Assembly (NCBI RefSeq): GCF_003574315.2
Contig: NZ_AP025739.1
Coordinates: forward strand, 4,030,001 to 4,094,000
Source: Capsulimonas corticalis
GTDB taxonomy: Bacteria; Armatimonadota; Armatimonadia; Armatimonadales; Capsulimonadaceae
DNA: 64,000 bases
Reading direction: 5' to 3'
Below, piece after piece: positions 1 through 64,000 of the stretch (positions within the stretch are counted from its first letter, which is position 1; each line of letters starts with the position of its first letter). Made by a program: the position numbers and the translations under genes. The notes under the pieces were generated by a model that saw nothing but the letters and a program-made list of their open reading frames with translations, did no database searches and was not told where the DNA came from.

Positions 1-1014
1 TGCTGGGCCATCCGCTCCAAGGCGTGCTATATCTACATCCGCGGCGAGTATATCCAGCCGGCCCGCCAGATCCAAAAGGCCATCGATCAGGCGTACGCCA
101 AAGGCTTCCTCGGAAAGAATATCTTAGGCAGCGGCTTCGATCTCGATATGTACGTGCATATGGGCGCCGGCGCCTATGAGTGCGGCGAAGAGTCGGCGCT
201 GATGTCCAGCTTGATGGGCGAGCGCGGCATGCCCCGGCACAAGCCCCCGTCGGCTCCATTGCCCGTAATCAGCGGCGTCTGGGATTCCCCGACGATTGTC
301 AACAATGTCGAAACGATCGCCACAGCGGTTCCGATCATCAACATGGGCGGCGCCGAGTATGCGAAGGTCGGCACCGGCACTCCCGGCGCGGGCCCGGCGA
401 GCCGCGGCACCAAGCTGATCACGCTCAGCGGACATGTGAAGAAGCCCGGCAACTATGAGATCGTACTGGGCACTCCGGTCCGCGAGATCATCTATGAGAT
501 CGGCGGCGGCATCAAGAACGATAAGAAGTTGAAGTTCTTTATCCCGGGCGGCTCCTCGACCCCGCTGCTGCCCCCCGAATTCTTGGACACGCCCTACGAC
601 TATGAGGCGCTGGGCAAGACCGGATCGCTGCTTGGATCGGGCGCGTTGATTGTGTACGATGAGACGGTGAGCGTTCCCGCGCTGATGACTCGTCTGATGC
701 ACTTCTACGCCCATGAAAGCTGCGGCAAGTGTACGCCGTGCCGCGAGGGGACGAACTGGCTGGTCAAGATCCACGACCGCATCATGGCGGGCGGCGGCCG
801 GCCGGAAGACATCGACCTTCTGCTCGATATCTCGAACAATATTTTCGGACGCTCCTTCTGCGCGCTGGGCGACGCGGCGGCGATGCCGCTGGCGGGCTTC
901 TTTGCGGGCAAGGGCGCGATCTACTACTTCCGTGAAGAGTACGAAGAACTGATCCGTAACGGCGCCGGCGGCAAGAAGCGCGCGTTCGCGCCGCTGCAGA
1001 TGGCGGGGGTTTAA
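1..1014 (+). CDS. nuoF: NADH-quinone oxidoreductase subunit F, C-terminal part (5' end outside window)
   Basis: NADH-oxidising subunit of complex I in the peripheral arm; the family carries FMN, the NADH site and 4Fe-4S cluster N3. The frame is open from base 1 with no start, so the N-terminal part, including the first glycine-rich loop, lies upstream of the window. Visible are the ECGEESAL motif of the nucleotide-binding region near 180, the N3 cluster motif SCGKCTPCREG near 718-750, and the fourth cysteine in FCALGDAAAMPL near 860. The internal ATG at 148 lies inside conserved sequence and is not the real start. nuoG follows 10 bp after the stop, so the two are cotranscribed. Confidence 0.97.
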   Translation, partial: CWAIRSKACYIYIRGEYIQPARQIQKAIDQAYAKGFLGKNILGSGFDLDMYVHMGAGAYECGEESALMSSLMGERGMPRHKPPSAPLPVISGVWDSPTIVNNVETIATAVPIINMGGAEYAKVGTGTPGAGPASRGTKLITLSGHVKKPGNYEIVLGTPVREIIYEIGGGIKNDKKLKFFIPGGSSTPLLPPEFLDTPYDYEALGKTGSLLGSGALIVYDETVSVPALMTRLMHFYAHESCGKCTPCREGTNWLVKIHDRIMAGGGRPEDIDLLLDISNNIFGRSFCALGDAAAMPLAGFFAGKGAIYYFREEYEELIRNGAGGKKRAFAPLQMAGV

Positions 1015-1024
1015 GGAAGCACGT

Positions 1025-2986
1025 ATGGCAGACACAGCGACTGCGCCGGCCGCGCCTCAGGAGGCTCCGGCGGTTGAACTCGTCAATCTGACGATTGACG
1101 GCACAAAAGTGAGCGTTCCGAAAGGGACGCTCGTCATCACGGCGGCTTTTCAGGCCGGCGCCGATATCCCTTATTTCTGTCACCACCCACGGCTGAAGCC
1201 GGCGGGCGCCTGCCGCATGTGTCTTGTCAAGATCGAGAAGATGAACAAGATCCAGACGGCCTGCACCGTACCGGTCGCCGAGGGCATGGTGGTGGACACG
1301 ATCTCGCCCGAAGTCAAGCAGGCGCAGAGCGGAATTCTGGAGTTTCTCCTGATCAACCACCCGCTGGACTGTCCGATCTGCGATCGCGGCGGCGAGTGTC
1401 CTCTTCAGAACATGACCTTCCAGTACGGTCCGGGCGTCACGCGTTTCGTCGATGAGAAGCGTCACTTCCCGAAGGCCGTTCCGATCTCGGAATATGTCGT
1501 TCTGGACCGCGAGCGCTGTATCCAGTGCGCGCGCTGCACCCGTTTCACCGAGGAGATCTCGGGCGATGGCGAGCTCGCCATCGAAAGCCGGGGCAATTCG
1601 GCGATCATCTCTCCATTCACTCCCGAAGGCTTCAAGAGCAAGTTCAGCGGCAACACGATCGAGCTTTGCCCGGTCGGCGCCCTGACCTCGCGCACCTATC
1701 GCTTCGCGGCTCGCCCGTGGGAGTTCCAGTCGCAGGACTCGATCTGCTCCATGTGCGGCGTCGGCTGCTCCATCGCCGTTCAAACACGCAATGGCGAGCT
1801 GATGCGCGTGAACGGCCGGCTGAACGAGGAAGTCAACGAAGAGTGGACCTGTGACCGGGGCAAGTTCGAGCAGTACTGGGTCAACAGCACGGACCGCATC
1901 AACGAGCCGCATCTTCGGATGGCCTCGCAGCTGCGCCGCGTGACCTGGGGCCAGGCGCTCGACGCCGTCTCGAAGACGCTCAAGGATTACGCCGCGACCA
2001 ACCCGAACAGCGTCGCCGGCATCGCGTCCCCGCGCTGCTCCAACGAAGATCTGTATCTGTTCCAGCGTCTCTTCCGCAACGGTCTGGGTACGAACAATCT
2101 CGACCACCGCACGAACGACGCGCCGTACATCCCGATGCAGACCAGCATCGCGGAGGTCGGAACCGCGAAGACGATCGTTGCGGTCGGCGCCGAGATCGAC
2201 GATGTGCTTCCCGTTCTGTGGCTACGCGTCTACAAGGCGATCTCCAAGGGCAACGCGAACTACTTCCGCAATGACGACGTGAAGTCCACGGAAGTGGCCG
2301 ACGCGATCGCGCTTGGCGCCGGAACGATCGTTCTGGCCTGGCACAACATTCCTGTCGCAGATATCGAAGCCCTGCGCGCGGCCTGCGCGGCGTCCGGCGC
2401 GAAGCTCAATGTGCTTCTTCCCGACGCCAACTCGGTGGGCGCCGTCAACATGGGCGTCCTTCCGGACCGCCTGCCGGCGCTGCAAAGCGTCAGCAACGGC
2501 GCGCGACCGGTGTATGAGACGTTGTGGGGCGGTCCGCTGCCGGCGGAGCCCGGCCTGGACACGCGCGGCATCCTCGAAGGCTGCGTGAATGGGACGATCA
2601 AGGCGCTTTATTTGATGGGCCCGGATCCGCTGAAGAACTTCGCGGATCAGGAGCTTGTCGCGAACGCGCTCAACAAAGTCCCGTTCCTGATCGTTCAGGA
2701 CCTGTTCAACAATGGCGCGGGACGTCAGGCCGACGTCTTCCTGCCCTCCTGCTCGTTCATCGAGAAGGAAGGCACCTTCACCAACATCGAAGGCCGCATC
2801 CAGAAGTTCAAAAAGGCGATCGAGCCGCGCGGCCAGAGCAAGCCCGACTGGCAAATCGCCGCCGATCTGCTGGTCCGATTGGGCAAGCATGTCCCGTACA
2901 TCTCGCCGCGTGATATTGCGCGCGAGATCGCTCAGGTCGCCGCCGCGAAGGCTGCGCCTGTCAGCGCTGTGGAAACGGCGTCGTAG
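1025..2986 (+). CDS. nuoG: NADH-quinone oxidoreductase subunit G
   Basis: Iron-sulfur subunit of complex I that passes electrons from NuoE/F to NuoB/I. 653 residues, at the short end for the family. An N-terminal 2Fe-2S ferredoxin fold is marked by FCHHP, ACRMC and QTACTV. The His/Cys-ligated cluster motif HPLDCPICDRGGECPLQ follows, then RCIQCARC with ELCPVGA, then a CSMCGVGC plus WTCDRG set matching cluster N7, which is absent from many lineages. The rest is a molybdopterin-oxidoreductase-like domain that has no cofactor role in NuoG. The ATG at 1025 fits the known N-terminus and lies 10 bp after nuoF; nuoH starts 11 bp after the stop. Confidence 0.97.
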   Translation: MADTATAPAAPQEAPAVELVNLTIDGTKVSVPKGTLVITAAFQAGADIPYFCHHPRLKPAGACRMCLVKIEKMNKIQTACTVPVAEGMVVDTISPEVKQAQSGILEFLLINHPLDCPICDRGGECPLQNMTFQYGPGVTRFVDEKRHFPKAVPISEYVVLDRERCIQCARCTRFTEEISGDGELAIESRGNSAIISPFTPEGFKSKFSGNTIELCPVGALTSRTYRFAARPWEFQSQDSICSMCGVGCSIAVQTRNGELMRVNGRLNEEVNEEWTCDRGKFEQYWVNSTDRINEPHLRMASQLRRVTWGQALDAVSKTLKDYAATNPNSVAGIASPRCSNEDLYLFQRLFRNGLGTNNLDHRTNDAPYIPMQTSIAEVGTAKTIVAVGAEIDDVLPVLWLRVYKAISKGNANYFRNDDVKSTEVADAIALGAGTIVLAWHNIPVADIEALRAACAASGAKLNVLLPDANSVGAVNMGVLPDRLPALQSVSNGARPVYETLWGGPLPAEPGLDTRGILEGCVNGTIKALYLMGPDPLKNFADQELVANALNKVPFLIVQDLFNNGAGRQADVFLPSCSFIEKEGTFTNIEGRIQKFKKAIEPRGQSKPDWQIAADLLVRLGKHVPYISPRDIAREIAQVAAAKAAPVSAVETAS

Positions 2987-2997
2987 GCAAAACATCC

Positions 2998-4413
2998 ATG
3001 ACACCCAATCTGTTCTTTCACTATTTCTTTAACGTCGATCCGGCGCACACAGGGACCGGCAACATGCCGGCCGAGTACTGGTGGATCGACCTGATCCGCA
3101 TCGTCGTGCGCGTCCTCGTCGGACTGTTCGCGATCCTGCTGGTTGTTCCCCCGCTGGTCTGGTGGGAGCGCCGCCTGCTCGGCTTCATGCAGCAGCGCCA
3201 GGGACCGAACCGCGTTGGACCGTTCGGACTTTTGCAGACGATCGCCGACGGCGTGAAGCTTCTGCTCAAGGAAGACATGAACCCGACGAACGTGGACGTC
3301 GTCCTTTTCGTCCTCGCGCCGATCGTCTTCCTGATTCCCGCGCTGGTGACCTCCGCTGTTGTGCCGTGGGGACCGAGCCTGACCTGGGGCGCTTCCGCGC
3401 CGAACGTCAGCGTTGGCGTCCTTTACCTCCTGGCCTGGGGATCGCTGGCGGTCTACGGCGTCGTGCTGGCCGGCTGGGCGTCGAACAACAAGTATTCGCT
3501 GCTGGGCGGCCTGCGCTCCTCGGCCCAGATGATCTCTTATGAACTGGGCATGGGGCTGGCGATCGTGACGGTCGTTCTGCTCACGGGCAGCCTGAGCATG
3601 CATGACGTCGTCATGCAGCAGGGTTTCAGCAGTCTGGGGCTTCCGGAGTGGAACTTGCTGAAGTTCTTCCCGATGGGCTTTGTCGCGATGCTGATCTACG
3701 CGATCTCGATGCTCGCCGAAACGAACCGCGCGCCGTTCGACCTTCCTGAGGCCGAAACGGAGCTGGTCGCCGGCTATCACACCGAGTACACCTCCATGAA
3801 GTTCGCCATCTTCTTCATGGCGGAGTACGCGAACATGATCGTCGTCAGCGCGATCTGCGCGACGCTCTTCTTCGGCGGTTTCCATGCGCCGCTGCTGTGG
3901 CTGGACGGATCATTCCTCGGCCCGCTGGTCGGCAAGAGCAGCCCGCTGCTCGGCGGCATTGTCGCCGCGCTGGTTCCGGTGATCTGGCTCGTCGCCAAGA
4001 TCCTCTGCGGCCTGTACTTCTTTATCTGGGTCCGCGCCACCATGCCGCGCCTTCGCTACGATATGCTGATGCGCGCCGGATGGCTCGGCGTCCTGCCGAT
4101 CGCCTTGGGCAACATTCTGATGGTCGCCATCGCGATGGCGCTGGGATACCCGGCGGGATTGATCGCCTGGCTCGTCGTTTTCGGGATCGCCTTTGTGGTG
4201 TTCGCCGGAAGCAAGGCGGCCAACAGCTTTACCACGAACTCCCGCCGCGACACTACCGTCCGGCTTTACGGTGAGGCTCAGCCGTATCGCACCGTTCCCG
4301 AGCACTCGGGACATGGCGCGCAGACTCTGCCTCCGAACGCGCTGAGCGAAGCGGCGCTCGCCGCTGCGGCCCAGGCCCCTCTTGACGATGCGTTCGCCGC
4401 AAAGAAAGGTTAA
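2998..4413 (+). CDS. nuoH: NADH-quinone oxidoreductase subunit H
   Basis: Membrane subunit of complex I that forms most of the quinone-binding cavity where the peripheral arm docks. It is strongly hydrophobic with about eight or nine membrane segments. The family signature NRAPFDLPEAETELVAGYH is present near 3724-3780, and the docking loop begins WWERRLLGFMQQRQGPNRVG near 3160-3215. At 471 residues it is longer than the usual 320-400. The excess is a hydrophilic C-terminal tail of about 60 residues (TTVRLYGEAQPYRTVPEH onward, Ala-rich at the end). nuoI starts 5 bp downstream. Confidence 0.97.
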   Translation: MTPNLFFHYFFNVDPAHTGTGNMPAEYWWIDLIRIVVRVLVGLFAILLVVPPLVWWERRLLGFMQQRQGPNRVGPFGLLQTIADGVKLLLKEDMNPTNVDVVLFVLAPIVFLIPALVTSAVVPWGPSLTWGASAPNVSVGVLYLLAWGSLAVYGVVLAGWASNNKYSLLGGLRSSAQMISYELGMGLAIVTVVLLTGSLSMHDVVMQQGFSSLGLPEWNLLKFFPMGFVAMLIYAISMLAETNRAPFDLPEAETELVAGYHTEYTSMKFAIFFMAEYANMIVVSAICATLFFGGFHAPLLWLDGSFLGPLVGKSSPLLGGIVAALVPVIWLVAKILCGLYFFIWVRATMPRLRYDMLMRAGWLGVLPIALGNILMVAIAMALGYPAGLIAWLVVFGIAFVVFAGSKAANSFTTNSRRDTTVRLYGEAQPYRTVPEHSGHGAQTLPPNALSEAALAAAAQAPLDDAFAAKKG

Positions 4414-4418
4414 CTCCC

Positions 4419-4886
4419 ATGGGACTCTGGGATAACATCAAAACTCTGGGTCAGGAGGCGAAAGCGCCGCTGACCGGACTGGGAATCACGCAGGGCTACT
4501 CCAACAAGGAGCGCGTGACGATCGAATATCCGGATGTACGCCGCCCGATGCCGCGCCGCGCGCGCTGGCGCCACGTACTCAACCGCTACGAAAACGGCAT
4601 GGAGAAGTGCATCGGCTGCTCGCTGTGCGCCGGCTCCTGCCCCGCGAACGCCATTCTGGTGGTCGCCGCCGAGAACACCGACGAAAATCGCCGCTCTCCG
4701 GGGGAACGGTTCGCCGCGCAGTACGAAATCAACATGCTGCGCTGCATCTTCTGCGGCTATTGCGAGGAAGCATGTCCGACTCAGGCGATTCAGCTAAAGG
4801 ACATCTGCGAGCTCGCGGACGATAACCGCAAGGATCTGATCTACACCAAAGAGATGATGATCGTGCCGGATCCGACCAAACCGTAG
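4419..4886 (+). CDS. nuoI: NADH-quinone oxidoreductase subunit I
   Basis: Peripheral-arm subunit with two 4Fe-4S clusters (N6a and N6b) that hand electrons to the terminal cluster N2. The 155 residues contain two classic 8Fe ferredoxin motifs, CIGCSLCAGSCP at about residues 64-75 and CIFCGYCEEACP at about 109-120. The N-terminal 50 residues are basic and amphipathic, as expected for docking on NuoH. It starts 5 bp after nuoH. After the stop there is a hairpin and a 41-bp gap before nuoJ. Confidence 0.97.
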   Translation: MGLWDNIKTLGQEAKAPLTGLGITQGYSNKERVTIEYPDVRRPMPRRARWRHVLNRYENGMEKCIGCSLCAGSCPANAILVVAAENTDENRRSPGERFAAQYEINMLRCIFCGYCEEACPTQAIQLKDICELADDNRKDLIYTKEMMIVPDPTKP

Positions 4887-4906
4887 CGTCGCCCTGCGGC
4901 GACGCT
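4885..4906 (+). other. Hairpin between nuoI and nuoJ
   Basis: A 9-bp perfect stem (AGCGTCGCC / GGCGACGCT) with a 4-nt loop begins inside the nuoI stop codon. There is no T-run, so it is not an obvious Rho-independent terminator. It could stabilise an mRNA end or attenuate transcription within the operon. Confidence 0.5.
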
Positions 4907-4927
4907 GAGAACAACGAAAAACAGCTT

Positions 4928-5440
4928 ATGTCTGGACAACTTATTCTATTCGGCCTGCTGGCGGCCATCGCGGTCGTCTGCGGCCTGTGCATGATCCTGA
5001 ACGACAATCCGGTGCGCAGCGCGCTCTTTCTCGTGATGCTGCTGTTCAATGTCGCCATCCTGTATGTGACCTTGAATGCGGCGTTCATCGCGGCGGTGCA
5101 GGTTATCGTCTATGCGGGGGCTATTATGGTCCTCTTTATATTCGTGATTATGCTGCTCAATCTCGGCACGCCGGAACAGGTCATCGATCACTTGAAGCCG
5201 CAGAAGGTTCTGGGACCGATCGCGGGCGTCCTGCTGGTCGGCCTGCTCGCGAGCGCCGTGGTGGCGGTTCCGATCGGCCATGGCGGCCAGCCGCTCAGCA
5301 CGGGCACCATCGGGCCGTTCGAGATCGGTCTGGCGCTGTACTCGCCGACGAACTACTGGCTTTTCCCATTTGAGGTCGTCTCGATCCTGCTGCTCGTTGC
5401 GGCGATCGGCGCCGTTATGCTGGCTAAGCGGAGGATTTAG
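4928..5440 (+). CDS. nuoJ: NADH-quinone oxidoreductase subunit J
   Basis: Membrane subunit of complex I between NuoH/A and NuoK, carrying the pi-bulge helix that takes part in coupling. 170 residues with five predicted membrane segments, including the conserved VIVYAGAIMVLFIFVIMLL segment near residues 59-77. The length and the order nuoI-J-K are standard. nuoK begins 3 bp after the stop, implying translational coupling. Confidence 0.95.
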   Translation: MSGQLILFGLLAAIAVVCGLCMILNDNPVRSALFLVMLLFNVAILYVTLNAAFIAAVQVIVYAGAIMVLFIFVIMLLNLGTPEQVIDHLKPQKVLGPIAGVLLVGLLASAVVAVPIGHGGQPLSTGTIGPFEIGLALYSPTNYWLFPFEVVSILLLVAAIGAVMLAKRRI

Positions 5441-5443
5441 CGC

Positions 5444-5791
5444 ATGGTTCCCGCAGTCCCTTTAAACTACTATCTGGTGCTCAGCGCGATCTTGTTCACC
5501 ATTGGCGTCGTCGGCGTTTTGATCAAGCGAAACCCGATCACGATCTTCATGTGCGTCGAGCTGATGCTGAACGCGGTGAACATTACCCTGGTGGCGTTTT
5601 CGCGCTACCAGAGCACGCTGACGCCCGCCGGCGGATACGCCAACCCTCGCTTTATCGACGGTCAGATGATGGTTCTCTTCGTCTTCGCCGTCGCCGCCGC
5701 CGAAGTCGCGGTGGGCCTGGGCATTCTGGTGTCTATCTTCCGCAATAAGATGTCCATCAACGTGGACGAAATCGATTTGATGAAGGGCTAA
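5444..5791 (+). CDS. nuoK: NADH-quinone oxidoreductase subunit K
   Basis: Small MrpC-like membrane subunit of complex I that contributes a proton channel with glutamates in the second and third helices. 115 residues with three membrane segments. The conserved [16 protein letters not shown] stretch, with the channel glutamate, is near residues 36-51, and a second conserved glutamate lies in [14 protein letters not shown]. It is slightly longer than the 100-residue E. coli protein. It starts 3 bp after nuoJ. A GC-rich hairpin separates it from nuoL. Confidence 0.95.
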
Positions 5792-5805
5792 CACAGCCTT
5801 TCTTT

Positions 5806-5825
5806 CGGGGGCTGTGCAGCCCCCG
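5806..5825 (+). other. Hairpin between nuoK and nuoL
   Basis: A 9-bp stem (CGGGGGCTG / CAGCCCCCG) with a 2-nt loop lies in the 79-bp gap between nuoK and nuoL, the longest gap in this operon. It is not followed by a T-run. It may modulate read-through or protect an mRNA end. Confidence 0.5.
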
Positions 5826-5870
5826 TGTTTCTGGGGCCAGCGAGCCCTTGTTTTTCGGAGTGACAGCGCA

Positions 5871-7994
5871 ATGCCAAACTTGTCCGACCCGTATATAATC
5901 GCCTGGCTCATTCCGCTCTTTCCGTTGATCGGCTTTTTGATCAATGGAGCACTTGGCGGCACGGCCACGAAGAAGCTCGCGGGTATTATTGCCACGGCGG
6001 CCGTCTTCGCCTCTTTCTTCGTCGCCGTCACTCTCTTTTTGAAGGTGCAGGCGTCTCCGGAAGACGCTAAGCAGCATCTGGCGTATCTCATGCCCTGGTT
6101 CAGCATTCCCGGGATCGGCGGCATTCCGCCGTTCCAGGTGAACTTTGAACTGCTGGTCGATCCGCTCTCTGTCCTGATGATGCTGATTATCACCGGCGTC
6201 GGCGGTCTGATCCACCTTTATTCCATCAGCTACATGGCGGCGGACAAGGGCTTTGCGCGCTTCTTCACCTACCTGAACCTGTTCGTCTTCTTCATGCTGC
6301 TGCTGGTTATGGGCAACAACCTGCTGATCCTGTTTATCGGCTGGGAAGGCGTCGGTCTTTGCTCCTACCTGCTGATCGGTTTCTTCTATGAGAAGAAGTC
6401 GGCGGGGGACGCGGCGAAGAAGGCGTTTATCGTCAACCGTATCGGCGACGTCGGCGTGCTGATTGGCATGTTCCTGCTGTTCCAGCACTTCGGAACGCTG
6501 GACTTCTATCACGCGACTTCCGGGACGTCGGCGTCTCTGGTGGGCGCGGGAACGGGCTTCGTTCAACTGGCGCTTTCGCACCCCGAGATGATCGGCGGCG
6601 CGGCGACGCTCGCGTGTTTGATGCTGTTCCTCGGCGCGACTGGTAAGTCGGCGCAGCTGCCGCTCTACAACTGGCTCCCGGACGCGATGGAAGGTCCGAC
6701 ACCGGTGTCGGCGCTGATCCACGCCGCGACGATGGTCACGGCCGGCGTCTATATGGTGTCCCGCACCCACACGCTCTTTGAGCTGTCGGATGTGGCGATG
6801 GGCGTCATCGCCTTCACCGGCATCGCGACGGCGCTGTTCGCCGCGACGATCGGTCTGATGCAGAACGACATCAAGCGAGTCCTGGCGTACTCCACGGTCT
6901 CGCAGCTTGGCTACATGTTCGCCGCCTGCGGCGCGGGCGTCTTCGCCGCCGGCATGTACCATGTGATGACACACGCATTCTTCAAAGCGTGTCTCTTCCT
7001 TGGCTCCGGTTCGGTCATCCACGCCATTGAGCATGCGATGCACGCGCAGCATGGTCATGGACACGGCGATGCGCACGAAGAGCATGGCGATGCGCCGCAC
7101 GGTCAGGTTCTCGCGAACGCCGGCCCCGATCCGAACGATCCGCAGGATATGCGCAATATGGGCGGCCTGCTGGGACGCACGAAGATCACGGCAGGCACGA
7201 TGATCATCGCGACGCTGGCGATTGCGGGCATTGTTCCCTTCGCCGGTTTCTGGAGCAAGGATGAGATCCTGTGGCGCATGTTCAATGTGCACTCCGATCT
7301 TCATGGCCTGTTCTACGGTGTCGGCGCTGTGACCGCTCTGCTGACCGCGTTCTACATGTTCCGCTTGATTTCCAAGACCTTCCTGGTCGCCCCTCAAACG
7401 GAAGCCGCGAAGCATGCGCATGAATCCAGCCCGCTGATGACAATTCCGCTGGTGATCCTGGCGGCTCTGTCCACCCTGACCGGCTGGGCGGTGCTGAAGT
7501 ATGAGGACTTCTCCGAGTACCTGGCGCCTTCCGTCACAACAAAGGATTACGCGCCGACGCTGCTGCAGCCGTCGCTGGAGCATCCGCTGGGCTATGGTCT
7601 GATGATCGTCATTCTGGTGATCATCGGGATCTGCATCAGCATTTACCGCAGCAAGCCCAATGGCGAGCTGATGTCTCCGCAAGCGCGCGCCGACCGGCAC
7701 CTGTTCAGCCCCGGCTGGTATAACTGGGTGCTGCTCAACAAGTACTTTGTCGATGAGGCTTACAATTTCTGGTTCGTCCATCTGGGCAAGAAGTTCTCTT
7801 ACTGGCTGTGGAAGACGTTCGACGTCGATGTCGTGGACGGTATTGTGAACGGGGTGGGCGCGCTCACCGGCTGGACCGGCTCCAAGCTGCGGTTGGCGCA
7901 GAGCGGCTATGTCCGCAACTACGCCTTCTCCATGGTCATCGGGATTATTCTCGTCCTGTTCATCGTCTTCCAACGGTCAGGACACGGCTGGTAG
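5871..7994 (+). CDS. nuoL: NADH-quinone oxidoreductase subunit L
   Basis: Distal antiporter-like, proton-pumping subunit of complex I. 707 residues from the ATG at 5871, which has the ribosome-binding sequence CGGAG at 5856-5860. An upstream ATG at 5814 would add a non-conserved stretch encoded in the hairpin region and is rejected. Conserved features include GWEGVGLCSYLLIGF and the LPLYNWLPDAMEGPTPVSAL proton-channel helix, with a C-terminal lateral helix region. An unusual His-rich insertion (HAMHAQHGHGHGDAHEEHG and following) occupies about residues 384-420, just before QDMRNMGGL. Confidence 0.96.
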   Translation: MPNLSDPYIIAWLIPLFPLIGFLINGALGGTATKKLAGIIATAAVFASFFVAVTLFLKVQASPEDAKQHLAYLMPWFSIPGIGGIPPFQVNFELLVDPLSVLMMLIITGVGGLIHLYSISYMAADKGFARFFTYLNLFVFFMLLLVMGNNLLILFIGWEGVGLCSYLLIGFFYEKKSAGDAAKKAFIVNRIGDVGVLIGMFLLFQHFGTLDFYHATSGTSASLVGAGTGFVQLALSHPEMIGGAATLACLMLFLGATGKSAQLPLYNWLPDAMEGPTPVSALIHAATMVTAGVYMVSRTHTLFELSDVAMGVIAFTGIATALFAATIGLMQNDIKRVLAYSTVSQLGYMFAACGAGVFAAGMYHVMTHAFFKACLFLGSGSVIHAIEHAMHAQHGHGHGDAHEEHGDAPHGQVLANAGPDPNDPQDMRNMGGLLGRTKITAGTMIIATLAIAGIVPFAGFWSKDEILWRMFNVHSDLHGLFYGVGAVTALLTAFYMFRLISKTFLVAPQTEAAKHAHESSPLMTIPLVILAALSTLTGWAVLKYEDFSEYLAPSVTTKDYAPTLLQPSLEHPLGYGLMIVILVIIGICISIYRSKPNGELMSPQARADRHLFSPGWYNWVLLNKYFVDEAYNFWFVHLGKKFSYWLWKTFDVDVVDGIVNGVGALTGWTGSKLRLAQSGYVRNYAFSMVIGIILVLFIVFQRSGHGW

Positions 7995-8034
7995 GCGCGA
8001 ATAGCGCCCGCCGCCTCTTTCAGGAGCATTGCGT

Positions 8035-9636
8035 GTGAACGATATACCGTGGCTGTCAATTGTTATTTTCCTGCCTCTCGTGTTCGCCGTCGTCGCGCTG
8101 ACGATGAAGAACAATCCGAGCGGCGCCCGTATGGTGGCCTTCGTCGGCACGATCGTGACGCTGGTCGTCTCCGTGCTGATCTACGCCAACTTTAACTCCG
8201 CCCAGACTTACGCCGCCGGCGCTCCGCACTTCCAGTTGCTGGAGAAGCATTCGTGGATCGCCCTGAGCAAGGGATCGGTCAACTACCTGCTGGGTGTGGA
8301 CGGCGTGTCCCTGCTGATGGTGCTGATGACGACGGGAATCTTTCCCTTTATCGTCGGCGTCTCCAAGGACATCAATGAGCGGCACAATCAGTACTACTTC
8401 TGGGTGCTGCTGATGGAGACCGCCGTTCTGGGCGTCTTCCTCTCGCTGAACCTGGTTCTGTTCTACATCTTCTGGGAAGCGATGCTGATCCCGGCGTACT
8501 TCATCATCGGCATCTGGGGTGGTCCGAAGCGCATCTACGCCACGGTGAAGTTCTTCCTCTACACCATGGTCGGCTCGATGCTGATGCTGGTGTCGATCCT
8601 GGGAGTGTACTTCCTGACCGGCGCGACCAGCTTCGATCTGCCGGATCTCCAGGCGGCTCTGCCGGCCGTTCTTGGCGGCCATCTGACCACCGAGATGCTG
8701 CTCTTCGGCGGCTTCTTCCTGGCGTTTGGAATTAAGGCGCCGATCTGGCCCTTCCATACCTGGGTGCCCGACGCATACGCCGAAGCGCCGACCGGAGGCT
8801 CGATCATCCTGGTCGCGCTGAAGATGGGGCTTTACGGCTTCATTCGCTTCTGCATTCCGATGTTCCCGAACGCGGTGCATGCGCTGGCCCCGGCGATCAT
8901 CGTCCTGGCCGTCATCGGCGTCGTGTACGCCGCGCTAGTCGCGTCGATGCAGACCGACCTGAAGCGCCTGATCGCTTACTCCAGCGTCTCGCACATCGGC
9001 GTGATTTTGCTGGCGATCTTCTCGATGACCGGCATCGGTATCGCGGGCGCCGTCATCCAGATGGTGAGCCACACGATCACGACCGGCGCTTTGTTCATCC
9101 TGGGCGGCGCGCTTTACTCGCGTCGGCAGTCGTACGCTATCGCGGACTACGGCGGCCTGATGAAGGTGATGCCGGGCTTTACCGTGCTGTTCCTGATCGC
9201 CACGCTCTCGTCGGTCGCGCTTCCGCTCACCAGCGGTTTCGCCGGCGAGATCCTGATGCTGGCCGGCTCGTTCCAGACCTACCCGTGGGCGACGGCTGTC
9301 GCCACCACATCGGCGATCTGGAGTGTCGTTTACATGCTCTGGATGTTCCAGCGCGTGATGTACGGTCCGCTCGACAAGCCTGAGAACCAATCGCTGCCGG
9401 ATACGACGCCGGGCGAGAAGCTCGCCTTGTGGCCGCTGGTGGCGCTGATCTTCATCATCGGCGTCTTCCCGACCCCGATCCTGAACAAACTGAACTCTTC
9501 GGTCAGCGACATTTTGTCGAGCGCCGGCGGCGCGCAGACGGCCGCCGCGACGCCGATTCCGGTCGCGGCGCCTGTGAATGCGCTCAGCAAGATGCCTGCG
9601 GTGGCGTCCGCCGCACTGACACATCTGAAAGACTAA
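8035..9636 (+). CDS. nuoM: NADH-quinone oxidoreductase subunit M
   Basis: Second large antiporter-like proton-pumping subunit of complex I. About 533 residues with some 14 membrane segments. Family motifs are FYIFWEAMLIPAYFIIG near residue 142 and the channel helix PFHTWVPDAYAEAPTGGSI near residue 239. I chose GTG at 8035 because CAGGAG at 8021-8026 is correctly spaced for it; the in-frame TTG at 8029 is too close to that site. The Ala/Pro-rich C-terminal tail of about 40 residues is lineage-specific. nuoN starts 6 bp after the stop. Confidence 0.95.
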   Translation: MNDIPWLSIVIFLPLVFAVVALTMKNNPSGARMVAFVGTIVTLVVSVLIYANFNSAQTYAAGAPHFQLLEKHSWIALSKGSVNYLLGVDGVSLLMVLMTTGIFPFIVGVSKDINERHNQYYFWVLLMETAVLGVFLSLNLVLFYIFWEAMLIPAYFIIGIWGGPKRIYATVKFFLYTMVGSMLMLVSILGVYFLTGATSFDLPDLQAALPAVLGGHLTTEMLLFGGFFLAFGIKAPIWPFHTWVPDAYAEAPTGGSIILVALKMGLYGFIRFCIPMFPNAVHALAPAIIVLAVIGVVYAALVASMQTDLKRLIAYSSVSHIGVILLAIFSMTGIGIAGAVIQMVSHTITTGALFILGGALYSRRQSYAIADYGGLMKVMPGFTVLFLIATLSSVALPLTSGFAGEILMLAGSFQTYPWATAVATTSAIWSVVYMLWMFQRVMYGPLDKPENQSLPDTTPGEKLALWPLVALIFIIGVFPTPILNKLNSSVSDILSSAGGAQTAAATPIPVAAPVNALSKMPAVASAALTHLKD

Positions 9637-9642
9637 TCGCTC

Positions 9643-11166
9643 ATGATTTCGATACCTTCGAACGACTTTTTCGCCGTCTCGCCGCTGCTGATCGTCATCC
9701 TCACCGCGATGATTGTCTTGATGGTGGACTTGGCGCTGCCCCGTGACCGTAAAGGACTTCTGGTCGGCATTTCGCTGATTGGCCTTGTGGCGGCGGTGTT
9801 CGCCAGCGCGGCGCTCTGGGGACGCGGGCTGAACGCATTTGCCGGCTCTGTCGCCGCCGATAACTTCGCGATCCTCTTCCAGTTCATTCTGCTGATCGTG
9901 GCCGGCCTGTCGGTTCTGCTCTCCGAGCGGTATATCCAGCTCAAGGGCATCAACTACGGCGAATACTACGCGCTGATGCTGTTCTCGACATCGGGCGCTA
10001 TGCTGATGGCGACCAGCCGCGAACTGATCACCATCTTCGTCGGCCTGGAAGTCCTGTCGATCGCGCTGTACATTCTCGCCGGTTTCGCCCGCACCGAAGC
10101 GCGCTCCGAAGAGTCGGCCATGAAGTACTTCCTTCTGGGCGCATTTTCCTCGGGCTTCTTCCTGTACGGCATCGCGCTGCTTTACGGCGGCACGGGCACT
10201 ACGCGCCTCGATCTGATGGCGCAGGTCCCGGGCGGTCTCCAATCGGTCTACTCGATTGCGGGAATGGCGCTGCTGCTGGTTGGCCTCGGCTTTAAGGCCG
10301 CGATCGTGCCGTTCCACTCCTGGACCCCCGATGTGTACGAAGGCGCGCCGACTTCGGTTACGGCCTTCATGTCCGCTGGAGCCAAGGCGGGCGCCTTCGC
10401 GGCATTGATCCGTGTCGCCATCGCCTTCCTGCCGGTTTCGCATTACTTCCATGATGTGCTCTGGGCGCTGGCGATCCTGACGATGATCGTCGGCAACATC
10501 ATCGCCGTGCAGCAGACGAATATCAAGCGCATGCTGGCCTACTCCAGCATCGCGCACGCTGGTTACATCCTGGTGGGATTGATCGCGCAGAACGAAGTCG
10601 GCCGCGCAGGCATCATCTTCTACGTGCTGTCCTACACGTTTATGAACCTCGGCGCGTTCGGGATCTTGATCCTGCTGGCGCGTCGCGGCGATGAGCTGAC
10701 GCAGATCCAGGATCTGGAAGGTCTGTCGGAGCGCCAGCCGGCCGCCGCCGCGCTGATGGCGATCTTCATGCTGTCGCTCGCAGGCATTCCGCCGACCGCT
10801 GGTTTCATCGGCAAGTTCTTCCTGTTCTCCGGCGCCATTCAGGCGCATGAGTACTGGCTGGCTTCCATCGGCCTTCTGGCAAGTGTCGTCGGCGTCTTCT
10901 ACTACCTGTGGATTATCGTCCGCATGTACTTCAAGCCCGCTCGTCGCGAGTTCCCGACGGGCATTTGGAACAACTCGCCCGGTGCGTCGATCGCGGTCGG
11001 CTTCTGCGCGCTCCTTTCGATCCTTCTAGGCCTCGTCCCGTCCACTTTCTACAATCCGTCGCTTTCCGGCGCCCAGTCGCTGATCGCGCCGGTGGCTCCA
11101 ATCGCCGCGCCGGCGATTCCGGTGGCGAAGGCCGAGGGACCGCAGGTGTCCGCGAACGTTCGGTAG
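9643..11166 (+). CDS. nuoN: NADH-quinone oxidoreductase subunit N
   Basis: Third antiporter-like subunit of complex I and last gene of the operon. 507 residues with about 14 membrane segments. Conserved markers are TSRELITIFVGLEVLSIALY near residue 125, the helix VPFHSWTPDVYEGAPTSVTAF near residue 222, and LSLAGIPPTAGFIGKFFLF near residue 376. The C-terminus has an Ala/Pro-rich tail. A strong intrinsic terminator follows 30 bp after the stop. Confidence 0.96.
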   Translation: MISIPSNDFFAVSPLLIVILTAMIVLMVDLALPRDRKGLLVGISLIGLVAAVFASAALWGRGLNAFAGSVAADNFAILFQFILLIVAGLSVLLSERYIQLKGINYGEYYALMLFSTSGAMLMATSRELITIFVGLEVLSIALYILAGFARTEARSEESAMKYFLLGAFSSGFFLYGIALLYGGTGTTRLDLMAQVPGGLQSVYSIAGMALLLVGLGFKAAIVPFHSWTPDVYEGAPTSVTAFMSAGAKAGAFAALIRVAIAFLPVSHYFHDVLWALAILTMIVGNIIAVQQTNIKRMLAYSSIAHAGYILVGLIAQNEVGRAGIIFYVLSYTFMNLGAFGILILLARRGDELTQIQDLEGLSERQPAAAALMAIFMLSLAGIPPTAGFIGKFFLFSGAIQAHEYWLASIGLLASVVGVFYYLWIIVRMYFKPARREFPTGIWNNSPGASIAVGFCALLSILLGLVPSTFYNPSLSGAQSLIAPVAPIAAPAIPVAKAEGPQVSANVR

Positions 11167-11196
11167 ATTGACGTTCGAGTTCCTTTGAGATCGAAA

Positions 11197-11232
11197 CAGC
11201 CGCCCAGCGATTGCCGGGCGGCTGTTTTTTGG
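11197..11232 (+). terminator. Rho-independent terminator of the nuo operon
   Basis: A 9-bp GC-rich stem (CAGCCGCCC at 11197-11205 paired with GGGCGGCTG at 11216-11224) is followed directly by six T residues. It lies 30 bp after nuoN and just before the long inverted repeat at 11236. Confidence 0.9.
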
Positions 11233-11235
11233 TCA

Positions 11236-11479
11236 AGTCCCTATTCCCCCGGCGCTTTATCGCGCTTCCCCCTCTTTCCCAACAAGCTGCTGCGCAGGGG
11301 AAAAGGGGAGCCACTCATTTTAGCCATTCACTCGTCACATAAACGTGAGGATCATGATTACGAAAGCAAAGCATTCATCAAACATACTTGTCGAGCGAGC
11401 AAGGATCACAATGATGAGCGCCCCTTTTACCTCTGGGCAAAAGGGGGAAGCGCGATAAAGCGCCGGGGGAATAGGGACT
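11236..11479. repeat. Long inverted repeat between nuoN and the MutS-like gene
   Basis: Bases 11236-11272 are an exact 37-nt reverse complement of 11443-11479. The pairing continues imperfectly inward (11296-11318 against 11411-11434). The outer arm contains CCCTATTCCCCCGGCGCTTTA, identical to one half of the palindrome at 25311-25346. The roughly 90-bp centre (about 11319-11410) is less GC-rich and has no ORF. The element fills almost all of the 318-bp gap between convergent genes; nothing else is visible there except the nuo terminator. Confidence 0.9.
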
Positions 11480-11484
11480 ATCCC

Positions 11485-13293
11485 TCACACCTCCAGCCCC
11501 ACCGCCCGCATCAACTCCAGCGCGTTGCTCTTCTCCACAACCCCAGGCCGTAGCTGATAATCAAAGCTCATCTTCCCGTCGATGATCTGGTCTTCCAGAT
11601 GCACGTTCGCCGCCGCGAGCGCAGAGTCGGCGGCGATGCGCGCGAGGGCGAGGTCGTGTGTGGTCGCCATGCCGAGGGAGCCGCGCGCGCTGAGGGCGCG
11701 CAGGACGGCTTCGGCGCCGATGAGGCGGTCGTGGGAGTTGGTGCCGTGCATGATCTCGTCGAGGAGATAGAGCAGGGGATGCTTGTTGTCTTTAGAGAGC
11801 GTGACGATTTCCTGGAGACGCTGGATCTCGGCGTAGAAGCGCGAGACGCCGTCTTCCAGGGAATCCTGAGTGCGGATTGAGGCGCCGATCTGCATTGGGC
11901 TGATACGCAGTGAGGTGGCGCGCACGGGCGCGCCGCAGAGGGCGAGAACGGCGTTGGCGCCGACGGCGCGCATGAGGGTGCTTTTGCCGGACATGTTGGA
12001 GCCGCTGAGGATTAAGAGGCGTTGTGTCTCGTCGCTCAGCGACAGGTCGTTGCGGACCGCGACGCCAGCGAGGAGAAGCGGGTGGGAGAGGCCGGTCGCG
12101 CGATATGCGGTCTGCGCGGTTTCGATTTCGGGATAGATGTCATCGGGATTCTCGTACGCATAACCCGAAAGGGAGAGCAGCGCTTCGAATTCACCCACGA
12201 TTTGCAGCCATGCGATCAGATTTTCGCCGTTTGCTTGGCGCCAGGCTTCGATGGCGAGACCAAAATGGTGCGTCCACATCAGGACGGCGGCGATGAGTGC
12301 GAAGAATGGATTACTGGTGACGGAAAGATAGCTCATCAAATCGTGCAGATGGTCGACCTGCGCCGCCGGACCGCGCCCGCTCGTTCGGACACGCGCCTGC
12401 ATCGATTGAAGCATCGGCGACTGGAAACTCTGACGATCGACATAGCTGAGCACCGCTGACAGAGTCTTGAGATTGCGGGCCGGTCGGTCCACCGCCTTGA
12501 TCACCGCGCGGACGGAGCTGAGCGTCGGCATGCTAAATGCGATCTCAACACCGACGACGATGAGCAGCGGAACCAGCGAGCCGCCGGCCAGGAAGTAGAT
12601 TCCCGTCACGATCGCGGCGAGTGTGAGCGCGGCGGCGATGGCGCGCAGGCGTGTGAGATTGGGAAGCGGCGCGGATGTCGCCCAGGCGGCAAGCTGATCC
12701 AGCGGCGCCTTAAGATCCGTCTCGGCAAGCAGCGCCAGCTCCTCGCGCAGATCGGCGTTCGCCGTCAGCTCCCGGACAGCTTCCTGGCGCATCCGGATCG
12801 CCTCGGGGGCGGCGGACGCGCTGAGCCAGCGCGCGAGCGTCTCTTCGCCCATCTTCGTACGCACGGCGCAGATGCGCTCGAAGAGGGAGTTTCGGCCATA
12901 GACATCCAGATCGATTGCGTACGGATGGCGCGGATCGAGGAAGCGCGCGCCATCGTTGCCCTTTCCGGCCCAGCGTCCTTGCAGGCGGTCCAGGGCTTTC
13001 TGATAGTGACTGACGGCGCGATTGGCTCGCTCCAGATTACGCCCGACGCGTTCATGGACAATCCACAGCGCGACGAAGACGGCGGCGAACGGCGCCGGCA
13101 GCCATGCCGGCGCGGAATGGGTGAACAAGGCCGGCCAGCAGGCGGCGAGGCCGGCGGCGAACGAGAGGAAGCGCCACAAGGCGAGACGGTTGTCCTGGCG
13201 GGATAACTGCTGAGCCTGGGCTTGAAATCGGTCAAAGCGAGATTGATACTCGGATTGCGGAGAATGGACGGTCGGACGGGATTCTGTTATCAT
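11485..13293 (-). CDS. Membrane-anchored MutS-like ATPase
   Basis: A 602-residue protein with a C-terminal MutS ATPase domain: Walker A GSNMSGKSTLMRAVG near residues 431-445, Walker B LLYLLDEIMHGTNSHDR near 505-520 and TTHD near 544. It lacks the N-terminal mismatch-binding domains of MutS. Instead there are two hydrophobic pairs, about residues 43-83 and 216-250, which look like membrane helices, with MutS core/lever-like helices between. Such MutS-related membrane proteins are known by sequence, but their function is unclear. The start has GAAGG about 10 nt upstream. It is divergent from ilvE and convergent with nuoN. Confidence 0.85.
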   Translation of the reverse strand: MITESRPTVHSPQSEYQSRFDRFQAQAQQLSRQDNRLALWRFLSFAAGLAACWPALFTHSAPAWLPAPFAAVFVALWIVHERVGRNLERANRAVSHYQKALDRLQGRWAGKGNDGARFLDPRHPYAIDLDVYGRNSLFERICAVRTKMGEETLARWLSASAAPEAIRMRQEAVRELTANADLREELALLAETDLKAPLDQLAAWATSAPLPNLTRLRAIAAALTLAAIVTGIYFLAGGSLVPLLIVVGVEIAFSMPTLSSVRAVIKAVDRPARNLKTLSAVLSYVDRQSFQSPMLQSMQARVRTSGRGPAAQVDHLHDLMSYLSVTSNPFFALIAAVLMWTHHFGLAIEAWRQANGENLIAWLQIVGEFEALLSLSGYAYENPDDIYPEIETAQTAYRATGLSHPLLLAGVAVRNDLSLSDETQRLLILSGSNMSGKSTLMRAVGANAVLALCGAPVRATSLRISPMQIGASIRTQDSLEDGVSRFYAEIQRLQEIVTLSKDNKHPLLYLLDEIMHGTNSHDRLIGAEAVLRALSARGSLGMATTHDLALARIAADSALAAANVHLEDQIIDGKMSFDYQLRPGVVEKSNALELMRAVGLEV

Positions 13294-13365
13294 GGGTTTG
13301 CCCTTCCATTACGCCGTCGCCTGGCGCGACTCCTGCCGTGGAGCGGCGCGCCGTCTCGGCCGGAC

Positions 13366-13394
13366 TTGAACAATACACGCCGCCATGCTATACT
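13366..13394 (+). promoter_or_regulatory. Sigma70-type promoter of ilvE
   Basis: TTGAAC at 13366-13371 and TATACT at 13389-13394 are separated by 17 bp. Transcription would start near 13401, about 20 nt before the ilvE ATG, leaving room for the GGAGG ribosome-binding site at 13411-13415. Confidence 0.8.
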
Positions 13395-13422
13395 AAACTA
13401 TCATTTGTGAGGAGGGCCGGGG

Positions 13423-14307
13423 ATGGCCGAGCCGCAATTTGCGTGTATTAATGGCGAGTTAATTCCGAAGGAGCAGGCGTTTGTGCCGCTCTACGATCAC
13501 GGAATGCTTTACGGAGACGGTCTTTTTGAAGGCATCCGTGTTTACAATAATCGTGTCTTCAAGCTGGATGAGCATGTCGCGCGGCTTTACTATTCGGCGA
13601 AGGCGCTGAATATCGAGCTCAAGGTCGATCAAGCGACGCTGCGCAAAAGCATCGTCGAAACGGTCAAGGCCAACGGGCACCGGAACGGCTACATTCGCGT
13701 CACCGTTACGCGCGGCGTCGGGCTGGGCCTCGATCCAAAACACATGAAGAGCGGCGCCAATGTCTACATTTCGTGCGAGCAGCTTGCCCTGTATCCGCAG
13801 GAGATGTACGAGAACGGCCTGATTGTCGTGACCGTATCGACGCGCCTGCCTTCGCCCGACGTGATCGACCCGCGCGTCAAGTGTACGGGCAAGTATATCA
13901 ACAACATCATGGCGAAGGCCGAAGCCAACCGCTACGGCGCCGGCGAAGGTCTGATGCTGACGCGCGAAGGCTATGTCGGCGAAGCGACCGGCGACAATAT
14001 CTTCCTGATCAAGAACGGCGCGATCACCACTCCGCCGGCGTCGATCGGCATTTTGCAGGGCATCACCCGCGATACCGTCATCGAGCTGGCGAAGGCCGTC
14101 GGTCTCGCCGTGTCCGAGCCGATCATCACGCAGTACGACGTCTATAACGCCGATGAGGTCTTCCTGACCGGAACGGCCGCCGAAGTCATTCCGGCGGTGG
14201 AGTTCGACGGGCGCAAAATCGGCGACGGCAAGCCTGGTCCGATCACGCGTCAATTGATCGCGGCTTACCGGGAGCACACGCAGACCACGGGGACGCCGGT
14301 CGAGTGA
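13423..14307 (+). CDS. ilvE: Branched-chain amino acid aminotransferase
   Basis: PLP-dependent fold-type IV aminotransferase catalysing the last step of Val/Leu/Ile synthesis (and the first of their breakdown), using glutamate as amino donor. 294 residues, standard length. The N-terminus has the family pattern GELIPKEQAFVPLYDHGMLY. The predicted PLP lysine is Lys153 in RVKCTGKYINN, and the cofactor-ring glutamate lies in GYVGEATGDNIFL. The C-terminal FLTGTAAEVIPAVEFDGR is conserved. The start has a strong GGAGG 8 nt upstream. mcsA follows 45 bp later, so both may share the ilvE promoter. D-amino-acid or aminodeoxychorismate activities exist in this fold but fit less well. Confidence 0.93.
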   Translation: MAEPQFACINGELIPKEQAFVPLYDHGMLYGDGLFEGIRVYNNRVFKLDEHVARLYYSAKALNIELKVDQATLRKSIVETVKANGHRNGYIRVTVTRGVGLGLDPKHMKSGANVYISCEQLALYPQEMYENGLIVVTVSTRLPSPDVIDPRVKCTGKYINNIMAKAEANRYGAGEGLMLTREGYVGEATGDNIFLIKNGAITTPPASIGILQGITRDTVIELAKAVGLAVSEPIITQYDVYNADEVFLTGTAAEVIPAVEFDGRKIGDGKPGPITRQLIAAYREHTQTTGTPVE

Positions 14308-14352
14308 GCCTTTTCGCCGCTCCGCCGTGTCTGATTGTTTGAGAGAGCATCC

Positions 14353-14553
14353 ATGGAAGCGAAGACGGGGAGCGGCGATATCGGCGCGGGGCAGGCATCG
14401 ACGGATATTTGTCCGAAGTGCGGCCTGACGCGGGCCGATCTCTATCAGAACGGTCACATGGGCTGCGCCTTCTGCTACGAGATCTTTGAAAGCGAAGTTC
14501 TGCATGCGCTTTCACGGATCCATGGCGCCGTGGAGCACATTGGAAAAGCGTAG
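14353..14553 (+). CDS. mcsA: Minimal McsA-like zinc-finger protein
   Basis: A 66-residue protein with CPKCG and, 18 residues on, CAFCY, followed by LSRIHGAVEHIGKA. This matches the second zinc-finger segment of McsA, the adaptor that activates the protein-arginine kinase McsB. Firmicute McsA is about 180 residues with several CxxC pairs and a UVR domain; here only one pair of CxxC motifs remains. Its position directly before mcsB and clpC supports the call. The ATG at 14353 has GAGAG 6 nt upstream; a TTG at 14335 would add six residues. The 3' end overlaps the mcsB start. Confidence 0.8.
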   Translation: MEAKTGSGDIGAGQASTDICPKCGLTRADLYQNGHMGCAFCYEIFESEVLHALSRIHGAVEHIGKA

Positions 14554-15616
14554 CGAGGCGAGCGGCGCGAGCCTGCCGATATGGACGAGCGAAGCGGGGT
14601 GGGCGGCCGATGTCGTCCTCTCGACCCGCGCGCGTTTGGCGCGCAACTTGGGCGGTTATCCGTTTCCGGGCAAAGCCGATGCGGGGACGCTGAGCCGCGT
14701 CGGGCAGGCGGTCATCGCCGCGAACAACCGGCGCACCAAAGGCGAAATCGCCCTGCGCGTGGTGGAGATCGACCGGCTGAACGCGGTCCAGCGGGCGGCG
14801 CTGATCGACCGCCATCTGATCAGCGTCCAGCACGCGACGGCGGGGCCGTCGCGCTGGGCTCTTGTCGACGATAAGCACACCACCAGCGTGATGGTCAACG
14901 AAGAAGACCATCTGCGCATCCAGGCCATTCTGCCTGGCTTGCAGCTGAGCGGCGCGTGGCGGATCGCCGACGAACTCGACGATCGTTTGGCCGAGGATCT
15001 GGAGTACGCCCGCCATAACTGCTATGGGTTCCTGACCTCGTCCCTGGCGAACTGCGGCACGGGGCTGCGGCTCTCGGTCATGGCGCATCTGCCGGGCCTG
15101 ACGCTTGCGCGCAAGCTGGACGATGCGTTATCGGCGGCGCGCACGCTTGGCGTCACGGTGCGCGGAAGCTACGGCGAAGATGTCGCGATGGCGGGCGATG
15201 TCTACCAGCTCTCAAACGCCGTCAGTCTGGGAATGACCGAGCGGCAGATCCTCGCGCGGCTTTCGGCGGTCACCACGTTCATCGTGGCGGACGAACAGGC
15301 GGCTCGGGAACTGCTGTGGCGGAACGAGCGTTCGATGATTATCTCGAAAGTCACGGAGGCGCTGGCGAAACTCGGCGAAGCCAGCCGGCTTTCCGCCACG
15401 GACGCAATGTCCATCCTATCGATGCTGCGGCTCGGCGACGAGCTGGGGATGGAGACGGGCGGATCCAGGGCGGCGTTTCGCGAACTTTTGGTGTCGATGC
15501 GCATCGGAACGGAATTTGTTTCCGGAATAAATGCGCAAAATACTTTCTACGAAGAGAACCGCCGGCCCGCTTTGATCCGTAATGTAATCAGAGCGCAGCG
15601 CCGCGCAGCCCGATAA
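14522..15616 (+). CDS. mcsB: Protein-arginine kinase McsB-like
   Basis: Member of the phosphagen kinase family; McsB phosphorylates arginines on damaged proteins, marking them for ClpC-ClpP. 364 residues, normal length. Family motifs are DVVLSTRARLARN near residue 30, VNEEDHLRIQ near 125 and GTGLRLSVMAHLPGL from residue 179. The canonical active-site cysteine of this family (TCPxNxGTG) aligns here with Ser174, while a cysteine occurs at Cys178 directly before GTG. The C-terminal RDxxRA phosphoarginine motif reads ENRRPA (345-350). The start is uncertain: ATG 14522 is preferred, TTG 14540 is possible. It overlaps mcsA by 32 bp. Confidence 0.88.
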   Translation: MAPWSTLEKRSEASGASLPIWTSEAGWAADVVLSTRARLARNLGGYPFPGKADAGTLSRVGQAVIAANNRRTKGEIALRVVEIDRLNAVQRAALIDRHLISVQHATAGPSRWALVDDKHTTSVMVNEEDHLRIQAILPGLQLSGAWRIADELDDRLAEDLEYARHNCYGFLTSSLANCGTGLRLSVMAHLPGLTLARKLDDALSAARTLGVTVRGSYGEDVAMAGDVYQLSNAVSLGMTERQILARLSAVTTFIVADEQAARELLWRNERSMIISKVTEALAKLGEASRLSATDAMSILSMLRLGDELGMETGGSRAAFRELLVSMRIGTEFVSGINAQNTFYEENRRPALIRNVIRAQRRAAR

Positions 15617-15671
15617 AAAGGTTTTGTGAGTAGGTTTCGCCGAATTGTGGGAAATAAACTGGTAACAACAC

Positions 15672-15739
15672 CGGCAAAATGCGGAACAATGAAGAAACCT
15701 CAAGTTTCGGGTACGGATTGGGCGATCGGCAAAATACGG
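15672..15739 (+). repeat. Direct repeat upstream of clpC
   Basis: CGGCAAAATGCGG at 15672-15684 recurs as CGGCAAAATACGG at 15727-15739, 55 bp apart, in the 136-bp gap before clpC. Both copies are followed by A/G-rich sequence. It could be an operator pair or a partial duplication of the leader; it does not match the CtsR heptamer. Confidence 0.45.
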
Positions 15740-15752
15740 GAGAAGAAATAAA

Positions 15753-18281
<2,529 letters not shown>

Positions 18282-18286
18282 AAATC

Positions 18287-18324
18287 AAAATCCCCCTCGG
18301 AGCTGCGCTCCGAGGGGGATTTTT
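18287..18324. terminator. Bidirectional terminator between clpC and tRNA-Ser
   Basis: A 16-bp stem (18287-18302 paired with 18308-18323) with a 5-nt loop is flanked by A-rich sequence on the left and TTTTT on the right. It can terminate clpC on the plus strand and the tRNA transcript on the minus strand. Confidence 0.9.
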
Positions 18325-18339
18325 CGTTGACGGGCCATA

Positions 18340-18429
<90 letters not shown>

Positions 18430-18466
18430 ATCTTGATGGAACTTTAGGGCCGCGTCAACGCCTTTT

Positions 18467-18496
18467 ATTATACGCATTTTCCCTTTATCATGTCAA
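18467..18496 (-). promoter_or_regulatory. Consensus promoter of tRNA-Ser
   Basis: On the minus strand a perfect TTGACA (18496-18491) and a perfect TATAAT (18472-18467) are 18 bp apart, about 38 bp before the tRNA 5' end. It is the closest match to consensus in the window. Confidence 0.88.
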
Positions 18497-18628
18497 CTGG
18501 ACATAACAGACATAAAGATGGAACAACAAACGGGTTTATACCGTCTGCTTGGTGGGAATAAGATATCAATGCTCGGGCTTCGCGGATGTGGAAACGCATA
18601 ATATCTCGCCCAGGAAGATGACGATCCT

Positions 18629-18919
18629 ATGGAACAAGGAAGCTATCTATTGATCGAGCCAGGGATGGCGGTGCACGGCTCGGATGGTTCTCACCTCGGC
18701 TCCGTTGAGGAGCTCGTGGCGGATACCATTGCCGACATCTTTCGCGGCATTGTGGTGCAGCACGGATTGCTGATCCACAAGCATGGATTTATCAGTGCGG
18801 AAAACCTCGTCAGCGTGGTCGGCAACGACATTACGACCAGCATCACCAAGGAACAGTTTGACCAACTGCCGGCGGAGCCGGCGACGGTCACTGCTTCTTC
18901 AGATAATCTCAGATCATAA
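18629..18919 (+). CDS. Small PRC-barrel-like protein (DUF2171 type)
   Basis: A 96-residue soluble protein. The N-terminal half (IEPGMAVHGSDGSHLGSVEEL) has the beta-strand pattern of PRC-barrel/DUF2171 proteins, which often bind RNA, quinones or stress-related partners. The middle part ends in a short segment (KHGFISAENLVSVVGNDIT) typical of that fold. Its function is unknown. AGGAAG lies about 16 nt before the start. A small secreted-protein gene follows 12 bp later, so they are likely cotranscribed. Confidence 0.7.
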   Translation: MEQGSYLLIEPGMAVHGSDGSHLGSVEELVADTIADIFRGIVVQHGLLIHKHGFISAENLVSVVGNDITTSITKEQFDQLPAEPATVTASSDNLRS

Positions 18920-18931
18920 AGGAAATAAACC

Positions 18932-19234
18932 ATGACACGAGTTTCACCTTTCGCCATTGCCGGAGCGCTCGCCGTTTGCGCGCTTTCGTCCATCGCGCCC
19001 TCCGCGCATGCGGATAGCCAGAAGAACAAGAACAACTGGCGCAACGGCGCCATCGGCGCGGGAGCCGTCGGCCTCTACGGTCTGACGCATCACAACAACA
19101 CGCTGGGCGTTCTGGGCGTCGCTGGCGCCGCTTACTCGGCCAAGCGCTATGAAGACGAGCGCAAGAGCCAGTCGCGGGCGTCCGCCGCGCGCGCTCGCTA
19201 CCACCGCCACCATCGCTACCACCACGCGCGTTAA
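18932..19234 (+). CDS. Small secreted His-rich protein
   Basis: A 100-residue protein with a signal peptide of about 27 residues ending APSAHA. It has a glycine/alanine-rich middle (NGAIGAGAVGLYGLTHHNN) and a strongly basic, histidine- and arginine-rich C-terminus (YHRHHRYHHAR). I do not recognise a family. The His-rich tail could bind metal, but that is a guess. It follows the PRC-barrel-like gene by 12 bp with AAAGGAAA as ribosome-binding site, and is followed by a bidirectional terminator. Confidence 0.65.
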   Translation: MTRVSPFAIAGALAVCALSSIAPSAHADSQKNKNNWRNGAIGAGAVGLYGLTHHNNTLGVLGVAGAAYSAKRYEDERKSQSRASAARARYHRHHRYHHAR

Positions 19235-19257
19235 TCGTGCGGCGGACACATCGCTTC

Positions 19258-19290
19258 AAAAAGGGCGGCCACGGATGGCCGCCCTTTTTG
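19258..19290. terminator. Bidirectional terminator
   Basis: A 14-bp perfect stem AAAAAGGGCGGCCA / TGGCCGCCCTTTTT with a 4-nt loop lies between convergent genes. It has A- and T-runs on either side, so it can serve both the small secreted gene and the GH92 gene. Confidence 0.9.
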
Positions 19291-19295
19291 GGGTT

Positions 19296-22028
19296 TTACT
19301 TCTCCGAATCCGGCCATCCCAAATCCGCCAAACCTACATCCGCAAAGTGGCGTCCGTCGCCAGGATGGTGGACATGGACGGCGATCGTGTTCTGTGTCGG
19401 CTTAAGCGCCGCCAGAGCACTCGGCGCAATAGGGAGTGGATCGTAGGAATGTGTCCAGCCGTCAATGTGCGTGGCGAGAACGCCATTGAGATAGACGTCT
19501 AGATCCTGATCGTGGTACGCGATGATCGCCAGAGTATGACTCCAGGACGGAAGCGTGAACGTTCGGCGCATCCAAATATCATCGCTTATCCACGGCGTTC
19601 GCGGCGTGACTCCTTCATCCTCCGTGCCGAAGCCGGCAGGCCCTGTTTTCCATGATGTATCATCGAACGAAGATTTGAACCACTCGTCCGTCGGCTTGGT
19701 CTCCGTGTAGCGCCATATCACTGCTTCTTCTTTGCCGGTGGCGATCAGAGACTTGAGGATCGGGTTTTGCGGGAGATGATTGAAGCCGCTGGAAAGCGAG
19801 TAGGGCCGGTCGAACGGCGAGGCGGCCCACTGCGGGTTCGGCGTTGACGCCACATCCACGGTCCAGTTTCCGCCGGAGAGGATCGCCGCCTCATCGAACC
19901 ATGGCTTCGTGAGCGGAACGCCGTTCAAGACCGCGCTCTGGATATACTCATTCTCGCTTGCCGCCGCCGGCGCGTTGATCACAAACTGCTTTGCGCTGGG
20001 CGAAGATCCGAAATGGAGAATCGTTCGCGTGAAGCGCGGCGTGCAAACTTCGAAATAGGGAACGCCTGGATCGACCGGGTAAAATCCGAGCTGTGAGAGC
20101 AGATACCAGGACGACATTGTTCCCAGGTCGTCGTTGCCGCCGTTCGCGAGGCCGCCAGGGGCGTCGGTGAAGCACCGGTCGGCCGTTTGGGCGACGATGT
20201 GCTGGGTTTTCCAGGGACGGTTGATGTAGTCGTAGAGAAACGGCGCTTGGATATCCGGTTCGTTGGTGGGATCGTAGAGATTTTTGTCGAAGAAATTATC
20301 CAGTCGTTTATCGAATGTCTGCGTTCCGCCCATCAGATCGACCATGCCCTGGACATCGTGCGGCGTAAACCAGAGGTAGATATCCCGGTTGCCTTCGGTA
20401 TAGCCGCCGAATGTGGCGTCCCAAACGCCATTAGAGTTTTTCCCCTGGAAGTAGCCAGAACTCGGATTGTACATCTGCCGATACTGAGCCGCGCGGCCCA
20501 GGAGAAAATTGGCGTCCTCGGGCTTGTTGAGTTTTTCGGCGAGATGTCCCAGCGCCGCGTATGCGACATTGTATTCCTGCGCGGAGGATACAGAGGCGCT
20601 GGAATTGATCGTCGTCCCTTTCTTTTCCTCATCAAATCCCTGATAGACATCGATATGAGCGTGAGGATCGCCGAATTGTGACTGCTTCCACATGAATTGA
20701 TACGCGGTCTCCATGTCGAAGTTGCGAACGTCGGCGTTCCAGAAGTTTGCCAGACAAATGGTCAGCGGGTCGCCGTTCATGACCGCGCAGGGCTGGTTGA
20801 GCTGCGGCCAGCGATCGATATATCCGAGCTGCTTCGCCATCTCGACGATAGACTGCGCCATGTCCCCCGAGCGCTCCGGTTCAATGATGCCAAGCAATGG
20901 AACCTGACTTCGGTAGATGTCCCATCCGGAAAAGGTGGCGTAAAAGTGTTTGTGACCGGCCGGAACGGTGTGGATCTTCCCGTCGAAGCCCGTATAGCGT
21001 CCATCGACATCATCGAAGATCGTCGGCGAGATCAGCGCATGGTACAAAGCCGTATAGAAGATGCGCCGGTGCGTGAGCGTTCCTCCCTCGACGTCGATCA
21101 ATGCCAGTTCTTTGTTCCACGCCTGCGACGCGAGACTTTTGTAATGCGCGAAATCTCCGTTTGGCGTCTCCGCTTGGAGATTGGCGATCGCTCCATTCAC
21201 GTCCACATAGGACATGCCGATCCGCACTTCGACGTCCTGTGGCTTCGCGGAGCTGGAATAGCTGCCGTAAAAGCCGATGACCATTTTACGATCGTTCTGC
21301 GCGGCTTCACCGGCGTTTGGCGTTATTTTGCCGTTGGTCCAAACGCCATGTGTATCAAATGGCTTGCTGAACTTCATCACGAAGTAGACGGGGATTCCCT
21401 GATGTTCGCCGTAGAACGCCTGACTGGTCACATGTCCCGTGATGGTCTGGCTGTCGATGTAATGGACATCGGCGGACAGTGTCGGGTTATTGGCGTAGCT
21501 CAGCGGCAGCAAGATATTCGCCTGCTTGCCGGCGGGAAACGTATATTTGAGCATGCCGCAGCGCGTCGTCGTCGTCATTTCGGCATTGACGCCCCAGGGC
21601 TGCATCATTACCTGATAGTAACCCGCCGTCGCGCTTTCGTGCTGATGGTCGAATTGGAAATCCGTGTCCGCGCGCTCCACATGCACCGGCCCGGTCGTTG
21701 CGGTCATCAGGACTTGACCTTCGTTATCCCCGCCATCGCCGCTCATGAGATTGACGACGAAGCCGTGCATATGCGTATTGGACCAATAATAGCCGTTGTT
21801 TTCCAGATTCGGGCTGAGCTGCATCATGCCGAACGGCGCCACCGCGCCGGGAAATGTGTCCCCAGATCGATCCGTTCCGACAAATGGGTTTACTAACGCC
21901 GAGAGGTCTGAAGCGGGCGCGGCCGGCGCGGCGCAGGCGGCGTTCACCATGAGGCAGGCGGCAAATCCCGAGCTCGCCAACACTACACTTAACCGGCGCA
22001 GCGAGCGTTCCAATGATGTTCTTCGCAT
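19296..22028 (-). CDS. Secreted GH92 family alpha-mannosidase
   Basis: Calcium-dependent exo-alpha-mannosidase family acting on mannans or N-glycans outside the cytoplasm. 910 residues. A signal peptide covers about residues 1-33 (ending ACAAPA). The GH92 N-terminal beta domain starts NPFVGTDRSGDTFPGAVAPF. The (alpha/alpha)6 domain carries the family segment GGNDDLGTMSSWYLLSQLGF near residue 630. After the GH92 core ends near residue 740 there is an added beta-sandwich of about 150 residues (WFKSSFDDTSWKTGPAGFG; DLDVYLNGVLA) like the sugar-binding domain of GH2 enzymes. The exact linkage cannot be told from sequence. It stands alone, with no sugar transporter nearby. Confidence 0.93.
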   Translation of the reverse strand: MRRTSLERSLRRLSVVLASSGFAACLMVNAACAAPAAPASDLSALVNPFVGTDRSGDTFPGAVAPFGMMQLSPNLENNGYYWSNTHMHGFVVNLMSGDGGDNEGQVLMTATTGPVHVERADTDFQFDHQHESATAGYYQVMMQPWGVNAEMTTTTRCGMLKYTFPAGKQANILLPLSYANNPTLSADVHYIDSQTITGHVTSQAFYGEHQGIPVYFVMKFSKPFDTHGVWTNGKITPNAGEAAQNDRKMVIGFYGSYSSSAKPQDVEVRIGMSYVDVNGAIANLQAETPNGDFAHYKSLASQAWNKELALIDVEGGTLTHRRIFYTALYHALISPTIFDDVDGRYTGFDGKIHTVPAGHKHFYATFSGWDIYRSQVPLLGIIEPERSGDMAQSIVEMAKQLGYIDRWPQLNQPCAVMNGDPLTICLANFWNADVRNFDMETAYQFMWKQSQFGDPHAHIDVYQGFDEEKKGTTINSSASVSSAQEYNVAYAALGHLAEKLNKPEDANFLLGRAAQYRQMYNPSSGYFQGKNSNGVWDATFGGYTEGNRDIYLWFTPHDVQGMVDLMGGTQTFDKRLDNFFDKNLYDPTNEPDIQAPFLYDYINRPWKTQHIVAQTADRCFTDAPGGLANGGNDDLGTMSSWYLLSQLGFYPVDPGVPYFEVCTPRFTRTILHFGSSPSAKQFVINAPAAASENEYIQSAVLNGVPLTKPWFDEAAILSGGNWTVDVASTPNPQWAASPFDRPYSLSSGFNHLPQNPILKSLIATGKEEAVIWRYTETKPTDEWFKSSFDDTSWKTGPAGFGTEDEGVTPRTPWISDDIWMRRTFTLPSWSHTLAIIAYHDQDLDVYLNGVLATHIDGWTHSYDPLPIAPSALAALKPTQNTIAVHVHHPGDGRHFADVGLADLGWPDSEK

Positions 22029-22086
22029 GACGTCGTTCTTTCCCTCCGTAAGACTTCTGATCGCTCAATATCAGCATATTATGGGC

Positions 22087-22149
22087 GATGTATTCGTATT
22101 CTGTCGAGCTGTCAATCTCCTTGACATTCGCCCGGAAGTGCGGTATCGT
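22087..22149. promoter_or_regulatory. Divergent promoters for GH92 and VanZ-like genes
   Basis: Plus strand: TTGACA at 22121-22126 and TATCGT at 22144-22149, 17 bp apart, lead to the VanZ-like gene. Minus strand: TTGACA at 22115-22110 and the weaker TACATC at 22092-22087, also 17 bp apart, lead to GH92. The two -35 boxes are only 5 bp apart, so the polymerases would compete. Confidence 0.55.
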
Positions 22150-22196
22150 ACATCAGCACATCCAAGCGCCGGCGGCGGCGATTTTCGATACCACCT

Positions 22197-22688
22197 ATGA
22201 CCGTACGACGCTTTTTTCGCGACATCTTCCCCGTTATCTGCTGGCTGGGCGTCATCTTTTTTTTGTCGACAGACAATGGATCCGCCGAGCACACGAACTC
22301 ATTTCTTGACGAGCATTTGCGTCTGTGGTTTGGCGGCGTCATCGCGCATCTGACCGCCGATCAGCTCGATACTCTGCACTACTGCGTCCGCAAAGCCGCC
22401 CATCTTACCGAATATCTGATCCTGGCCGTGCTGCTGGTGCGGGCGATCGCGCGCGGACGCGCGGGGGCGCGTCCCCCGCGCGCCGCCGTGCTCGCCTGGT
22501 GCTTCGCGACCGTCTACGCGATGACCGACGAGTTTCACCAGCGCTTTGTCAGCTCCCGCACTCCCAAAGTCACCGATGTGATGATCGATTCCGTTGGCGC
22601 GCTGCTGGGCGTGGCGCTCGTGGCGTCGATCCTGTTTTTGCGGCGTAAGGCGCAGGCGCGCAAGTTCGCGGCCGCCCTCGGCGGATGA
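22197..22688 (+). CDS. VanZ-like membrane protein
   Basis: A 163-residue membrane protein with about four helices. It has the VanZ family residues: RKAAHLTEY near residue 64, DEFHQRFV near 107 and RTPKVTDVMIDSVGALLG near 116-133. VanZ was named for teicoplanin resistance, but most members have no known function. The ATG at 22197 has no clear Shine-Dalgarno. The amidohydrolase gene follows 10 bp after the stop. Confidence 0.85.
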   Translation: MTVRRFFRDIFPVICWLGVIFFLSTDNGSAEHTNSFLDEHLRLWFGGVIAHLTADQLDTLHYCVRKAAHLTEYLILAVLLVRAIARGRAGARPPRAAVLAWCFATVYAMTDEFHQRFVSSRTPKVTDVMIDSVGALLGVALVASILFLRRKAQARKFAAALGG

Positions 22689-22698
22689 AAGGCGCGTT

Positions 22699-24048
22699 AT
22701 GAGCATTCAGACATACCGCGCAAAGTGGATCCTGCCGATTGACGCGGAGCCGATGGAAGACGGCGAGGTCGTCGTCGAAGATGGCCGGATCGCCGCCGTT
22801 CGCGCCCGCGTGTCTGGATCGACGGCCGACCGCGACTTTGGCGACGCCGTGCTCGCGCCTGGCTTCGTCAATGCGCACACTCATCTGGAATATACGGTCC
22901 AGCGCGGCTTTCTGGAGGATGTCCCGTTCTTCCCGTGGGTGCGCGCGCTGAACGCCGCCAAGGCGCACCTGTCGCCGGACGATTGGCTGATGTCGTCGCG
23001 GCTGGGGGCCATGGAGTGTCTCGCCGGCGGGATCACGACCATTGGAGACAACACGGACGCGGGCGTCACAATGACGGTCGCCTCCGAATCCGGCCTGCGG
23101 GCGACGATCTATCAGGAGATCTTCGGGATCGATGACCGGGAGCCGATCGCGCCGATCCTCGAAGCGCTGCGCGGCAAGATCGAGGCGCATCGGCGCTTCG
23201 CGTCGGACCGCGTGCGCGCCGGTGTTTCGCCCCATGCGTTGTACACGCTGCGGCCGGAACTGCTGCGCGCTCTGGCCGAGTATCTGCGCGTCGAATCGCT
23301 GCCGTCCAGCATCCATATCGCCGAATCGCCCGCCGAGAGCGCGCTGATGGAGCGCGGCGAAGGGCCGTTTTGGGAGATGTATTTACGGCGCGGCATTACC
23401 TGGACGCCGCCCGGTGTTTCGCCGACACGCTATGCGGATGACTTAGGACTGCTGAATGCCGGAACACTGGCGATTCACTGCGTGCAGCAGGATGAGAGCG
23501 ATATCGCCGCCGTCGCCAACTCGGGCGCGTCAATCGTTCACTGTCCCAAGAGCAACGCCAAACTCGGCGCGGGGATCGCGCCGCTTGCGCGCTGGCTGAA
23601 GACGGAGGGCCTGACCGTGGGGCTTGGCACGGACAGCGCCGTTTCTAACAACACGCTGGATATGTTCGAGGAGATGCGCGCGGCCTTGCTGATGCAGCGC
23701 GGCGTCCAGCGCGATGTGGAGGCCGTCTCGGCGCGCGATGTCATGCGTATGGCGACACTGGGCGGGGCGGAGGCGATGGGCTGGGGCGATGTCACGGGCT
23801 CGCTGACTCCGGGCAAGCGCGCCGATCTCGCCGCCATTCGCCTGAGTCGTCCGCACACGACGCCCGCGACTGACCCTTACAGCGCTCTCGTCTACTCCGC
23901 GCGCGCGGATGATGTCGTGATGACGCTTTGCGACGGCGATGCGCTCTACGATGAGGGCGCGTGGCGAACGATCGATGGGACGGCCACGCTGTCGGCCGCG
24001 CGCGAGATCCGCGCGCGCCTTTCGGACGCCATGAAGAGGGGAGCCTAA
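22699..24048 (+). CDS. Amidohydrolase of the MTA/SAH deaminase type
   Basis: A 449-residue metal-dependent hydrolase of the amidohydrolase superfamily. The metal-binding motif NAHTHLE is at about residues 57-63. Further ligands are expected in SPHALYTL near 177, HIAESPAE near 207 and GLGTDSAVSNN near 310. The overall layout resembles 5'-methylthioadenosine/S-adenosylhomocysteine deaminases and chlorohydrolase-like enzymes (TrzN/AtzA group), so the substrate is probably an aminated heterocycle; the exact substrate is not provable here. I chose ATG 22699 (ribosome-binding AAAGG) over an upstream in-frame start lying within the VanZ-like gene. The next gene overlaps functionally: its ribosome-binding site is inside this gene. 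Confidence 0.85.
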   Translation: MSIQTYRAKWILPIDAEPMEDGEVVVEDGRIAAVRARVSGSTADRDFGDAVLAPGFVNAHTHLEYTVQRGFLEDVPFFPWVRALNAAKAHLSPDDWLMSSRLGAMECLAGGITTIGDNTDAGVTMTVASESGLRATIYQEIFGIDDREPIAPILEALRGKIEAHRRFASDRVRAGVSPHALYTLRPELLRALAEYLRVESLPSSIHIAESPAESALMERGEGPFWEMYLRRGITWTPPGVSPTRYADDLGLLNAGTLAIHCVQQDESDIAAVANSGASIVHCPKSNAKLGAGIAPLARWLKTEGLTVGLGTDSAVSNNTLDMFEEMRAALLMQRGVQRDVEAVSARDVMRMATLGGAEAMGWGDVTGSLTPGKRADLAAIRLSRPHTTPATDPYSALVYSARADDVVMTLCDGDALYDEGAWRTIDGTATLSAAREIRARLSDAMKRGA

Positions 24049-24050
24049 CC

Positions 24051-24809
24051 ATAGCCAGGAAGACGAAGGCGGAGCCCGCTCAAAAAGGCTACCATGGCTC
24101 GGACACGCTGGTGGGATGGACGACGTTTTTGGTCGGCGTCGTCGCCGTCGGCTATCTGTTTGTGACGAACGGCGACAGCAAGCCCGTCGAATCCTACTGG
24201 CTGATCAATAACGGCTTCTGCCTGTGGCTGCCGCTCATGGCGATTCTCCTGGTGCTCAAACAGGATCCCTCGCACTTTGGTCTCACAAGCGGGGATCGCA
24301 AGCTTGGTCTCAAATGGGCCCTGATCCTCTGGGCGGCGATGCTGCTGCCGATCATCGTCGTTTCGGTCCGTCCGGAGTTTCGCGATCAGTATCTGAGCCA
24401 TCGTCTGAGCCAGCAGCTTTCCGGTGTTGGGGCGGTTTATGACACCTTCACGAAGGTCGTCAATCTGCGTGCGCTGCTATACTATGAGCTGGCGATGGCG
24501 TTCTATATGTTCTGCTGGGAGTTCTTCTTCCGAGGTTTTTTGCTCTTTGGATTCCAGAAGACTCGCCTGGGAACCTGGGGCGGCGTGATCCTTCAGGCTC
24601 TGCCGTTCATGCTGCTGCACTGGTCATGGAACCCGCACGCCGCCAAGCCGCCGCTGGAGGTGCTGGGCTCGCTGCCGGCGGCGATCATCCTCGGGATCCT
24701 CGCCGTCCGGACTCGCTCGGTTCTGTACGGATTTATCGCCCACTGGGGCGTTTCCGCGACGATGGATCTGGTCCTGCTCGCTCCGTTTATTTTTAAGCAT
24801 ATTGGGTAA
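24051..24809 (+). CDS. CPBP-type intramembrane protein with a probable AUA start
   Basis: About 252 residues with 6-7 membrane helices. It belongs to the CPBP/Abi family (Rce1-like proteases): motif 1 appears as WEFFFRG, motif 2 as FMLLH, motif 3 as HWGVS. Compared with the usual EExxxR and HxxxN, the first glutamate is tryptophan and the asparagine is serine, so catalysis may be lost. No ATG, GTG or TTG stands at the natural start. The sequence AGAGGGGAG (24035-24043) lies 7 nt before ATA at 24051, which continues into ARKTKAEPAQKGYHG. The next standard start is GTG 24111. The gap after the upstream stop is 2 bp. Confidence 0.75.
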   Translation: MARKTKAEPAQKGYHGSDTLVGWTTFLVGVVAVGYLFVTNGDSKPVESYWLINNGFCLWLPLMAILLVLKQDPSHFGLTSGDRKLGLKWALILWAAMLLPIIVVSVRPEFRDQYLSHRLSQQLSGVGAVYDTFTKVVNLRALLYYELAMAFYMFCWEFFFRGFLLFGFQKTRLGTWGGVILQALPFMLLHWSWNPHAAKPPLEVLGSLPAAIILGILAVRTRSVLYGFIAHWGVSATMDLVLLAPFIFKHIG

Positions 24810-24905
24810 AATGAGAGCACGATTGGTTGTCTGATCGGTAATTGTCGATTAATGCGACGTGACGGCGCGAACCAAGCGCTTCACCTTCTAAGGATTGGGT
24901 GTTTC

Positions 24906-25295
24906 ATGGAGAATTTAAGGATTGAAACGACGCTTCGTTTCCTCCAGAGTGTGCCGGTGCTGGATGTCGTGGGAGAAATCGATATCTACACAACGCCGCA
25001 GTTCAAGGAAGCGGTCAATAGCGCCATCGAAGAAGGTGGCCCGGCGATCATTATCAACATGGCCAACGTCAGCTATATGGACAGCAGCGGCTTCGGCACG
25101 CTTCTGTCCGCGACCAAACGCCTGCGCCCAATGAACGGCGCGCTTTATCTCGTGGCCTGCAACGAAGCGATCACGCGGATGCTGCAAATCACCCGCCTCA
25201 ATACCATCTTCGGCGTCTACGAAACCGAAGACGAAGCCGTCACCGCCGCCAAGGAACAGCAAGCCTCCAGCCAGGCGATCGCGACGCCTTCTTAG
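24906..25295 (+). CDS. STAS-domain anti-sigma factor antagonist
   Basis: A 129-residue STAS protein like SpoIIAA/RsbV, which bind and free anti-sigma kinases in partner-switching systems. The fold starts VLDVVGEIDIYTTPQFKEAV. The phosphorylatable serine lies in YMDSSGFGTLL near residues 57-67. A short Gln/Ala-rich tail follows. The ATG at 24906 fits the family start; an upstream ATG at 24852 would add 18 residues. The ribosome-binding AAGGA is somewhat distant. No anti-sigma kinase or sigma factor is adjacent. A SpoIIE-type phosphatase at 42130 could serve it. Confidence 0.9.
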   Translation: MENLRIETTLRFLQSVPVLDVVGEIDIYTTPQFKEAVNSAIEEGGPAIIINMANVSYMDSSGFGTLLSATKRLRPMNGALYLVACNEAITRMLQITRLNTIFGVYETEDEAVTAAKEQQASSQAIATPS

Positions 25296-25310
25296 ACAAC
25301 ATTAGTCGGC

Positions 25311-25346
25311 CCTATTCCCCCGGCGCTTTAGCGCCGGGGGAATAGG
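25311..25346. repeat. Short perfect palindrome between convergent genes
   Basis: A 17-bp stem CCTATTCCCCCGGCGCT paired with its complement around a 2-nt loop (TT). It lies between the STAS gene and the YfhO-like gene, which face each other. The left half with its flank, CCCTATTCCCCCGGCGCTTTA, is identical to the outer arm of the inverted repeat at 11236. There is no T-run right after the stem, so it is not a classical terminator. Confidence 0.9.
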
Positions 25347-25358
25347 AATTTCCGAACG

Positions 25359-27647
25359 CTAAAAGCGCCTGTCTCGACTGGGAGTCAGCATAAACGCGAG
25401 GATCGCGCACGCCAGACATAATCCGTAGAGGCCGACTTGAACCGACGCCGGAGCGTAACGCATTTCGAGATGCGCCGTCGCTCCGGCGTTTTGCTGTGCG
25501 CCCGTGATCGTCCGGAACACTTGCGGGCCATGGGTGATCGCTGCCGCGGAGCCGTTGAAACGGGCGGTCCATCCCGGGAACCACTGATCGTTGACCACGA
25601 TATTCTGTGTCGCGGTATTGTCCAGAGTAAGATTCAAGCGATTGGGACCGTCGCTGACGGAGGCGCGGGGCGCGGCCGATTTGTCTTCGTAGACATAGCC
25701 GTCGTCGCCGCCATAGACCTGGCTTATCGTGGCGTCGTTGTCTGGGAGCGGCTCGCGGGACACCAGATACCGGGCGGACGCCATGCGGGCTAGCTCGCTC
25801 CCGACGCCGCGCGTGAAGACCATGTTGCCGTTTTCCTGGGGAGCCGGCGGCTTGCCGTCGCCGTTCAGCGCCGCCGCGAACGCCATGTACTGGCCGGGGA
25901 AGAGGGAGTCGTAGCCCTGGGTGTCGTACAAACCGTAGACCATGGCGGCGTTGGGCGGCAGGATCGCGCGGGGGGGATGCGCCGGGTCGATGCTCCAGCT
26001 CGTATTGACCGGCATGATCCGGTCGGTTCCGGCGTGCTGCTGTAGGAAGGCGATCAAAGGCGTCGTGGGATAGACATTCGTCGCGAGTGTGGAGCGGTTA
26101 TAGCCCATGCCGGAGACGAGCAGATCCAGCGCGAGCACGGCGATCAGGCCGCCGCCGGCGATCCGGGGCGTGAGTTTTCCCGTCTGATACTGATATAGCA
26201 GGATCGCGGTCAGAAAGAGCAGGCCGACGGGGAGCCGCCACAAGTCGCCTTCCGTGGCGAAAATCGTGGACAAGGCTCCGGACGGCGCGTTTTTATTGAT
26301 CCACCAGAGCGTATAGCCCATCGTGACGGCGAGCAGCGCCAGGAGCGCTCCGGAGGCGCGTCCGATCAGCGCGGCGGGCTTTGCTTCGCGCAGCTGGCTG
26401 AGTATCCCCTGCGCGCCGTAAGCGGCGAGGATTGCCGCGCAGAACGACCAGAGCACAAGGATTCGGCCCGGCGACCCTGTCTGCGCAAATCCAGGGATCC
26501 CGAAGAACAAGATCGTATCGATCGGCGTTCCCGTCGCGACGAGCATGGCGACGACGGCGCTGACGGCAAAGAAGCGCACGGGCTTGCTCGGACGCCAGCC
26601 TGCGATCACCCCCACAAGCGCCAGCAGCAGCGCCGGGACGCCGACGTAGGCCGCGTTCTCGGCGTAGTTGGTGTAACCCCAATAGCTCCCCACCGTCGGA
26701 TTGCCGAAGAAATCCGGCGCGAAGATCGACACCAGGTGATAGGCGGGAACGGCCAGGCTGATGTAGCCCTGATACCCCGTCCATGTCGGCGCCCCGCCCG
26801 CCCGGTGCGACATCCGCGACAACTCCACGGACGGCAGCAGCTGGGCCGCCCCGATCAATACCATCACCCCCACGGCAAGCGCCGCGCCGGCGATCAGAGC
26901 GATGCGGCTGCGGCCGCGCGCCGACGGCAGCGCGATGCTCAGGGCATAACCGCCGATCATCAGATAGCAGTAAAGGCAGATCTGAAGATGCCCCGCCAGC
27001 AGCATCAATCCCAGGCACGCGCCCAGCAGCGCGGCGCGCGCGCGGGTGGGGCGATCGGCGAAGCGCTGCGTGAGCAGCAGGGCGGCGGGCAGCCAGGTGG
27101 AGACGCATAGAAACGTCGGCAGCGCGAGCCACGACACCTGCCACGTACAGAGCTGCCAGACCACCGCGCCCGCCAGCGCCGCGCTTCGGCTGAGACGAAA
27201 CGCCGATGAACGCAGGAACGCATAGAGGAACATGCCGGTCAGGAATAAGTGCAGCAGCACGCTCGCGCCGAACGCCGCCGTGACGGGCAGAATGACAAAT
27301 AGGCAGTTGAAGGGGTAAAAGATCGCCGACTGCGAGTTGCCCACGAAGGGCGTCCCGCAAAACTGATGGGGGTTCCACAGCGGAAGATAGCCCGCGTGGA
27401 CCGAGCGCGACAGAAATAATCGCCACGGATAGAACTCGGCGACGCCGTCCCACATCAGCGGGTTCCAGGGAAGCAGGTGCGTATCGGCGGCCTGGCGCCA
27501 GGGCGCGATGTCGCGCTGGAGATCGGCGGGAACGAACGCTTCGCCCAGAAAGACGACCCGCCAGAGCAGCAGGATCGGGAGCAAAGCGAGAATGAGCGCC
27601 GGCAGAGCGCTCATGCGAATGCGTGACATCATCGGGGCGCCATCCAT
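25359..27647 (-). CDS. YfhO-like polytopic membrane protein
   Basis: A 762-residue membrane protein with about 12 helices in the first 500 residues, then a 220-residue extracytoplasmic domain and a final helix before RDRRF. The start of the mature part (ADLQRDIAPWRQAADTHLLP, then LPLWNPHQFCGTPFVGNSQS) matches the YfhO/GT-C family, whose members add sugars to lipid- or wall-linked polymers from polyprenyl donors. The substrate is unknown. It is the last minus-strand gene after priA-def-fmt-tpr, but it has its own TATACT (27660-27655) only 7 nt before the ATG, suggesting a leaderless transcript. Confidence 0.8.
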   Translation of the reverse strand: MDGAPMMSRIRMSALPALILALLPILLLWRVVFLGEAFVPADLQRDIAPWRQAADTHLLPWNPLMWDGVAEFYPWRLFLSRSVHAGYLPLWNPHQFCGTPFVGNSQSAIFYPFNCLFVILPVTAAFGASVLLHLFLTGMFLYAFLRSSAFRLSRSAALAGAVVWQLCTWQVSWLALPTFLCVSTWLPAALLLTQRFADRPTRARAALLGACLGLMLLAGHLQICLYCYLMIGGYALSIALPSARGRSRIALIAGAALAVGVMVLIGAAQLLPSVELSRMSHRAGGAPTWTGYQGYISLAVPAYHLVSIFAPDFFGNPTVGSYWGYTNYAENAAYVGVPALLLALVGVIAGWRPSKPVRFFAVSAVVAMLVATGTPIDTILFFGIPGFAQTGSPGRILVLWSFCAAILAAYGAQGILSQLREAKPAALIGRASGALLALLAVTMGYTLWWINKNAPSGALSTIFATEGDLWRLPVGLLFLTAILLYQYQTGKLTPRIAGGGLIAVLALDLLVSGMGYNRSTLATNVYPTTPLIAFLQQHAGTDRIMPVNTSWSIDPAHPPRAILPPNAAMVYGLYDTQGYDSLFPGQYMAFAAALNGDGKPPAPQENGNMVFTRGVGSELARMASARYLVSREPLPDNDATISQVYGGDDGYVYEDKSAAPRASVSDGPNRLNLTLDNTATQNIVVNDQWFPGWTARFNGSAAAITHGPQVFRTITGAQQNAGATAHLEMRYAPASVQVGLYGLCLACAILAFMLTPSRDRRF

Positions 27648-27654
27648 TGTTGGG

Positions 27655-27660
27655 AGTATA
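27655..27660 (-). promoter_or_regulatory. -10 box of the YfhO-like gene
   Basis: TATACT on the minus strand lies 7 nt before the ATG at 27647. CTGACT at 27685-27680 is a possible -35 with a 19-bp spacer. Transcription would start at or within a base or two of the start codon. Confidence 0.6.
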
Positions 27661-27667
27661 AAGGCGG

Positions 27668-28018
27668 TTAGGGGAGGTAAGTCAGGTTGCGCAGCGCGAT
27701 ATCGTTTTCGCGATCACGCTCCAGAACGCGCGCGAACTCGGCCTTCGCCTCATCGTATCGGCCGAGCATGGTGTAAGTGAGCGCCAGATCGTTGCGCGCC
27801 AGGATATTGGAGGGGGAAAGCCGTGTCGCTTCTTCCAGTTCGGCCACGGATTCATCGAACATCCCGCTAAAGCCATAGACAAGGCCCAGCTGGTGGTGCG
27901 CCTCGGAATGGTCGGAGTGATCCGTAATGATCGATCGAAACTCGTCGGCGGCTTCTTCATATCGCCCATCGATCTTGAAGGCGATGCCCCGCTGTATCCG
28001 CTCATCCAGCGATTCCAT
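27668..28018 (-). CDS. TPR-repeat protein
   Basis: A 116-residue soluble protein made of about three tetratricopeptide repeats (DGRYEEAADEFRSIITDHSD, MFDESVAELEEATRLSPSN, GRYDEAKAEFARVLERDREN). Such repeats bind protein partners; the partner is unknown. The start ATG at 28018 lies inside the 3' end of fmt (17-bp overlap), suggesting translational coupling. An in-frame upstream start at 28057 would overlap fmt further. Confidence 0.8.
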   Translation of the reverse strand: MESLDERIQRGIAFKIDGRYEEAADEFRSIITDHSDHSEAHHQLGLVYGFSGMFDESVAELEEATRLSPSNILARNDLALTYTMLGRYDEAKAEFARVLERDRENDIALRNLTYLP

Positions 28019-28979
28019 CTGTCGCCCCCTGTGTGTCGTGTCGAACGATACTCTCAAAACGGTCGCCTATCGAAATACGCGCGCCGCGCGCCCATGCGCC
28101 GGCCGCCATTTTTCCCTTGCTTTCGGGCTGTACTTCGCGCAGTAAAATGCTCTGCTCGCCCGCCCCGACCGTCACTCCGGAGTGGTCCATGGAAAGGACC
28201 GCGCCCGGCTCGCCGCTCTGGTCTTCCCGCACGCTCGCTTCCGTGATCTTCAGGCGTTTGCCCTGCCAGAGCGTGTACGCGCCCGGCTTCGGAGAGACGC
28301 CGCGCATCAGATTGTGCAGTTCACGCGCGGGCCGGCTCCAGTCGAATGCGCCGATATCGGGCGGCAGGGAGGGGGACTGGGTGACCAGCGCGGGATCCTG
28401 CGGGATGCGCGGGCAGTCGCCGCGCTCCAGCGCGTCCAATGTTTGGATCAAAAGCTCCGCGCCCAGCTCCGCGAGCTTGCCTTCGATCGTTCCCAAATTG
28501 TCGTCTTCCGTCAGCGGCAATACAGCCTGCATCAGCATATCGCCCGTATCCAGGCCGGCGTCCATCTGCATGGTCGTGACTCCCGTTTCGGCGTCTCCGG
28601 CCATCAGCGAGTACTGCATGGGCGCGGCGCCGCGCCAGCGGGGAAGGAGCGATCCATGGATATTGATTCCGCCGTAGCGCGGGATATCCAGCATGCGCTG
28701 GGGAATGAGCTGGCCGAACGCGGCGACCACCAGGCAATCCGGCTGCATCTCGCGGACAAACTCCACGAAGGCTTTGGCGCGCACTTTTTCCGGCTGATAG
28801 ACCGGCAGGTCCGCTTCGAGCGCGGCGATCTTGACGGGGGTGCTGGAAACGCGGCCGCCGCGCCCCTGCGGACGGTCCGGCTGCGTGACGACTCCGAGGA
28901 TCGTGTGTTTCGACTCTTGAAGCAGGCGGTGGAGTGCGGGAACGGCGAAGGGTGAGGTTCCGAGAAAAAGAATCTGCAT
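28002..28979 (-). CDS. fmt: Methionyl-tRNA formyltransferase
   Basis: Formylates Met-tRNA(fMet) with 10-formyl-tetrahydrofolate for translation initiation. 325 residues. The start MQILFLGTSPFAVPALHRLL is typical. The catalytic region INIHGSLLPRWRGAAPMQYS (Asn and His of the active site) is near residues 105-124, and GVTTMQMDAGLDTGDML follows. The C-terminal OB-fold domain runs from about residue 205. It directly follows def (1-bp gap), a widespread gene pair. Confidence 0.96.
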   Translation of the reverse strand: MQILFLGTSPFAVPALHRLLQESKHTILGVVTQPDRPQGRGGRVSSTPVKIAALEADLPVYQPEKVRAKAFVEFVREMQPDCLVVAAFGQLIPQRMLDIPRYGGINIHGSLLPRWRGAAPMQYSLMAGDAETGVTTMQMDAGLDTGDMLMQAVLPLTEDDNLGTIEGKLAELGAELLIQTLDALERGDCPRIPQDPALVTQSPSLPPDIGAFDWSRPARELHNLMRGVSPKPGAYTLWQGKRLKITEASVREDQSGEPGAVLSMDHSGVTVGAGEQSILLREVQPESKGKMAAGAWARGARISIGDRFESIVRHDTQGATDGIAG

Positions 28980-28980
28980 A

Positions 28981-29547
28981 TTATTCGCGCGTGCTGGGGG
29001 GCTCGCCCTCATCCTCGTCTTCGTCGTCCCCTTCCTCTTCGCCGCGTCCCCAGCGCAGGGAATCCGGATCCGCGCGGTCGATGAAGAGGATGCCTTCGAG
29101 ATGGTCGAATTCATGCTGAATGACGCGGGCGCCCAGGCCTTCCTCGCGCAGCCGCACCGGGTTGCCGTACTGGTCCATGCCCTTGACCACGACTTCATTC
29201 GCGCGCAGGACATCGCCGTACAAGCCCGGTATGGAGAGACAGCCTTCGACGCCCAATTGCTCGCCCTTGCGCTGCAAAATCTTGGGATTGATAATGGCGT
29301 GGAACCCATCTCCGGCGTCGTAGACGAAGATGCGCTTCAAAATGCCAAGCTGCGGCGCGGCGAGGCCGACGCCGTTCGCGTCGCGCATGATTGTTTCCAT
29401 GCGGCTGACGAGTTCGGCGATGTCTTCGGTGAATTGCGCCACCGGCTTGGAATTCTCGCGGAGAATCCGTTCGCCTTCGCCTTCGTATTTTACGATCGGG
29501 TCGCCTTCTCGAATGAGTTCCGTCAATTTCGCGGCGGTCTTCGCCAT
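28981..29547 (-). CDS. def: Peptide deformylase
   Basis: Metalloenzyme removing the formyl group from nascent N-termini. 188 residues. Three family motifs are present: GVGLAAPQLG near residue 60, EGCLSIPG near 101 (Cys metal ligand) and QHEFDHLEG near 143 (two His ligands and catalytic Glu). A very acidic C-terminal tail of about 30 residues (EEEGDDEDEDEGE) is unusual. The ATG at 29547 (MAKTAAK) is chosen over an in-frame start at 29643 because conserved sequence begins after it. A promoter lies within the end of priA. Confidence 0.96.
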   Translation of the reverse strand: MAKTAAKLTELIREGDPIVKYEGEGERILRENSKPVAQFTEDIAELVSRMETIMRDANGVGLAAPQLGILKRIFVYDAGDGFHAIINPKILQRKGEQLGVEGCLSIPGLYGDVLRANEVVVKGMDQYGNPVRLREEGLGARVIQHEFDHLEGILFIDRADPDSLRWGRGEEEGDDEDEDEGEPPSTRE

Positions 29548-29613
29548 GGGTCGTGCTCTCCCGCAGGCCGCGGCGGCGGCAAATATCTCGGATAAGTATG
29601 AATACCTATGATG

Positions 29614-29643
29614 ATTATAGCATTGTGAGCGGATCAATATCAA
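29614..29643 (-). promoter_or_regulatory. Promoter of def-fmt inside the 3' end of priA
   Basis: On the minus strand TTGATA (29643-29638) and TATAAT (29619-29614) are 18 bp apart. The priA stop codon overlaps the -10 box. It gives def-fmt a start independent of priA, with a leader of about 60 nt. Confidence 0.75.
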
Positions 29644-32155
29644 GGGACAAACCCTGACGGTCCGAGGCGCTCAAGCTCTCCAGCATCGCCCGCAGCGCTG
29701 TCAGCAGCGTCGATTTCTTCGGCGTGCGCGCCACGATGTGCCACCGATATCGATTTCGGAGGCGCGACAGCGGGCAGGTGACCGGCCCGAGCAGCGTCAC
29801 CGGCAGATCGTGCGTCTCGATCGCCTGGCGCAGCGTCTCCACGACGATCTGGCTGCGCCCCGCCGCCGCCGTTTCGTCCTCGTCGGAGATCACCAGGTTC
29901 GCCATGTGTGAAAACGGCGGATAGCTCAGCTCCTGCCGCGTTTCGATCTCCTCGGCGTAGAAGTTCAAGTAATCGTGCTCGGCGGCGCGCAGCACGCTGG
30001 CGTGGTCGGGGCTGAAGGTCTGGACGAAGACTTCGCCGGGCCGTCCGCCGCGTCCCGCGCGTCCCGCGACTTGGGTCAGCAGCTGAAAAGCCCGCTCTCC
30101 CGAGCGGAAGTCCGGCACATTGAGCGCCGTATCGGCGCTGACCACTCCCACCAGCGTGACATTGGGGAAGTCCAGTCCCTTCGCCACGATCTGCGTGCCG
30201 ATCAAGATATCCGCCTCGCCCCGGCGGAAGGCGCGCAGGGTTTCGGCGTGCGCGCCTTTGCGCGCCATGGTGTCGCGGTCCATGCGCAGCGTGCGCGCCT
30301 CCGGGAACGCCTGATGAACGGCGTCCTCCACCTTCTCCGTCCCCAGTCCGAAGGGCCGGATACGCAGGCCGCCGCACATCGGGCAGCCGGCCGGGGCGGA
30401 CGCGCGGAAGTCGCAGTGGTGACACTGGAGCAGGCGCGCTCCATGGTGATAGGTCAGCGAAACATCGCAATGCGGGCAGACCGGCGTGTGGCCGCAGTCG
30501 CGGCACAGCAAAAACGTCGCGAAGCCGCGCCGGTTCAGAAACAGGATCGTCTGCTCCTGGCGCTCCAAGCGATCCGTGATCGCGTCCATCAGAGCGACGC
30601 TGAAGATCGAGCGTGCCGGCGAGGGCGCTTCTTCCTCGGCCGCGCCGGCGCCGGGCGCCGCGGCGGGCTTGCGTTTTTCTGGCTTCTTACGAAATTCTTC
30701 CCGCAGATCGACAATATGAACCGGCGGAAGCGGGCGGTTGCTGATCCGTTCGGAAAGTGTCACGAGATGGTAACGTCCCATCTTCGCGCGATAAAAGCTT
30801 TCCAGGGACGGCGTCGCGCTTCCCAGGACCACCACGGCGCCGGAGCGGTCGGCGCGCCGCAGGGCGGCGTCGCGGGCGTGGTAGCGCGGTGAGGAGTCTT
30901 GTTTGTAGGAGCCGTCGTGCTCTTCGTCGAGAACGATCAGGCCGAGCCGCGCCACGGGGGCGAACACCGCCGACCGGGCGCCCAGCACCACGCGCGCCGC
31001 GCCGCTCTTGATGCGCTGCCACTCGTCGTAGCGCTCGCCCAGCGAGAGCGCCGAATGCAGCACGGCGACATCGTCTTCGCCGAACCGCGCTTTGAAGAGA
31101 TCCAGGAGCTGTGTTGTCAGGCCGATCTCGGGCAGAAGGATCAGGGCGTTTTGATCCTGCGCCAGCGTCCGCGCGACCAGGTCCAAATAGACTTCGGTCT
31201 TGCCGGACCCCGTCACGCCGTGCAGCAGCGTCACCGAACCGTCCTGGAGGGCGATGCGCGCGCCGATCTCCTTCGTCGCCTGCGCCTGGGCGTCGGTGAG
31301 CGGCGGCGCGGAATCGGCGACCATGCCGAAAAATCGGAACGGATTGCGATGCACCGTCGCCTCCGCGTAGGCCGCGAGCCCCTTTTCGGCGAGCGCGCGG
31401 GCGGAGGCGTGCGCGCCCGGGCCGATGGCGATTCCGGCGTTCGGCGGCGCGCCCAGCGGCTGCGTGGGCGCGGCGCTTTCGATCAGCGCCCGCAGCATCT
31501 CCGACTGCCGCTTGGAGCGCGTCTTCTCCATCCGCGCCGCTTCCTGCTCCGCCACTTCCAGATCGACCGCCAGTCGCAGGATCCGCACTTTCTTCGCCCG
31601 CGCCTTGGGCAGGCTCACCGATCGGGTCTCGCTCAAGGCGCCCTTCTTGCGCAGTTCCGCGACGACCGGTCCGACTTTGAGCGTGGGCAGCAGCCGGGAG
31701 AGCTGCGCCGGCGTCGCCGATCCGCCAAGCGACGCCAGCGCGTCCGCCACGGCGTGCTGCGGCTGCGAGCGCGTGAGCGCCAGCAGGTCTTCCCAGTCCT
31801 CGGACAGGGTCAGCGTTGTCTTGATCGCGCTGCCCAGCACTTCGGGAGCGATCAGCCGCACGGCTTCCTGAAGTTCACACAAAGTCTCGCGCGACACCCA
31901 TTCGGCGAGCTCGAAAAGCTCGCGGTCGAACGCCGATCCATTTTCGATCCGCGCCGTCACCGGCCGGATCTTGGACGCCGGGATATCGTCCGGCGGCTCC
32001 GGGCTCAGCCCCACCACATAGCCCGTCGCCAGCTGCGCGCTGAACGGAACGACCACGGCGTCTCCGATCTGGAGCGTCATGGCGTCCGGAATCCGGTAAG
32101 TGAATGGCTGGTTCAGACCGGGCGCTTCAAGTTGAACGACGACTGCGGCGTACAA
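29615..32155 (-). CDS. priA: Primosomal protein N' (replication restart helicase)
   Basis: DNA helicase that reloads the replisome at stalled forks. 846 residues from TTG 32155. An N-terminal DNA-binding domain starts PLYAAVVVQLEAPGLNQPFTY. Walker A GVTGSGKTEVYL and box LIVLDEEHDGSYK mark the helicase. The zinc-binding insert has four CxxC pairs (CRDCG, CPHCD, CHHCD, CPMCG). QIVAKGLDFPNVTLVG and VAGRAGRGGRPGEV are helicase motifs V and VI. Upstream in-frame codons to 32452 run through the divergent ppx gene region and are not conserved. AGGA about 9 nt before the TTG supports it. A linker rich in Ala/Glu near residue 500 is unusual. Confidence 0.93.
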   Translation of the reverse strand: MYAAVVVQLEAPGLNQPFTYRIPDAMTLQIGDAVVVPFSAQLATGYVVGLSPEPPDDIPASKIRPVTARIENGSAFDRELFELAEWVSRETLCELQEAVRLIAPEVLGSAIKTTLTLSEDWEDLLALTRSQPQHAVADALASLGGSATPAQLSRLLPTLKVGPVVAELRKKGALSETRSVSLPKARAKKVRILRLAVDLEVAEQEAARMEKTRSKRQSEMLRALIESAAPTQPLGAPPNAGIAIGPGAHASARALAEKGLAAYAEATVHRNPFRFFGMVADSAPPLTDAQAQATKEIGARIALQDGSVTLLHGVTGSGKTEVYLDLVARTLAQDQNALILLPEIGLTTQLLDLFKARFGEDDVAVLHSALSLGERYDEWQRIKSGAARVVLGARSAVFAPVARLGLIVLDEEHDGSYKQDSSPRYHARDAALRRADRSGAVVVLGSATPSLESFYRAKMGRYHLVTLSERISNRPLPPVHIVDLREEFRKKPEKRKPAAAPGAGAAEEEAPSPARSIFSVALMDAITDRLERQEQTILFLNRRGFATFLLCRDCGHTPVCPHCDVSLTYHHGARLLQCHHCDFRASAPAGCPMCGGLRIRPFGLGTEKVEDAVHQAFPEARTLRMDRDTMARKGAHAETLRAFRRGEADILIGTQIVAKGLDFPNVTLVGVVSADTALNVPDFRSGERAFQLLTQVAGRAGRGGRPGEVFVQTFSPDHASVLRAAEHDYLNFYAEEIETRQELSYPPFSHMANLVISDEDETAAAGRSQIVVETLRQAIETHDLPVTLLGPVTCPLSRLRNRYRWHIVARTPKKSTLLTALRAMLESLSASDRQGLSLDIDPLTML

Positions 32156-32185
32156 AGGGGATTTCCTGACAAAAGAGATACAATA

Positions 32186-32191
32186 ATTATA
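32186..32191 (-). promoter_or_regulatory. -10 box of priA
   Basis: A perfect TATAAT on the minus strand, about 30 nt upstream of the TTG start of priA. I find no convincing -35 at the usual spacing (TTGGCC is 20 bp away). Confidence 0.5.
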
Positions 32192-32271
32192 CTCGGTTGG
32201 CGGCGTTTGCCGGCCAAATGTATTCGGGGCAATCCCCGCCGGGAACTCTGCTTGCTTCCCATACGCTATCC

Positions 32272-32301
32272 TTGACGGCGGCGCGCACGGAATGCTATGA
32301 T
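32272..32301 (+). promoter_or_regulatory. Promoter of the Ppx/GppA gene
   Basis: TTGACG at 32272-32277 and TATGAT at 32296-32301 are 18 bp apart. The ATG lies only 9 nt after the -10 box and has no Shine-Dalgarno, so the mRNA is likely leaderless or nearly so. Confidence 0.75.
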
Positions 32302-32310
32302 ATCCACCAT

Positions 32311-33909
32311 ATGCGTATTTTTGCGGCCATGGATATTGGAACGAATTCGATCCGTCTTGCAGTCGTCGAACTGCAGGAAGGTCTTGCCTGGAATGTGCTC
32401 GCATCGCAGAAGCAAGTGGTGCGGCTGGGCGAAGGCGAATTTGACGAAACATCGAAGAACCGGTCGAAGAAGGCCGGGGCGGAGCCTCGCCATAAGCTGA
32501 CCGATGAGGCGATCGCGCGCGGCGCGCTGGTCTGCGCCCGCTTCGCCGAAGTGGCGCGCGGATACGGGGCGACGGAGATCGTTGCGCTCGCGACGGCGGC
32601 GGCTCGCGAGGCGGAAAACCGCGACGAGTTTGTCGATCAAGTGCGGGAACTGGCTGATCTGGACGTGCGGGTCATCTCCGGCCAGGAGGAAGCGCGCCTG
32701 ATCTATCTGGGCGTCTCCAGCGGCGTCGATCTGCCGGCTAATAAAAAAGCGCTCTTTATCGACATCGGCGGCGGCTCCACCGAGCTGATCGTCGGCGACA
32801 GCAGCCGTTTCTACTATCTCGACAGCCTGAAACTGGGCGCGATCCGTTTGACCTCGGGATTTGTCGCCGATCCGACGCGGCCGGTGACGCCGGCCAACTG
32901 GGCGCTGCTCCAGCGCGAAGTGCAGTCGGCGCTGGCGCCGGCGGCGCGCGCCATTGCCGCCGAAGGCTTTTCGGTGATGTACGGCTCCTCCGGCACCGCG
33001 ACCAACCTGGCCGAGATCGCGGCGCACGCGAGCGGCGCCGCGATCCCGACTTCGTTTCGCAACCACGAGTTTCTGCTGACGGATTTGCAGGCGATTACCA
33101 AGCGGCTATGCGCGCTGCCGATGGATCAGCGGCGGCGCGTTCCGGGCATCAACCCGGAGCGCGCGGACATTATTATCGGCGGCGCGGCCATTCTCCAGAC
33201 GGTGATGGAGACGGTTGGCGCGACGAGCATCCGTATCTCGGATCGGGGACTGCGCGAGGGGATTGTCGTCGACCACCTGCGCCGCGAAGCGGGCGGCGCC
33301 ACCCTTCAGGAAGCGGTGGGGGCGCGGCGCGGCTCGATCCAGCAGTTGATGCGCGCGACGAATGTGGATGAAGCGCACGCCCTGCATATCGTCCGCCTTT
33401 CCCTGCGGCTTTTCGATCAGTGGAAGGCGCTGGGGCTGCATGATTACGGCCGCTCGCGCGAACTTTTGGAATACGCCGCCCTGCTGCACGACTGCGGGTT
33501 TTTCATCTCGCACACCGACCACCAGCAGCACTCGTATTATATCATCCGGCATTCGGAGCTCCTCGGGTTCAATGACCGCGAGGTCGAGATCATGGCGTGC
33601 CTGGCGCTGTACCACCGCAAGAGCGTCCCGCGCCTGAAGCACCCGACATTCGCCAATCTCGACGCCAAAACGCGACGGCTCGTCAAGACGCTTTCGTGCG
33701 CGCTGCGTCTGGCCGAGGCGCTCGACCGGGGACATCTGGCCCAGGTGAAAGACGTGCGGTGCGAGCGTCTGGCGAAACCGGATCGTATCCGTATGACATT
33801 GGTGAGCTCCAGCGACGCGCAGCTGGAGTTTTGGGCCGCGCTGGCGCAGGCCCCCGCGTTCGAGAAAACATTCGGTCTGCCCCTGGATGTTCAGGTCGCT
33901 TCGGCCTGA
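32311..33909 (+). CDS. Ppx/GppA-type phosphatase with C-terminal HD domain
   Basis: Exopolyphosphatase/guanosine-pentaphosphate phosphatase family, of the sugar-kinase/actin ATPase fold. 532 residues. Phosphate-binding loops are AMDIGTNSIRLAVVE at the N-terminus and FIDIGGGSTELIVG near residue 150. The C-terminal part has an HD-type metal motif (LLHDCGFFISHTDHQQHSYY near residue 390). It is likely to degrade polyphosphate and/or pppGpp; sequence alone cannot separate these. Start ATG 32311 is chosen for the conserved N-terminus and for the promoter 9 nt upstream. Confidence 0.9.
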   Translation: MRIFAAMDIGTNSIRLAVVELQEGLAWNVLASQKQVVRLGEGEFDETSKNRSKKAGAEPRHKLTDEAIARGALVCARFAEVARGYGATEIVALATAAAREAENRDEFVDQVRELADLDVRVISGQEEARLIYLGVSSGVDLPANKKALFIDIGGGSTELIVGDSSRFYYLDSLKLGAIRLTSGFVADPTRPVTPANWALLQREVQSALAPAARAIAAEGFSVMYGSSGTATNLAEIAAHASGAAIPTSFRNHEFLLTDLQAITKRLCALPMDQRRRVPGINPERADIIIGGAAILQTVMETVGATSIRISDRGLREGIVVDHLRREAGGATLQEAVGARRGSIQQLMRATNVDEAHALHIVRLSLRLFDQWKALGLHDYGRSRELLEYAALLHDCGFFISHTDHQQHSYYIIRHSELLGFNDREVEIMACLALYHRKSVPRLKHPTFANLDAKTRRLVKTLSCALRLAEALDRGHLAQVKDVRCERLAKPDRIRMTLVSSSDAQLEFWAALAQAPAFEKTFGLPLDVQVASA

Positions 33910-33947
33910 ACACCATCGCGCCGATAAGGGAATCACAAGTCCGCACA

Positions 33948-35375
33948 ATGCAGAGCATTACGCGAATATTACGTCAGCCGGGCGTACTGCCGTTTTTGGC
34001 CTTGCTGGCCGTCGGCGTCGACACGCTGGGCATTTACCTCTATCTCTCTCAGCGCGACTACCTGCTGAATCCCGTCTGGATCTACCTCACGTTCTACACG
34101 GCGCTCTTTCTCTTGTACGCGTACGCGGGCGGGCGAATCATTCCGAAGATTGATGTGCGCCACACGAAAGCCGCCGCGGTGATGATCGTCGTGTGCGGCG
34201 TTCTTTTCCGCGCCGCCGTGCTGCCTGCGCCTCCTTCGCTTTCCACCGACATGTACCGTTATGTCTGGGACGGAAAGGTCGCCGTTCATGGAATCAATCC
34301 CTATCGCTGGGCGCCGAACGCGCCGCAGCTGCGCCCGCTGCGCGATTCCATGTGGAGCGTTACTGAGTACAAGGCGTACCAGACGATCTATATGCCGGTC
34401 TCGCAGGCGTTCTTTGCCGGCAATTACGTTCTGTTCGGCCACAACTTGATTGGATATAAGGCGGTCTACGCGTCGCTGGACGCCGGCGTGGTGCTGATGA
34501 TCCTGGCAATGCTGAAACGACTCAAGCGGCCGCTCACGTCGGTGATCTGGTATGCCTGGTGTCCGCTGCCGATTACGGAAGTGGCGCTGGCGGGGCATCA
34601 GGATGTGGTCGGCGTGTTCTTCTTGATGCTGGCGTTTCTCCTGGTGGTGCGCCGAGGTTCGGTCAACCGAATCGCCGTGGCGCTGACGTGCGCCATTCTC
34701 ACCAAAGGCTTCGCGCTGCTGCTGATCCCGCTGTTCTGGCGTCGTTACGGCAAGGCGTTCCTCGTGCCCTCGATCATCTCCCTGAGCATTCTCAGCCTGC
34801 CGCTCGTCGCCTGCCTTCCCGAGTTTTTACACGGAATGCAGCAGTATCTCAAGACGGTCCATGTCAATTCCGGCCTGTTCCAATGGATGGATATGGCGCT
34901 GTCCCACATCACGGTCGCGCATTCCCAGGTCGCGGCGATGATCAGCAACGCGGCCATTGTCGCCGTCGCGATCTGGTCAGTGCGCCGGCCGGTCAACACG
35001 GATCAGGAGCTTCTGCGCCGGTCGTTTATCGTGCTGGCGGCGACGCTGATGGTGGTGCCGACGCTGTTCCCCTGGTATCTGGTCTGGGTGACGCCCTTCC
35101 TGTGCCTGATCGGCCGGCGTCCCTCCTGGGCGTTCGTGCTGCTGGTCTGTTTGATCGGCCTGCTCTACACCTACTATATCTCAATCCAGTTCCAGTGGTG
35201 GACCCCCGTGCTGGAGTACGCCCCGTTCTATCTGGTGCTTGCCTGGGAGTACTGGGTCTGGCGCAACCGGCGGCGCAACCCCGATGGACAGCTGCCGTTT
35301 GTCGGCGACAGCCTCGCCCAGCGGATGACGATGATGCTCGCGGAGGCCGTGCGCCAGGAGCCCAACAAAGCGTGA
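33948..35375 (+). CDS. GT-C-type membrane glycosyltransferase
   Basis: A 475-residue polytopic protein with about 10-12 helices. The first loop contains STDMYRYVWDGKVAVHGINP, an acidic DxxRY-type motif seen in GT87/alpha-mannosyltransferase-like GT-C enzymes that use polyprenyl-phosphate sugars. The donor and acceptor are not predictable. The ATG at 33948 follows AAGGGA at a rather long spacing. The next gene overlaps its stop by 4 bp (GTGA), so the two are translationally coupled. Confidence 0.75.
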   Translation: MQSITRILRQPGVLPFLALLAVGVDTLGIYLYLSQRDYLLNPVWIYLTFYTALFLLYAYAGGRIIPKIDVRHTKAAAVMIVVCGVLFRAAVLPAPPSLSTDMYRYVWDGKVAVHGINPYRWAPNAPQLRPLRDSMWSVTEYKAYQTIYMPVSQAFFAGNYVLFGHNLIGYKAVYASLDAGVVLMILAMLKRLKRPLTSVIWYAWCPLPITEVALAGHQDVVGVFFLMLAFLLVVRRGSVNRIAVALTCAILTKGFALLLIPLFWRRYGKAFLVPSIISLSILSLPLVACLPEFLHGMQQYLKTVHVNSGLFQWMDMALSHITVAHSQVAAMISNAAIVAVAIWSVRRPVNTDQELLRRSFIVLAATLMVVPTLFPWYLVWVTPFLCLIGRRPSWAFVLLVCLIGLLYTYYISIQFQWWTPVLEYAPFYLVLAWEYWVWRNRRRNPDGQLPFVGDSLAQRMTMMLAEAVRQEPNKA

Positions 35376-36061
35376 GCGTGCGTATCGCCACGTACAACAT
35401 CCGTGGCGGCCTGGGCGTGGATAACGTCCGTTCTTTGCCGCGTATCGCCGATGTCATTCGGGGGTTGGACGCCGATGTCGTCTGCCTTCAGGAAGTGCAT
35501 CAGAATCTCCCCTGGTCTGGCTTCGCCAATCAGCCGCGCCGCCTGGGCAAGCTGCTCGGCGCCAACGTTCTCTTTCAGCGCAATCTTTCACTCTGGTTTG
35601 GGGGATTTGGAAACGCCGTGGCGACAACGGCGCCGGTGATCCATGTGCGGCGCCACGCGCTGCCCGGGGGGCGGGAGCCGCGCGGCTGCCTGGAAGTCCG
35701 ATTGGAGACGAGGGTGGGGGCGCTGACGCTGTTCAGCACGCACTGGGGGCTGAGCGACGGCGAACGCCGATTGCAGGCGCTGCGCGTGGCGGAACTCGTC
35801 CGCGCCGCCCAAACACCGGTCGTGCTTTGCGGTGATTTCAACGAAGGTCCGGACGCCGGCAATGTGCGGCTGCTTCTGGAGGAGGCCGGGCTGCAAGACG
35901 CCGGGGCGGGGGGCGGCTTCACCTACCCGGCGGACGCGCCGCGCGCCCGGATCGACTTTATCCTTCACGACGATTTGCTGTCGGCGGACGGATTTCAGGT
36001 TAAGCCCGCCATCGCGTCGGACCACTTCCCCGTTTTTGTAAATTTTAAACGCAATCCATGA
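35372..36061 (+). CDS. Endonuclease/exonuclease/phosphatase-fold hydrolase
   Basis: A 229-residue EEP-superfamily protein. Motifs appear in order: RIATYNIRGG at the N-terminus, DVVCLQEVH near residue 34 (metal Glu), STHWGLSD near 125, LCGDFNEGP near 153 (catalytic Asp/Asn), RIDFIL near 195 and SDHFPVFV near 217. The superfamily includes nucleases, phosphoinositide phosphatases and sphingomyelinases, so the substrate is open. GTG 35372 overlaps the stop of the preceding gene; an alternative GTG is at 35378. The pairing with a GT-C gene suggests lipid- or glycan-related work, but this is inference. Confidence 0.85.
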   Translation: MSVRIATYNIRGGLGVDNVRSLPRIADVIRGLDADVVCLQEVHQNLPWSGFANQPRRLGKLLGANVLFQRNLSLWFGGFGNAVATTAPVIHVRRHALPGGREPRGCLEVRLETRVGALTLFSTHWGLSDGERRLQALRVAELVRAAQTPVVLCGDFNEGPDAGNVRLLLEEAGLQDAGAGGGFTYPADAPRARIDFILHDDLLSADGFQVKPAIASDHFPVFVNFKRNP

Positions 36062-36066
36062 ACTTT

Positions 36067-36426
36067 TTACGCATTATTCTGCGTATTAGTAACAGGTGAC
36101 GCTTTCTCCCCGTGACCATGAGCCTCCGCCCACTGGTTCGCCGCGAAGTAGAGGTGAATGCCTTTGCTCGCGATTACCGATCCCGCCAGCGCCATCAAAC
36201 CCAGCAGACCGATCCGCATGACGTAAGTCGCCAGCGCCGCGCCGATATTGGCGGCGGGAGGCGCCGTTGCGCCCTTCGCCACCGGCAGCGCCAATCCTGG
36301 AACCGGAGATTGGAACAGATGCATCGCTTCCATGAACACGAAGCAGAGCATGGCGATCCCGGCCAAAAAAACGAGGATGGCGATCAGACGCCCAGGGAGG
36401 TCTGTGAGGGATTTCGACTGAGGCAT
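36067..36426 (-). CDS. Small membrane protein of unknown function
   Basis: A 119-residue protein with two hydrophobic helices (about residues 12-37 and 65-88) joined by a proline/alanine-rich loop, and a hydrophilic C-terminus. I do not recognise a family. ATG 36426 has AGGA 9 nt upstream, and a promoter lies 33 bp before. It converges with the EEP-type gene, with a gap of only 5 bp. Confidence 0.7.
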   Translation of the reverse strand: MPQSKSLTDLPGRLIAILVFLAGIAMLCFVFMEAMHLFQSPVPGLALPVAKGATAPPAANIGAALATYVMRIGLLGLMALAGSVIASKGIHLYFAANQWAEAHGHGEKASPVTNTQNNA

Positions 36427-36458
36427 TCGGAGATTCCTGTTTCGTTCAACTTCTGCCA

Positions 36459-36488
36459 ATAATATCACAGTGAGCGGCGTCAAGTCAA
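36459..36488 (-). promoter_or_regulatory. Promoter of the small membrane protein gene
   Basis: On the minus strand TTGACT (36488-36483) and TATTAT (36464-36459) are 18 bp apart. The transcript would have a 25-nt leader containing the AGGA site. Confidence 0.7.
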
Positions 36489-36523
36489 GGAACGCCGATT
36501 TCGCGAATTGCAGAAAGTCGTGG

Positions 36524-36529
36524 TAAAAT
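36524..36529 (+). promoter_or_regulatory. -10 box close to the secreted HExxH gene
   Basis: TAAAAT lies only 5 nt before ATG 36535, with no Shine-Dalgarno in between. It fits a leaderless start. No good -35 is visible. Confidence 0.45.
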
Positions 36530-36534
36530 TATCT

Positions 36535-37179
36535 ATGGCATCGCTTCCTGTTTTTCTTCGGCGTGCGCTGACCGTGACCGCCGTTATTTCCGCGCTTGGC
36601 ATGACCGGCGCGCAGCGAACTCAAGCAGAAATTGTCGTTTCAGGAACGAATGCGGTGGTCTGTCCGCCGCTTCAGGCCTGGTGCGAACACCATATCCCTC
36701 GGATGTTTCAGCCCAAGGCGCGCGTGACCGTGCGCAACTTGAGCGACCATCAAATGGCCGCGTATCTGTCCGGCGGCGACAGCGCCGTGGATCAGGATTC
36801 GAAGTCCTCGCACACGCCCACCGGCGACGATGACGATATCGACGGCATCTATGAAAACGGACCGCCGCGCATCACCCTGCGCATCCCGAAATCGGGATCG
36901 GTCGACATGATGACCTTTACGCACGAATACGGCCACTACGTCTGGTTCAACTTGCTGAGCAAGAACGACCGCAGCCGCTACGAGAAGATTTACAAGCGGC
37001 AGGCCGCGGCGAATCATCTGGTGACGCGCTATGCGGCTACGGACTTGGAGGAAGGATTTGCGGAAGCGTTCTCGTTCTACGTCAACCAGCCTTTGCTGCT
37101 GGAGCGGCGTGATTCGGCGTCGAGCGACTTCTTCAGCGGTCTTGTGAATGCCGAGACGAATACGGGAGCCGAACACTAA
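36535..37179 (+). CDS. Secreted protein with HExxH metallopeptidase motif
   Basis: A 214-residue protein. The first 32 residues are a signal peptide (basic start, hydrophobic VTAVISALGMTGA, cleavage near TQAE). A zinc-protease motif THEYGHYVWF has His130, Glu131 and His134, and LEEGFAEAFSFY about 40 residues later offers the third ligand expected in gluzincins. I do not recognise the family. ATG 36535 is preferred because it begins the signal peptide; TTG 36508 is possible. The 3' end overlaps the start of the Eis-like gene by 32 bp. Confidence 0.75.
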   Translation: MASLPVFLRRALTVTAVISALGMTGAQRTQAEIVVSGTNAVVCPPLQAWCEHHIPRMFQPKARVTVRNLSDHQMAAYLSGGDSAVDQDSKSSHTPTGDDDDIDGIYENGPPRITLRIPKSGSVDMMTFTHEYGHYVWFNLLSKNDRSRYEKIYKRQAAANHLVTRYAATDLEEGFAEAFSFYVNQPLLLERRDSASSDFFSGLVNAETNTGAEH

Positions 37180-38398
37180 ACCCAATCCCTGGCAGGTCAG
37201 AGCCCCATTCCCCAGCGAAGCGGAACGGGTCCTGCAAATCCTCTGCGCCGCCTTTCGCTTGCGTGTGGACGCCGCGCGTCCTATCTTCTCAAACGATCCC
37301 TTTTACGATCTTTCCCACAAGCGTGTTTTGACATCGACGGCGCATGGGCTCGTCGCCAGCCTCACCATCGTTCCGGCGCGCATCCGTGTCGGCGCCGCAT
37401 GGATCCCGTTTGGCGGCATTGCGGGCGTCGCCACGCAGCCCGAGCATCAGCGCCAGGGATATGCTGGGGAGCTGCTTCAGGGCGCCCTGCGCGCCCTGAC
37501 CGGAGAGCTGAGGTATCCGCTCTCCGGACTGTTCACGGACCTTCCCTCATACTATCGGCGCTTTGGCTGGGAGTACGCCACACAGAACTGTGTGGTCACG
37601 TCCGCGCTCGCCGCGCTGCCGAAGTACGCCGGCGGCGAATACGTGCGGATCGCCGCGCCTCACGACCTGCCCGCCCAAAAGCAAATCGAGACCCTCCACG
37701 CCGCCGCGCTGGAAAAGCGCCCCACCGGCGCCTTCGAGCGTGACGCCCGGCGGTGGGCGGTGATCCGTCACTTTCTTCCCGGATGCAAAATCGCCCTATA
37801 CCAGCAGGACGGTCCCGCCGCAGGATATGTCATCTTCGAAGAATCCCAGGAAATTCTGCGCGTGCAGGAGCTATACGGCCAGGATCGCCGGGCCGAGCGC
37901 GCCCTCATCGGCTTTCTGGCGAGCCGCCGCGCGCAGCGCGTGGAGTGGTCGGCGCCGTTTCCGGAGATCACGCGCCTGTGGATCCATGAGTTCGGCGCCG
38001 CGTGCGAATCGTCGTCCTTCTCTGTAAATCCCGATATGATGATCCGCGTCGCAGATGTCGCCGCCGCGCTGTGCGCCGCGCACGCCGCCAACTTCGCGCC
38101 TCTTCTCGCCGCCTCCGGGCAGACGCTGACGGTGATGGTGAATGACGACTCCATCTGCCCCAACAACCGCAATCCTCTGCGCATCACGCCGGACGGAATC
38201 GAGCCAGGCGCGCCGGATGACGCGGACCACATCACTCTGGGCATCGCGGCGTTCGGCCAGCTTTTTCTAGGACTGCACGACGCCTCGACGATGGAGGCGC
38301 TCGGCAGACTGACGGCGTCCCGCCCCGCCGCGCTGGCCGCCGCCGATCTGCTCTTTCCGGCCAGAGATCCCTTCGTCGCGCAGCCCGACCGGTTTTAA
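37148..38398 (+). CDS. Eis-like GNAT acetyltransferase
   Basis: A 416-residue protein with the three-part layout of the Eis family: an N-terminal GNAT domain with acetyl-CoA loop VATQPEHQRQGYAGELLQ near residue 96, a second GNAT-like domain, and a C-terminal sterol-carrier-like domain. LFTDLPSYYRRFGWEY near residue 125 is a family signature. Members acetylate amines on proteins or aminoglycosides; no resistance role can be claimed here. ATG 37148 lies inside the end of the preceding gene. Confidence 0.85.
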   Translation: MPRRIREPNTKPNPWQVRAPFPSEAERVLQILCAAFRLRVDAARPIFSNDPFYDLSHKRVLTSTAHGLVASLTIVPARIRVGAAWIPFGGIAGVATQPEHQRQGYAGELLQGALRALTGELRYPLSGLFTDLPSYYRRFGWEYATQNCVVTSALAALPKYAGGEYVRIAAPHDLPAQKQIETLHAAALEKRPTGAFERDARRWAVIRHFLPGCKIALYQQDGPAAGYVIFEESQEILRVQELYGQDRRAERALIGFLASRRAQRVEWSAPFPEITRLWIHEFGAACESSSFSVNPDMMIRVADVAAALCAAHAANFAPLLAASGQTLTVMVNDDSICPNNRNPLRITPDGIEPGAPDDADHITLGIAAFGQLFLGLHDASTMEALGRLTASRPAALAAADLLFPARDPFVAQPDRF

Positions 38399-38464
38399 GG
38401 AGTGACCGATGCAATCGGTCACTCACGCAGGAATCCCCCTCTCTTCTCGCGAAATTCGACACAC

Positions 38465-40900
38465 ATGCCCACCAAACGCAAACTGCGCATCACCCCCGAA
38501 GCTCTGCTCGATTTGAAACTCCCCAGCGATCTGCGCATCTCTCCCAGCGGCGCGCGCGTGGCCTATACTGTCGAGGAGACGGATTGGGAGGAGAACGACA
38601 CCTCGCAGCACCTTTATGTGATCGACGCCGAACTCAACAAAGATCCCCGCCAGCTGACGCGCGGCAAGACGCAGGAATTCGGTCTGGAGTGGTCGCCGAA
38701 CGGTGACTGGCTCGCGTTTCTGCGCATGCCTCCGGCGGACGACGACGAGGAGGACGATGAAGAAGGGGACGGCAAGGCGCAGGTCTGGCTGCTGCCGATG
38801 GATGGGCTGGGGGGCGAGGCCGACAAGCTGACCGATGCGCCGCAGGGGATTCTGGCTTATGAGTGGCTGCCGGATTCGTCGGGCATCGTGTATATGGCCC
38901 GCGAGCCGCGACCGAAGCCGCTTCAGCAAGCGCATGAAGACCGGATTGAGGACGAAGAAGACGCGTTCGTGGACCGGGAGGAGAAGTTTCGCCGGCAGAT
39001 CTGGCGCATCGATCTCGAAAAACGAAAGGCTGCCCTGATCCACCGAGGGGACCTCGGGATTCTGGAGATCGCCGTTTCTCCCGACGCGCAGCGGATCGCC
39101 TTTCTCACGAACTACACCGGGGAGCTGAACGACTATCACAAGGCCGATGTCTGGCTGCTGGAGCTGGAAAGCGGGCGCATTCGGCCGATCGTCCAGGGCG
39201 CGGGCGGCAAGTATCAGCTGCACTGGGCGCCCGGCGGCGAAAATCTCTATTATATTCAGGCGCTGGAGCCGGAATACTCCTACTCCCAGAGCAATCTCTT
39301 CGCCGTGTCGATCCGTGGCGGCGATCCCGTCAACGTGACGGCGGTCTTCGATCACGATCTGGTCGGCTGGCGCGGCTACTGGTGGGACCAGGACGGCCGA
39401 CTGTACCTGAGCGCCGCCGTGGGCGTTGCGACCGCCGTGTTTGTGCTGGAAGGCGAGGAGTTTGTCGCGCTGATCCAGAACGACGAGCATATCCACGAGT
39501 TCACCGTCTCACCCGATGGCTCCGTGGCGTATATCGCCAGCGGCAATCAAGATGCGCCGGAAGTTTACTGGCTTGCGGCCGGCGCGGACGAGATGGTCGT
39601 TCTGACGGAGCTCAACTCGGACTGGATGGACCAGTACGCGCTCTGCCCCGTAGATGTCGTGAGCTGGACTTCTCCGGACGGGACGCCGATTGAGGGGCTG
39701 ATCACCTATCCCAACGGCTACGATCCGGAGCTGACGTATCCGCTGATCCTGAACATCCACGGCGGGCCGCACGGACGCGTGGCGCAGTCGCTGACGTCGG
39801 GGACGCCGGCGCAGGTCTACGCGTCGGACGGCTTCGTGGTGCTGTCGCCCAACTATCGGGGCAGCGAGGGGTACGGCAACGCCTTCAGCACGGCCAACCG
39901 GGGCGACCTGGGCGGCGGCGACTACTGGGACTGCATCGCCGGAGTCGACTGGGCCGTGGCGGAGGGGATCGCGGACCCGGAGCGGCTGGGGATCATGGGC
40001 AGCTCCTATGGCGGATATCTCACCAACTGGGCCATCACGCAGACGGATCGTTTCAAGGCGGCCGTTTCCGCGTTCGGCATCTTCTCATTTGTGACGGACT
40101 TCTCCAACTCCGAGGCGCCGCGCTGGGAGATGGAGTATCTGAACGGCTCGTATTGGGAGCAGCCGGAGCTCTACGCCGCCCGTTCGCCCGCGACGCACGC
40201 GCAGGCGATCCAGACTCCCATTCTCATCCTGCACGGCGACGCCGACAGCAATACGTTCATTTCGAACTCGCTGGAGATGTACACGGCCCTGCGCTTGCAG
40301 GGAAAGACCGTGCAGTATGTGCGCTATCCGCGCGAGGGGCATGGGTTCGCGGAGCCCAAGCATCGCGTGGACGAGATGCGCCGCTGCCGCGCGTGGTTCG
40401 ACAAGTACGTGATGGGCGCCGGGCAGACGACGACCTATCGTCTGGGCGATAAGATCGTGCAGGACGGCTGGGAGCTGACCGTGGTTCACGCGGAAGTCGC
40501 GGCGTACGTCGGACATCCGGCGGCGGCGGGGCGCTTCGTCGAAGTGGCGTTCGTGCTGCGCGAAGTGGCGGAGACACGCGCGGAGCTGACCCTGGGGCCG
40601 GCCGATATCGCCCTGACGCGCGGCCTGTCGTCCTCTGGACGCAGCGGCCGGCCGATCGGCCTTCCGATGACGGTCCTTGGCCAGAAGGTGCTGGCGGAGG
40701 GAACGCGCTGGCGCTTCGCGTTCACGCCCGAGAAGGATGAACGCGGCCTGTCCGCCCCGATCTCCGTGACGTTCCGAATCTCCACCGCCGGCGGTCCCTA
40801 CGCCCTCGCTGTGAAAGACTTTCCGCCGATCACCTTCGATATTCCGGAAGAAGACAAAGACGACGATGCGCCGCCGACGGCGCGGGAGGATGAGCCGTAA
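38465..40900 (+). CDS. S9 family serine peptidase with extra C-terminal beta domain
   Basis: Acylaminoacyl/dipeptidyl-peptidase-like enzyme. 811 residues, longer than the usual 620-690. An N-terminal beta-propeller spans about 20-390. The alpha/beta-hydrolase domain has the triad Ser514 (GSSYGGY), Asp594 (HGDADSN) and His626 (REGHGF). After residue about 650 comes an extra 150-residue domain (YRLGDKIVQDGWELTVVHAE, FVEVAFVLREV) that looks like the Ig-like DUF4352 domain, usually found on secreted proteins. No signal peptide is seen, so the enzyme is probably cytoplasmic. ATG 38465 has no good Shine-Dalgarno. The stop overlaps the next start (TAATG). Confidence 0.9.
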   Translation: MPTKRKLRITPEALLDLKLPSDLRISPSGARVAYTVEETDWEENDTSQHLYVIDAELNKDPRQLTRGKTQEFGLEWSPNGDWLAFLRMPPADDDEEDDEEGDGKAQVWLLPMDGLGGEADKLTDAPQGILAYEWLPDSSGIVYMAREPRPKPLQQAHEDRIEDEEDAFVDREEKFRRQIWRIDLEKRKAALIHRGDLGILEIAVSPDAQRIAFLTNYTGELNDYHKADVWLLELESGRIRPIVQGAGGKYQLHWAPGGENLYYIQALEPEYSYSQSNLFAVSIRGGDPVNVTAVFDHDLVGWRGYWWDQDGRLYLSAAVGVATAVFVLEGEEFVALIQNDEHIHEFTVSPDGSVAYIASGNQDAPEVYWLAAGADEMVVLTELNSDWMDQYALCPVDVVSWTSPDGTPIEGLITYPNGYDPELTYPLILNIHGGPHGRVAQSLTSGTPAQVYASDGFVVLSPNYRGSEGYGNAFSTANRGDLGGGDYWDCIAGVDWAVAEGIADPERLGIMGSSYGGYLTNWAITQTDRFKAAVSAFGIFSFVTDFSNSEAPRWEMEYLNGSYWEQPELYAARSPATHAQAIQTPILILHGDADSNTFISNSLEMYTALRLQGKTVQYVRYPREGHGFAEPKHRVDEMRRCRAWFDKYVMGAGQTTTYRLGDKIVQDGWELTVVHAEVAAYVGHPAAAGRFVEVAFVLREVAETRAELTLGPADIALTRGLSSSGRSGRPIGLPMTVLGQKVLAEGTRWRFAFTPEKDERGLSAPISVTFRISTAGGPYALAVKDFPPITFDIPEEDKDDDAPPTAREDEP

Positions 40901-42012
40901 TGATCCGTCCAGCAAAACGGGGCATGGGCGCGCTGCTCGGCGCGGTTCTGGTTTTTCTTAGCGCCGGCGCTTATGCGGCGGATACCAAAGTTAAAGCCGA
41001 CGCCGAGCCGAAAGTCCAGATCACCGTGGACGACAGCGCCGTGCGCCAATTGATCGCCCTCGCCGCCGCGCACGACACGACGGACGCCAGCCTGGACGCC
41101 TGGATGGATCTTCCCGCGAACGCGTATCTACTCAAGATCGGCGCCAGTGAGGAAAATCTGACGCGCGCCCAGCTCAAGGCGAACGCCATTGAGGCGATCA
41201 ACGGAACGGCGACGCCGAAGACCCAGCCTTCCGATGATATGGGCGCCATGCGCTTCACCGCCGAAATTTACACGAAGATGCTCGATACGCTCCAGGCGTC
41301 GCTCCCCAATCGCCTGAAGCGCATTACGGACCGCGACAAGCAGTTCTCGCCGCCCAATACCGACGTGACCGAGACCGTCTACCTGCATCTGGGCGGAGAC
41401 TGGGACGCGATCAATGCGAACGGCGCGATCTATATCAATATCCGTTACTGGATCGAACAGGCTCAGCCCAGCTGGAACGGATTCAACATGGTCGTCGCCC
41501 ACGAGACGATGCACACGATCCAAAACCAGGCCTATGGCAACCCCGAGGACCAGGCAGACGGCCCCGGCGCCTTCCTGACCGCCTTGTCCAAGACACAGCG
41601 CGAGGGGACCGCGCGTTACGTCGAATACGATACCGATCCCGAAGCCTATGGCCAGGGCACCTACGGCTTCTTCTCCCGCGCCGTCACCACGGAAACCCTG
41701 CGCAGCTTCCCCACCGATATCAACTTGCTCAAGCCGCTCTACGATTCATGCTTTCCAGCGTTCAGTCACGACAAATTTGTCCAGAGCTACGCGAGCGGGG
41801 TCAGCGGCGGCGGCCCCTTCTACGACGTCGGCCACGGCATCGCCAAGGCCATCGACGAACGCCTTGGCCGCAAGGTTTTGATCGACACGATCGCCGGCGG
41901 CCCCAAAATGTTCTTCACAAAGTATCTCGAACTGTGCGACAAAGACAAGAACTTGCCGAAGCTGCCCGACGATGTCGCGAAGCAGGTGAGAGTAATGCCG
42001 GACAAACTCTAG
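40900..42012 (+). CDS. Secreted DUF5700-like putative zinc peptidase
   Basis: A 370-residue protein with a signal peptide of about 27 residues (ending GAYAADT). It has HETMH (His201, Glu202, His205) followed by QREGTARYVE about 38 residues on, giving a likely third zinc ligand. The pattern resembles the DUF5700 putative zinc-dependent peptidases. ATG 40900 overlaps the stop of the S9 peptidase gene, so the two are translated together. This is the second HExxH protein in this gene group. Confidence 0.75.
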   Translation: MIRPAKRGMGALLGAVLVFLSAGAYAADTKVKADAEPKVQITVDDSAVRQLIALAAAHDTTDASLDAWMDLPANAYLLKIGASEENLTRAQLKANAIEAINGTATPKTQPSDDMGAMRFTAEIYTKMLDTLQASLPNRLKRITDRDKQFSPPNTDVTETVYLHLGGDWDAINANGAIYINIRYWIEQAQPSWNGFNMVVAHETMHTIQNQAYGNPEDQADGPGAFLTALSKTQREGTARYVEYDTDPEAYGQGTYGFFSRAVTTETLRSFPTDINLLKPLYDSCFPAFSHDKFVQSYASGVSGGGPFYDVGHGIAKAIDERLGRKVLIDTIAGGPKMFFTKYLELCDKDKNLPKLPDDVAKQVRVMPDKL

Positions 42013-42108
42013 CGCCTTAATGATTTCCTGGATGTTCACGGGGATCGTATGGTATAGTAAATTAGTAGAAAATTGTACTCGCCCGCCGGAATTTCTGCTG
42101 GAAAGCAC

Positions 42109-42114
42109 TATACT
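42109..42114 (+). promoter_or_regulatory. -10 box of the SpoIIE-type phosphatase gene
   Basis: TATACT lies 15 nt before ATG 42130, so the predicted leader is under 10 nt and has no Shine-Dalgarno. No convincing -35 was found. Confidence 0.5.
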
Positions 42115-42129
42115 TTGCAAGACCCCCTA

Positions 42130-42900
42130 ATGCCTGCCTCGACCGAAGAGGTTCGGCAGGATCGTTTGTTCCTTTCGCGTCCGTTTGAATCCTCAGTCAC
42201 ACCAGAATTTTCCGCCGCTCACGTGGACGCGCCGGCGTTCCTGCCTTCGGGCGGCGACTTCCATAATGTCTTCCCCATTCACGATGGTTCCGGTGACGTC
42301 GGCGTCATTTTGGGAGATGTCGCAGGACATGGGGAGGAGCAAACAGCGCAAGCCGAACACATGTGCGGGCTGCTATCCGATTGCCTGGCGATCGGAATGT
42401 CTCCCGCCGATACGCTGACCGCCGTCAATGCGATCGTGGAGCCCGACCCGAATTTTCCGGTTTTCGGCACTGTTTTCGCGGGAACGATCGAAGCCAATAC
42501 GGGGAAGCTTACTTACGCCAGCGGCGGCCATGAGCCGGCCCTGATCGCCGAGCCGCCCACCTCAGCGCCGCAGGTCGTGGAGGAGCTGGAGGGAACCGGG
42601 CCGCCGGTCGGCGCGTTCCCCGCGGACATGACCAGCTACGAACAGCACGAAGCAACGATTACTTTTGGCGCCACTCTGCTCGTCTACTCCGACGGCGTTT
42701 CCGAAGTGCGGACCGCCGATAAGCAGCGGGACTGGTTTGGTCTGGACCGCCTGAAAACTATCCTCGCGGAACTGGCGGCGCTGCCCCCGCGCCGCCTCGT
42801 CTCCGAGCTCATGCAGCGGGTAACGCTGTTCTGCCGAGGCCGCTTCCACGACGACGTGTCCGTCCTCGCCGTACGCCGCGAAGCCCGCCGTCAGAAATAG
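42130..42900 (+). CDS. SpoIIE-type PP2C protein phosphatase
   Basis: A 256-residue stand-alone phosphatase of the SpoIIE/RsbU group. Metal-binding motifs are GGDFHNVF near residue 39, LGDVAGHG near 61, VYSDGVSE near 197 and DDVSVLAVR near 242. These enzymes dephosphorylate STAS proteins in partner-switching control of sigma factors or other outputs. There is no sensor domain. The STAS protein at 24906 is a possible substrate, but they are 17 kb apart. ATG 42130 is chosen because a -10 box lies just upstream. Confidence 0.88.
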   Translation: MPASTEEVRQDRLFLSRPFESSVTPEFSAAHVDAPAFLPSGGDFHNVFPIHDGSGDVGVILGDVAGHGEEQTAQAEHMCGLLSDCLAIGMSPADTLTAVNAIVEPDPNFPVFGTVFAGTIEANTGKLTYASGGHEPALIAEPPTSAPQVVEELEGTGPPVGAFPADMTSYEQHEATITFGATLLVYSDGVSEVRTADKQRDWFGLDRLKTILAELAALPPRRLVSELMQRVTLFCRGRFHDDVSVLAVRREARRQK

Positions 42901-42985
42901 CCTCCGTCACAGACTTTTGCTCGTGCGCGACTTTAAAATCATAGCCTCGGCGCTGTTACAAAAAAGCTGGCGGCGTATCTACTCG

Positions 42986-43960
42986 TCAGTAGCCATTGAC
43001 GGTATGCGCGATTTCGTATAATCGATGTTCTTTTGTGGCTAGCGCATCGGATCTGGTGTTATAAGCGCGAATTCGGTCGACGTGTTCGATGTACTTCGCG
43101 TGATAAGCGTGGCGTTGATCGTTGTGCGCGTTCACTCGTTTATCGAAATCAACGCTTGCTTCCGGATCTTTTGCCGCACGCGTTGGCCGCTCCGCCTCAA
43201 GGTCTTTTTCCTCGGCGTTCAATCGATCCGACTCCGCGCACATCGTATCCCATTCCGCCAGGATTAACTGCTTTTCGATTTTTAAGTTTGCGGACTCCGT
43301 CGAAATGTCCCTCTGAAGCTGCTCCGCCTCCGCCTTGAGGGCAGGGGAGAGGACGTGCTTACCCTGGCCGCGCTCATGACCTCTATCCCAGAACCTCCAG
43401 TGATAGCTGTTTCCCGCAACAAAGATCCTGTTTCCAAAGGCGGGAAGATCGTTTGGCGCGGATGCGTTAAATGTGGTGACACCCGGGTTGACCGACACTC
43501 GCAGCTGCGCATGCGGATCGATATGTATCTCGGGCTCGCCGTCAATGTGCAGATAGAGAGTCTTGTCCATATCGTTTTTCACATTGAGGACCGGCGGAGC
43601 ATCCGTTCCCGTTTGTTCGCTCGGCAAGTCGACGCCCTTGTTGGGATGCAGCGTATATCGAACGGTGAGACGATTTGACTTAGCCCAGCCCTGACGTCCC
43701 GAAGACAGTCCGATCACATGCAGCCAGCCGGTTGTCTCCTTGCGGGAGACCAGTATGGTCCAGTCTTGAGGATTGAGCGCGCTGATTTTCGCCGAGCCGG
43801 CGTCAGGCTCGGTAAATAACGCCGTCGGCGTGTTCACGATCCCGACATCAACGCCAGGGTCTTTCCAGACCGGTGCTTGAACGCGGCTATGGGGCGTTCC
43901 TGCGGACACGTGGCAGATCGACGTTATCCAGATAACCGCAATGAGTAGAAAGGTCTTCAA
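42986..43960 (-). CDS. Secreted SH3-like and coiled-coil protein
   Basis: A 324-residue protein with a signal peptide (FLLIAVIWITSICHVSAG), an SH3b-like domain at about residues 35-100 (VNTPTALFTEPDAGSAKI, TTGWLHVIGLSSGRQGWAKSNRL), a middle beta-rich part, and a long charged coiled coil from about 210 to the end. I do not recognise a full-length family. The start is TTG 43960, with AGAGGG 8 nt upstream; the preceding in-frame codons are not protein-like. Confidence 0.7.
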   Translation of the reverse strand: MKTFLLIAVIWITSICHVSAGTPHSRVQAPVWKDPGVDVGIVNTPTALFTEPDAGSAKISALNPQDWTILVSRKETTGWLHVIGLSSGRQGWAKSNRLTVRYTLHPNKGVDLPSEQTGTDAPPVLNVKNDMDKTLYLHIDGEPEIHIDPHAQLRVSVNPGVTTFNASAPNDLPAFGNRIFVAGNSYHWRFWDRGHERGQGKHVLSPALKAEAEQLQRDISTESANLKIEKQLILAEWDTMCAESDRLNAEEKDLEAERPTRAAKDPEASVDFDKRVNAHNDQRHAYHAKYIEHVDRIRAYNTRSDALATKEHRLYEIAHTVNGY

Positions 43961-44063
43961 GTTTATGTCCCTCTGTCTTAAACGTGAATTTACCTGATAC
44001 TCGCGGGAATACGCCAAGTGCGGAATGCTCGCGGCAATTTTTTTTTGTGGATGGACGATCGAT

Positions 44064-44594
44064 TTAAGAAGGCGGCAATTGTTCCAATTCCGCCAATCCA
44101 CGCGCTTTCAGCAGCTCTGCGGCGCGGCCATTTTCGCGGATGATCAGCGTTGAGGTCAAGCTGCTGAAATAGGAGAGGATATTCTCGCTGTCGCCGACTT
44201 GCTTCATCAGAAACTTCATCACGGCGATCTTGCCGTTCTCCGCAGCCGTGGCGATCGCCGTGTCACCGCAGTCGTTTTGCATTTTGAGATCGGCGCCGCG
44301 CTTGAGCAGGAGCTTGCACATATTCAGATAGCCGAGGCCGGCCGCCTCGATCAGCGGCGTGGCGCTGAAGTGATTGCGCGTGTTGACGTCTGCCCCGTGA
44401 TCGAGCAGCCAATTCGCGGCTGGGAGCTCGTTCTCGACCACAACATAATGGAACGCCGTTTCGCCGATTGAGTTGCGCGCGTCCAGAATCGTCGGGTCAA
44501 ACTTAAGCAGCGCTTCGGCCAGCGTGAAATCGGAGCAGGCGGCGTCGCGCAGCTCGTAAAATCGAGAATCCGTGGGTTTCTTAGTAGTTGTCAT
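44064..44594 (-). CDS. Ankyrin-repeat protein
   Basis: A 176-residue soluble protein of about four ankyrin repeats (GETAFHYVVVENELPAANWL, ATPLIEAAGLGYLNMCKLLL, DTAIATAAENGKIAVMKFLM). These mediate protein binding; the partner is not evident. It has no signal peptide. The ATG at 44594 has no clear Shine-Dalgarno. Confidence 0.85.
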   Translation of the reverse strand: MTTTKKPTDSRFYELRDAACSDFTLAEALLKFDPTILDARNSIGETAFHYVVVENELPAANWLLDHGADVNTRNHFSATPLIEAAGLGYLNMCKLLLKRGADLKMQNDCGDTAIATAAENGKIAVMKFLMKQVGDSENILSYFSSLTSTLIIRENGRAAELLKARGLAELEQLPPS

Positions 44595-44618
44595 AAGAGT
44601 GCGCCAGAAAGAGTATCG

Positions 44619-45290
44619 TCATTCAGACTTTTGAAGCGTCAGCGCGGCGGCTTCCGCCAGCGGCAGGGTTTTGGCGGAGTAAGGCTCCCCGTCGAGCGCG
44701 GCGACGATGATCGCGTTTTGTCCGGTCGCCGAGGCATAGTGGAAACCATGCAGGAAGTGCGCGGACCCCGGCGTCACCGGAAATTTGTAATACTGGCGCA
44801 TCGCCGCCAAGTCGCCGATCGATCCGGATTCCGGACTGCTCTTCACGATATCCGTTTTGCCGCTAAGAAACGGATTGCCGCTCAGAATGGTCTCCAAATC
44901 CGTCGGCGCCGCGCCCGGCTTCGCCTCCGACACGATCACAAAGAGGACGGGAAACGAACCGTCCGCTCGGGAAGCGCCCTTTGCCGAGTACCCGGTGATC
45001 GTCGCGATCTCCGTGGACATATCCTGCTGGTCAACCGTGTAGCCAATCGGTAACCGCAGAGTATAGATTCCAAAATGCGTTGCCCGATCGAGCTGTGGGA
45101 CGAGCTTAGGATTTGGGATCCACGACGACGCTCCCGTGGCCGCAGCCGGCGCCTTGTCCGCAACGGGCTTATGCGTATCACTCTTCGCATGCGCTGGCTT
45201 CGCGAAACAATGACTTGCCGCGAGGCCAGCCGCAATACAGAGCGCGAGGGCAGGGATGGTATTACGAAACAGCGGTTGCTTTGTATTCAT
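44619..45290 (-). CDS. Secreted protein of unknown function
   Basis: A 223-residue protein with a signal peptide of about 35 residues (NTIPALALCIAAGLAASHCFA), then a Lys/Ala-rich linker, then a globular domain (LRLPIGYTVDQQDMSTEIATITGYS, FHYASATGQNAIIVAALDGEPYS) probably of mixed alpha/beta type. I do not recognise the family. ATG 45290 has TATAAT 10 nt upstream and no Shine-Dalgarno, so the mRNA is near-leaderless. Confidence 0.7.
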   Translation of the reverse strand: MNTKQPLFRNTIPALALCIAAGLAASHCFAKPAHAKSDTHKPVADKAPAAATGASSWIPNPKLVPQLDRATHFGIYTLRLPIGYTVDQQDMSTEIATITGYSAKGASRADGSFPVLFVIVSEAKPGAAPTDLETILSGNPFLSGKTDIVKSSPESGSIGDLAAMRQYYKFPVTPGSAHFLHGFHYASATGQNAIIVAALDGEPYSAKTLPLAEAAALTLQKSE

Positions 45291-45300
45291 GGATAAGGGC

Positions 45301-45306
45301 ATTATA
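45301..45306 (-). promoter_or_regulatory. -10 box of the secreted-protein gene at 44619
   Basis: A perfect TATAAT on the minus strand, 10 nt before ATG 45290. The -35 region would fall within the terminator hairpin of the upstream erpA-like gene (45315-45350). Confidence 0.6.
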
Positions 45307-45311
45307 ACACG

Positions 45312-45350
45312 AAAAAACGGGCGGCGGGGCCGAAGCCCCGCCGCCCGTTT
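45312..45350 (-). terminator. Intrinsic terminator of the erpA-like gene
   Basis: A perfect 16-bp stem AAACGGGCGGCGGGGC / GCCCCGCCGCCCGTTT with a 4-nt loop. On the minus strand it is followed by a T-run (rc of 45312-45317). It lies 20 bp after the ErpA-like stop. Confidence 0.9.
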
Positions 45351-45370
45351 TCTGATTTTCGACTGCGTGA

Positions 45371-45802
45371 TTAGTGGCAGCCGCAGGAGCCGCAGCCGCC
45401 GCCGGCTTTGGTGTCGAGGCCGGCGGCCTCTTCGTCGCCGGTGCTGAAGCTGGAGCCGCATCCACAGGACTTGGTCGCGTTCGGGTTCTCGATCTTGAAG
45501 CCGCCGCCCATGTCGGTCGTGATGTAATCGACGACGGAGCCGGACATGTAGCGCAGGCTGGTGTTGTCCACGACGAGGCGGATGCCGCTCAGGTCGAAGA
45601 CTTCATCGCCGGGCTCGACGTTCTCATCCAGCGCCATGCCGTACTGAAGGCCGCTGCAGCCGCCGCCGGAGACGTAGACGCGAAGATACAGATCGTCGCG
45701 GTCCTGCTGGGCGATCAGCGTGCGGACTTCTTCCGCCGCCGCGTCCGTGATCGAAAGGGGCGACGCCACTTCGGTGGTGGTCGGCTCGATAACTGTTGAC
45801 AT
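45371..45802 (-). CDS. ErpA/HesB-type iron-sulfur carrier
   Basis: A-type iron-sulfur cluster carrier. 143 residues. The three conserved cysteines are in GGGCSGLQYG near residue 48 and SCGCGSSF near 112. Besides the core (about 1-118) there is a C-terminal tail with an extra cysteine cluster GGCGSCGCH. Which of ErpA, IscA or SufA it matches cannot be told. ATG 45802 has GGAGG 7 nt upstream. It sits just after the iron-sulfur flavoprotein gene (70 bp), a plausible client. Confidence 0.9.
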   Translation of the reverse strand: MSTVIEPTTTEVASPLSITDAAAEEVRTLIAQQDRDDLYLRVYVSGGGCSGLQYGMALDENVEPGDEVFDLSGIRLVVDNTSLRYMSGSVVDYITTDMGGGFKIENPNATKSCGCGSSFSTGDEEAAGLDTKAGGGCGSCGCH

Positions 45803-45872
45803 TGTTTTCCTCCGTAGCGGGTTCAAATTCCGCCGGTATGACAATCACTGCGATCGTTTGCAGTGAAGACGA

Positions 45873-47837
45873 TTAGCTCTTATACCCAGCCGCCGTGGGA
45901 ACGGGCGGGAATGCAGTGCGAGTGATGGTTTCCACGGGAACCAGCGACTCTTCGTATTCGAACGCCTCCATGGAGATACAGTCCATCGGACAGATCTTGG
46001 CGCAGAGGGCGCAGCGGATACACTTGGTGCCGTCCATCAGCATGATGGTGCCGTCGTCCGGCAGCAGCTCTTCCTGAGGCACGCCGTACTTTGCCTCGAT
46101 CAGCGCCGCGACGTCGGCGTCTCCCGTGACATCCGTGACCGGAACCATCTTCAGGATGCTCTCCGGGCAAATATTGATGCACAGGCCGCAGAGGATACAC
46201 TTCTCCGCATCGAAGACTACGTTAACATGACAACGCAAACAGCGCATGCCTTGTTCCCGGGCGGCCTTCTCCGTGTAATTAAATTCGACCAGATCGAAGC
46301 CCGCGGCGCGCGAGTGGGTCTCTCGCTCCGGCGGCTCCTGGCGGATAAAGGCGTCGTACTTGTCCGGCATGCCGTAGTTGACGATCGGCAGAGCGCGCAT
46401 ATAGCCGCGCTTGACGAGCTTGAAGCTCTTGCCGGTCAGGAACTCATCGACGCCCACGGCGCACTTCTGCGCGGAGGCGATGCCGTCGATGAAGAGGCGC
46501 GCGCCCACGGCGATGTCGCCAACCGCGAACACATCCGGGTGATTCGTCGATTGCAGTGTCTCCGGATCGACATCGATCGTGCCGCGCGGAGTTTTCGCGA
46601 GGTCTTCGATGCCGGTCAGGAAGTTCCAGTTCACCATCTGGCCGATGGACACGATGACCGTGTCGCACTCGATGACCTTCTCGGTGCCGTCGATCAGCTG
46701 CGGGTTGAAACGGCCCGTCGCGTCGATCAGCGACTTCACCTTCTTGGTCAGGATTCCGGTGACGTGATCTTCGCCCAGGATCTCGACCGGCCAGGTCTGC
46801 GGGTGCAGCTTGACGCCTTCGAGAATGGCTTCTTCGATCTCGTACTCGTCCGCGTTCATCTGCGCGCGGGATTCGCCGAAGATACAGTCGATCGTCTTCG
46901 CCTTGGACGCCAGCACGCGCGAGATATCCGTCATCGCGTAATTCTTCGGCTTGCTCAGCTGAGACAGGCCGGGAATAACGTTCGTACGTACTGTCATACG
47001 CACGACGTCCATCGCAACGTTCCCGCCGCCGATCACCACGCACCTCTCGCCGACATGGTACGGTTTGCCCATGTTGACTTCGCGCAGCAGGTCGATGCCG
47101 ATGTGGACGCCCTTACCGCGCAGCTTTTCTGCGCCCGGGGTGGGGGAGGGGCGGCCCGCCATAAATCCGGCGGCGATGATGAAGGCTTTGTAGCCCTCTT
47201 CGCGCAGCTGCGGAATAGTGACGTCTCGGCCGACGCTGACGCCGAGGCGCAGATCGACGCCCAGCTCGCAGATGGCCGCGATCTCCAGGTTCATCAGCTC
47301 GCGGGACAGCCGGTAGATCGGAACTCCGGTCGCCATCTGACCGCCGGGGATCTCCAATTCTTCGAAGACCGTGACGCGGTAGCCGAGGCGGGCGAGGTCG
47401 TGCGCGGCCGTCATGCCGGCGACGCCGCCGCCAACGACGGCGATTTTTTCTTTGTCCAGAACGGGACGGGAGGAGCCGCGCGCGTTGGAGTACTCCAGGG
47501 ACTTATGCAGGTCCTTGAGGTTCTCGACGCCGTACTGCTCGGTCGCAAATCTTTTCAAAGCGCGGATGGAGACGGGGCCACTGGTGTCCACGCCGACATT
47601 GCCGCGCGTACACTTGGTTTCACAGGGGCATCCGCAGATGCGTCCGCACATGGAGGCGAACGGGTTTGGCGCGCGCGCGATCGCATAAGCGTCTTCGTAG
47701 CGGCCTTCGCCGATCGCAATCACGTATCCACGCGCGTCGGTCTTCACCGGACATCCGGTCTGGCAGCCGATCTTGCCGCGCCAGTAATCGATGTCCGGGA
47801 CCTTTACGCGATAGGGAGCTTTTGTTTCTTCTGCCAT
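45873..47837 (-). CDS. GltD-like FAD-dependent oxidoreductase fused to a ferredoxin domain
   Basis: A 654-residue flavoprotein. An N-terminal helical iron-sulfur domain has CQTGCPVKTDARGY near residue 26 and CGRICGCPCETKC near 65. The FAD site is VVGGGVAGMTAAHDLARLGY near 134, and the NAD(P)H site VVIGGGNVAMDVVRM near 265. A C-terminal two-cluster ferredoxin has CILCGLCINICP near 557 and CIRCALCAKICP near 620. It resembles the small subunit of glutamate synthase and NfnB/PreT-like enzymes, but no glutamate synthase large subunit is nearby, so it likely shuttles electrons between NAD(P)H and another partner. GAGAGA precedes the ATG. Confidence 0.88.
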   Translation of the reverse strand: MAEETKAPYRVKVPDIDYWRGKIGCQTGCPVKTDARGYVIAIGEGRYEDAYAIARAPNPFASMCGRICGCPCETKCTRGNVGVDTSGPVSIRALKRFATEQYGVENLKDLHKSLEYSNARGSSRPVLDKEKIAVVGGGVAGMTAAHDLARLGYRVTVFEELEIPGGQMATGVPIYRLSRELMNLEIAAICELGVDLRLGVSVGRDVTIPQLREEGYKAFIIAAGFMAGRPSPTPGAEKLRGKGVHIGIDLLREVNMGKPYHVGERCVVIGGGNVAMDVVRMTVRTNVIPGLSQLSKPKNYAMTDISRVLASKAKTIDCIFGESRAQMNADEYEIEEAILEGVKLHPQTWPVEILGEDHVTGILTKKVKSLIDATGRFNPQLIDGTEKVIECDTVIVSIGQMVNWNFLTGIEDLAKTPRGTIDVDPETLQSTNHPDVFAVGDIAVGARLFIDGIASAQKCAVGVDEFLTGKSFKLVKRGYMRALPIVNYGMPDKYDAFIRQEPPERETHSRAAGFDLVEFNYTEKAAREQGMRCLRCHVNVVFDAEKCILCGLCINICPESILKMVPVTDVTGDADVAALIEAKYGVPQEELLPDDGTIMLMDGTKCIRCALCAKICPMDCISMEAFEYEESLVPVETITRTAFPPVPTAAGYKS

Positions 47838-47947
47838 TCTCTCACGCCTTCACTAAACAAAGAGGAGGATGCGCCGTCCCGATGCCCGCCGACCCCCTGT
47901 GGGGGGCGGCGGCATTCGAGCGAGAACATCTTTGATACACTGCTCTA

Positions 47948-47976
47948 ATTGTACCATATCCGGCCACGCTCCACAA
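47948..47976 (-). promoter_or_regulatory. Promoter of the GltD-like gene
   Basis: On the minus strand TTGTGG (47976-47971) and TACAAT (47953-47948) are 17 bp apart. The leader would be about 105 nt. Confidence 0.5.
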
Positions 47977-48013
47977 GGGAACGCGGCCGGTTTGTGAAAA
48001 AAGGCGCAATCGC

Positions 48014-48274
48014 TTAGTTCTTGCTTGGTTCTTCTTCAATCACGATATCGACTTCGTGCGCCTGGAACATCCGGACGACGAAACCGTCTTCCTGCATAGC
48101 GTCGCGCACGCCCAGAGCGATCTCCAGGTCTTCGCAGATCTCAAAGGCGACATCTTCGCCGGCCTCGCCGACGACAATGTAGGACTCGCCCTCTTCCAGA
48201 TCCATGTCGTCGTCCTGATCCGCCATCGTCAGCGGCACGCTCAATTTGCGGTCCGCATTTCCATTCTGCGCCAT
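48014..48274 (-). CDS. Small acidic protein of unknown function
   Basis: An 86-residue highly acidic protein (many Asp/Glu, e.g. DDDMDLEEGE near residue 22). No domain is recognised. It starts directly after the stop of the alpha/beta hydrolase gene, with no spacer, so translation is coupled. Confidence 0.65.
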   Translation of the reverse strand: MAQNGNADRKLSVPLTMADQDDDMDLEEGESYIVVGEAGEDVAFEICEDLEIALGVRDAMQEDGFVVRMFQAHEVDIVIEEEPSKN

Positions 48275-49273
48275 TTATTCGTTCTCCTGTGGTTTCTTCG
48301 ATCGCGTGCGCGTGGCGCGCGGCGCGTCTTCGGTCAGCAGCTCCACAACCAGTCGGTTGAAGCCCTGCGCTTGTTCGTCCTGCGGCAGCAGTCCGGATTT
48401 GTCAAATACGCTCAGCTCCGCGCGGGCGTTCGCCGCGAGGAAAGCTTCCGCGTCGGAAAGCGGCGTCATCCGCGCCTCGCGACCCCAGACGATACGGATC
48501 GCTTTCTGTGTGAGCGCCGGGAAGGCGGCGGCGACGCTGTGATTGAGCAGGCCGCCGATAAACGCCGGCGGCGCATTCTGCGAGCCGTATTGGTGCGAGA
48601 CCGTAAAGTAATGCTCGATCATCTCATCGTCCACATACGACGGATCGAAGTACGTCTGGTTCATCAAGTAATAGCGCAGCGACGGGACCGATGTCAGCGC
48701 GTTATGCACCGTCGTTCCGATCAGCGGCGCGTGCAGCAATTGATACGCCAGCTCCGTCTTCGCGCCCGGCTCTTTGGACAATCGCCGCAGGCCGGTCGGG
48801 CAGACCAGGATCAGGTTCTGGATCAGATCGGGCAGATCGTGCGCCGCCTGGACGGCGTACGCCGACGACAGGGACGACGCGACGATCGCGCACGGCTCTT
48901 TGATCACTTCCTTGATAAATTGTTCGATCTGCTCGATATACTTCTGGCCGGTATAGTCGATGCGCGGCTTATCGGAAAGTCCGAAGCCCAGCAGGTCCAG
49001 TGCGTAGACATTGAAGTGCTCGGAGAGGCTGTCGAAGTTCTTGCGCCACTCATAACTGGACGCGCCTTCATAAACGCCGTGCAGCAGCAGCACCGGGAGC
49101 CCCTTGCCCTGGCGCGCGTAGAACAGGTCGCCATAGGGGCCGGGCCAGAAGCGCCCTTCGCCGCCGAGCGGATTGCCCTGCGCCTTGGCTTTCGCAAAGA
49201 TCGCGCTGTTCGCCGCGGCCAGCGCGGCGACTCCCGCGCCCGCCCATAACAATCGCTGGACTGTTTTATTCAT
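48275..49273 (-). CDS. Alpha/beta-hydrolase
   Basis: A 332-residue alpha/beta-hydrolase-fold protein. The N-terminal 30 residues look like a signal anchor (WAGAGVAALAAANSAIFA). The oxyanion motif is LLLHGVYEGASSYEWR near residue 64, and the nucleophile elbow reads VASSLSSAYA near 130 (small-X-Ser-X-small, with no classical glycines). LDLLGFGLSDKPRIDYTG is typical of haloperoxidase/lipase-like enzymes. The substrate is unknown. CAGGAG precedes the ATG. It is followed without gap by a small acidic protein gene. Confidence 0.85.
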   Translation of the reverse strand: MNKTVQRLLWAGAGVAALAAANSAIFAKAKAQGNPLGGEGRFWPGPYGDLFYARQGKGLPVLLLHGVYEGASSYEWRKNFDSLSEHFNVYALDLLGFGLSDKPRIDYTGQKYIEQIEQFIKEVIKEPCAIVASSLSSAYAVQAAHDLPDLIQNLILVCPTGLRRLSKEPGAKTELAYQLLHAPLIGTTVHNALTSVPSLRYYLMNQTYFDPSYVDDEMIEHYFTVSHQYGSQNAPPAFIGGLLNHSVAAAFPALTQKAIRIVWGREARMTPLSDAEAFLAANARAELSVFDKSGLLPQDEQAQGFNRLVVELLTEDAPRATRTRSKKPQENE

Positions 49274-49337
49274 TGATGGTGGCTCCTGCTCTTTTCATGA
49301 GTGCGTCATACCCAAAAATCCAAAGCGCGCGAAATCT

Positions 49338-50075
49338 TTAAAGAGTGCTGAAGTACGTCTTGAGCGAACTTGAGAGATCCTGGAGCGGCGGCGCGCCCGC
49401 CTGCGCCTGTCCGACCGCCGCGTATCGCCAGTGCTGGGTCGCGAAGATCAGCATCGGACGCGGCGGCCCGCCGCCGATATGCGTCACAAGCGCAATCGAT
49501 GTCCGGAACGCGTTCTGCTCCGGCGTCGGCTGCCCCGTCGGGATCGCGTACAGATCGATCGCCGGCGCGGCGGCTGCGCCCTGCCGATACGCGGCGTGGT
49601 AGATCGGAGTCAATGTACCCGAAAGGACCGTGTCTTGATCCATTTCCGTCCGCTCAAACGGCGCCATCTTCGGCGGCATGACATCGGCCAGCTTCGCGCC
49701 CGTCACCGGCAGCTCCGTCAGCGGATCGCCCGGCGCGCCCTTCGCGATCGGCCCCGCCGCCCGAGTCGCCGCCGCCGGATGATGCCCATAGCGCTTTACG
49801 GCTACGACAATCAAGACAATCGCCACGATCAATGTCAAAAATGTGATGCCGACGACGCCCAGACAGGCGCCGAACGACTGCTGGCGGAACTGTTCGTCGT
49901 CGACTTCCTTGGCTTCCTGGAACTCCTCGGAGTTCTCGATCTCGGCGCGGACGGCCGCCATCTCGCGCGCGGTCTCGTCGTCGACGGTGATCAGCTTGGC
50001 GAAACACGTGGGGCAGGTCGCGGACTTCAAACTCGCGTACTGGGCGCCGCAGCGCGGACAGACTTTCGCGGCCAT
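49338..50075 (-). CDS. Zinc-ribbon membrane protein
   Basis: A 245-residue protein. The N-terminus has two CxxC pairs (CPRCG and CPTCF), a double zinc ribbon. A single membrane helix lies at about residues 71-92 (VGITFLTLIVAIVLIVVAVK), followed by a proline/alanine-rich linker and a 150-residue extracytoplasmic domain. I do not recognise that domain. The orientation (zinc ribbon inside, domain outside) is inferred. The nagZ stop lies 6 bp before its start, so they are cotranscribed. Confidence 0.75.
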   Translation of the reverse strand: MAAKVCPRCGAQYASLKSATCPTCFAKLITVDDETAREMAAVRAEIENSEEFQEAKEVDDEQFRQQSFGACLGVVGITFLTLIVAIVLIVVAVKRYGHHPAAATRAAGPIAKGAPGDPLTELPVTGAKLADVMPPKMAPFERTEMDQDTVLSGTLTPIYHAAYRQGAAAAPAIDLYAIPTGQPTPEQNAFRTSIALVTHIGGGPPRPMLIFATQHWRYAAVGQAQAGAPPLQDLSSSLKTYFSTL

Positions 50076-50081
50076 GAGGCG

Positions 50082-51209
50082 TTATCCTCTCCCCGCCGCA
50101 GCCGTGACACGCGCAACCAGCGCCTGGTGCTCCGCGAAATCGATTTCCGGATACGCGGCCGGCGTCTGCGCCCAGCGCGTTTTTGCGGCGGCGATGCGCG
50201 CTAATGATTTGTCGATACGCGCTTCCGTGATGCGTTCGTTCCGAACCGCCTCCAGGATTGCGTCCCGGATGCCGAATTGCGTCGCCAGGGTGTGGCAGCA
50301 AAGCAAGATGTCCGCGCCCGCCTCCAGCGCCAGCACCGCCGCCTCCGCCGAGCCCCAGTGGTCCGCGACGCCCTTCATCTCCAGGCAGTCGGTGATAATC
50401 AGCCCTTCGTAGCCCAGATCGCCGCGCAGCAGTCCCGTCAAAATGGCCGGGGACAGAGTCGCCGGCAGAGACGCGTCCAATTCCGTGAACACAATATGGG
50501 ACGTCATCATTCCCGCAAGTCCCGCCGCGATGGCCGCGCGAAAGGGAACAAGCTCCACGGCGTCCAGCCGGGCGCGGTCCACGCGAATGGTCGGCAGCGC
50601 GTGATGCGAATCGACTTCGGTGTCGCCATGTCCGGGAAAGTGCTTGCCGCACGCCAGCAAATGCGCGTCGTCCTGAAAGCCGCGCACGGCCGCGGCGCCC
50701 ATTTGCGCCGCCCGCGCGGGATCGTCGCCATACGACCGGTTACCGATCACGGGGTTTTTCGGATTATTGTTGACGTCGAGCACCGGCGCGAAGTCCCAAT
50801 TGATTCCCACCGATTTCAGCTCCTCCGCGATGGCGCGCGCGATTCGCCGCGCGTTTTCCGAATCCGCCGTATCGCCGATGGTCTTCGCCGCCGGGAATCG
50901 TGTATAATCCGGCGCAGCGAAATGGCTGACACGCCCGCCTTCCTGATCTATCGCGACAAACAGCGGCGGCAGTCCGCGCGCCGCCGCGCGCGCTTGCAGC
51001 GCCGACAGCATCGCGCGCGTCTCGCCGGCGGTTCCGATATTGCGCGCCATCAAGATCACGCCGCCGACGGCGAGCTCCTCGATGAGCGTCGCCGCGTGCG
51101 TGTTGACCGTGCGCGCGGACTCCGGCGTTTCGCCGATCCAGCCAAAAAACAGAAGCTGACCGATCTTTGCGGGAAGGTCTGGGGATGTGGGGACGTTCAT
51201 AAGTTTCAT
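50082..51209 (-). CDS. nagZ: Beta-N-acetylhexosaminidase (GH3, NagZ type)
   Basis: Removes N-acetylglucosamine from muropeptides in cell-wall recycling. About 375 residues. GH3 markers are AIDQEGGRVSHF near residue 89, GKHFPGHGDTEVDSHH near 190 (with the catalytic His/Asp pair of NagZ) and IITDCLEMKG near 270 (nucleophile Asp). The exact start is uncertain: ATG 51209, ATG 51200 or TTG 51221; none has a Shine-Dalgarno. Its partner in recycling, anmK, lies 3.3 kb away. Confidence 0.9.
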   Translation of the reverse strand: MKLMNVPTSPDLPAKIGQLLFFGWIGETPESARTVNTHAATLIEELAVGGVILMARNIGTAGETRAMLSALQARAAARGLPPLFVAIDQEGGRVSHFAAPDYTRFPAAKTIGDTADSENARRIARAIAEELKSVGINWDFAPVLDVNNNPKNPVIGNRSYGDDPARAAQMGAAAVRGFQDDAHLLACGKHFPGHGDTEVDSHHALPTIRVDRARLDAVELVPFRAAIAAGLAGMMTSHIVFTELDASLPATLSPAILTGLLRGDLGYEGLIITDCLEMKGVADHWGSAEAAVLALEAGADILLCCHTLATQFGIRDAILEAVRNERITEARIDKSLARIAAAKTRWAQTPAAYPEIDFAEHQALVARVTAAAGRG

Positions 51210-51301
51210 ACAGCCATGCAAACAGATGCTCTATGATGGCGCAAAACCCCCGCGCTTGTCCAGTGCCGCGATGGGTATACTGTGGGCGATTGCGCTAGAT
51301 A

Positions 51302-51496
51302 CTCAGGCGCTCGCTGTGCCCCCGCAATGAATTACGGGGCTAGGGGCGCAGAGCGCCGACCGTCCGTGCCGTACGGAAGAACAAGAAACGCTGGCGATAA
51401 TTATCCTCCGTCCGGCACGGTGGGCGCCCTTTGGGCGCTGGTTGCGAAGCAACCCCCAGCCCCGTATTTCAATGCGGGGGCGCGACGAGCGCTCAG
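51302..51496. repeat. Imperfect inverted repeat with nested hairpins (divergent region)
   Basis: The left arm (about 51302-51380) is complementary to the right arm (about 51403-51496) with gaps and mismatches over roughly 75-90 nt, ending in CTCAG at the left and GCTCAG at the right. Nested perfect hairpins sit in the right arm: GCGCCCTTTGGGCGC (51424-51438) and GGTTGCGAAGCAACC (51440-51454). The 313-bp gap between nagZ and the next gene holds this element and no ORF. Confidence 0.85.
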
Positions 51497-51535
51497 AATT
51501 TATCCTGAAAGCAAATTTCGAAAGGCCGTAACCCG

Positions 51536-54265
51536 ATGCCCACCACCGACCCCGCCCACGATGTCCTGCGCTCGGAAAGCCAGCCGCTCGATGTCTTTTT
51601 TAAGCCCAAAAGCGTCGCCGTCATCGGCGCCACCGAGACGCCCGGAAGTGTCGGCCGCACGATCCTGCAAAACCTGCTCAGTAGTCCGTTTGGCGGGACC
51701 GTCTTCCCGATTAATCCCAAGCGCAATAGTATTTTGGGCGTCAAAGCCTATCCCAATATCGCCTCCGCGCCGGATCCCGTGGAGCTGGCGGTGATCGTCA
51801 CGCCCGCGGCCTCCGTGCCCGATCTGATCGGCGAGTGCGTGGACGCCGGCGTCAAGGCGGCGATCATCATCTCGGCCGGCTTCAAGGAAACAGGCCCTGA
51901 AGGCGCGGAGCTGGAGCGGCGCGTGCTGGAGAAGGCGCGGGCCGGCAATTTACGATTGATCGGGCCGAACTGCCTGGGCGTGATGAGCCCGCTGAACGGG
52001 ATGAACGCGACATTCGCGCAGACTATCGCGCTGCCGGGCAATGTCGCGTTTATCAGCCAGAGCGGCGCGCTGCTCACGGCGGTCCTCGACTACAGCCTGC
52101 GCGAGAAGATCGGATTCAGCGCCTTTGTCTCCATCGGCTCGATGCTGGATGTCGGCTGGGGGGATTTGATCAATTATTTGGGCAACGATCCCAAGACGCA
52201 GAGCATCGTCATCTATATGGAGTCGATCGGCGACGCGCGCGGATTTCTCTCGGCGGCGCGCGAAGTGGCGCTGACCAAACCGATCATCGTGATCAAGGCG
52301 GGACGCACGAGCGTGGGGGCCAAGGCGGCGGCCTCGCATACGGGAACGCTGACGGGAAGCGACGACGTTCTGAACGCCGCGTTCCATCGCTGCGGCGTCC
52401 TGCGCGTCACCAGCATCGCCGATCTGTTCTACATGGCCGAGGTCCTGAGCAAGCAGCCGCGACCGCGCGGGCCGCGCCTCACGATTTTGACAAACGCCGG
52501 CGGCCCCGGCGTTCTCGCGACGGATGCGCTCATCACGGGCGGCGGCGAGCTCGCCGAAGTGTCGTTGGAGACGATTGAGGAGCTGAACGCCATCCTGCCC
52601 GCCGCGTGGAGCCATAACAATCCCATCGATGTGCTCGGAGACGCCGGCGCGGACCGCTACGCCAAGGCCCTTCAGATCGCCGCTCAGGATCCCAAGAGCG
52701 ATGGTCTTCTCGTTATTCTCACTCCGCAGGCGATGACGGACGCCACCGCGACCGCCGAACTGCTGCGCCCCTACGCCAAAATCCCCGGCAAGCCGATCCT
52801 CGCCAGCTGGATGGGCGGCGAAACCGTGGCGGCCGGCGAGCGGCATTTGAACGACGCCGGCATTCCATCCTTCGCCTATCCCGACACCGCCGCGCGCGTC
52901 TTCAACTACATGTGGAGTTACAACGAGAACCTGCGCGAGCTGTACGAAACGCCGCAGCTTCCGACCGACCCCGGCGTCGAGTACGATATCGCGCGCGCCG
53001 AGCAGATCATCTCCGACGTGCGTAAATCCGGCCGCACGATCCTGACCGAGCCCGAGTCGAAGAACCTGCTGGCGGCGTACAATATCCCGACCGTGGAGAC
53101 GCGTATTGCCGCCACCGAGGAGGAAGCGCGCCGCGCCGCCGAGGAGATCGGCTACCCGATCGTGGTGAAGATCTATTCGGAGACGATCACGCACAAGACC
53201 GATGTCGGCGGCGTTCAACTCAACCTCAAGAACGCCGACGCCGTCGGCGCGGCGTACCGGGCGATCGAAGAGTCCGTGACGGCGAAGGTCGGCGCTGAGC
53301 ACTTTCAGGGCGTCACCGTGCAGCCGATGGTTTCCATGGGCGGCTACGAAGTCATCATCGGAAGCTCCATCGATCCGCAGTTCGGCCCCGTGCTCCTGTT
53401 CGGCTCCGGCGGCCAACTGGTCGAAGTCTACGAAGACCGCGCGCTCGCCCTGCCGCCGCTCACCACGACGCTCGCGCGCCGCATGATGGAGCACACCAAA
53501 GTCTTCAAAGCATTGCAGGGCGTGCGCGGCCGCGCCAGCGCCGATATCGCCGCATTGGAACAACTGCTCGTCCGCTTCAGCCAGCTCGTCGTCACGCAGC
53601 CCTGGATCGCCGAGATCGACATCAATCCCTTGCTCGTCTCGCCCGAACGCTTCCTCGCGCTCGACGCCCGCGTTGTCCTGCATCCGTTGGACACCAAAGA
53701 AGAAGACCTGCCTAAGCCCGCGATCCGCCCGTATCCCGTGCAGTACGTCCGCACCTGGATCGCCAAAGACGGCGAGTCGGTCACCCTGCGCCCGATCCGT
53801 CCCGAAGACGAGCCGCTCGTCACCCAGTTCCACGAAACGCTTTCCGAGCGCAGCGTCTACCTGCGTTACTTCCAGCCCCTCAAGCTCGACCAGCGCGTCG
53901 CGCACAACCGCCTCATCCGTATCTGCTTCAACGACTACGATCGCGAGATCGCCCTGGTCGCCCAGCGCCAGCTCCCCGGCGACGGCCATGGCGATATCGT
54001 CGCCATCGCGCGCCTGAGCAAAATTCCCGGCCGCAGTGAAGCCACATTCTCGCTGCTCGTGAGCGACCTGTTCCAGAACCAGGGCGTCGGCAGTGAGATG
54101 CTGGGACAGTTGGTGAAGATCGCACGCGATGAGAAGCTGGATCGCTTGACGGCGGAGATGCTGTCGGAGAACTACGGCATGCAGGCGATTTGCCGCAAGC
54201 TAGGGTTTACGCTGACGCCGCTCCCGGACATGCCGCAGGTGACTTATGCGGTGCTGGAGTTGTAG
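51536..54265 (+). CDS. ADP-forming acyl-CoA synthetase fused to GNAT acetyltransferase (Pat-like)
   Basis: A 909-residue fusion of the NDP-forming acyl-CoA synthetase type with a C-terminal GNAT domain, as in the protein acetyltransferases PatZ (enteric) and related enzymes. A CoA-binding domain spans about 20-145 ([15 protein letters not shown]). The ligase domains carry the phospho-histidine motif [10 protein letters not shown] (His268). The ATP-grasp domain spans about 490-700. The GNAT domain starts near 745 ([14 protein letters not shown]) with its acetyl-CoA loop in [11 protein letters not shown]. An active His268 suggests either true ligase activity or a remnant. ATG 51536 has AAAGG upstream. 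Confidence 0.9.
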
Positions 54266-54287
54266 GGAGCGCCCTCAGCCTTCGTGC

Positions 54288-54458
54288 GCCTCTCCCGGCA
54301 AACCCACCCCGGCGCTTCGCGCCACCCCTCCCGCCGACGCGAAGGGTTATTTCAGAGCGTGTTATCGCAGGCGACTTTCGTAAGAGGCAATCTTCCAAAC
54401 CCTTCCCGTCGGCGGGAGGGGTGGCGCGAAGCGCCGGGGTGGGTTTGCCGGGAGAGGC
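54288..54458. repeat. Near-perfect 61-bp inverted repeat between convergent genes
   Basis: Bases 54288-54348 are complementary to 54398-54458 at 60 of 61 positions (mismatch at the C/G in GACGCGAAGG/GACGGGAAGG), around a 49-nt centre. The arms contain words of the type CCCCGGCGCTTCGCGCC, similar in style to the other repeats in the window. It fills most of the 223-bp gap between the Pat-like and anmK genes, which face each other. There is no ORF. Confidence 0.95.
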
Positions 54459-54488
54459 ATGCAAAGCGCCGAGATAAGCCACTTAAAC

Positions 54489-55634
54489 TCACCCCGCCGT
54501 CAAACACCCCAGCAGCCGCGCCGCGCGCGCGCCGGTCGCGGTGGGCGCGCTCGCCGCAATCCCGTTCACTCGCGCCGCCGCCAGGACCGCGAAGGCGAGG
54601 GCTTCTTTGGAGGCGCTGGATATTCCCAGAGCTTCGTGTGTTTGTACTTCAGTACCGGGCAGCGCGGTCGCCAGGCCCTGCATCAATGCGGCGTTTTGTG
54701 TTCCGCCGCCGCCGACAATCATGCGCGCGGGCGGGGCGGGAAGGGCGAGAATCGCGGCGGCGATGCTGCGGGTGGTGATGGCGGCGAGCGTGGCGAGCTT
54801 GTCTTCCGGGCGGCAGTCGGCGCAGGCTTGTAATACTTTTCCCAGAAAAACTTCGTTGAAGAGTTCGGGACCGGTGCTCTTGGGCGGCGGCGCCTGGAAA
54901 TAAGGATGCGCGAGCGCCTCCGCGACGGCGCGTTCTTGGACGCGGCCGGAGAGCGCCGCCTGGCCGCCGTTATCGCGGCTGGCGCCGAGGAGGCGCTGCG
55001 CGGCGCCGTCGATCAGCGTGTTGCCGGGGCCGGTGTCGAAGGCGATAATGTCGGCGAGTGAGCCGCCGGCGGGGAGATAAGTGAGGTTGGCGATGCCGCC
55101 GATGTTCAGGATGACCCGTGTTTCCGTGGGGGATCCGAGCAGGACATAATCGGCGAACGGGATCAGCGGCGCGCCTTCGCCGCCGGCGGCGATATCGCGG
55201 GCGCGGAAGTCCGAGACGACGGTGACGCCGAGGCGCTCGGCGATCGTCGCCGGCTGGCCGATTTGCAGCGTGCCGGGAGTTGCCGGCGTGGTCGATGGCG
55301 GCGAATGCCAGACGGTCTGGCCGTGCAGACCGACCGCCGCGATCGTGGCGAGATCGATGGCGGCGTCCTGAGCGGCGTGTTCGATGGCGTCCGCATACAC
55401 GGCGCCGAGCGTGTGGTGCAGGGCGCAGACCTCCGCGATGGACGTCGGTGCGCCGCCTCGCAGGCGCAGCAGGCGGTCGCGCAGGTCGGCGGAGTAGGGG
55501 ACGGCGTAATCCGCCGTGAGATGGACTTCGAAGCTGGGGCGCTGGGCGTCGGCCGAGAGGATGTTGATCTCGGCGAAGGCGACATCCACGCCGTCCATAC
55601 TGGTGCCCGACATGACGCCGCAGAAGAGAGCCAT
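54489..55634 (-). CDS. anmK: Anhydro-N-acetylmuramic acid kinase
   Basis: Phosphorylates and opens 1,6-anhydroMurNAc in peptidoglycan recycling, giving MurNAc-6-P. 381 residues. Family motifs are GVMSGTSMDGVDVAF at the N-terminus, GLHGQTVWHSP near 100, TLQIGQPATIAE near 120, ILNIGGIANLTYLP near 180 and FDTGPGNTLID near 200. It starts 3 bp after the preceding secreted-protein gene, at the end of a five-gene minus-strand group. Confidence 0.95.
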   Translation of the reverse strand: MALFCGVMSGTSMDGVDVAFAEINILSADAQRPSFEVHLTADYAVPYSADLRDRLLRLRGGAPTSIAEVCALHHTLGAVYADAIEHAAQDAAIDLATIAAVGLHGQTVWHSPPSTTPATPGTLQIGQPATIAERLGVTVVSDFRARDIAAGGEGAPLIPFADYVLLGSPTETRVILNIGGIANLTYLPAGGSLADIIAFDTGPGNTLIDGAAQRLLGASRDNGGQAALSGRVQERAVAEALAHPYFQAPPPKSTGPELFNEVFLGKVLQACADCRPEDKLATLAAITTRSIAAAILALPAPPARMIVGGGGTQNAALMQGLATALPGTEVQTHEALGISSASKEALAFAVLAAARVNGIAASAPTATGARAARLLGCLTAG

Positions 55635-55637
55635 GAC

Positions 55638-57110
55638 TTATCCTTTGATCTCGCCTTGGTTATCCACCCAGACTCGAGTGCGCGTGGTGTGCAGAGCGCG
55701 GTTGAATTCGTCCTGCGCGCGTTCTTCCACGACATACTCTCCATCGGGGCTTTCGCGCGTATCCCAGGAGAAGTTAAACGGCGCGGTATTGGTGATTCCC
55801 CGGAAGGCTCCATCGACATAGAACGCGACGAACCGGACGCGCGGATCGCTGACCGGCGCGTCGATCGTGACGGAGCCGCGCTGGATCGGCGTCTTTCCCG
55901 CCTTCGCCAGCAGCAGCGCCTGCTGCTGATAGTTTTTCACCTGAGTGTCGATCCGCGCCGAGAGCCAGGCTTTGTCGGCTTGTTTGTCGCGGATCAGCCG
56001 AACCGCCGTCACGCTCATGAAGGCTCTGGGCTGGCTGCCGACGACCGTTATCATCGGACGCCACGGTCCATTTTTTACGCGGATCTCTGCGCGCCAGGAG
56101 TGCGCGGGATCGTTTTTCAGCCATGCCAGATCGAAGTTCCCGAAGAAGAGCGGGGGCGTGCCTTCCAGGTCCGGTTCGCGCTGCTTCGCCTTGGAGCCAA
56201 GGATCAAGACCGACGCCGCCCACGCCTCGGGCGACTGCGAATTGTGGTACGACGGCTGGATCTGAAACCCGCCGCGCCGCTCGTTTCCCGTTCCCTCAAA
56301 CTGCTTGGAGGTCGTGATCGGCGCCGTCGAGACGGTGATCACGCCCATATGGCTCGTATTGATTCCGCCGACGCCGGTGTAAGAGCAGCCGTCGTAGCGG
56401 CCGACGCCGTAGACGGGCTTGAGCACGCTGGTGACGCGCTGCTTCGCCCCATCAGCGTAGGCGGCCGTGACCGCGCCGCCCACGGTGTTTTCGAAATCGA
56501 CCTGCGTGAGCGGGTTTTCGGGGCGCTTCACGACGATCACGAAGACGTCGTCCGGCTGCGGAGCGTAGTTCACCGGCAGCGGCGAAAGGCCGCCGTCTTC
56601 GTCCTGACGAAAGACCTCGTTTCCGGCGTAGGGCGATAGCTCCCGAAAGATCGACTGTCCGACGGGGATGTTCGTATAGATGCCTGAGTCGCCGGCGACG
56701 TGGCCGCCGAATCGGTCCGGCGTCTGCATGAACTCATGGGGCAGAATGGCGATCAGCTTGGGGTAGGCGCTGCTCAGATCGCCCACACGGATCCGCAGGC
56801 CGTGGACGGCGGACGCCGCCACGCTGCTGAGCGGCGCGTAGCCGCTGGCGAGGTAGCCCTGAATGCAGGTCTTCGCGGGCACGAGCACGCGGCCCAAAAG
56901 GCTCCAATGGCTTCCCGCATCCTGCGAGACCTGAATGGCGCCGTCCACGGCGTTGACGATCCGGAGGCGGTGTGTTTCCACCTGTGCGAACGGGGTAAAT
57001 GTGCGCGGAGTCTCACGCGGCGGCACCGGGTCCTGCGCGCCGGCGGGAATGGCGATCAACGTGAGGAGCGCCAGGGCGGCGGCGAGAGCGTAACGAACTT
57101 GCTTAATCAC
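55638..57110 (-). CDS. Secreted protein with Asp-box and C-terminal Ig-like domain
   Basis: A 490-residue protein with a signal peptide of about 25 residues (ALLTLIAIPAGAQDP). Near residue 62 is one Asp-box motif (SQDAGSHW), seen in sialidases and BNR proteins. The C-terminal 90 residues (VRFVAFYVDGAFRGITNTAP, FSWDTRESPDGEY) form an Ig-like domain (Big_9 type). The middle is unassigned. It lies in the envelope cassette, 6 bp downstream of the GHL10 gene. The function is unknown; the surface location is inferred from the signal peptide. Confidence 0.7.
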   Translation of the reverse strand: MIKQVRYALAAALALLTLIAIPAGAQDPVPPRETPRTFTPFAQVETHRLRIVNAVDGAIQVSQDAGSHWSLLGRVLVPAKTCIQGYLASGYAPLSSVAASAVHGLRIRVGDLSSAYPKLIAILPHEFMQTPDRFGGHVAGDSGIYTNIPVGQSIFRELSPYAGNEVFRQDEDGGLSPLPVNYAPQPDDVFVIVVKRPENPLTQVDFENTVGGAVTAAYADGAKQRVTSVLKPVYGVGRYDGCSYTGVGGINTSHMGVITVSTAPITTSKQFEGTGNERRGGFQIQPSYHNSQSPEAWAASVLILGSKAKQREPDLEGTPPLFFGNFDLAWLKNDPAHSWRAEIRVKNGPWRPMITVVGSQPRAFMSVTAVRLIRDKQADKAWLSARIDTQVKNYQQQALLLAKAGKTPIQRGSVTIDAPVSDPRVRFVAFYVDGAFRGITNTAPFNFSWDTRESPDGEYVVEERAQDEFNRALHTTRTRVWVDNQGEIKG

Positions 57111-57116
57111 GTACGG

Positions 57117-58946
57117 TTAAAATCCTGTGTCTTCAATGCCCTGATAGGCGGGAATTTCGGGCTGCGGTTTGCCGGCGGCTTTGTCGGCGGCGTGCTGGGC
57201 GCGCACCTGCGCGAGTAGGCCGTCGACGGAATGCGGAGCGACGGCGCTGGTGTGTCCGAAGGCGTCGGCGATCGTGTCCCACCAATTGTACTGGATAATC
57301 TGCGACATATCAAAGATCATCACGCCCTGCGTGGAGCCGGCGGCGGCTTTGATGGCGCGCTCGAACTGCGCCGGATCGTTCTCGTAGGAGAGCGCGTAGA
57401 TGCCGGCGTAGGTCCAGGCGGCGTCATTCACCACGCGGTTCGAGAGCAGGCCGGCGCCTTCGACGGTCGCGCCTGGTCCCGTTCCGGCGGCGACGGCCTC
57501 CGCCACGGTCGCCTTCGTGTAGTAGCAGCCCGTCGTGATCCAATCCAGAAGGCTGGCGATTCCCGTCTTCTGATACTCAGGGGTAAGCCACGGGTAGCCC
57601 GCCTGGAAATCCTGACCGGCCCAGTTCATGCCAACCTTTTCGTAGTCGCCGTACCAGGAGCCGACATACACGGCCATCTGCGCCTTGGGGCGAACGGAAT
57701 GCACGACGTTCGAGGCCTCCGCCACCCACGACTGGATATTCGAGGCGCGCCAGGTCAGCCAGTCTTGATAGTAAGGGCCGTAAATCGGGGCCTGGCCGGG
57801 ATATTCGGACTCCCGATAAACGTCGTCCGGCCATGTCAGCGCGTGCCCAACATGCTGCTCGAATGTCGTGCGGCTGAGCGGGCTGAAGTCGGCGTTGATC
57901 GCCGCATAGCGCAGGCGGTCGTCGAAGATCATGCCGTCCACATCGTAATTGGTCGCGACTTCACGGACGATATCCAGATTGTGCTGGCGGACTTCCGGGT
58001 TGATCGGATTGCAGAACATCGTGATCTTTTGGTCGGGGACGCTGACGATCGGGACATATTTGGCGACGCTGCGATAGGTCATGATCTCGCCCGGAATGGC
58101 GTGCGCCTTCAGCCAGTCGCCCATCACGCCGCTGCCGGCCAGCGCCGATCCGCGCGGCGGCAGGGTTACGTGGGCGTCGGCCAGCGACGCTCCGTCGTAC
58201 ACCGCCGTCACGCGCGCGTCGAAGTTCAAAATCGCAATGGTGTAGCCCGGGCGGTTCTGACCGATCAATCCCTGGCCCGTGAGCGCGCCAAGACCTTTGT
58301 CGTCCTTCGGAAGCTGGTTCATGTAGGTGATCGGCGCCGATGCGCCCTCATACGAGACGCTGCGATCCGTCTCGTACATGATCGTCTGCCAATCCGGGTG
58401 CGTGTACGCCAGGCCGCGCTTGACGTACTTATGCCCCTCGCCGAAAGTGCTCATATTGGCGTATACAGTGAGGCCGGCGGCGTGCGCCGCGTCCAGAACG
58501 CTGCGTAGGACATCGAAGCTGGGATCGACTTCACCGTTTGTCCACTTCGTCAATCGCGGCGCGAACTTGCTCGGATAGATCGTTTCGCCGACGATCGGCT
58601 TCACATCCAGGACAATGGTGTTGATTCCGCTGGATTTGACCTTCTGGATGATGTCCGTGACTTTCGCCTCTGAGTTGAGGTTGCCGACATTGGCGCCGGC
58701 GTCCATCCAGAGGATACGGGTTTGCAGACCCTTGGCGCGCGCCGTCTGCTGGGCGATTCCCACGGAATCGTTCTTGGCGTCCAGCACGATGTCCGTGGCC
58801 GACTGAGGGGTAGGTGAGGGCTGAGGAGTTGGGCTCACGGTTGTCTCCGGCGCGGCGGGGGCAACGGGCTGCTGTCCCCAGGCGATGCTTGTTGTGACGG
58901 CGGTGGCGGCGACGCCGCAAAAAAACGAAAGAGTCCTGAAACGCAA
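57117..58946 (-). CDS. Secreted GHL10-like glycoside-hydrolase family protein
   Basis: A 609-residue protein. The signal peptide (about 1-24, ending IAWGQQ) is followed by a Pro/Thr-rich linker (about 25-50). The TIM-barrel part starts TRILWMDAGANVGNLNSEAK and has VTDIIQKVKSSGINTIVLDV, DVLRSVLDAAHAAGLTVYAN and DYEKVGMNWAGQDFQ, matching the GHL10 (DUF4015-like) glycosyl hydrolase-like family, which is poorly characterised. The likely substrate is an exopolysaccharide or wall glycan. The neighbouring cassette genes are a GT-C enzyme and secreted proteins. Confidence 0.8.
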   Translation of the reverse strand: MRFRTLSFFCGVAATAVTTSIAWGQQPVAPAAPETTVSPTPQPSPTPQSATDIVLDAKNDSVGIAQQTARAKGLQTRILWMDAGANVGNLNSEAKVTDIIQKVKSSGINTIVLDVKPIVGETIYPSKFAPRLTKWTNGEVDPSFDVLRSVLDAAHAAGLTVYANMSTFGEGHKYVKRGLAYTHPDWQTIMYETDRSVSYEGASAPITYMNQLPKDDKGLGALTGQGLIGQNRPGYTIAILNFDARVTAVYDGASLADAHVTLPPRGSALAGSGVMGDWLKAHAIPGEIMTYRSVAKYVPIVSVPDQKITMFCNPINPEVRQHNLDIVREVATNYDVDGMIFDDRLRYAAINADFSPLSRTTFEQHVGHALTWPDDVYRESEYPGQAPIYGPYYQDWLTWRASNIQSWVAEASNVVHSVRPKAQMAVYVGSWYGDYEKVGMNWAGQDFQAGYPWLTPEYQKTGIASLLDWITTGCYYTKATVAEAVAAGTGPGATVEGAGLLSNRVVNDAAWTYAGIYALSYENDPAQFERAIKAAAGSTQGVMIFDMSQIIQYNWWDTIADAFGHTSAVAPHSVDGLLAQVRAQHAADKAAGKPQPEIPAYQGIEDTGF

Positions 58947-58964
58947 ATAAAGCTCCTGATATCG

Positions 58965-60689
58965 TTATGGAGCCGGAACGGCGGCCGAATCTTGTTCCAG
59001 ACTCCAGACCGGGCCGTGCGAGCTCTCCCAGGCGATAGACCGTCGCCAAGGGCGGAATGTTTCTTGAATTTGCGCGCGGTCGATCTGTGGGTGCCGCTTG
59101 TGCAGCGCATCGAGGACCGATTTATCACTCAAGACTTCATCGAGAACATATACGCGATTTCCCGCCGCCAGCGTTTGCGCGATTTTTGCCTGGATCGTCT
59201 CCCGTGAGCGGACGGCGTTTTCGCGCGCGCGCGTCGTCATCGTATGGATGGAAATGCAGTCGCGGTCCGCGAAGTAGGGGATATCCACTTCGCACTGCGC
59301 GGCGTCTCCCGCTCCGGCCGCGACGATCAAATCCCCCGGCGCCGTATGCCGGCGAACATCCATCGCGATGCGCCGAAACGGGCTGGACTGCGTGTTCTGA
59401 TGCGGACCGATGCTCGCCATGAAGTTGACGACGGCGTACAGCGCGATCCAAACGCCGAGGATCCAGTTGACCGCGAGTCCCGTGCGCCCGGCGCGGTAGT
59501 GCGCGAGCGAAAGGGCCAGTAGCAGCCCGGTGGGGATCAGCACCGGAACCCAGAAGACGAAGTATCCCGGCGACCAGACCGTAAAGAACAGCGCGTAAGC
59601 GATGACCCAGATCAAGCTGACGATCAGCAAGGGCCGGATATGCGTCCGCCAAAGGAGGGGAAGCGCGACGAAGAAGGCGTAGACGGCCACGAACCAACCC
59701 AGAAGCGCCGTGAAGTAAAACGCCAGCAGGCGCGTTGGCGCGCCGCTCAGGTGGAAGGTGCCTTGCTTGCCGGGAGGCTCGACGAACGCGGCGCGGCGGA
59801 ACGCATAGGCGTCCAGGCGAATATTGCGCAGGATTTCGAAGTTCCACCACCAGCCCAGCTCCGCGTATTCGCTGGACCAGCGCCGGAACTCGCCGAGCGA
59901 ATGGAAACGCAGGGCGACGATCCCGACAATGGCGTAGACGATCAGGACGAGGGCCAGGCTGGAGACGAGGTAAATCGCGGCCAGAGTCCAGCGGTGTTTC
60001 CAGGCGGCGCGAGCGGGCAGGTCGTCTTCCTGATGGGCGAGAAGCGCGGCCGCCGCTCCCACCACCAGAAAAAGGCCGGCGCTTTCATGGTACAGAATGG
60101 CGAGGCCGCTGAGCGCGCCCGCCAGCGCCGCCAGGCGCTTGTCGCCGGTCTGGATCAGGCGGCAGGCGGCCCAAAACGCGGCCAGCAGCAGGACGGTGCT
60201 GGGCATATTGACCCGGGCGTCGGTGGCGCAGATCCAGTAGCCGAAGGAAAGCCCCAGTCCCGCCGCGATCAGCAGGGGAATCCAGCGCGAACGCTGGAGC
60301 AGCGATCGCAGCGCCAGGTAGTACAGCACGAGGCCCAGCGCGCCCGAGGTCGCGTTCCACGCCTCCATGACGGGCAATGGGCCGCCGATGTAGCCGAATG
60401 CTTGGGACACGCGCCAGAGCACATATCCCGTGGCGTTGAACAAGAGGTGGTGCGGGTGGAAAAGCCAGTGCAAGTCGTGCGTGCGCGGATAAAGCCGGCC
60501 GATCTCATTGGCGTAGGAGACGGCGTCGAAGGTGTTGTACTGCGTGGCCGTCCAGCGGTACAGCGTCCAGAAGATCGCGAAGAGCGCAAGCGCGGGCAGC
60601 CACACGCCGGCGGCCTCGGCGGCCGGCGTTCGGGTTCCATTCGCGTCGCGCGCGAATCTGGGCATATGCAGACTGATTTTGGCCGCCAT
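58965..60689 (-). CDS. GT-C (PMT/ArnT-like) membrane glycosyltransferase
   Basis: A 574-residue protein with about 11 membrane helices and a C-terminal soluble domain from about 430. The first extracytoplasmic loop has FDAVSYANEIGRLYPRTHD and HPHHLLFNATGYVLWR, an acidic/His pattern as in GT39-like proteins using polyprenyl-phosphate sugars. The exact family is not certain. It begins 17 bp after the stop of the upstream secreted-protein gene (60707). Confidence 0.75.
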   Translation of the reverse strand: MAAKISLHMPRFARDANGTRTPAAEAAGVWLPALALFAIFWTLYRWTATQYNTFDAVSYANEIGRLYPRTHDLHWLFHPHHLLFNATGYVLWRVSQAFGYIGGPLPVMEAWNATSGALGLVLYYLALRSLLQRSRWIPLLIAAGLGLSFGYWICATDARVNMPSTVLLLAAFWAACRLIQTGDKRLAALAGALSGLAILYHESAGLFLVVGAAAALLAHQEDDLPARAAWKHRWTLAAIYLVSSLALVLIVYAIVGIVALRFHSLGEFRRWSSEYAELGWWWNFEILRNIRLDAYAFRRAAFVEPPGKQGTFHLSGAPTRLLAFYFTALLGWFVAVYAFFVALPLLWRTHIRPLLIVSLIWVIAYALFFTVWSPGYFVFWVPVLIPTGLLLALSLAHYRAGRTGLAVNWILGVWIALYAVVNFMASIGPHQNTQSSPFRRIAMDVRRHTAPGDLIVAAGAGDAAQCEVDIPYFADRDCISIHTMTTRARENAVRSRETIQAKIAQTLAAGNRVYVLDEVLSDKSVLDALHKRHPQIDRAQIQETFRPWRRSIAWESSHGPVWSLEQDSAAVPAP

Positions 60690-60706
60690 AAGTTTGCTCG
60701 GTCGAA

Positions 60707-62623
60707 TCAGAGGGTGTGCGCGATGATGGACATCGGATAAAAGGAGCCGTTCAGCGGCATGGTGCGCAGCTTCACGATGCGCGTCTCTCCGCCGGCGAGC
60801 GGAATGCGCGCGATGATCGGTTCATTGGGCGGCAAGGTGGGGTCGAACTCCAGCACGGGACCGTCGTCCACGCGAAAGATGCCCGCCACGCTGCCGGCCT
60901 CCGGCGCAAAAAACAAACCGACTGTCTTCAGATCCGTCGTCGGATTGCTGAGTTTGAGATTGATGACGTAATCGACGCCGTAATTTCCATAAAGCAGCAG
61001 CTTGCCCGTAACATCTTTCAAGGAATCGTTGTTGCCGATGCGCATATAAGTCCACGAGCCGCCCACGGTGAACAGTGCGTCGCGCGCGATCAGCGGCGCG
61101 CCGAACACCCACGGCGACATCGCGCCGAGCGGAGAGCCGTCGCTGTCATTGGAATGCTCCAGGGCCGGCGAAATAAACGCCGAGTTGCCCGCCGTCGCCG
61201 TGAGCAGCGCGGTGATGGGGGAAGAAACGGTCTGATCGTCGCCGTCGGCGGAAAGGCAGAGCGTGACCGCGCCGCCGCCGGAGATCGGGCGCAGGTCGAC
61301 CACGCCGCTCACCGTCTGTTCCGGAGCGAGACGCTGGCTAATGATCGGGACCCGGCTGAACGCCGGCACATCGAGCACCATGCCGTCATTGGCGGCGGCG
61401 GCGCGCAGGTAGCGCGATCCGGCGCGCCGTCCAACCTGGATGGTGTCCGTCGACGGGTCCGAAATTCCGGCGATCACATGGACCCGCATCGGGCTGTCGC
61501 TCTCATTGACGAGGTCGGCGTGGAAGATCAATGGGCGGCCGGAGCCGTTCTGGTGGTGATAGTCCAGACGGGTCGGGATATCCGGGAAGATTTTGGCAAG
61601 ATAAAGCGTTTGCCCGCGCATGACGCGCTCGGGGTGGTTGGAGTAGAACAGCCGTGCGGGCGCGCGCTGATCCACCGGCTGATTGACAATGGTGATCGTA
61701 GTGGACGACTGCACCGGCAGCAGGCCCGCGCCGGTGACGGTGACCGGGATGGTGACGCGCATTCGCGTCCCCGGCGCCGGCGGCCGGTTCACCTGGGGGC
61801 GCGAAAGCAGCTGGACACGCGCGCCAAGTTCGGGAGCGACCGCGCGGGCAAGCCCGGTGTATAGCGCCGTGTACGTGGTCGCCACCGAAGCCGACGGCGT
61901 TCCCGTGACGGTGACGGTCGCGGCGGGATCGATCTGGGCGGCGTACTTCATGACCGTGACGGTGAAATCGAGCTGGGCGGTCGAGCCGCCGCTGACGGCG
62001 CGCACGGAGACGATCGTTCGTCCCGCGGACGCGCCGCTGACGATCAAGCGCCGTGTCGCCGGGTTGAACTGGAGCTGCGCGACGCCCGGCGCCGAGCTTG
62101 TCAGGGTGATCTGGTCAGTGGAGACCGCGCCGCCCACGACGACGGTGCGTGTTTCGCGCAGCGGGACGATCAGCGAGCGCTTGGAAACCGTGAACGGCGG
62201 CTCCGCGAGCATGTCATGGATATTGGACGCCCACGTGCGCGCGAGGTCCGGCAGCTTCATGCCGTGCGCGGCGGCCTCCGCCGACGTCACCAGCAGCAGG
62301 CTGCCTCCGTGAATCGTGATCGACCATGTCGAGCCATCCACCTTCATCGCATCGACGGCGACTGGCAGCGGCCAGGTCTCGATGACGCCTTGCAGCCGTC
62401 CCGCCGCCGCTTCCGCCCGCACCGAAGGCGCGAGACCGCCGGCGGACGTGCGCAGCGTAAACGCCGGCCGATCGTTGATGGTGACGGAGGCGAATGTCTT
62501 GTCGTTGATCGTTTGTGTCGCCACGGAAATGCGCGGCTGGAACGCGGCGCGGGCCGGCGTGCTGAATATCAAAAGGGCGAAGGCGAAGAGCGCAAAGGCC
62601 GTACACCCGGTCATGTTGCGCAA
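60707..62623 (-). CDS. Large secreted protein with Ig-like domain, unknown function
   Basis: A 638-residue protein with a signal peptide of about 26 residues (ALFAFALLIFSTPARAA). Around residues 175-225 there is an Ig-like (BID_2-type) stretch (TLTSSAPGVAQLQFNPATRR, SGASAGRTIVSVRAV). The C-terminal half is beta-rich, with extracellular-type repeats. There is no catalytic motif. It is the first gene of the five-gene cassette and could be an adhesin or a scaffold; this is inference. Confidence 0.7.
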   Translation of the reverse strand: MRNMTGCTAFALFAFALLIFSTPARAAFQPRISVATQTINDKTFASVTINDRPAFTLRTSAGGLAPSVRAEAAAGRLQGVIETWPLPVAVDAMKVDGSTWSITIHGGSLLLVTSAEAAAHGMKLPDLARTWASNIHDMLAEPPFTVSKRSLIVPLRETRTVVVGGAVSTDQITLTSSAPGVAQLQFNPATRRLIVSGASAGRTIVSVRAVSGGSTAQLDFTVTVMKYAAQIDPAATVTVTGTPSASVATTYTALYTGLARAVAPELGARVQLLSRPQVNRPPAPGTRMRVTIPVTVTGAGLLPVQSSTTITIVNQPVDQRAPARLFYSNHPERVMRGQTLYLAKIFPDIPTRLDYHHQNGSGRPLIFHADLVNESDSPMRVHVIAGISDPSTDTIQVGRRAGSRYLRAAAANDGMVLDVPAFSRVPIISQRLAPEQTVSGVVDLRPISGGGAVTLCLSADGDDQTVSSPITALLTATAGNSAFISPALEHSNDSDGSPLGAMSPWVFGAPLIARDALFTVGGSWTYMRIGNNDSLKDVTGKLLLYGNYGVDYVINLKLSNPTTDLKTVGLFFAPEAGSVAGIFRVDDGPVLEFDPTLPPNEPIIARIPLAGGETRIVKLRTMPLNGSFYPMSIIAHTL

Positions 62624-62731
62624 GGTAAGAAGCTCCTGGTTCGGGCGACTGTCATGTTCATGAAAACTACATCCCAGATTATGCGGGAGCGCCGGGCGAA
62701 AGTCAAGCGGTCACCCCGTCCGGACCCGGTG

Positions 62732-62737
62732 TATAAT
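62732..62737 (+). promoter_or_regulatory. -10 box of the HAD gene
   Basis: A perfect TATAAT lies 8 nt before ATG 62746, with no Shine-Dalgarno between. Transcription would start at or next to the start codon. No clear -35. Confidence 0.6.
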
Positions 62738-62745
62738 AGAGAGAA

Positions 62746-63381
62746 ATGAAATCTATCGACACGATCCTTTTCGATCTCGACGGCGTCCTCGCGGACACCC
62801 ATCGCTGGATCGTCTCCGCTTACGAGCACACCGCCGCCGCGTACGGCCTGGAGATTGACCGCGATCACCTGACGGCGCTCTTCGGCCAGCCGCTCCTCAC
62901 GTGTTATGTCAGTCTCTCCCAGCAGCCGGACGGATCTCCGTTCGCCGAGACCCATCGCCGCTATCAGCGCGAAAATCTCCATCTTGTTACCCTCTTTCCC
63001 GGGGTAATCAACCTTCTGGATCGCCTGAAGCAATCCCATTACGCCCTCGCCGTCGTCACCGGCCGCAATGGCCCCTCGGCCGCCGACACGCTCCATCGCC
63101 TGTCCCTGCGGTCCTATTTCGACGCGGTCGTGACGGAGGATGACACCCGCGAGCACAAGCCTCATCCCGCGCCGGCTCTGCGCGCATTGGAGCTGCTTGG
63201 GAAAAATCCGCAAACGGCGATGATGGTCGGGGACGCCCCCGCCGACATCCTCTGCGGCCGCGCGGCAGGCTGCGCGACGGTGGGCGTAACATATGGATTC
63301 GTGGGCGAGGAGATTGTGAAGAGCAATCCGGACTATTTGGTGAGCGCGCCGCGGGAGCTGATGGGGTTGCTTGGGGGGTAG
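62746..63381 (+). CDS. HAD-family phosphatase
   Basis: A 211-residue HAD hydrolase. Motif I is ILFDLDGVLADTH (nucleophile Asp and acid/base Asp), motif II is VVTGRNGP near residue 103, motif III is HKPHPAP near 138 and motif IV is MVGDAPADILCGRAAG near 160. The cap domain is of the phosphoglycolate/beta-phosphoglucomutase type (C1). The substrate is not predictable. The transcript is probably leaderless. A palindrome lies at its 3' end. Confidence 0.9.
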   Translation: MKSIDTILFDLDGVLADTHRWIVSAYEHTAAAYGLEIDRDHLTALFGQPLLTCYVSLSQQPDGSPFAETHRRYQRENLHLVTLFPGVINLLDRLKQSHYALAVVTGRNGPSAADTLHRLSLRSYFDAVVTEDDTREHKPHPAPALRALELLGKNPQTAMMVGDAPADILCGRAAGCATVGVTYGFVGEEIVKSNPDYLVSAPRELMGLLGG

Positions 63382-63391
63382 ATTTGGGTCG

Positions 63392-63433
63392 CCCCATCCC
63401 TCCATCGAGCTAAAGCTCGATGGAGGGATGGGG
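63392..63433. repeat. Perfect 42-nt palindrome between convergent genes
   Basis: A stem of 20 bp, CCCCATCCCTCCATCGAGCT with its complement, and a 2-nt AA loop. It lies between the HAD gene and the UlaG-like gene, only 10 bp after the HAD stop. There is no T-run after the stem. It is similar in form to the palindrome at 25311. Confidence 0.92.
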
Positions 63434-63437
63434 AGCT

Positions 63438-64000
63438 CTACCGCCCGCGTCCCGCCGACTGTCCGTTGGCGGTCCCGGGAGCGCGTACGCCGTCTTTGTG
63501 TTCGTGGCCCTGGCGCGCCTGGCGGGCGCGTTCGGCGCGCTCGTGTTTCTTGGCGTGCTTGCCGTGCACGGTGGCGTCCGGGCAGTACATGTGGCAGGAG
63601 TTCTGTTTCATGACGACGGGAGCGATCGCGATGTCGGCATGGTGGACGAGCTCCGCCGTGAGCTGGCCGACGAAGTCGTCTGGATCGTTCGTGTCCGAAT
63701 CGAACATGCCGTAATGCATCGGAATGACTTCGCGCGGCTCGATCTCCAGAGTGAGTTTGACCGCCTGCTCCAGCGTCATGCTTGCGTGCTCGCTGTTGAT
63801 GGGGATCAGCAGAACGTCGGTGATAAACTCCGCGACGGCCGCCGCGAGACCGTCATGGTATTCGCTGTCGCCGACGTGATAGACGACCGGTCCCACGGCG
63901 GTGTCGTTGCCGTGGTTGAAGTCGAAGACATACCCCACGCTGTCTTCCGTGTGGTGCGCGGGAACCACATGAGCGGTGAAGTTCGTGAAGCTCAGGGTTT
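63438..64000 (-). CDS. UlaG-like metallo-beta-lactamase-fold hydrolase, C-terminal part
   Basis: The frame stays open through the right edge, so the N-terminal part with the HxHxDH motif is beyond the window. Visible are VVPAHHTEDSVGYVF, the metal ligand motif HVGDSEY, PINSEHASM, and the C-terminal MHYGMFDSDTNDPDD. This combination matches the UlaG branch (L-ascorbate-6-P lactonase and related phosphodiesterases). The GTG at 63968 is inside conserved sequence and is not the start. The C-terminal Arg/His-rich tail (HAKKHERAERARQARQGHEH) is unusual and of unknown use. Confidence 0.88.
   Translation of the reverse strand, partial: TLSFTNFTAHVVPAHHTEDSVGYVFDFNHGNDTAVGPVVYHVGDSEYHDGLAAAVAEFITDVLLIPINSEHASMTLEQAVKLTLEIEPREVIPMHYGMFDSDTNDPDDFVGQLTAELVHHADIAIAPVVMKQNSCHMYCPDATVHGKHAKKHERAERARQARQGHEHKDGVRAPGTANGQSAGRGR

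Follow-up and report, generated by a model that had tools for sequence, protein, structure and literature searches.

The DNA analysed here, a window of 64,000 nucleotides that spans positions 4,030,001-4,094,000 of the 7.65 Mb single-contig genome of Capsulimonas corticalis, contains a pair of convergent genes whose stops at 25295 and 25359 (window coordinates) are separated by a gap of 63 nt, most of it occupied by a hairpin. The left gene (24906..25295, + strand, with a possible earlier start at 24852) encodes a STAS-domain protein, and the right gene (25359..27647, - strand) is membrane-protein-like, with a weak match to YfhO that lies under the Pfam cut-off. As originally predicted, positions 25311-25346 form a perfect palindrome, CCTATTCCCCCGGCGCT-TT-AGCGCCGGGGGAATAGG, in which all 17 bp of the arms pair around a 2-nt loop; as RNA, one strand is predicted to fold at -38.6 and the other at -40.3 kcal/mol, with z-scores near -8. 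From pairing, sequence matches and fold we delimited a compact element at 25310..25347, assigned to neither strand, which starts 14 nt after the STAS-domain gene and ends 11 nt short of its neighbour's stop. Its outer arms O (CCCTATTCCCCC, 25310-25321) and O' (GGGGGAATAGGA, 25336-25347) enclose a mini-palindrome m (GGCGCTTTAGCGCC, 25322-25335). The match of this locus to the sister MAG Capsulimonas sp. RYN_270 was limited to the first 721 bp of the query, as flank.

The hairpin shares the 21-mer CCCTATTCCCCCGGCGCTTTA with a much longer structure in the same window. Exact matches are found at 25310-25330 (+), 11239-11259 (+) and 11456-11476 (-), the latter two being the arms of an expanded element (11239..11476, no strand assigned) that also lies between convergent genes. 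The 21-mer did not occur in any of 100 dinucleotide shuffles, and these shuffles, together with a reversed-motif control that gave no match, rule out chance. The expanded element has the order O-m-I-core-I'-m'-O', with a left inner hairpin I at 11268..11308 (CCCCCTCTTTCCC...GGGGAAAAGGGG) and a right inner hairpin I' at 11421..11447 (CCCCTTTTACC...GGGCAAAAGGGGG), neither assigned to a strand. Its arms (11236-11281 and 11434-11479) are 46 nt each and 152 nt apart; the value of about 170 nt in the original prediction was a loose one. That prediction was right to regard short and expanded forms as one family.

Genome-wide, the outer 11-mer CCCTATTCCCC of this family (family A) has 38 + 36 = 74 matches, compared with 0 + 0 for the reversed control. 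The sister species has 24, and five other genomes of the same taxonomic family have at most three each. Outside Capsulimonas, other phyla included, matches to the compact pattern have unrelated interiors. In a Candidatus Methylomirabilis MAG, five short palindromes (loci L078, L082, L088, L089 and L094) combine outer CCCTATTCCCC with a different centre, possibly by convergent origin. Tallies of the forms rest on individually examined loci and on our own codon-bias gene caller rather than curated annotation, and comprise expanded copies of about 220-300 bp with the O-m-I-core-I'-m'-O' order (O, CCCTATTCCCCC; m, usually GGCGCTTTAGCGC; I, a hairpin CCCCCTTTTTCCC...GGGGAAAAGGGG), medium copies of 68 and 102 bp, compact O-m-O' copies of 30-42 bp, and lone half-sites. 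By our own reading of the loci, 30 of 31 inner-module matches sit within outer arms. Compensatory paired changes between arms outside O did not rise above shuffle level, and a search of Rfam yielded sub-threshold matches only, none above a family's gathering score. A role as a DNA uptake sequence was ruled out, there being merely 74 copies in 7.6 Mb.

Two further elements in the window, at 63392 and 54288, had been counted as the same repeat and proved to be different. The first is a compact copy from sister subfamily D (63390..63435, no strand assigned, outer arm CCCCATCCC), whose other copies include an expanded one at locus L187 and a compact one at locus L189. The second belongs to family B (54288..54458, no strand assigned, GGCAAACCCACCCC), which keeps the nested-hairpin design with a different sequence. 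Family B is a second hairpin family that has undergone a recent burst; its motif has 149 matches genome-wide, many of them paired at a constant distance of 139 nt, and units of 36-38 bp occur in tandem. The families also meet in single loci, B being nested in A arms at 2,482,563 and pieces of A, B and D being mixed at 1,657,377.

Once lone half-sites were excluded, 41 copies of family A remained for an orientation tally: 19 have convergent neighbours, 22 have tandem ones and none has divergent ones. Since convergent gaps account for 12.7% of intergenic bases (464-kb sample), the enrichment at convergent junctions that had been proposed is real (p = 1.4e-7); it is also seen in the compact forms taken separately (8 of 14, p = 1e-4), and RYN_270 has the same bias (8 of 12). 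As a rule, however, a position just after a stop codon fits better than convergence as such: 16 of 17 tandem copies are nearer the upstream stop. Most copies begin 1-26 nt past a stop codon and some provide the stop, the gene's TAG or TAA sitting one nt before CCCTATT in 12 arms; TAR is also common at arm ends that do not serve as stops.

The terminator role put forward in the original prediction found no support in the form given there. No U-tract accompanies the compact hairpins on either side, which makes a classical intrinsic terminator unlikely, and terminator prediction made no call at 25311-25346. Family A resembles Rho-independent terminators in its strong GC-rich hairpin after stops, often common to convergent genes, and differs from them in lacking the U-tract and in being a repeated sequence family. 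A broader version, in which compact hairpins are selected bidirectional terminators or RNA stabilisers of convergent genes, spread by gene conversion, and expanded copies are incidental insertions, seems to us fairly unlikely. It accounts for the location at convergent stops and for small gaps that hold no second hairpin, such as the 63 nt described above. At 5,107,535, where both species have a compact copy, the hairpin is unchanged over 33 nt while the flanks differ by 14-18%, and at two loci a family hairpin in RYN_270 is matched by a different hairpin in this genome. One of these is the subfamily D element at 63390..63435, whose apparent orthologous junction in RYN_270 holds a family-A compact hairpin; at the other, near 4.70 Mb, the hairpin here is AGAGGCGCCGGCGGTT-TT-AACCGCCGGCGCCTCT, and the neighbouring RYN_270 protein has a hairpin-encoded C-terminus, SPIPPAL, where the protein here ends in GGDTFKSV. 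Against this version stand the missing U-tract, which is present at many of the genome's ordinary post-stop hairpins, and the fact that the arms are part of a mobile-element length series with copied flank.

The length series itself suggests which way the forms have changed. One medium copy from this genome and one from RYN_270 share an identical junction, which lies within the direct repeats formed by CCCTATTCCCC of O and CCCTTTTCCCC of I'. Compact copies with a non-palindromic m (4,630,424 and 6,294,578) retain an entire arm, after which comes the outer arm from the far side. Identical junctions, a retained whole arm and the placement of the inner module in outer arms fit the collapse of a long palindrome, and the junctions indicate that medium and compact copies probably derive from expanded ones by deletion between short direct repeats. 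What the original prediction had overlooked is that the compact forms resemble remnants left by deletion in a mobile element able to carry an endonuclease gene. The reverse order, with compact hairpins first and expanded copies formed by insertion of inner elements into them, would explain why two inner types (A and B) occur within CCCTATTCCCC arms (2,482,563; 1,657,377), and m is usually palindromic, so that a target duplication would look alike. We regard it as improbable: at the expanded copy 3,271,459 a non-palindromic m is inverted, not direct, across the two sides, the medium forms are clear deletions, and outer arms almost always accompany the inner module.

Several observations bear on mobility. 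The expanded copy in the window (11239..11476) is 98.7% identical over 238 bp to a copy at 1,905,809. A 26-nt stretch flanking the window copy on the outside, from the end of the neighbouring MutS-like gene, recurs beside the compact copy at 5,787,895. The site syntenic to one expanded copy of RYN_270 is empty in this genome and lies beside tRNA-like sequence. No direct repeat was seen by eye at the ends of the elements, the sole empty site being too diverged to define a target-site duplication, and no defined element end was found. Several loci are conserved between both species, so movement has not been frequent: besides 5,107,535, the locus at 1,441,113 is expanded in both, with an IS3-family element in this genome only, and that at 3,903,291 is medium in RYN_270 and expanded plus IS here. 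The same IS3-family element interrupts three expanded copies (1,441,113, 2,048,452 and 3,903,291), apparently with a preference for the inner hairpin's base; we rejected it as the driver and regard it as a passenger, as we do a Tn5/IS4-like element at 1,657,377.

A different candidate is encoded by a 677-bp copy at 2,525,611, in which a 133-aa ORF lies between the same O-m-I arms. Its product belongs to DUF559 (PF04480; E = 2e-30, 105.3 bits against a gathering cut-off of 20.6) and has a relative of solved structure (PDB 3HRL). Most expanded copies, 240-300 bp in length, have no endonuclease gene, and these gene-free copies are non-autonomous. The only other DUF559 gene among the examined loci of the genome is likewise enclosed by hairpin inverted repeats (AAGATGCCCCCCGGCCCCCACAGGGGTGCAGACCATAG). 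Separately, a 907-bp family-A copy at 3,596,273-3,597,179 (L062:3073-3980) holds a 168-aa ORF (L062:3257-3763, minus strand) with no match in Pfam or NCBIfam.

To these two genes we added others drawn from plasmid records, estimating the gene ends where records were unannotated, and scored a gene as framed if its 250-bp flanks contained an inverted repeat between them with a score of at least 20. In the first set, after which this threshold was set, 10 of 15 DUF559 genes were framed (13 of the 15 from plasmids, two from the Capsulimonas genome); in the second set, a fairer test as the threshold predates it, 5 of 9 were. The total of 15 of 24, from Capsulimonas, Deinococcus, cyanobacteria and Proteobacteria, compares with none of 306 control genes, made up of 65 neighbouring CDS and 241 from Capsulimonas (pooled Fisher p = 4e-20). 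A flanking repeat was absent from the remaining nine genes, and E. coli ycjD also has none. The arms around DUF559 genes hold m- and I-like hairpins; several of the genes sit singly within operons (hpa, suf, paa, transhydrogenase), and two of the elements start at the base right after a stop codon. Plasmids of Deinococcus and cyanobacteria also have arms of this sort that lack DUF559. The motif E-x-D-G-x-x-H is kept in nine aligned DUF559 proteins. In Sinorhizobium meliloti pSymB (L214), a DUF559 gene is framed by arms of more than 100 nt made up of CCCTCTCCCCGCGCGCGGGGAGAGGG palindromes, which presumably resemble known rhizobial intergenic palindromic repeats.

Among the papers that name DUF559, in a body of literature of incomplete coverage, none concerns hairpin repeats of this kind, judging from titles and abstracts; one deals with Legionella mutation hotspots and another with a Vsr-like nuclease of Caulobacter, VsrA (PMC12907096). 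The protein of the 2,525,611 copy is like these endonucleases in its Pfam family and its solved relative; they are described as Vsr-like repair nucleases, and the search of that literature turned up no connection of theirs with hairpin repeats.

On balance, then, we favour the view, though by a modest preference, that the palindrome at 25311-25346 is the most reduced version, O-m-O', of mobile elements with nested hairpins that form a family confined to Capsulimonas and whose copying would be driven by DUF559. In the full element, long inverted arms O-m-I flank a core, which in one copy holds the DUF559 (Vsr-like) gene. The nuclease may cut in or close to gene ends that tend to form hairpins; the ensuing repair would copy the element, sometimes together with flank, in a homing-like manner. 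Long copies would be unstable and could collapse by deletion between m and m', or between CCCTATTCCCC in O and CCCTTTTCCCC in I'. Elements insert, or persist, immediately after stop codons and at times supply the stop, so that their relics would become the 3'-end hairpins of convergent or tandem transcripts. The gene-end position, length series, empty site, recent copy, co-copied flank and DUF559-repeat association are features of the loci themselves, and it is from them that we infer copying by DUF559 and any function in transcripts. Only one A copy carries DUF559 and the long copy at 3,596,273 holds an unrelated ORF, so DUF559 could be cargo. As for function, the compact relics, as 3'-end hairpins, would most likely protect RNA or aid the formation of its end. 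Effects on ribosomes near stop codons, reported for REPs (PMC12306157), are possible for the relics as well.

Among known systems, REPs are multi-copy short hairpins, mostly intergenic and within about 20 bp of 3' ends, that sometimes supply the stop (PMC3733652). Family A is like REPs and REPINs in its multi-copy hairpins near 3' ends in convergent or tandem settings, with none of its copies between divergent genes, where REPs too are rare; unlike them it follows no tag rule (GTAG in 5 and CGTC in 11 of 90 arms), has no RAYT gene framed by the repeat, and combines nested hairpins with a gradation of lengths between 30 and about 300 bp and, in one copy, with DUF559. Long terminal inverted repeats, the usual lack of coding sequence, a near-identical recent copy, an empty site in a relative and a gene-bearing copy with the same arms recall MITEs; a target-site duplication was not seen by eye, and the family departs from MITEs in having a DUF559 endonuclease-like gene, a putative helper and not a transposase, as partner, and in collapsing to solitary hairpins. 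Family A thus behaves in a REP/MITE-like manner and falls outside the REPs because the tag and the RAYT partner are absent. That it is a REP/REPIN family mobilised by a Y1 transposase (RAYT or IS200/IS605) is the least probable of the readings considered: the genome does have four good Y1 matches and the hairpins lie by 3' ends and can supply a TAG stop in REP fashion, but the GTAG tag is rare, A, B and D motifs are missing from the flanks of every Y1 locus (one has another hairpin there), and the two Y1 proteins tested are IS200/IS605 TnpA, under the RAYT cut-off.

Our best reading of family A is therefore a REP/MITE-like element that probably spread with the help of DUF559 and has left compact relics in the form of hairpins at 3' ends that lack a U-tract. 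The family may be an overlooked kind of mobile DNA. Through shared arms in one genome and a strong gene-repeat association in other phyla it ties a hairpin repeat to DUF559, whose role is poorly known, and it suggests an origin for solitary gene-end hairpins in long palindromic elements that collapse in place behind a stop codon. A wider proposal, which we advance tentatively and with less confidence than that for family A, is that DUF559 genes with modular hairpin inverted repeats constitute an undescribed cross-phylum class of mobile elements, copied in a homing-like way behind stops, and that many orphan bacterial hairpin repeats, the one at 25311 included, are its non-autonomous, collapsed relics. 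Should DUF559 prove to be the cause, the class as such would be new.

Hairpins of other kinds occur elsewhere in the window. Those at 18287-18323, 19257-19290 and 45312-45353 are ordinary terminator-like hairpins bounded by an A-tract and a T-tract and unrelated to the family. At 51307-51492, flanked by divergent genes, lies an interrupted palindrome with CCCCGTATTTCAATGCGGGG-like hairpins, a kind that is also seen on the flanks of a TnpA gene of IS200/IS605 type at 2.82 Mb (L139).
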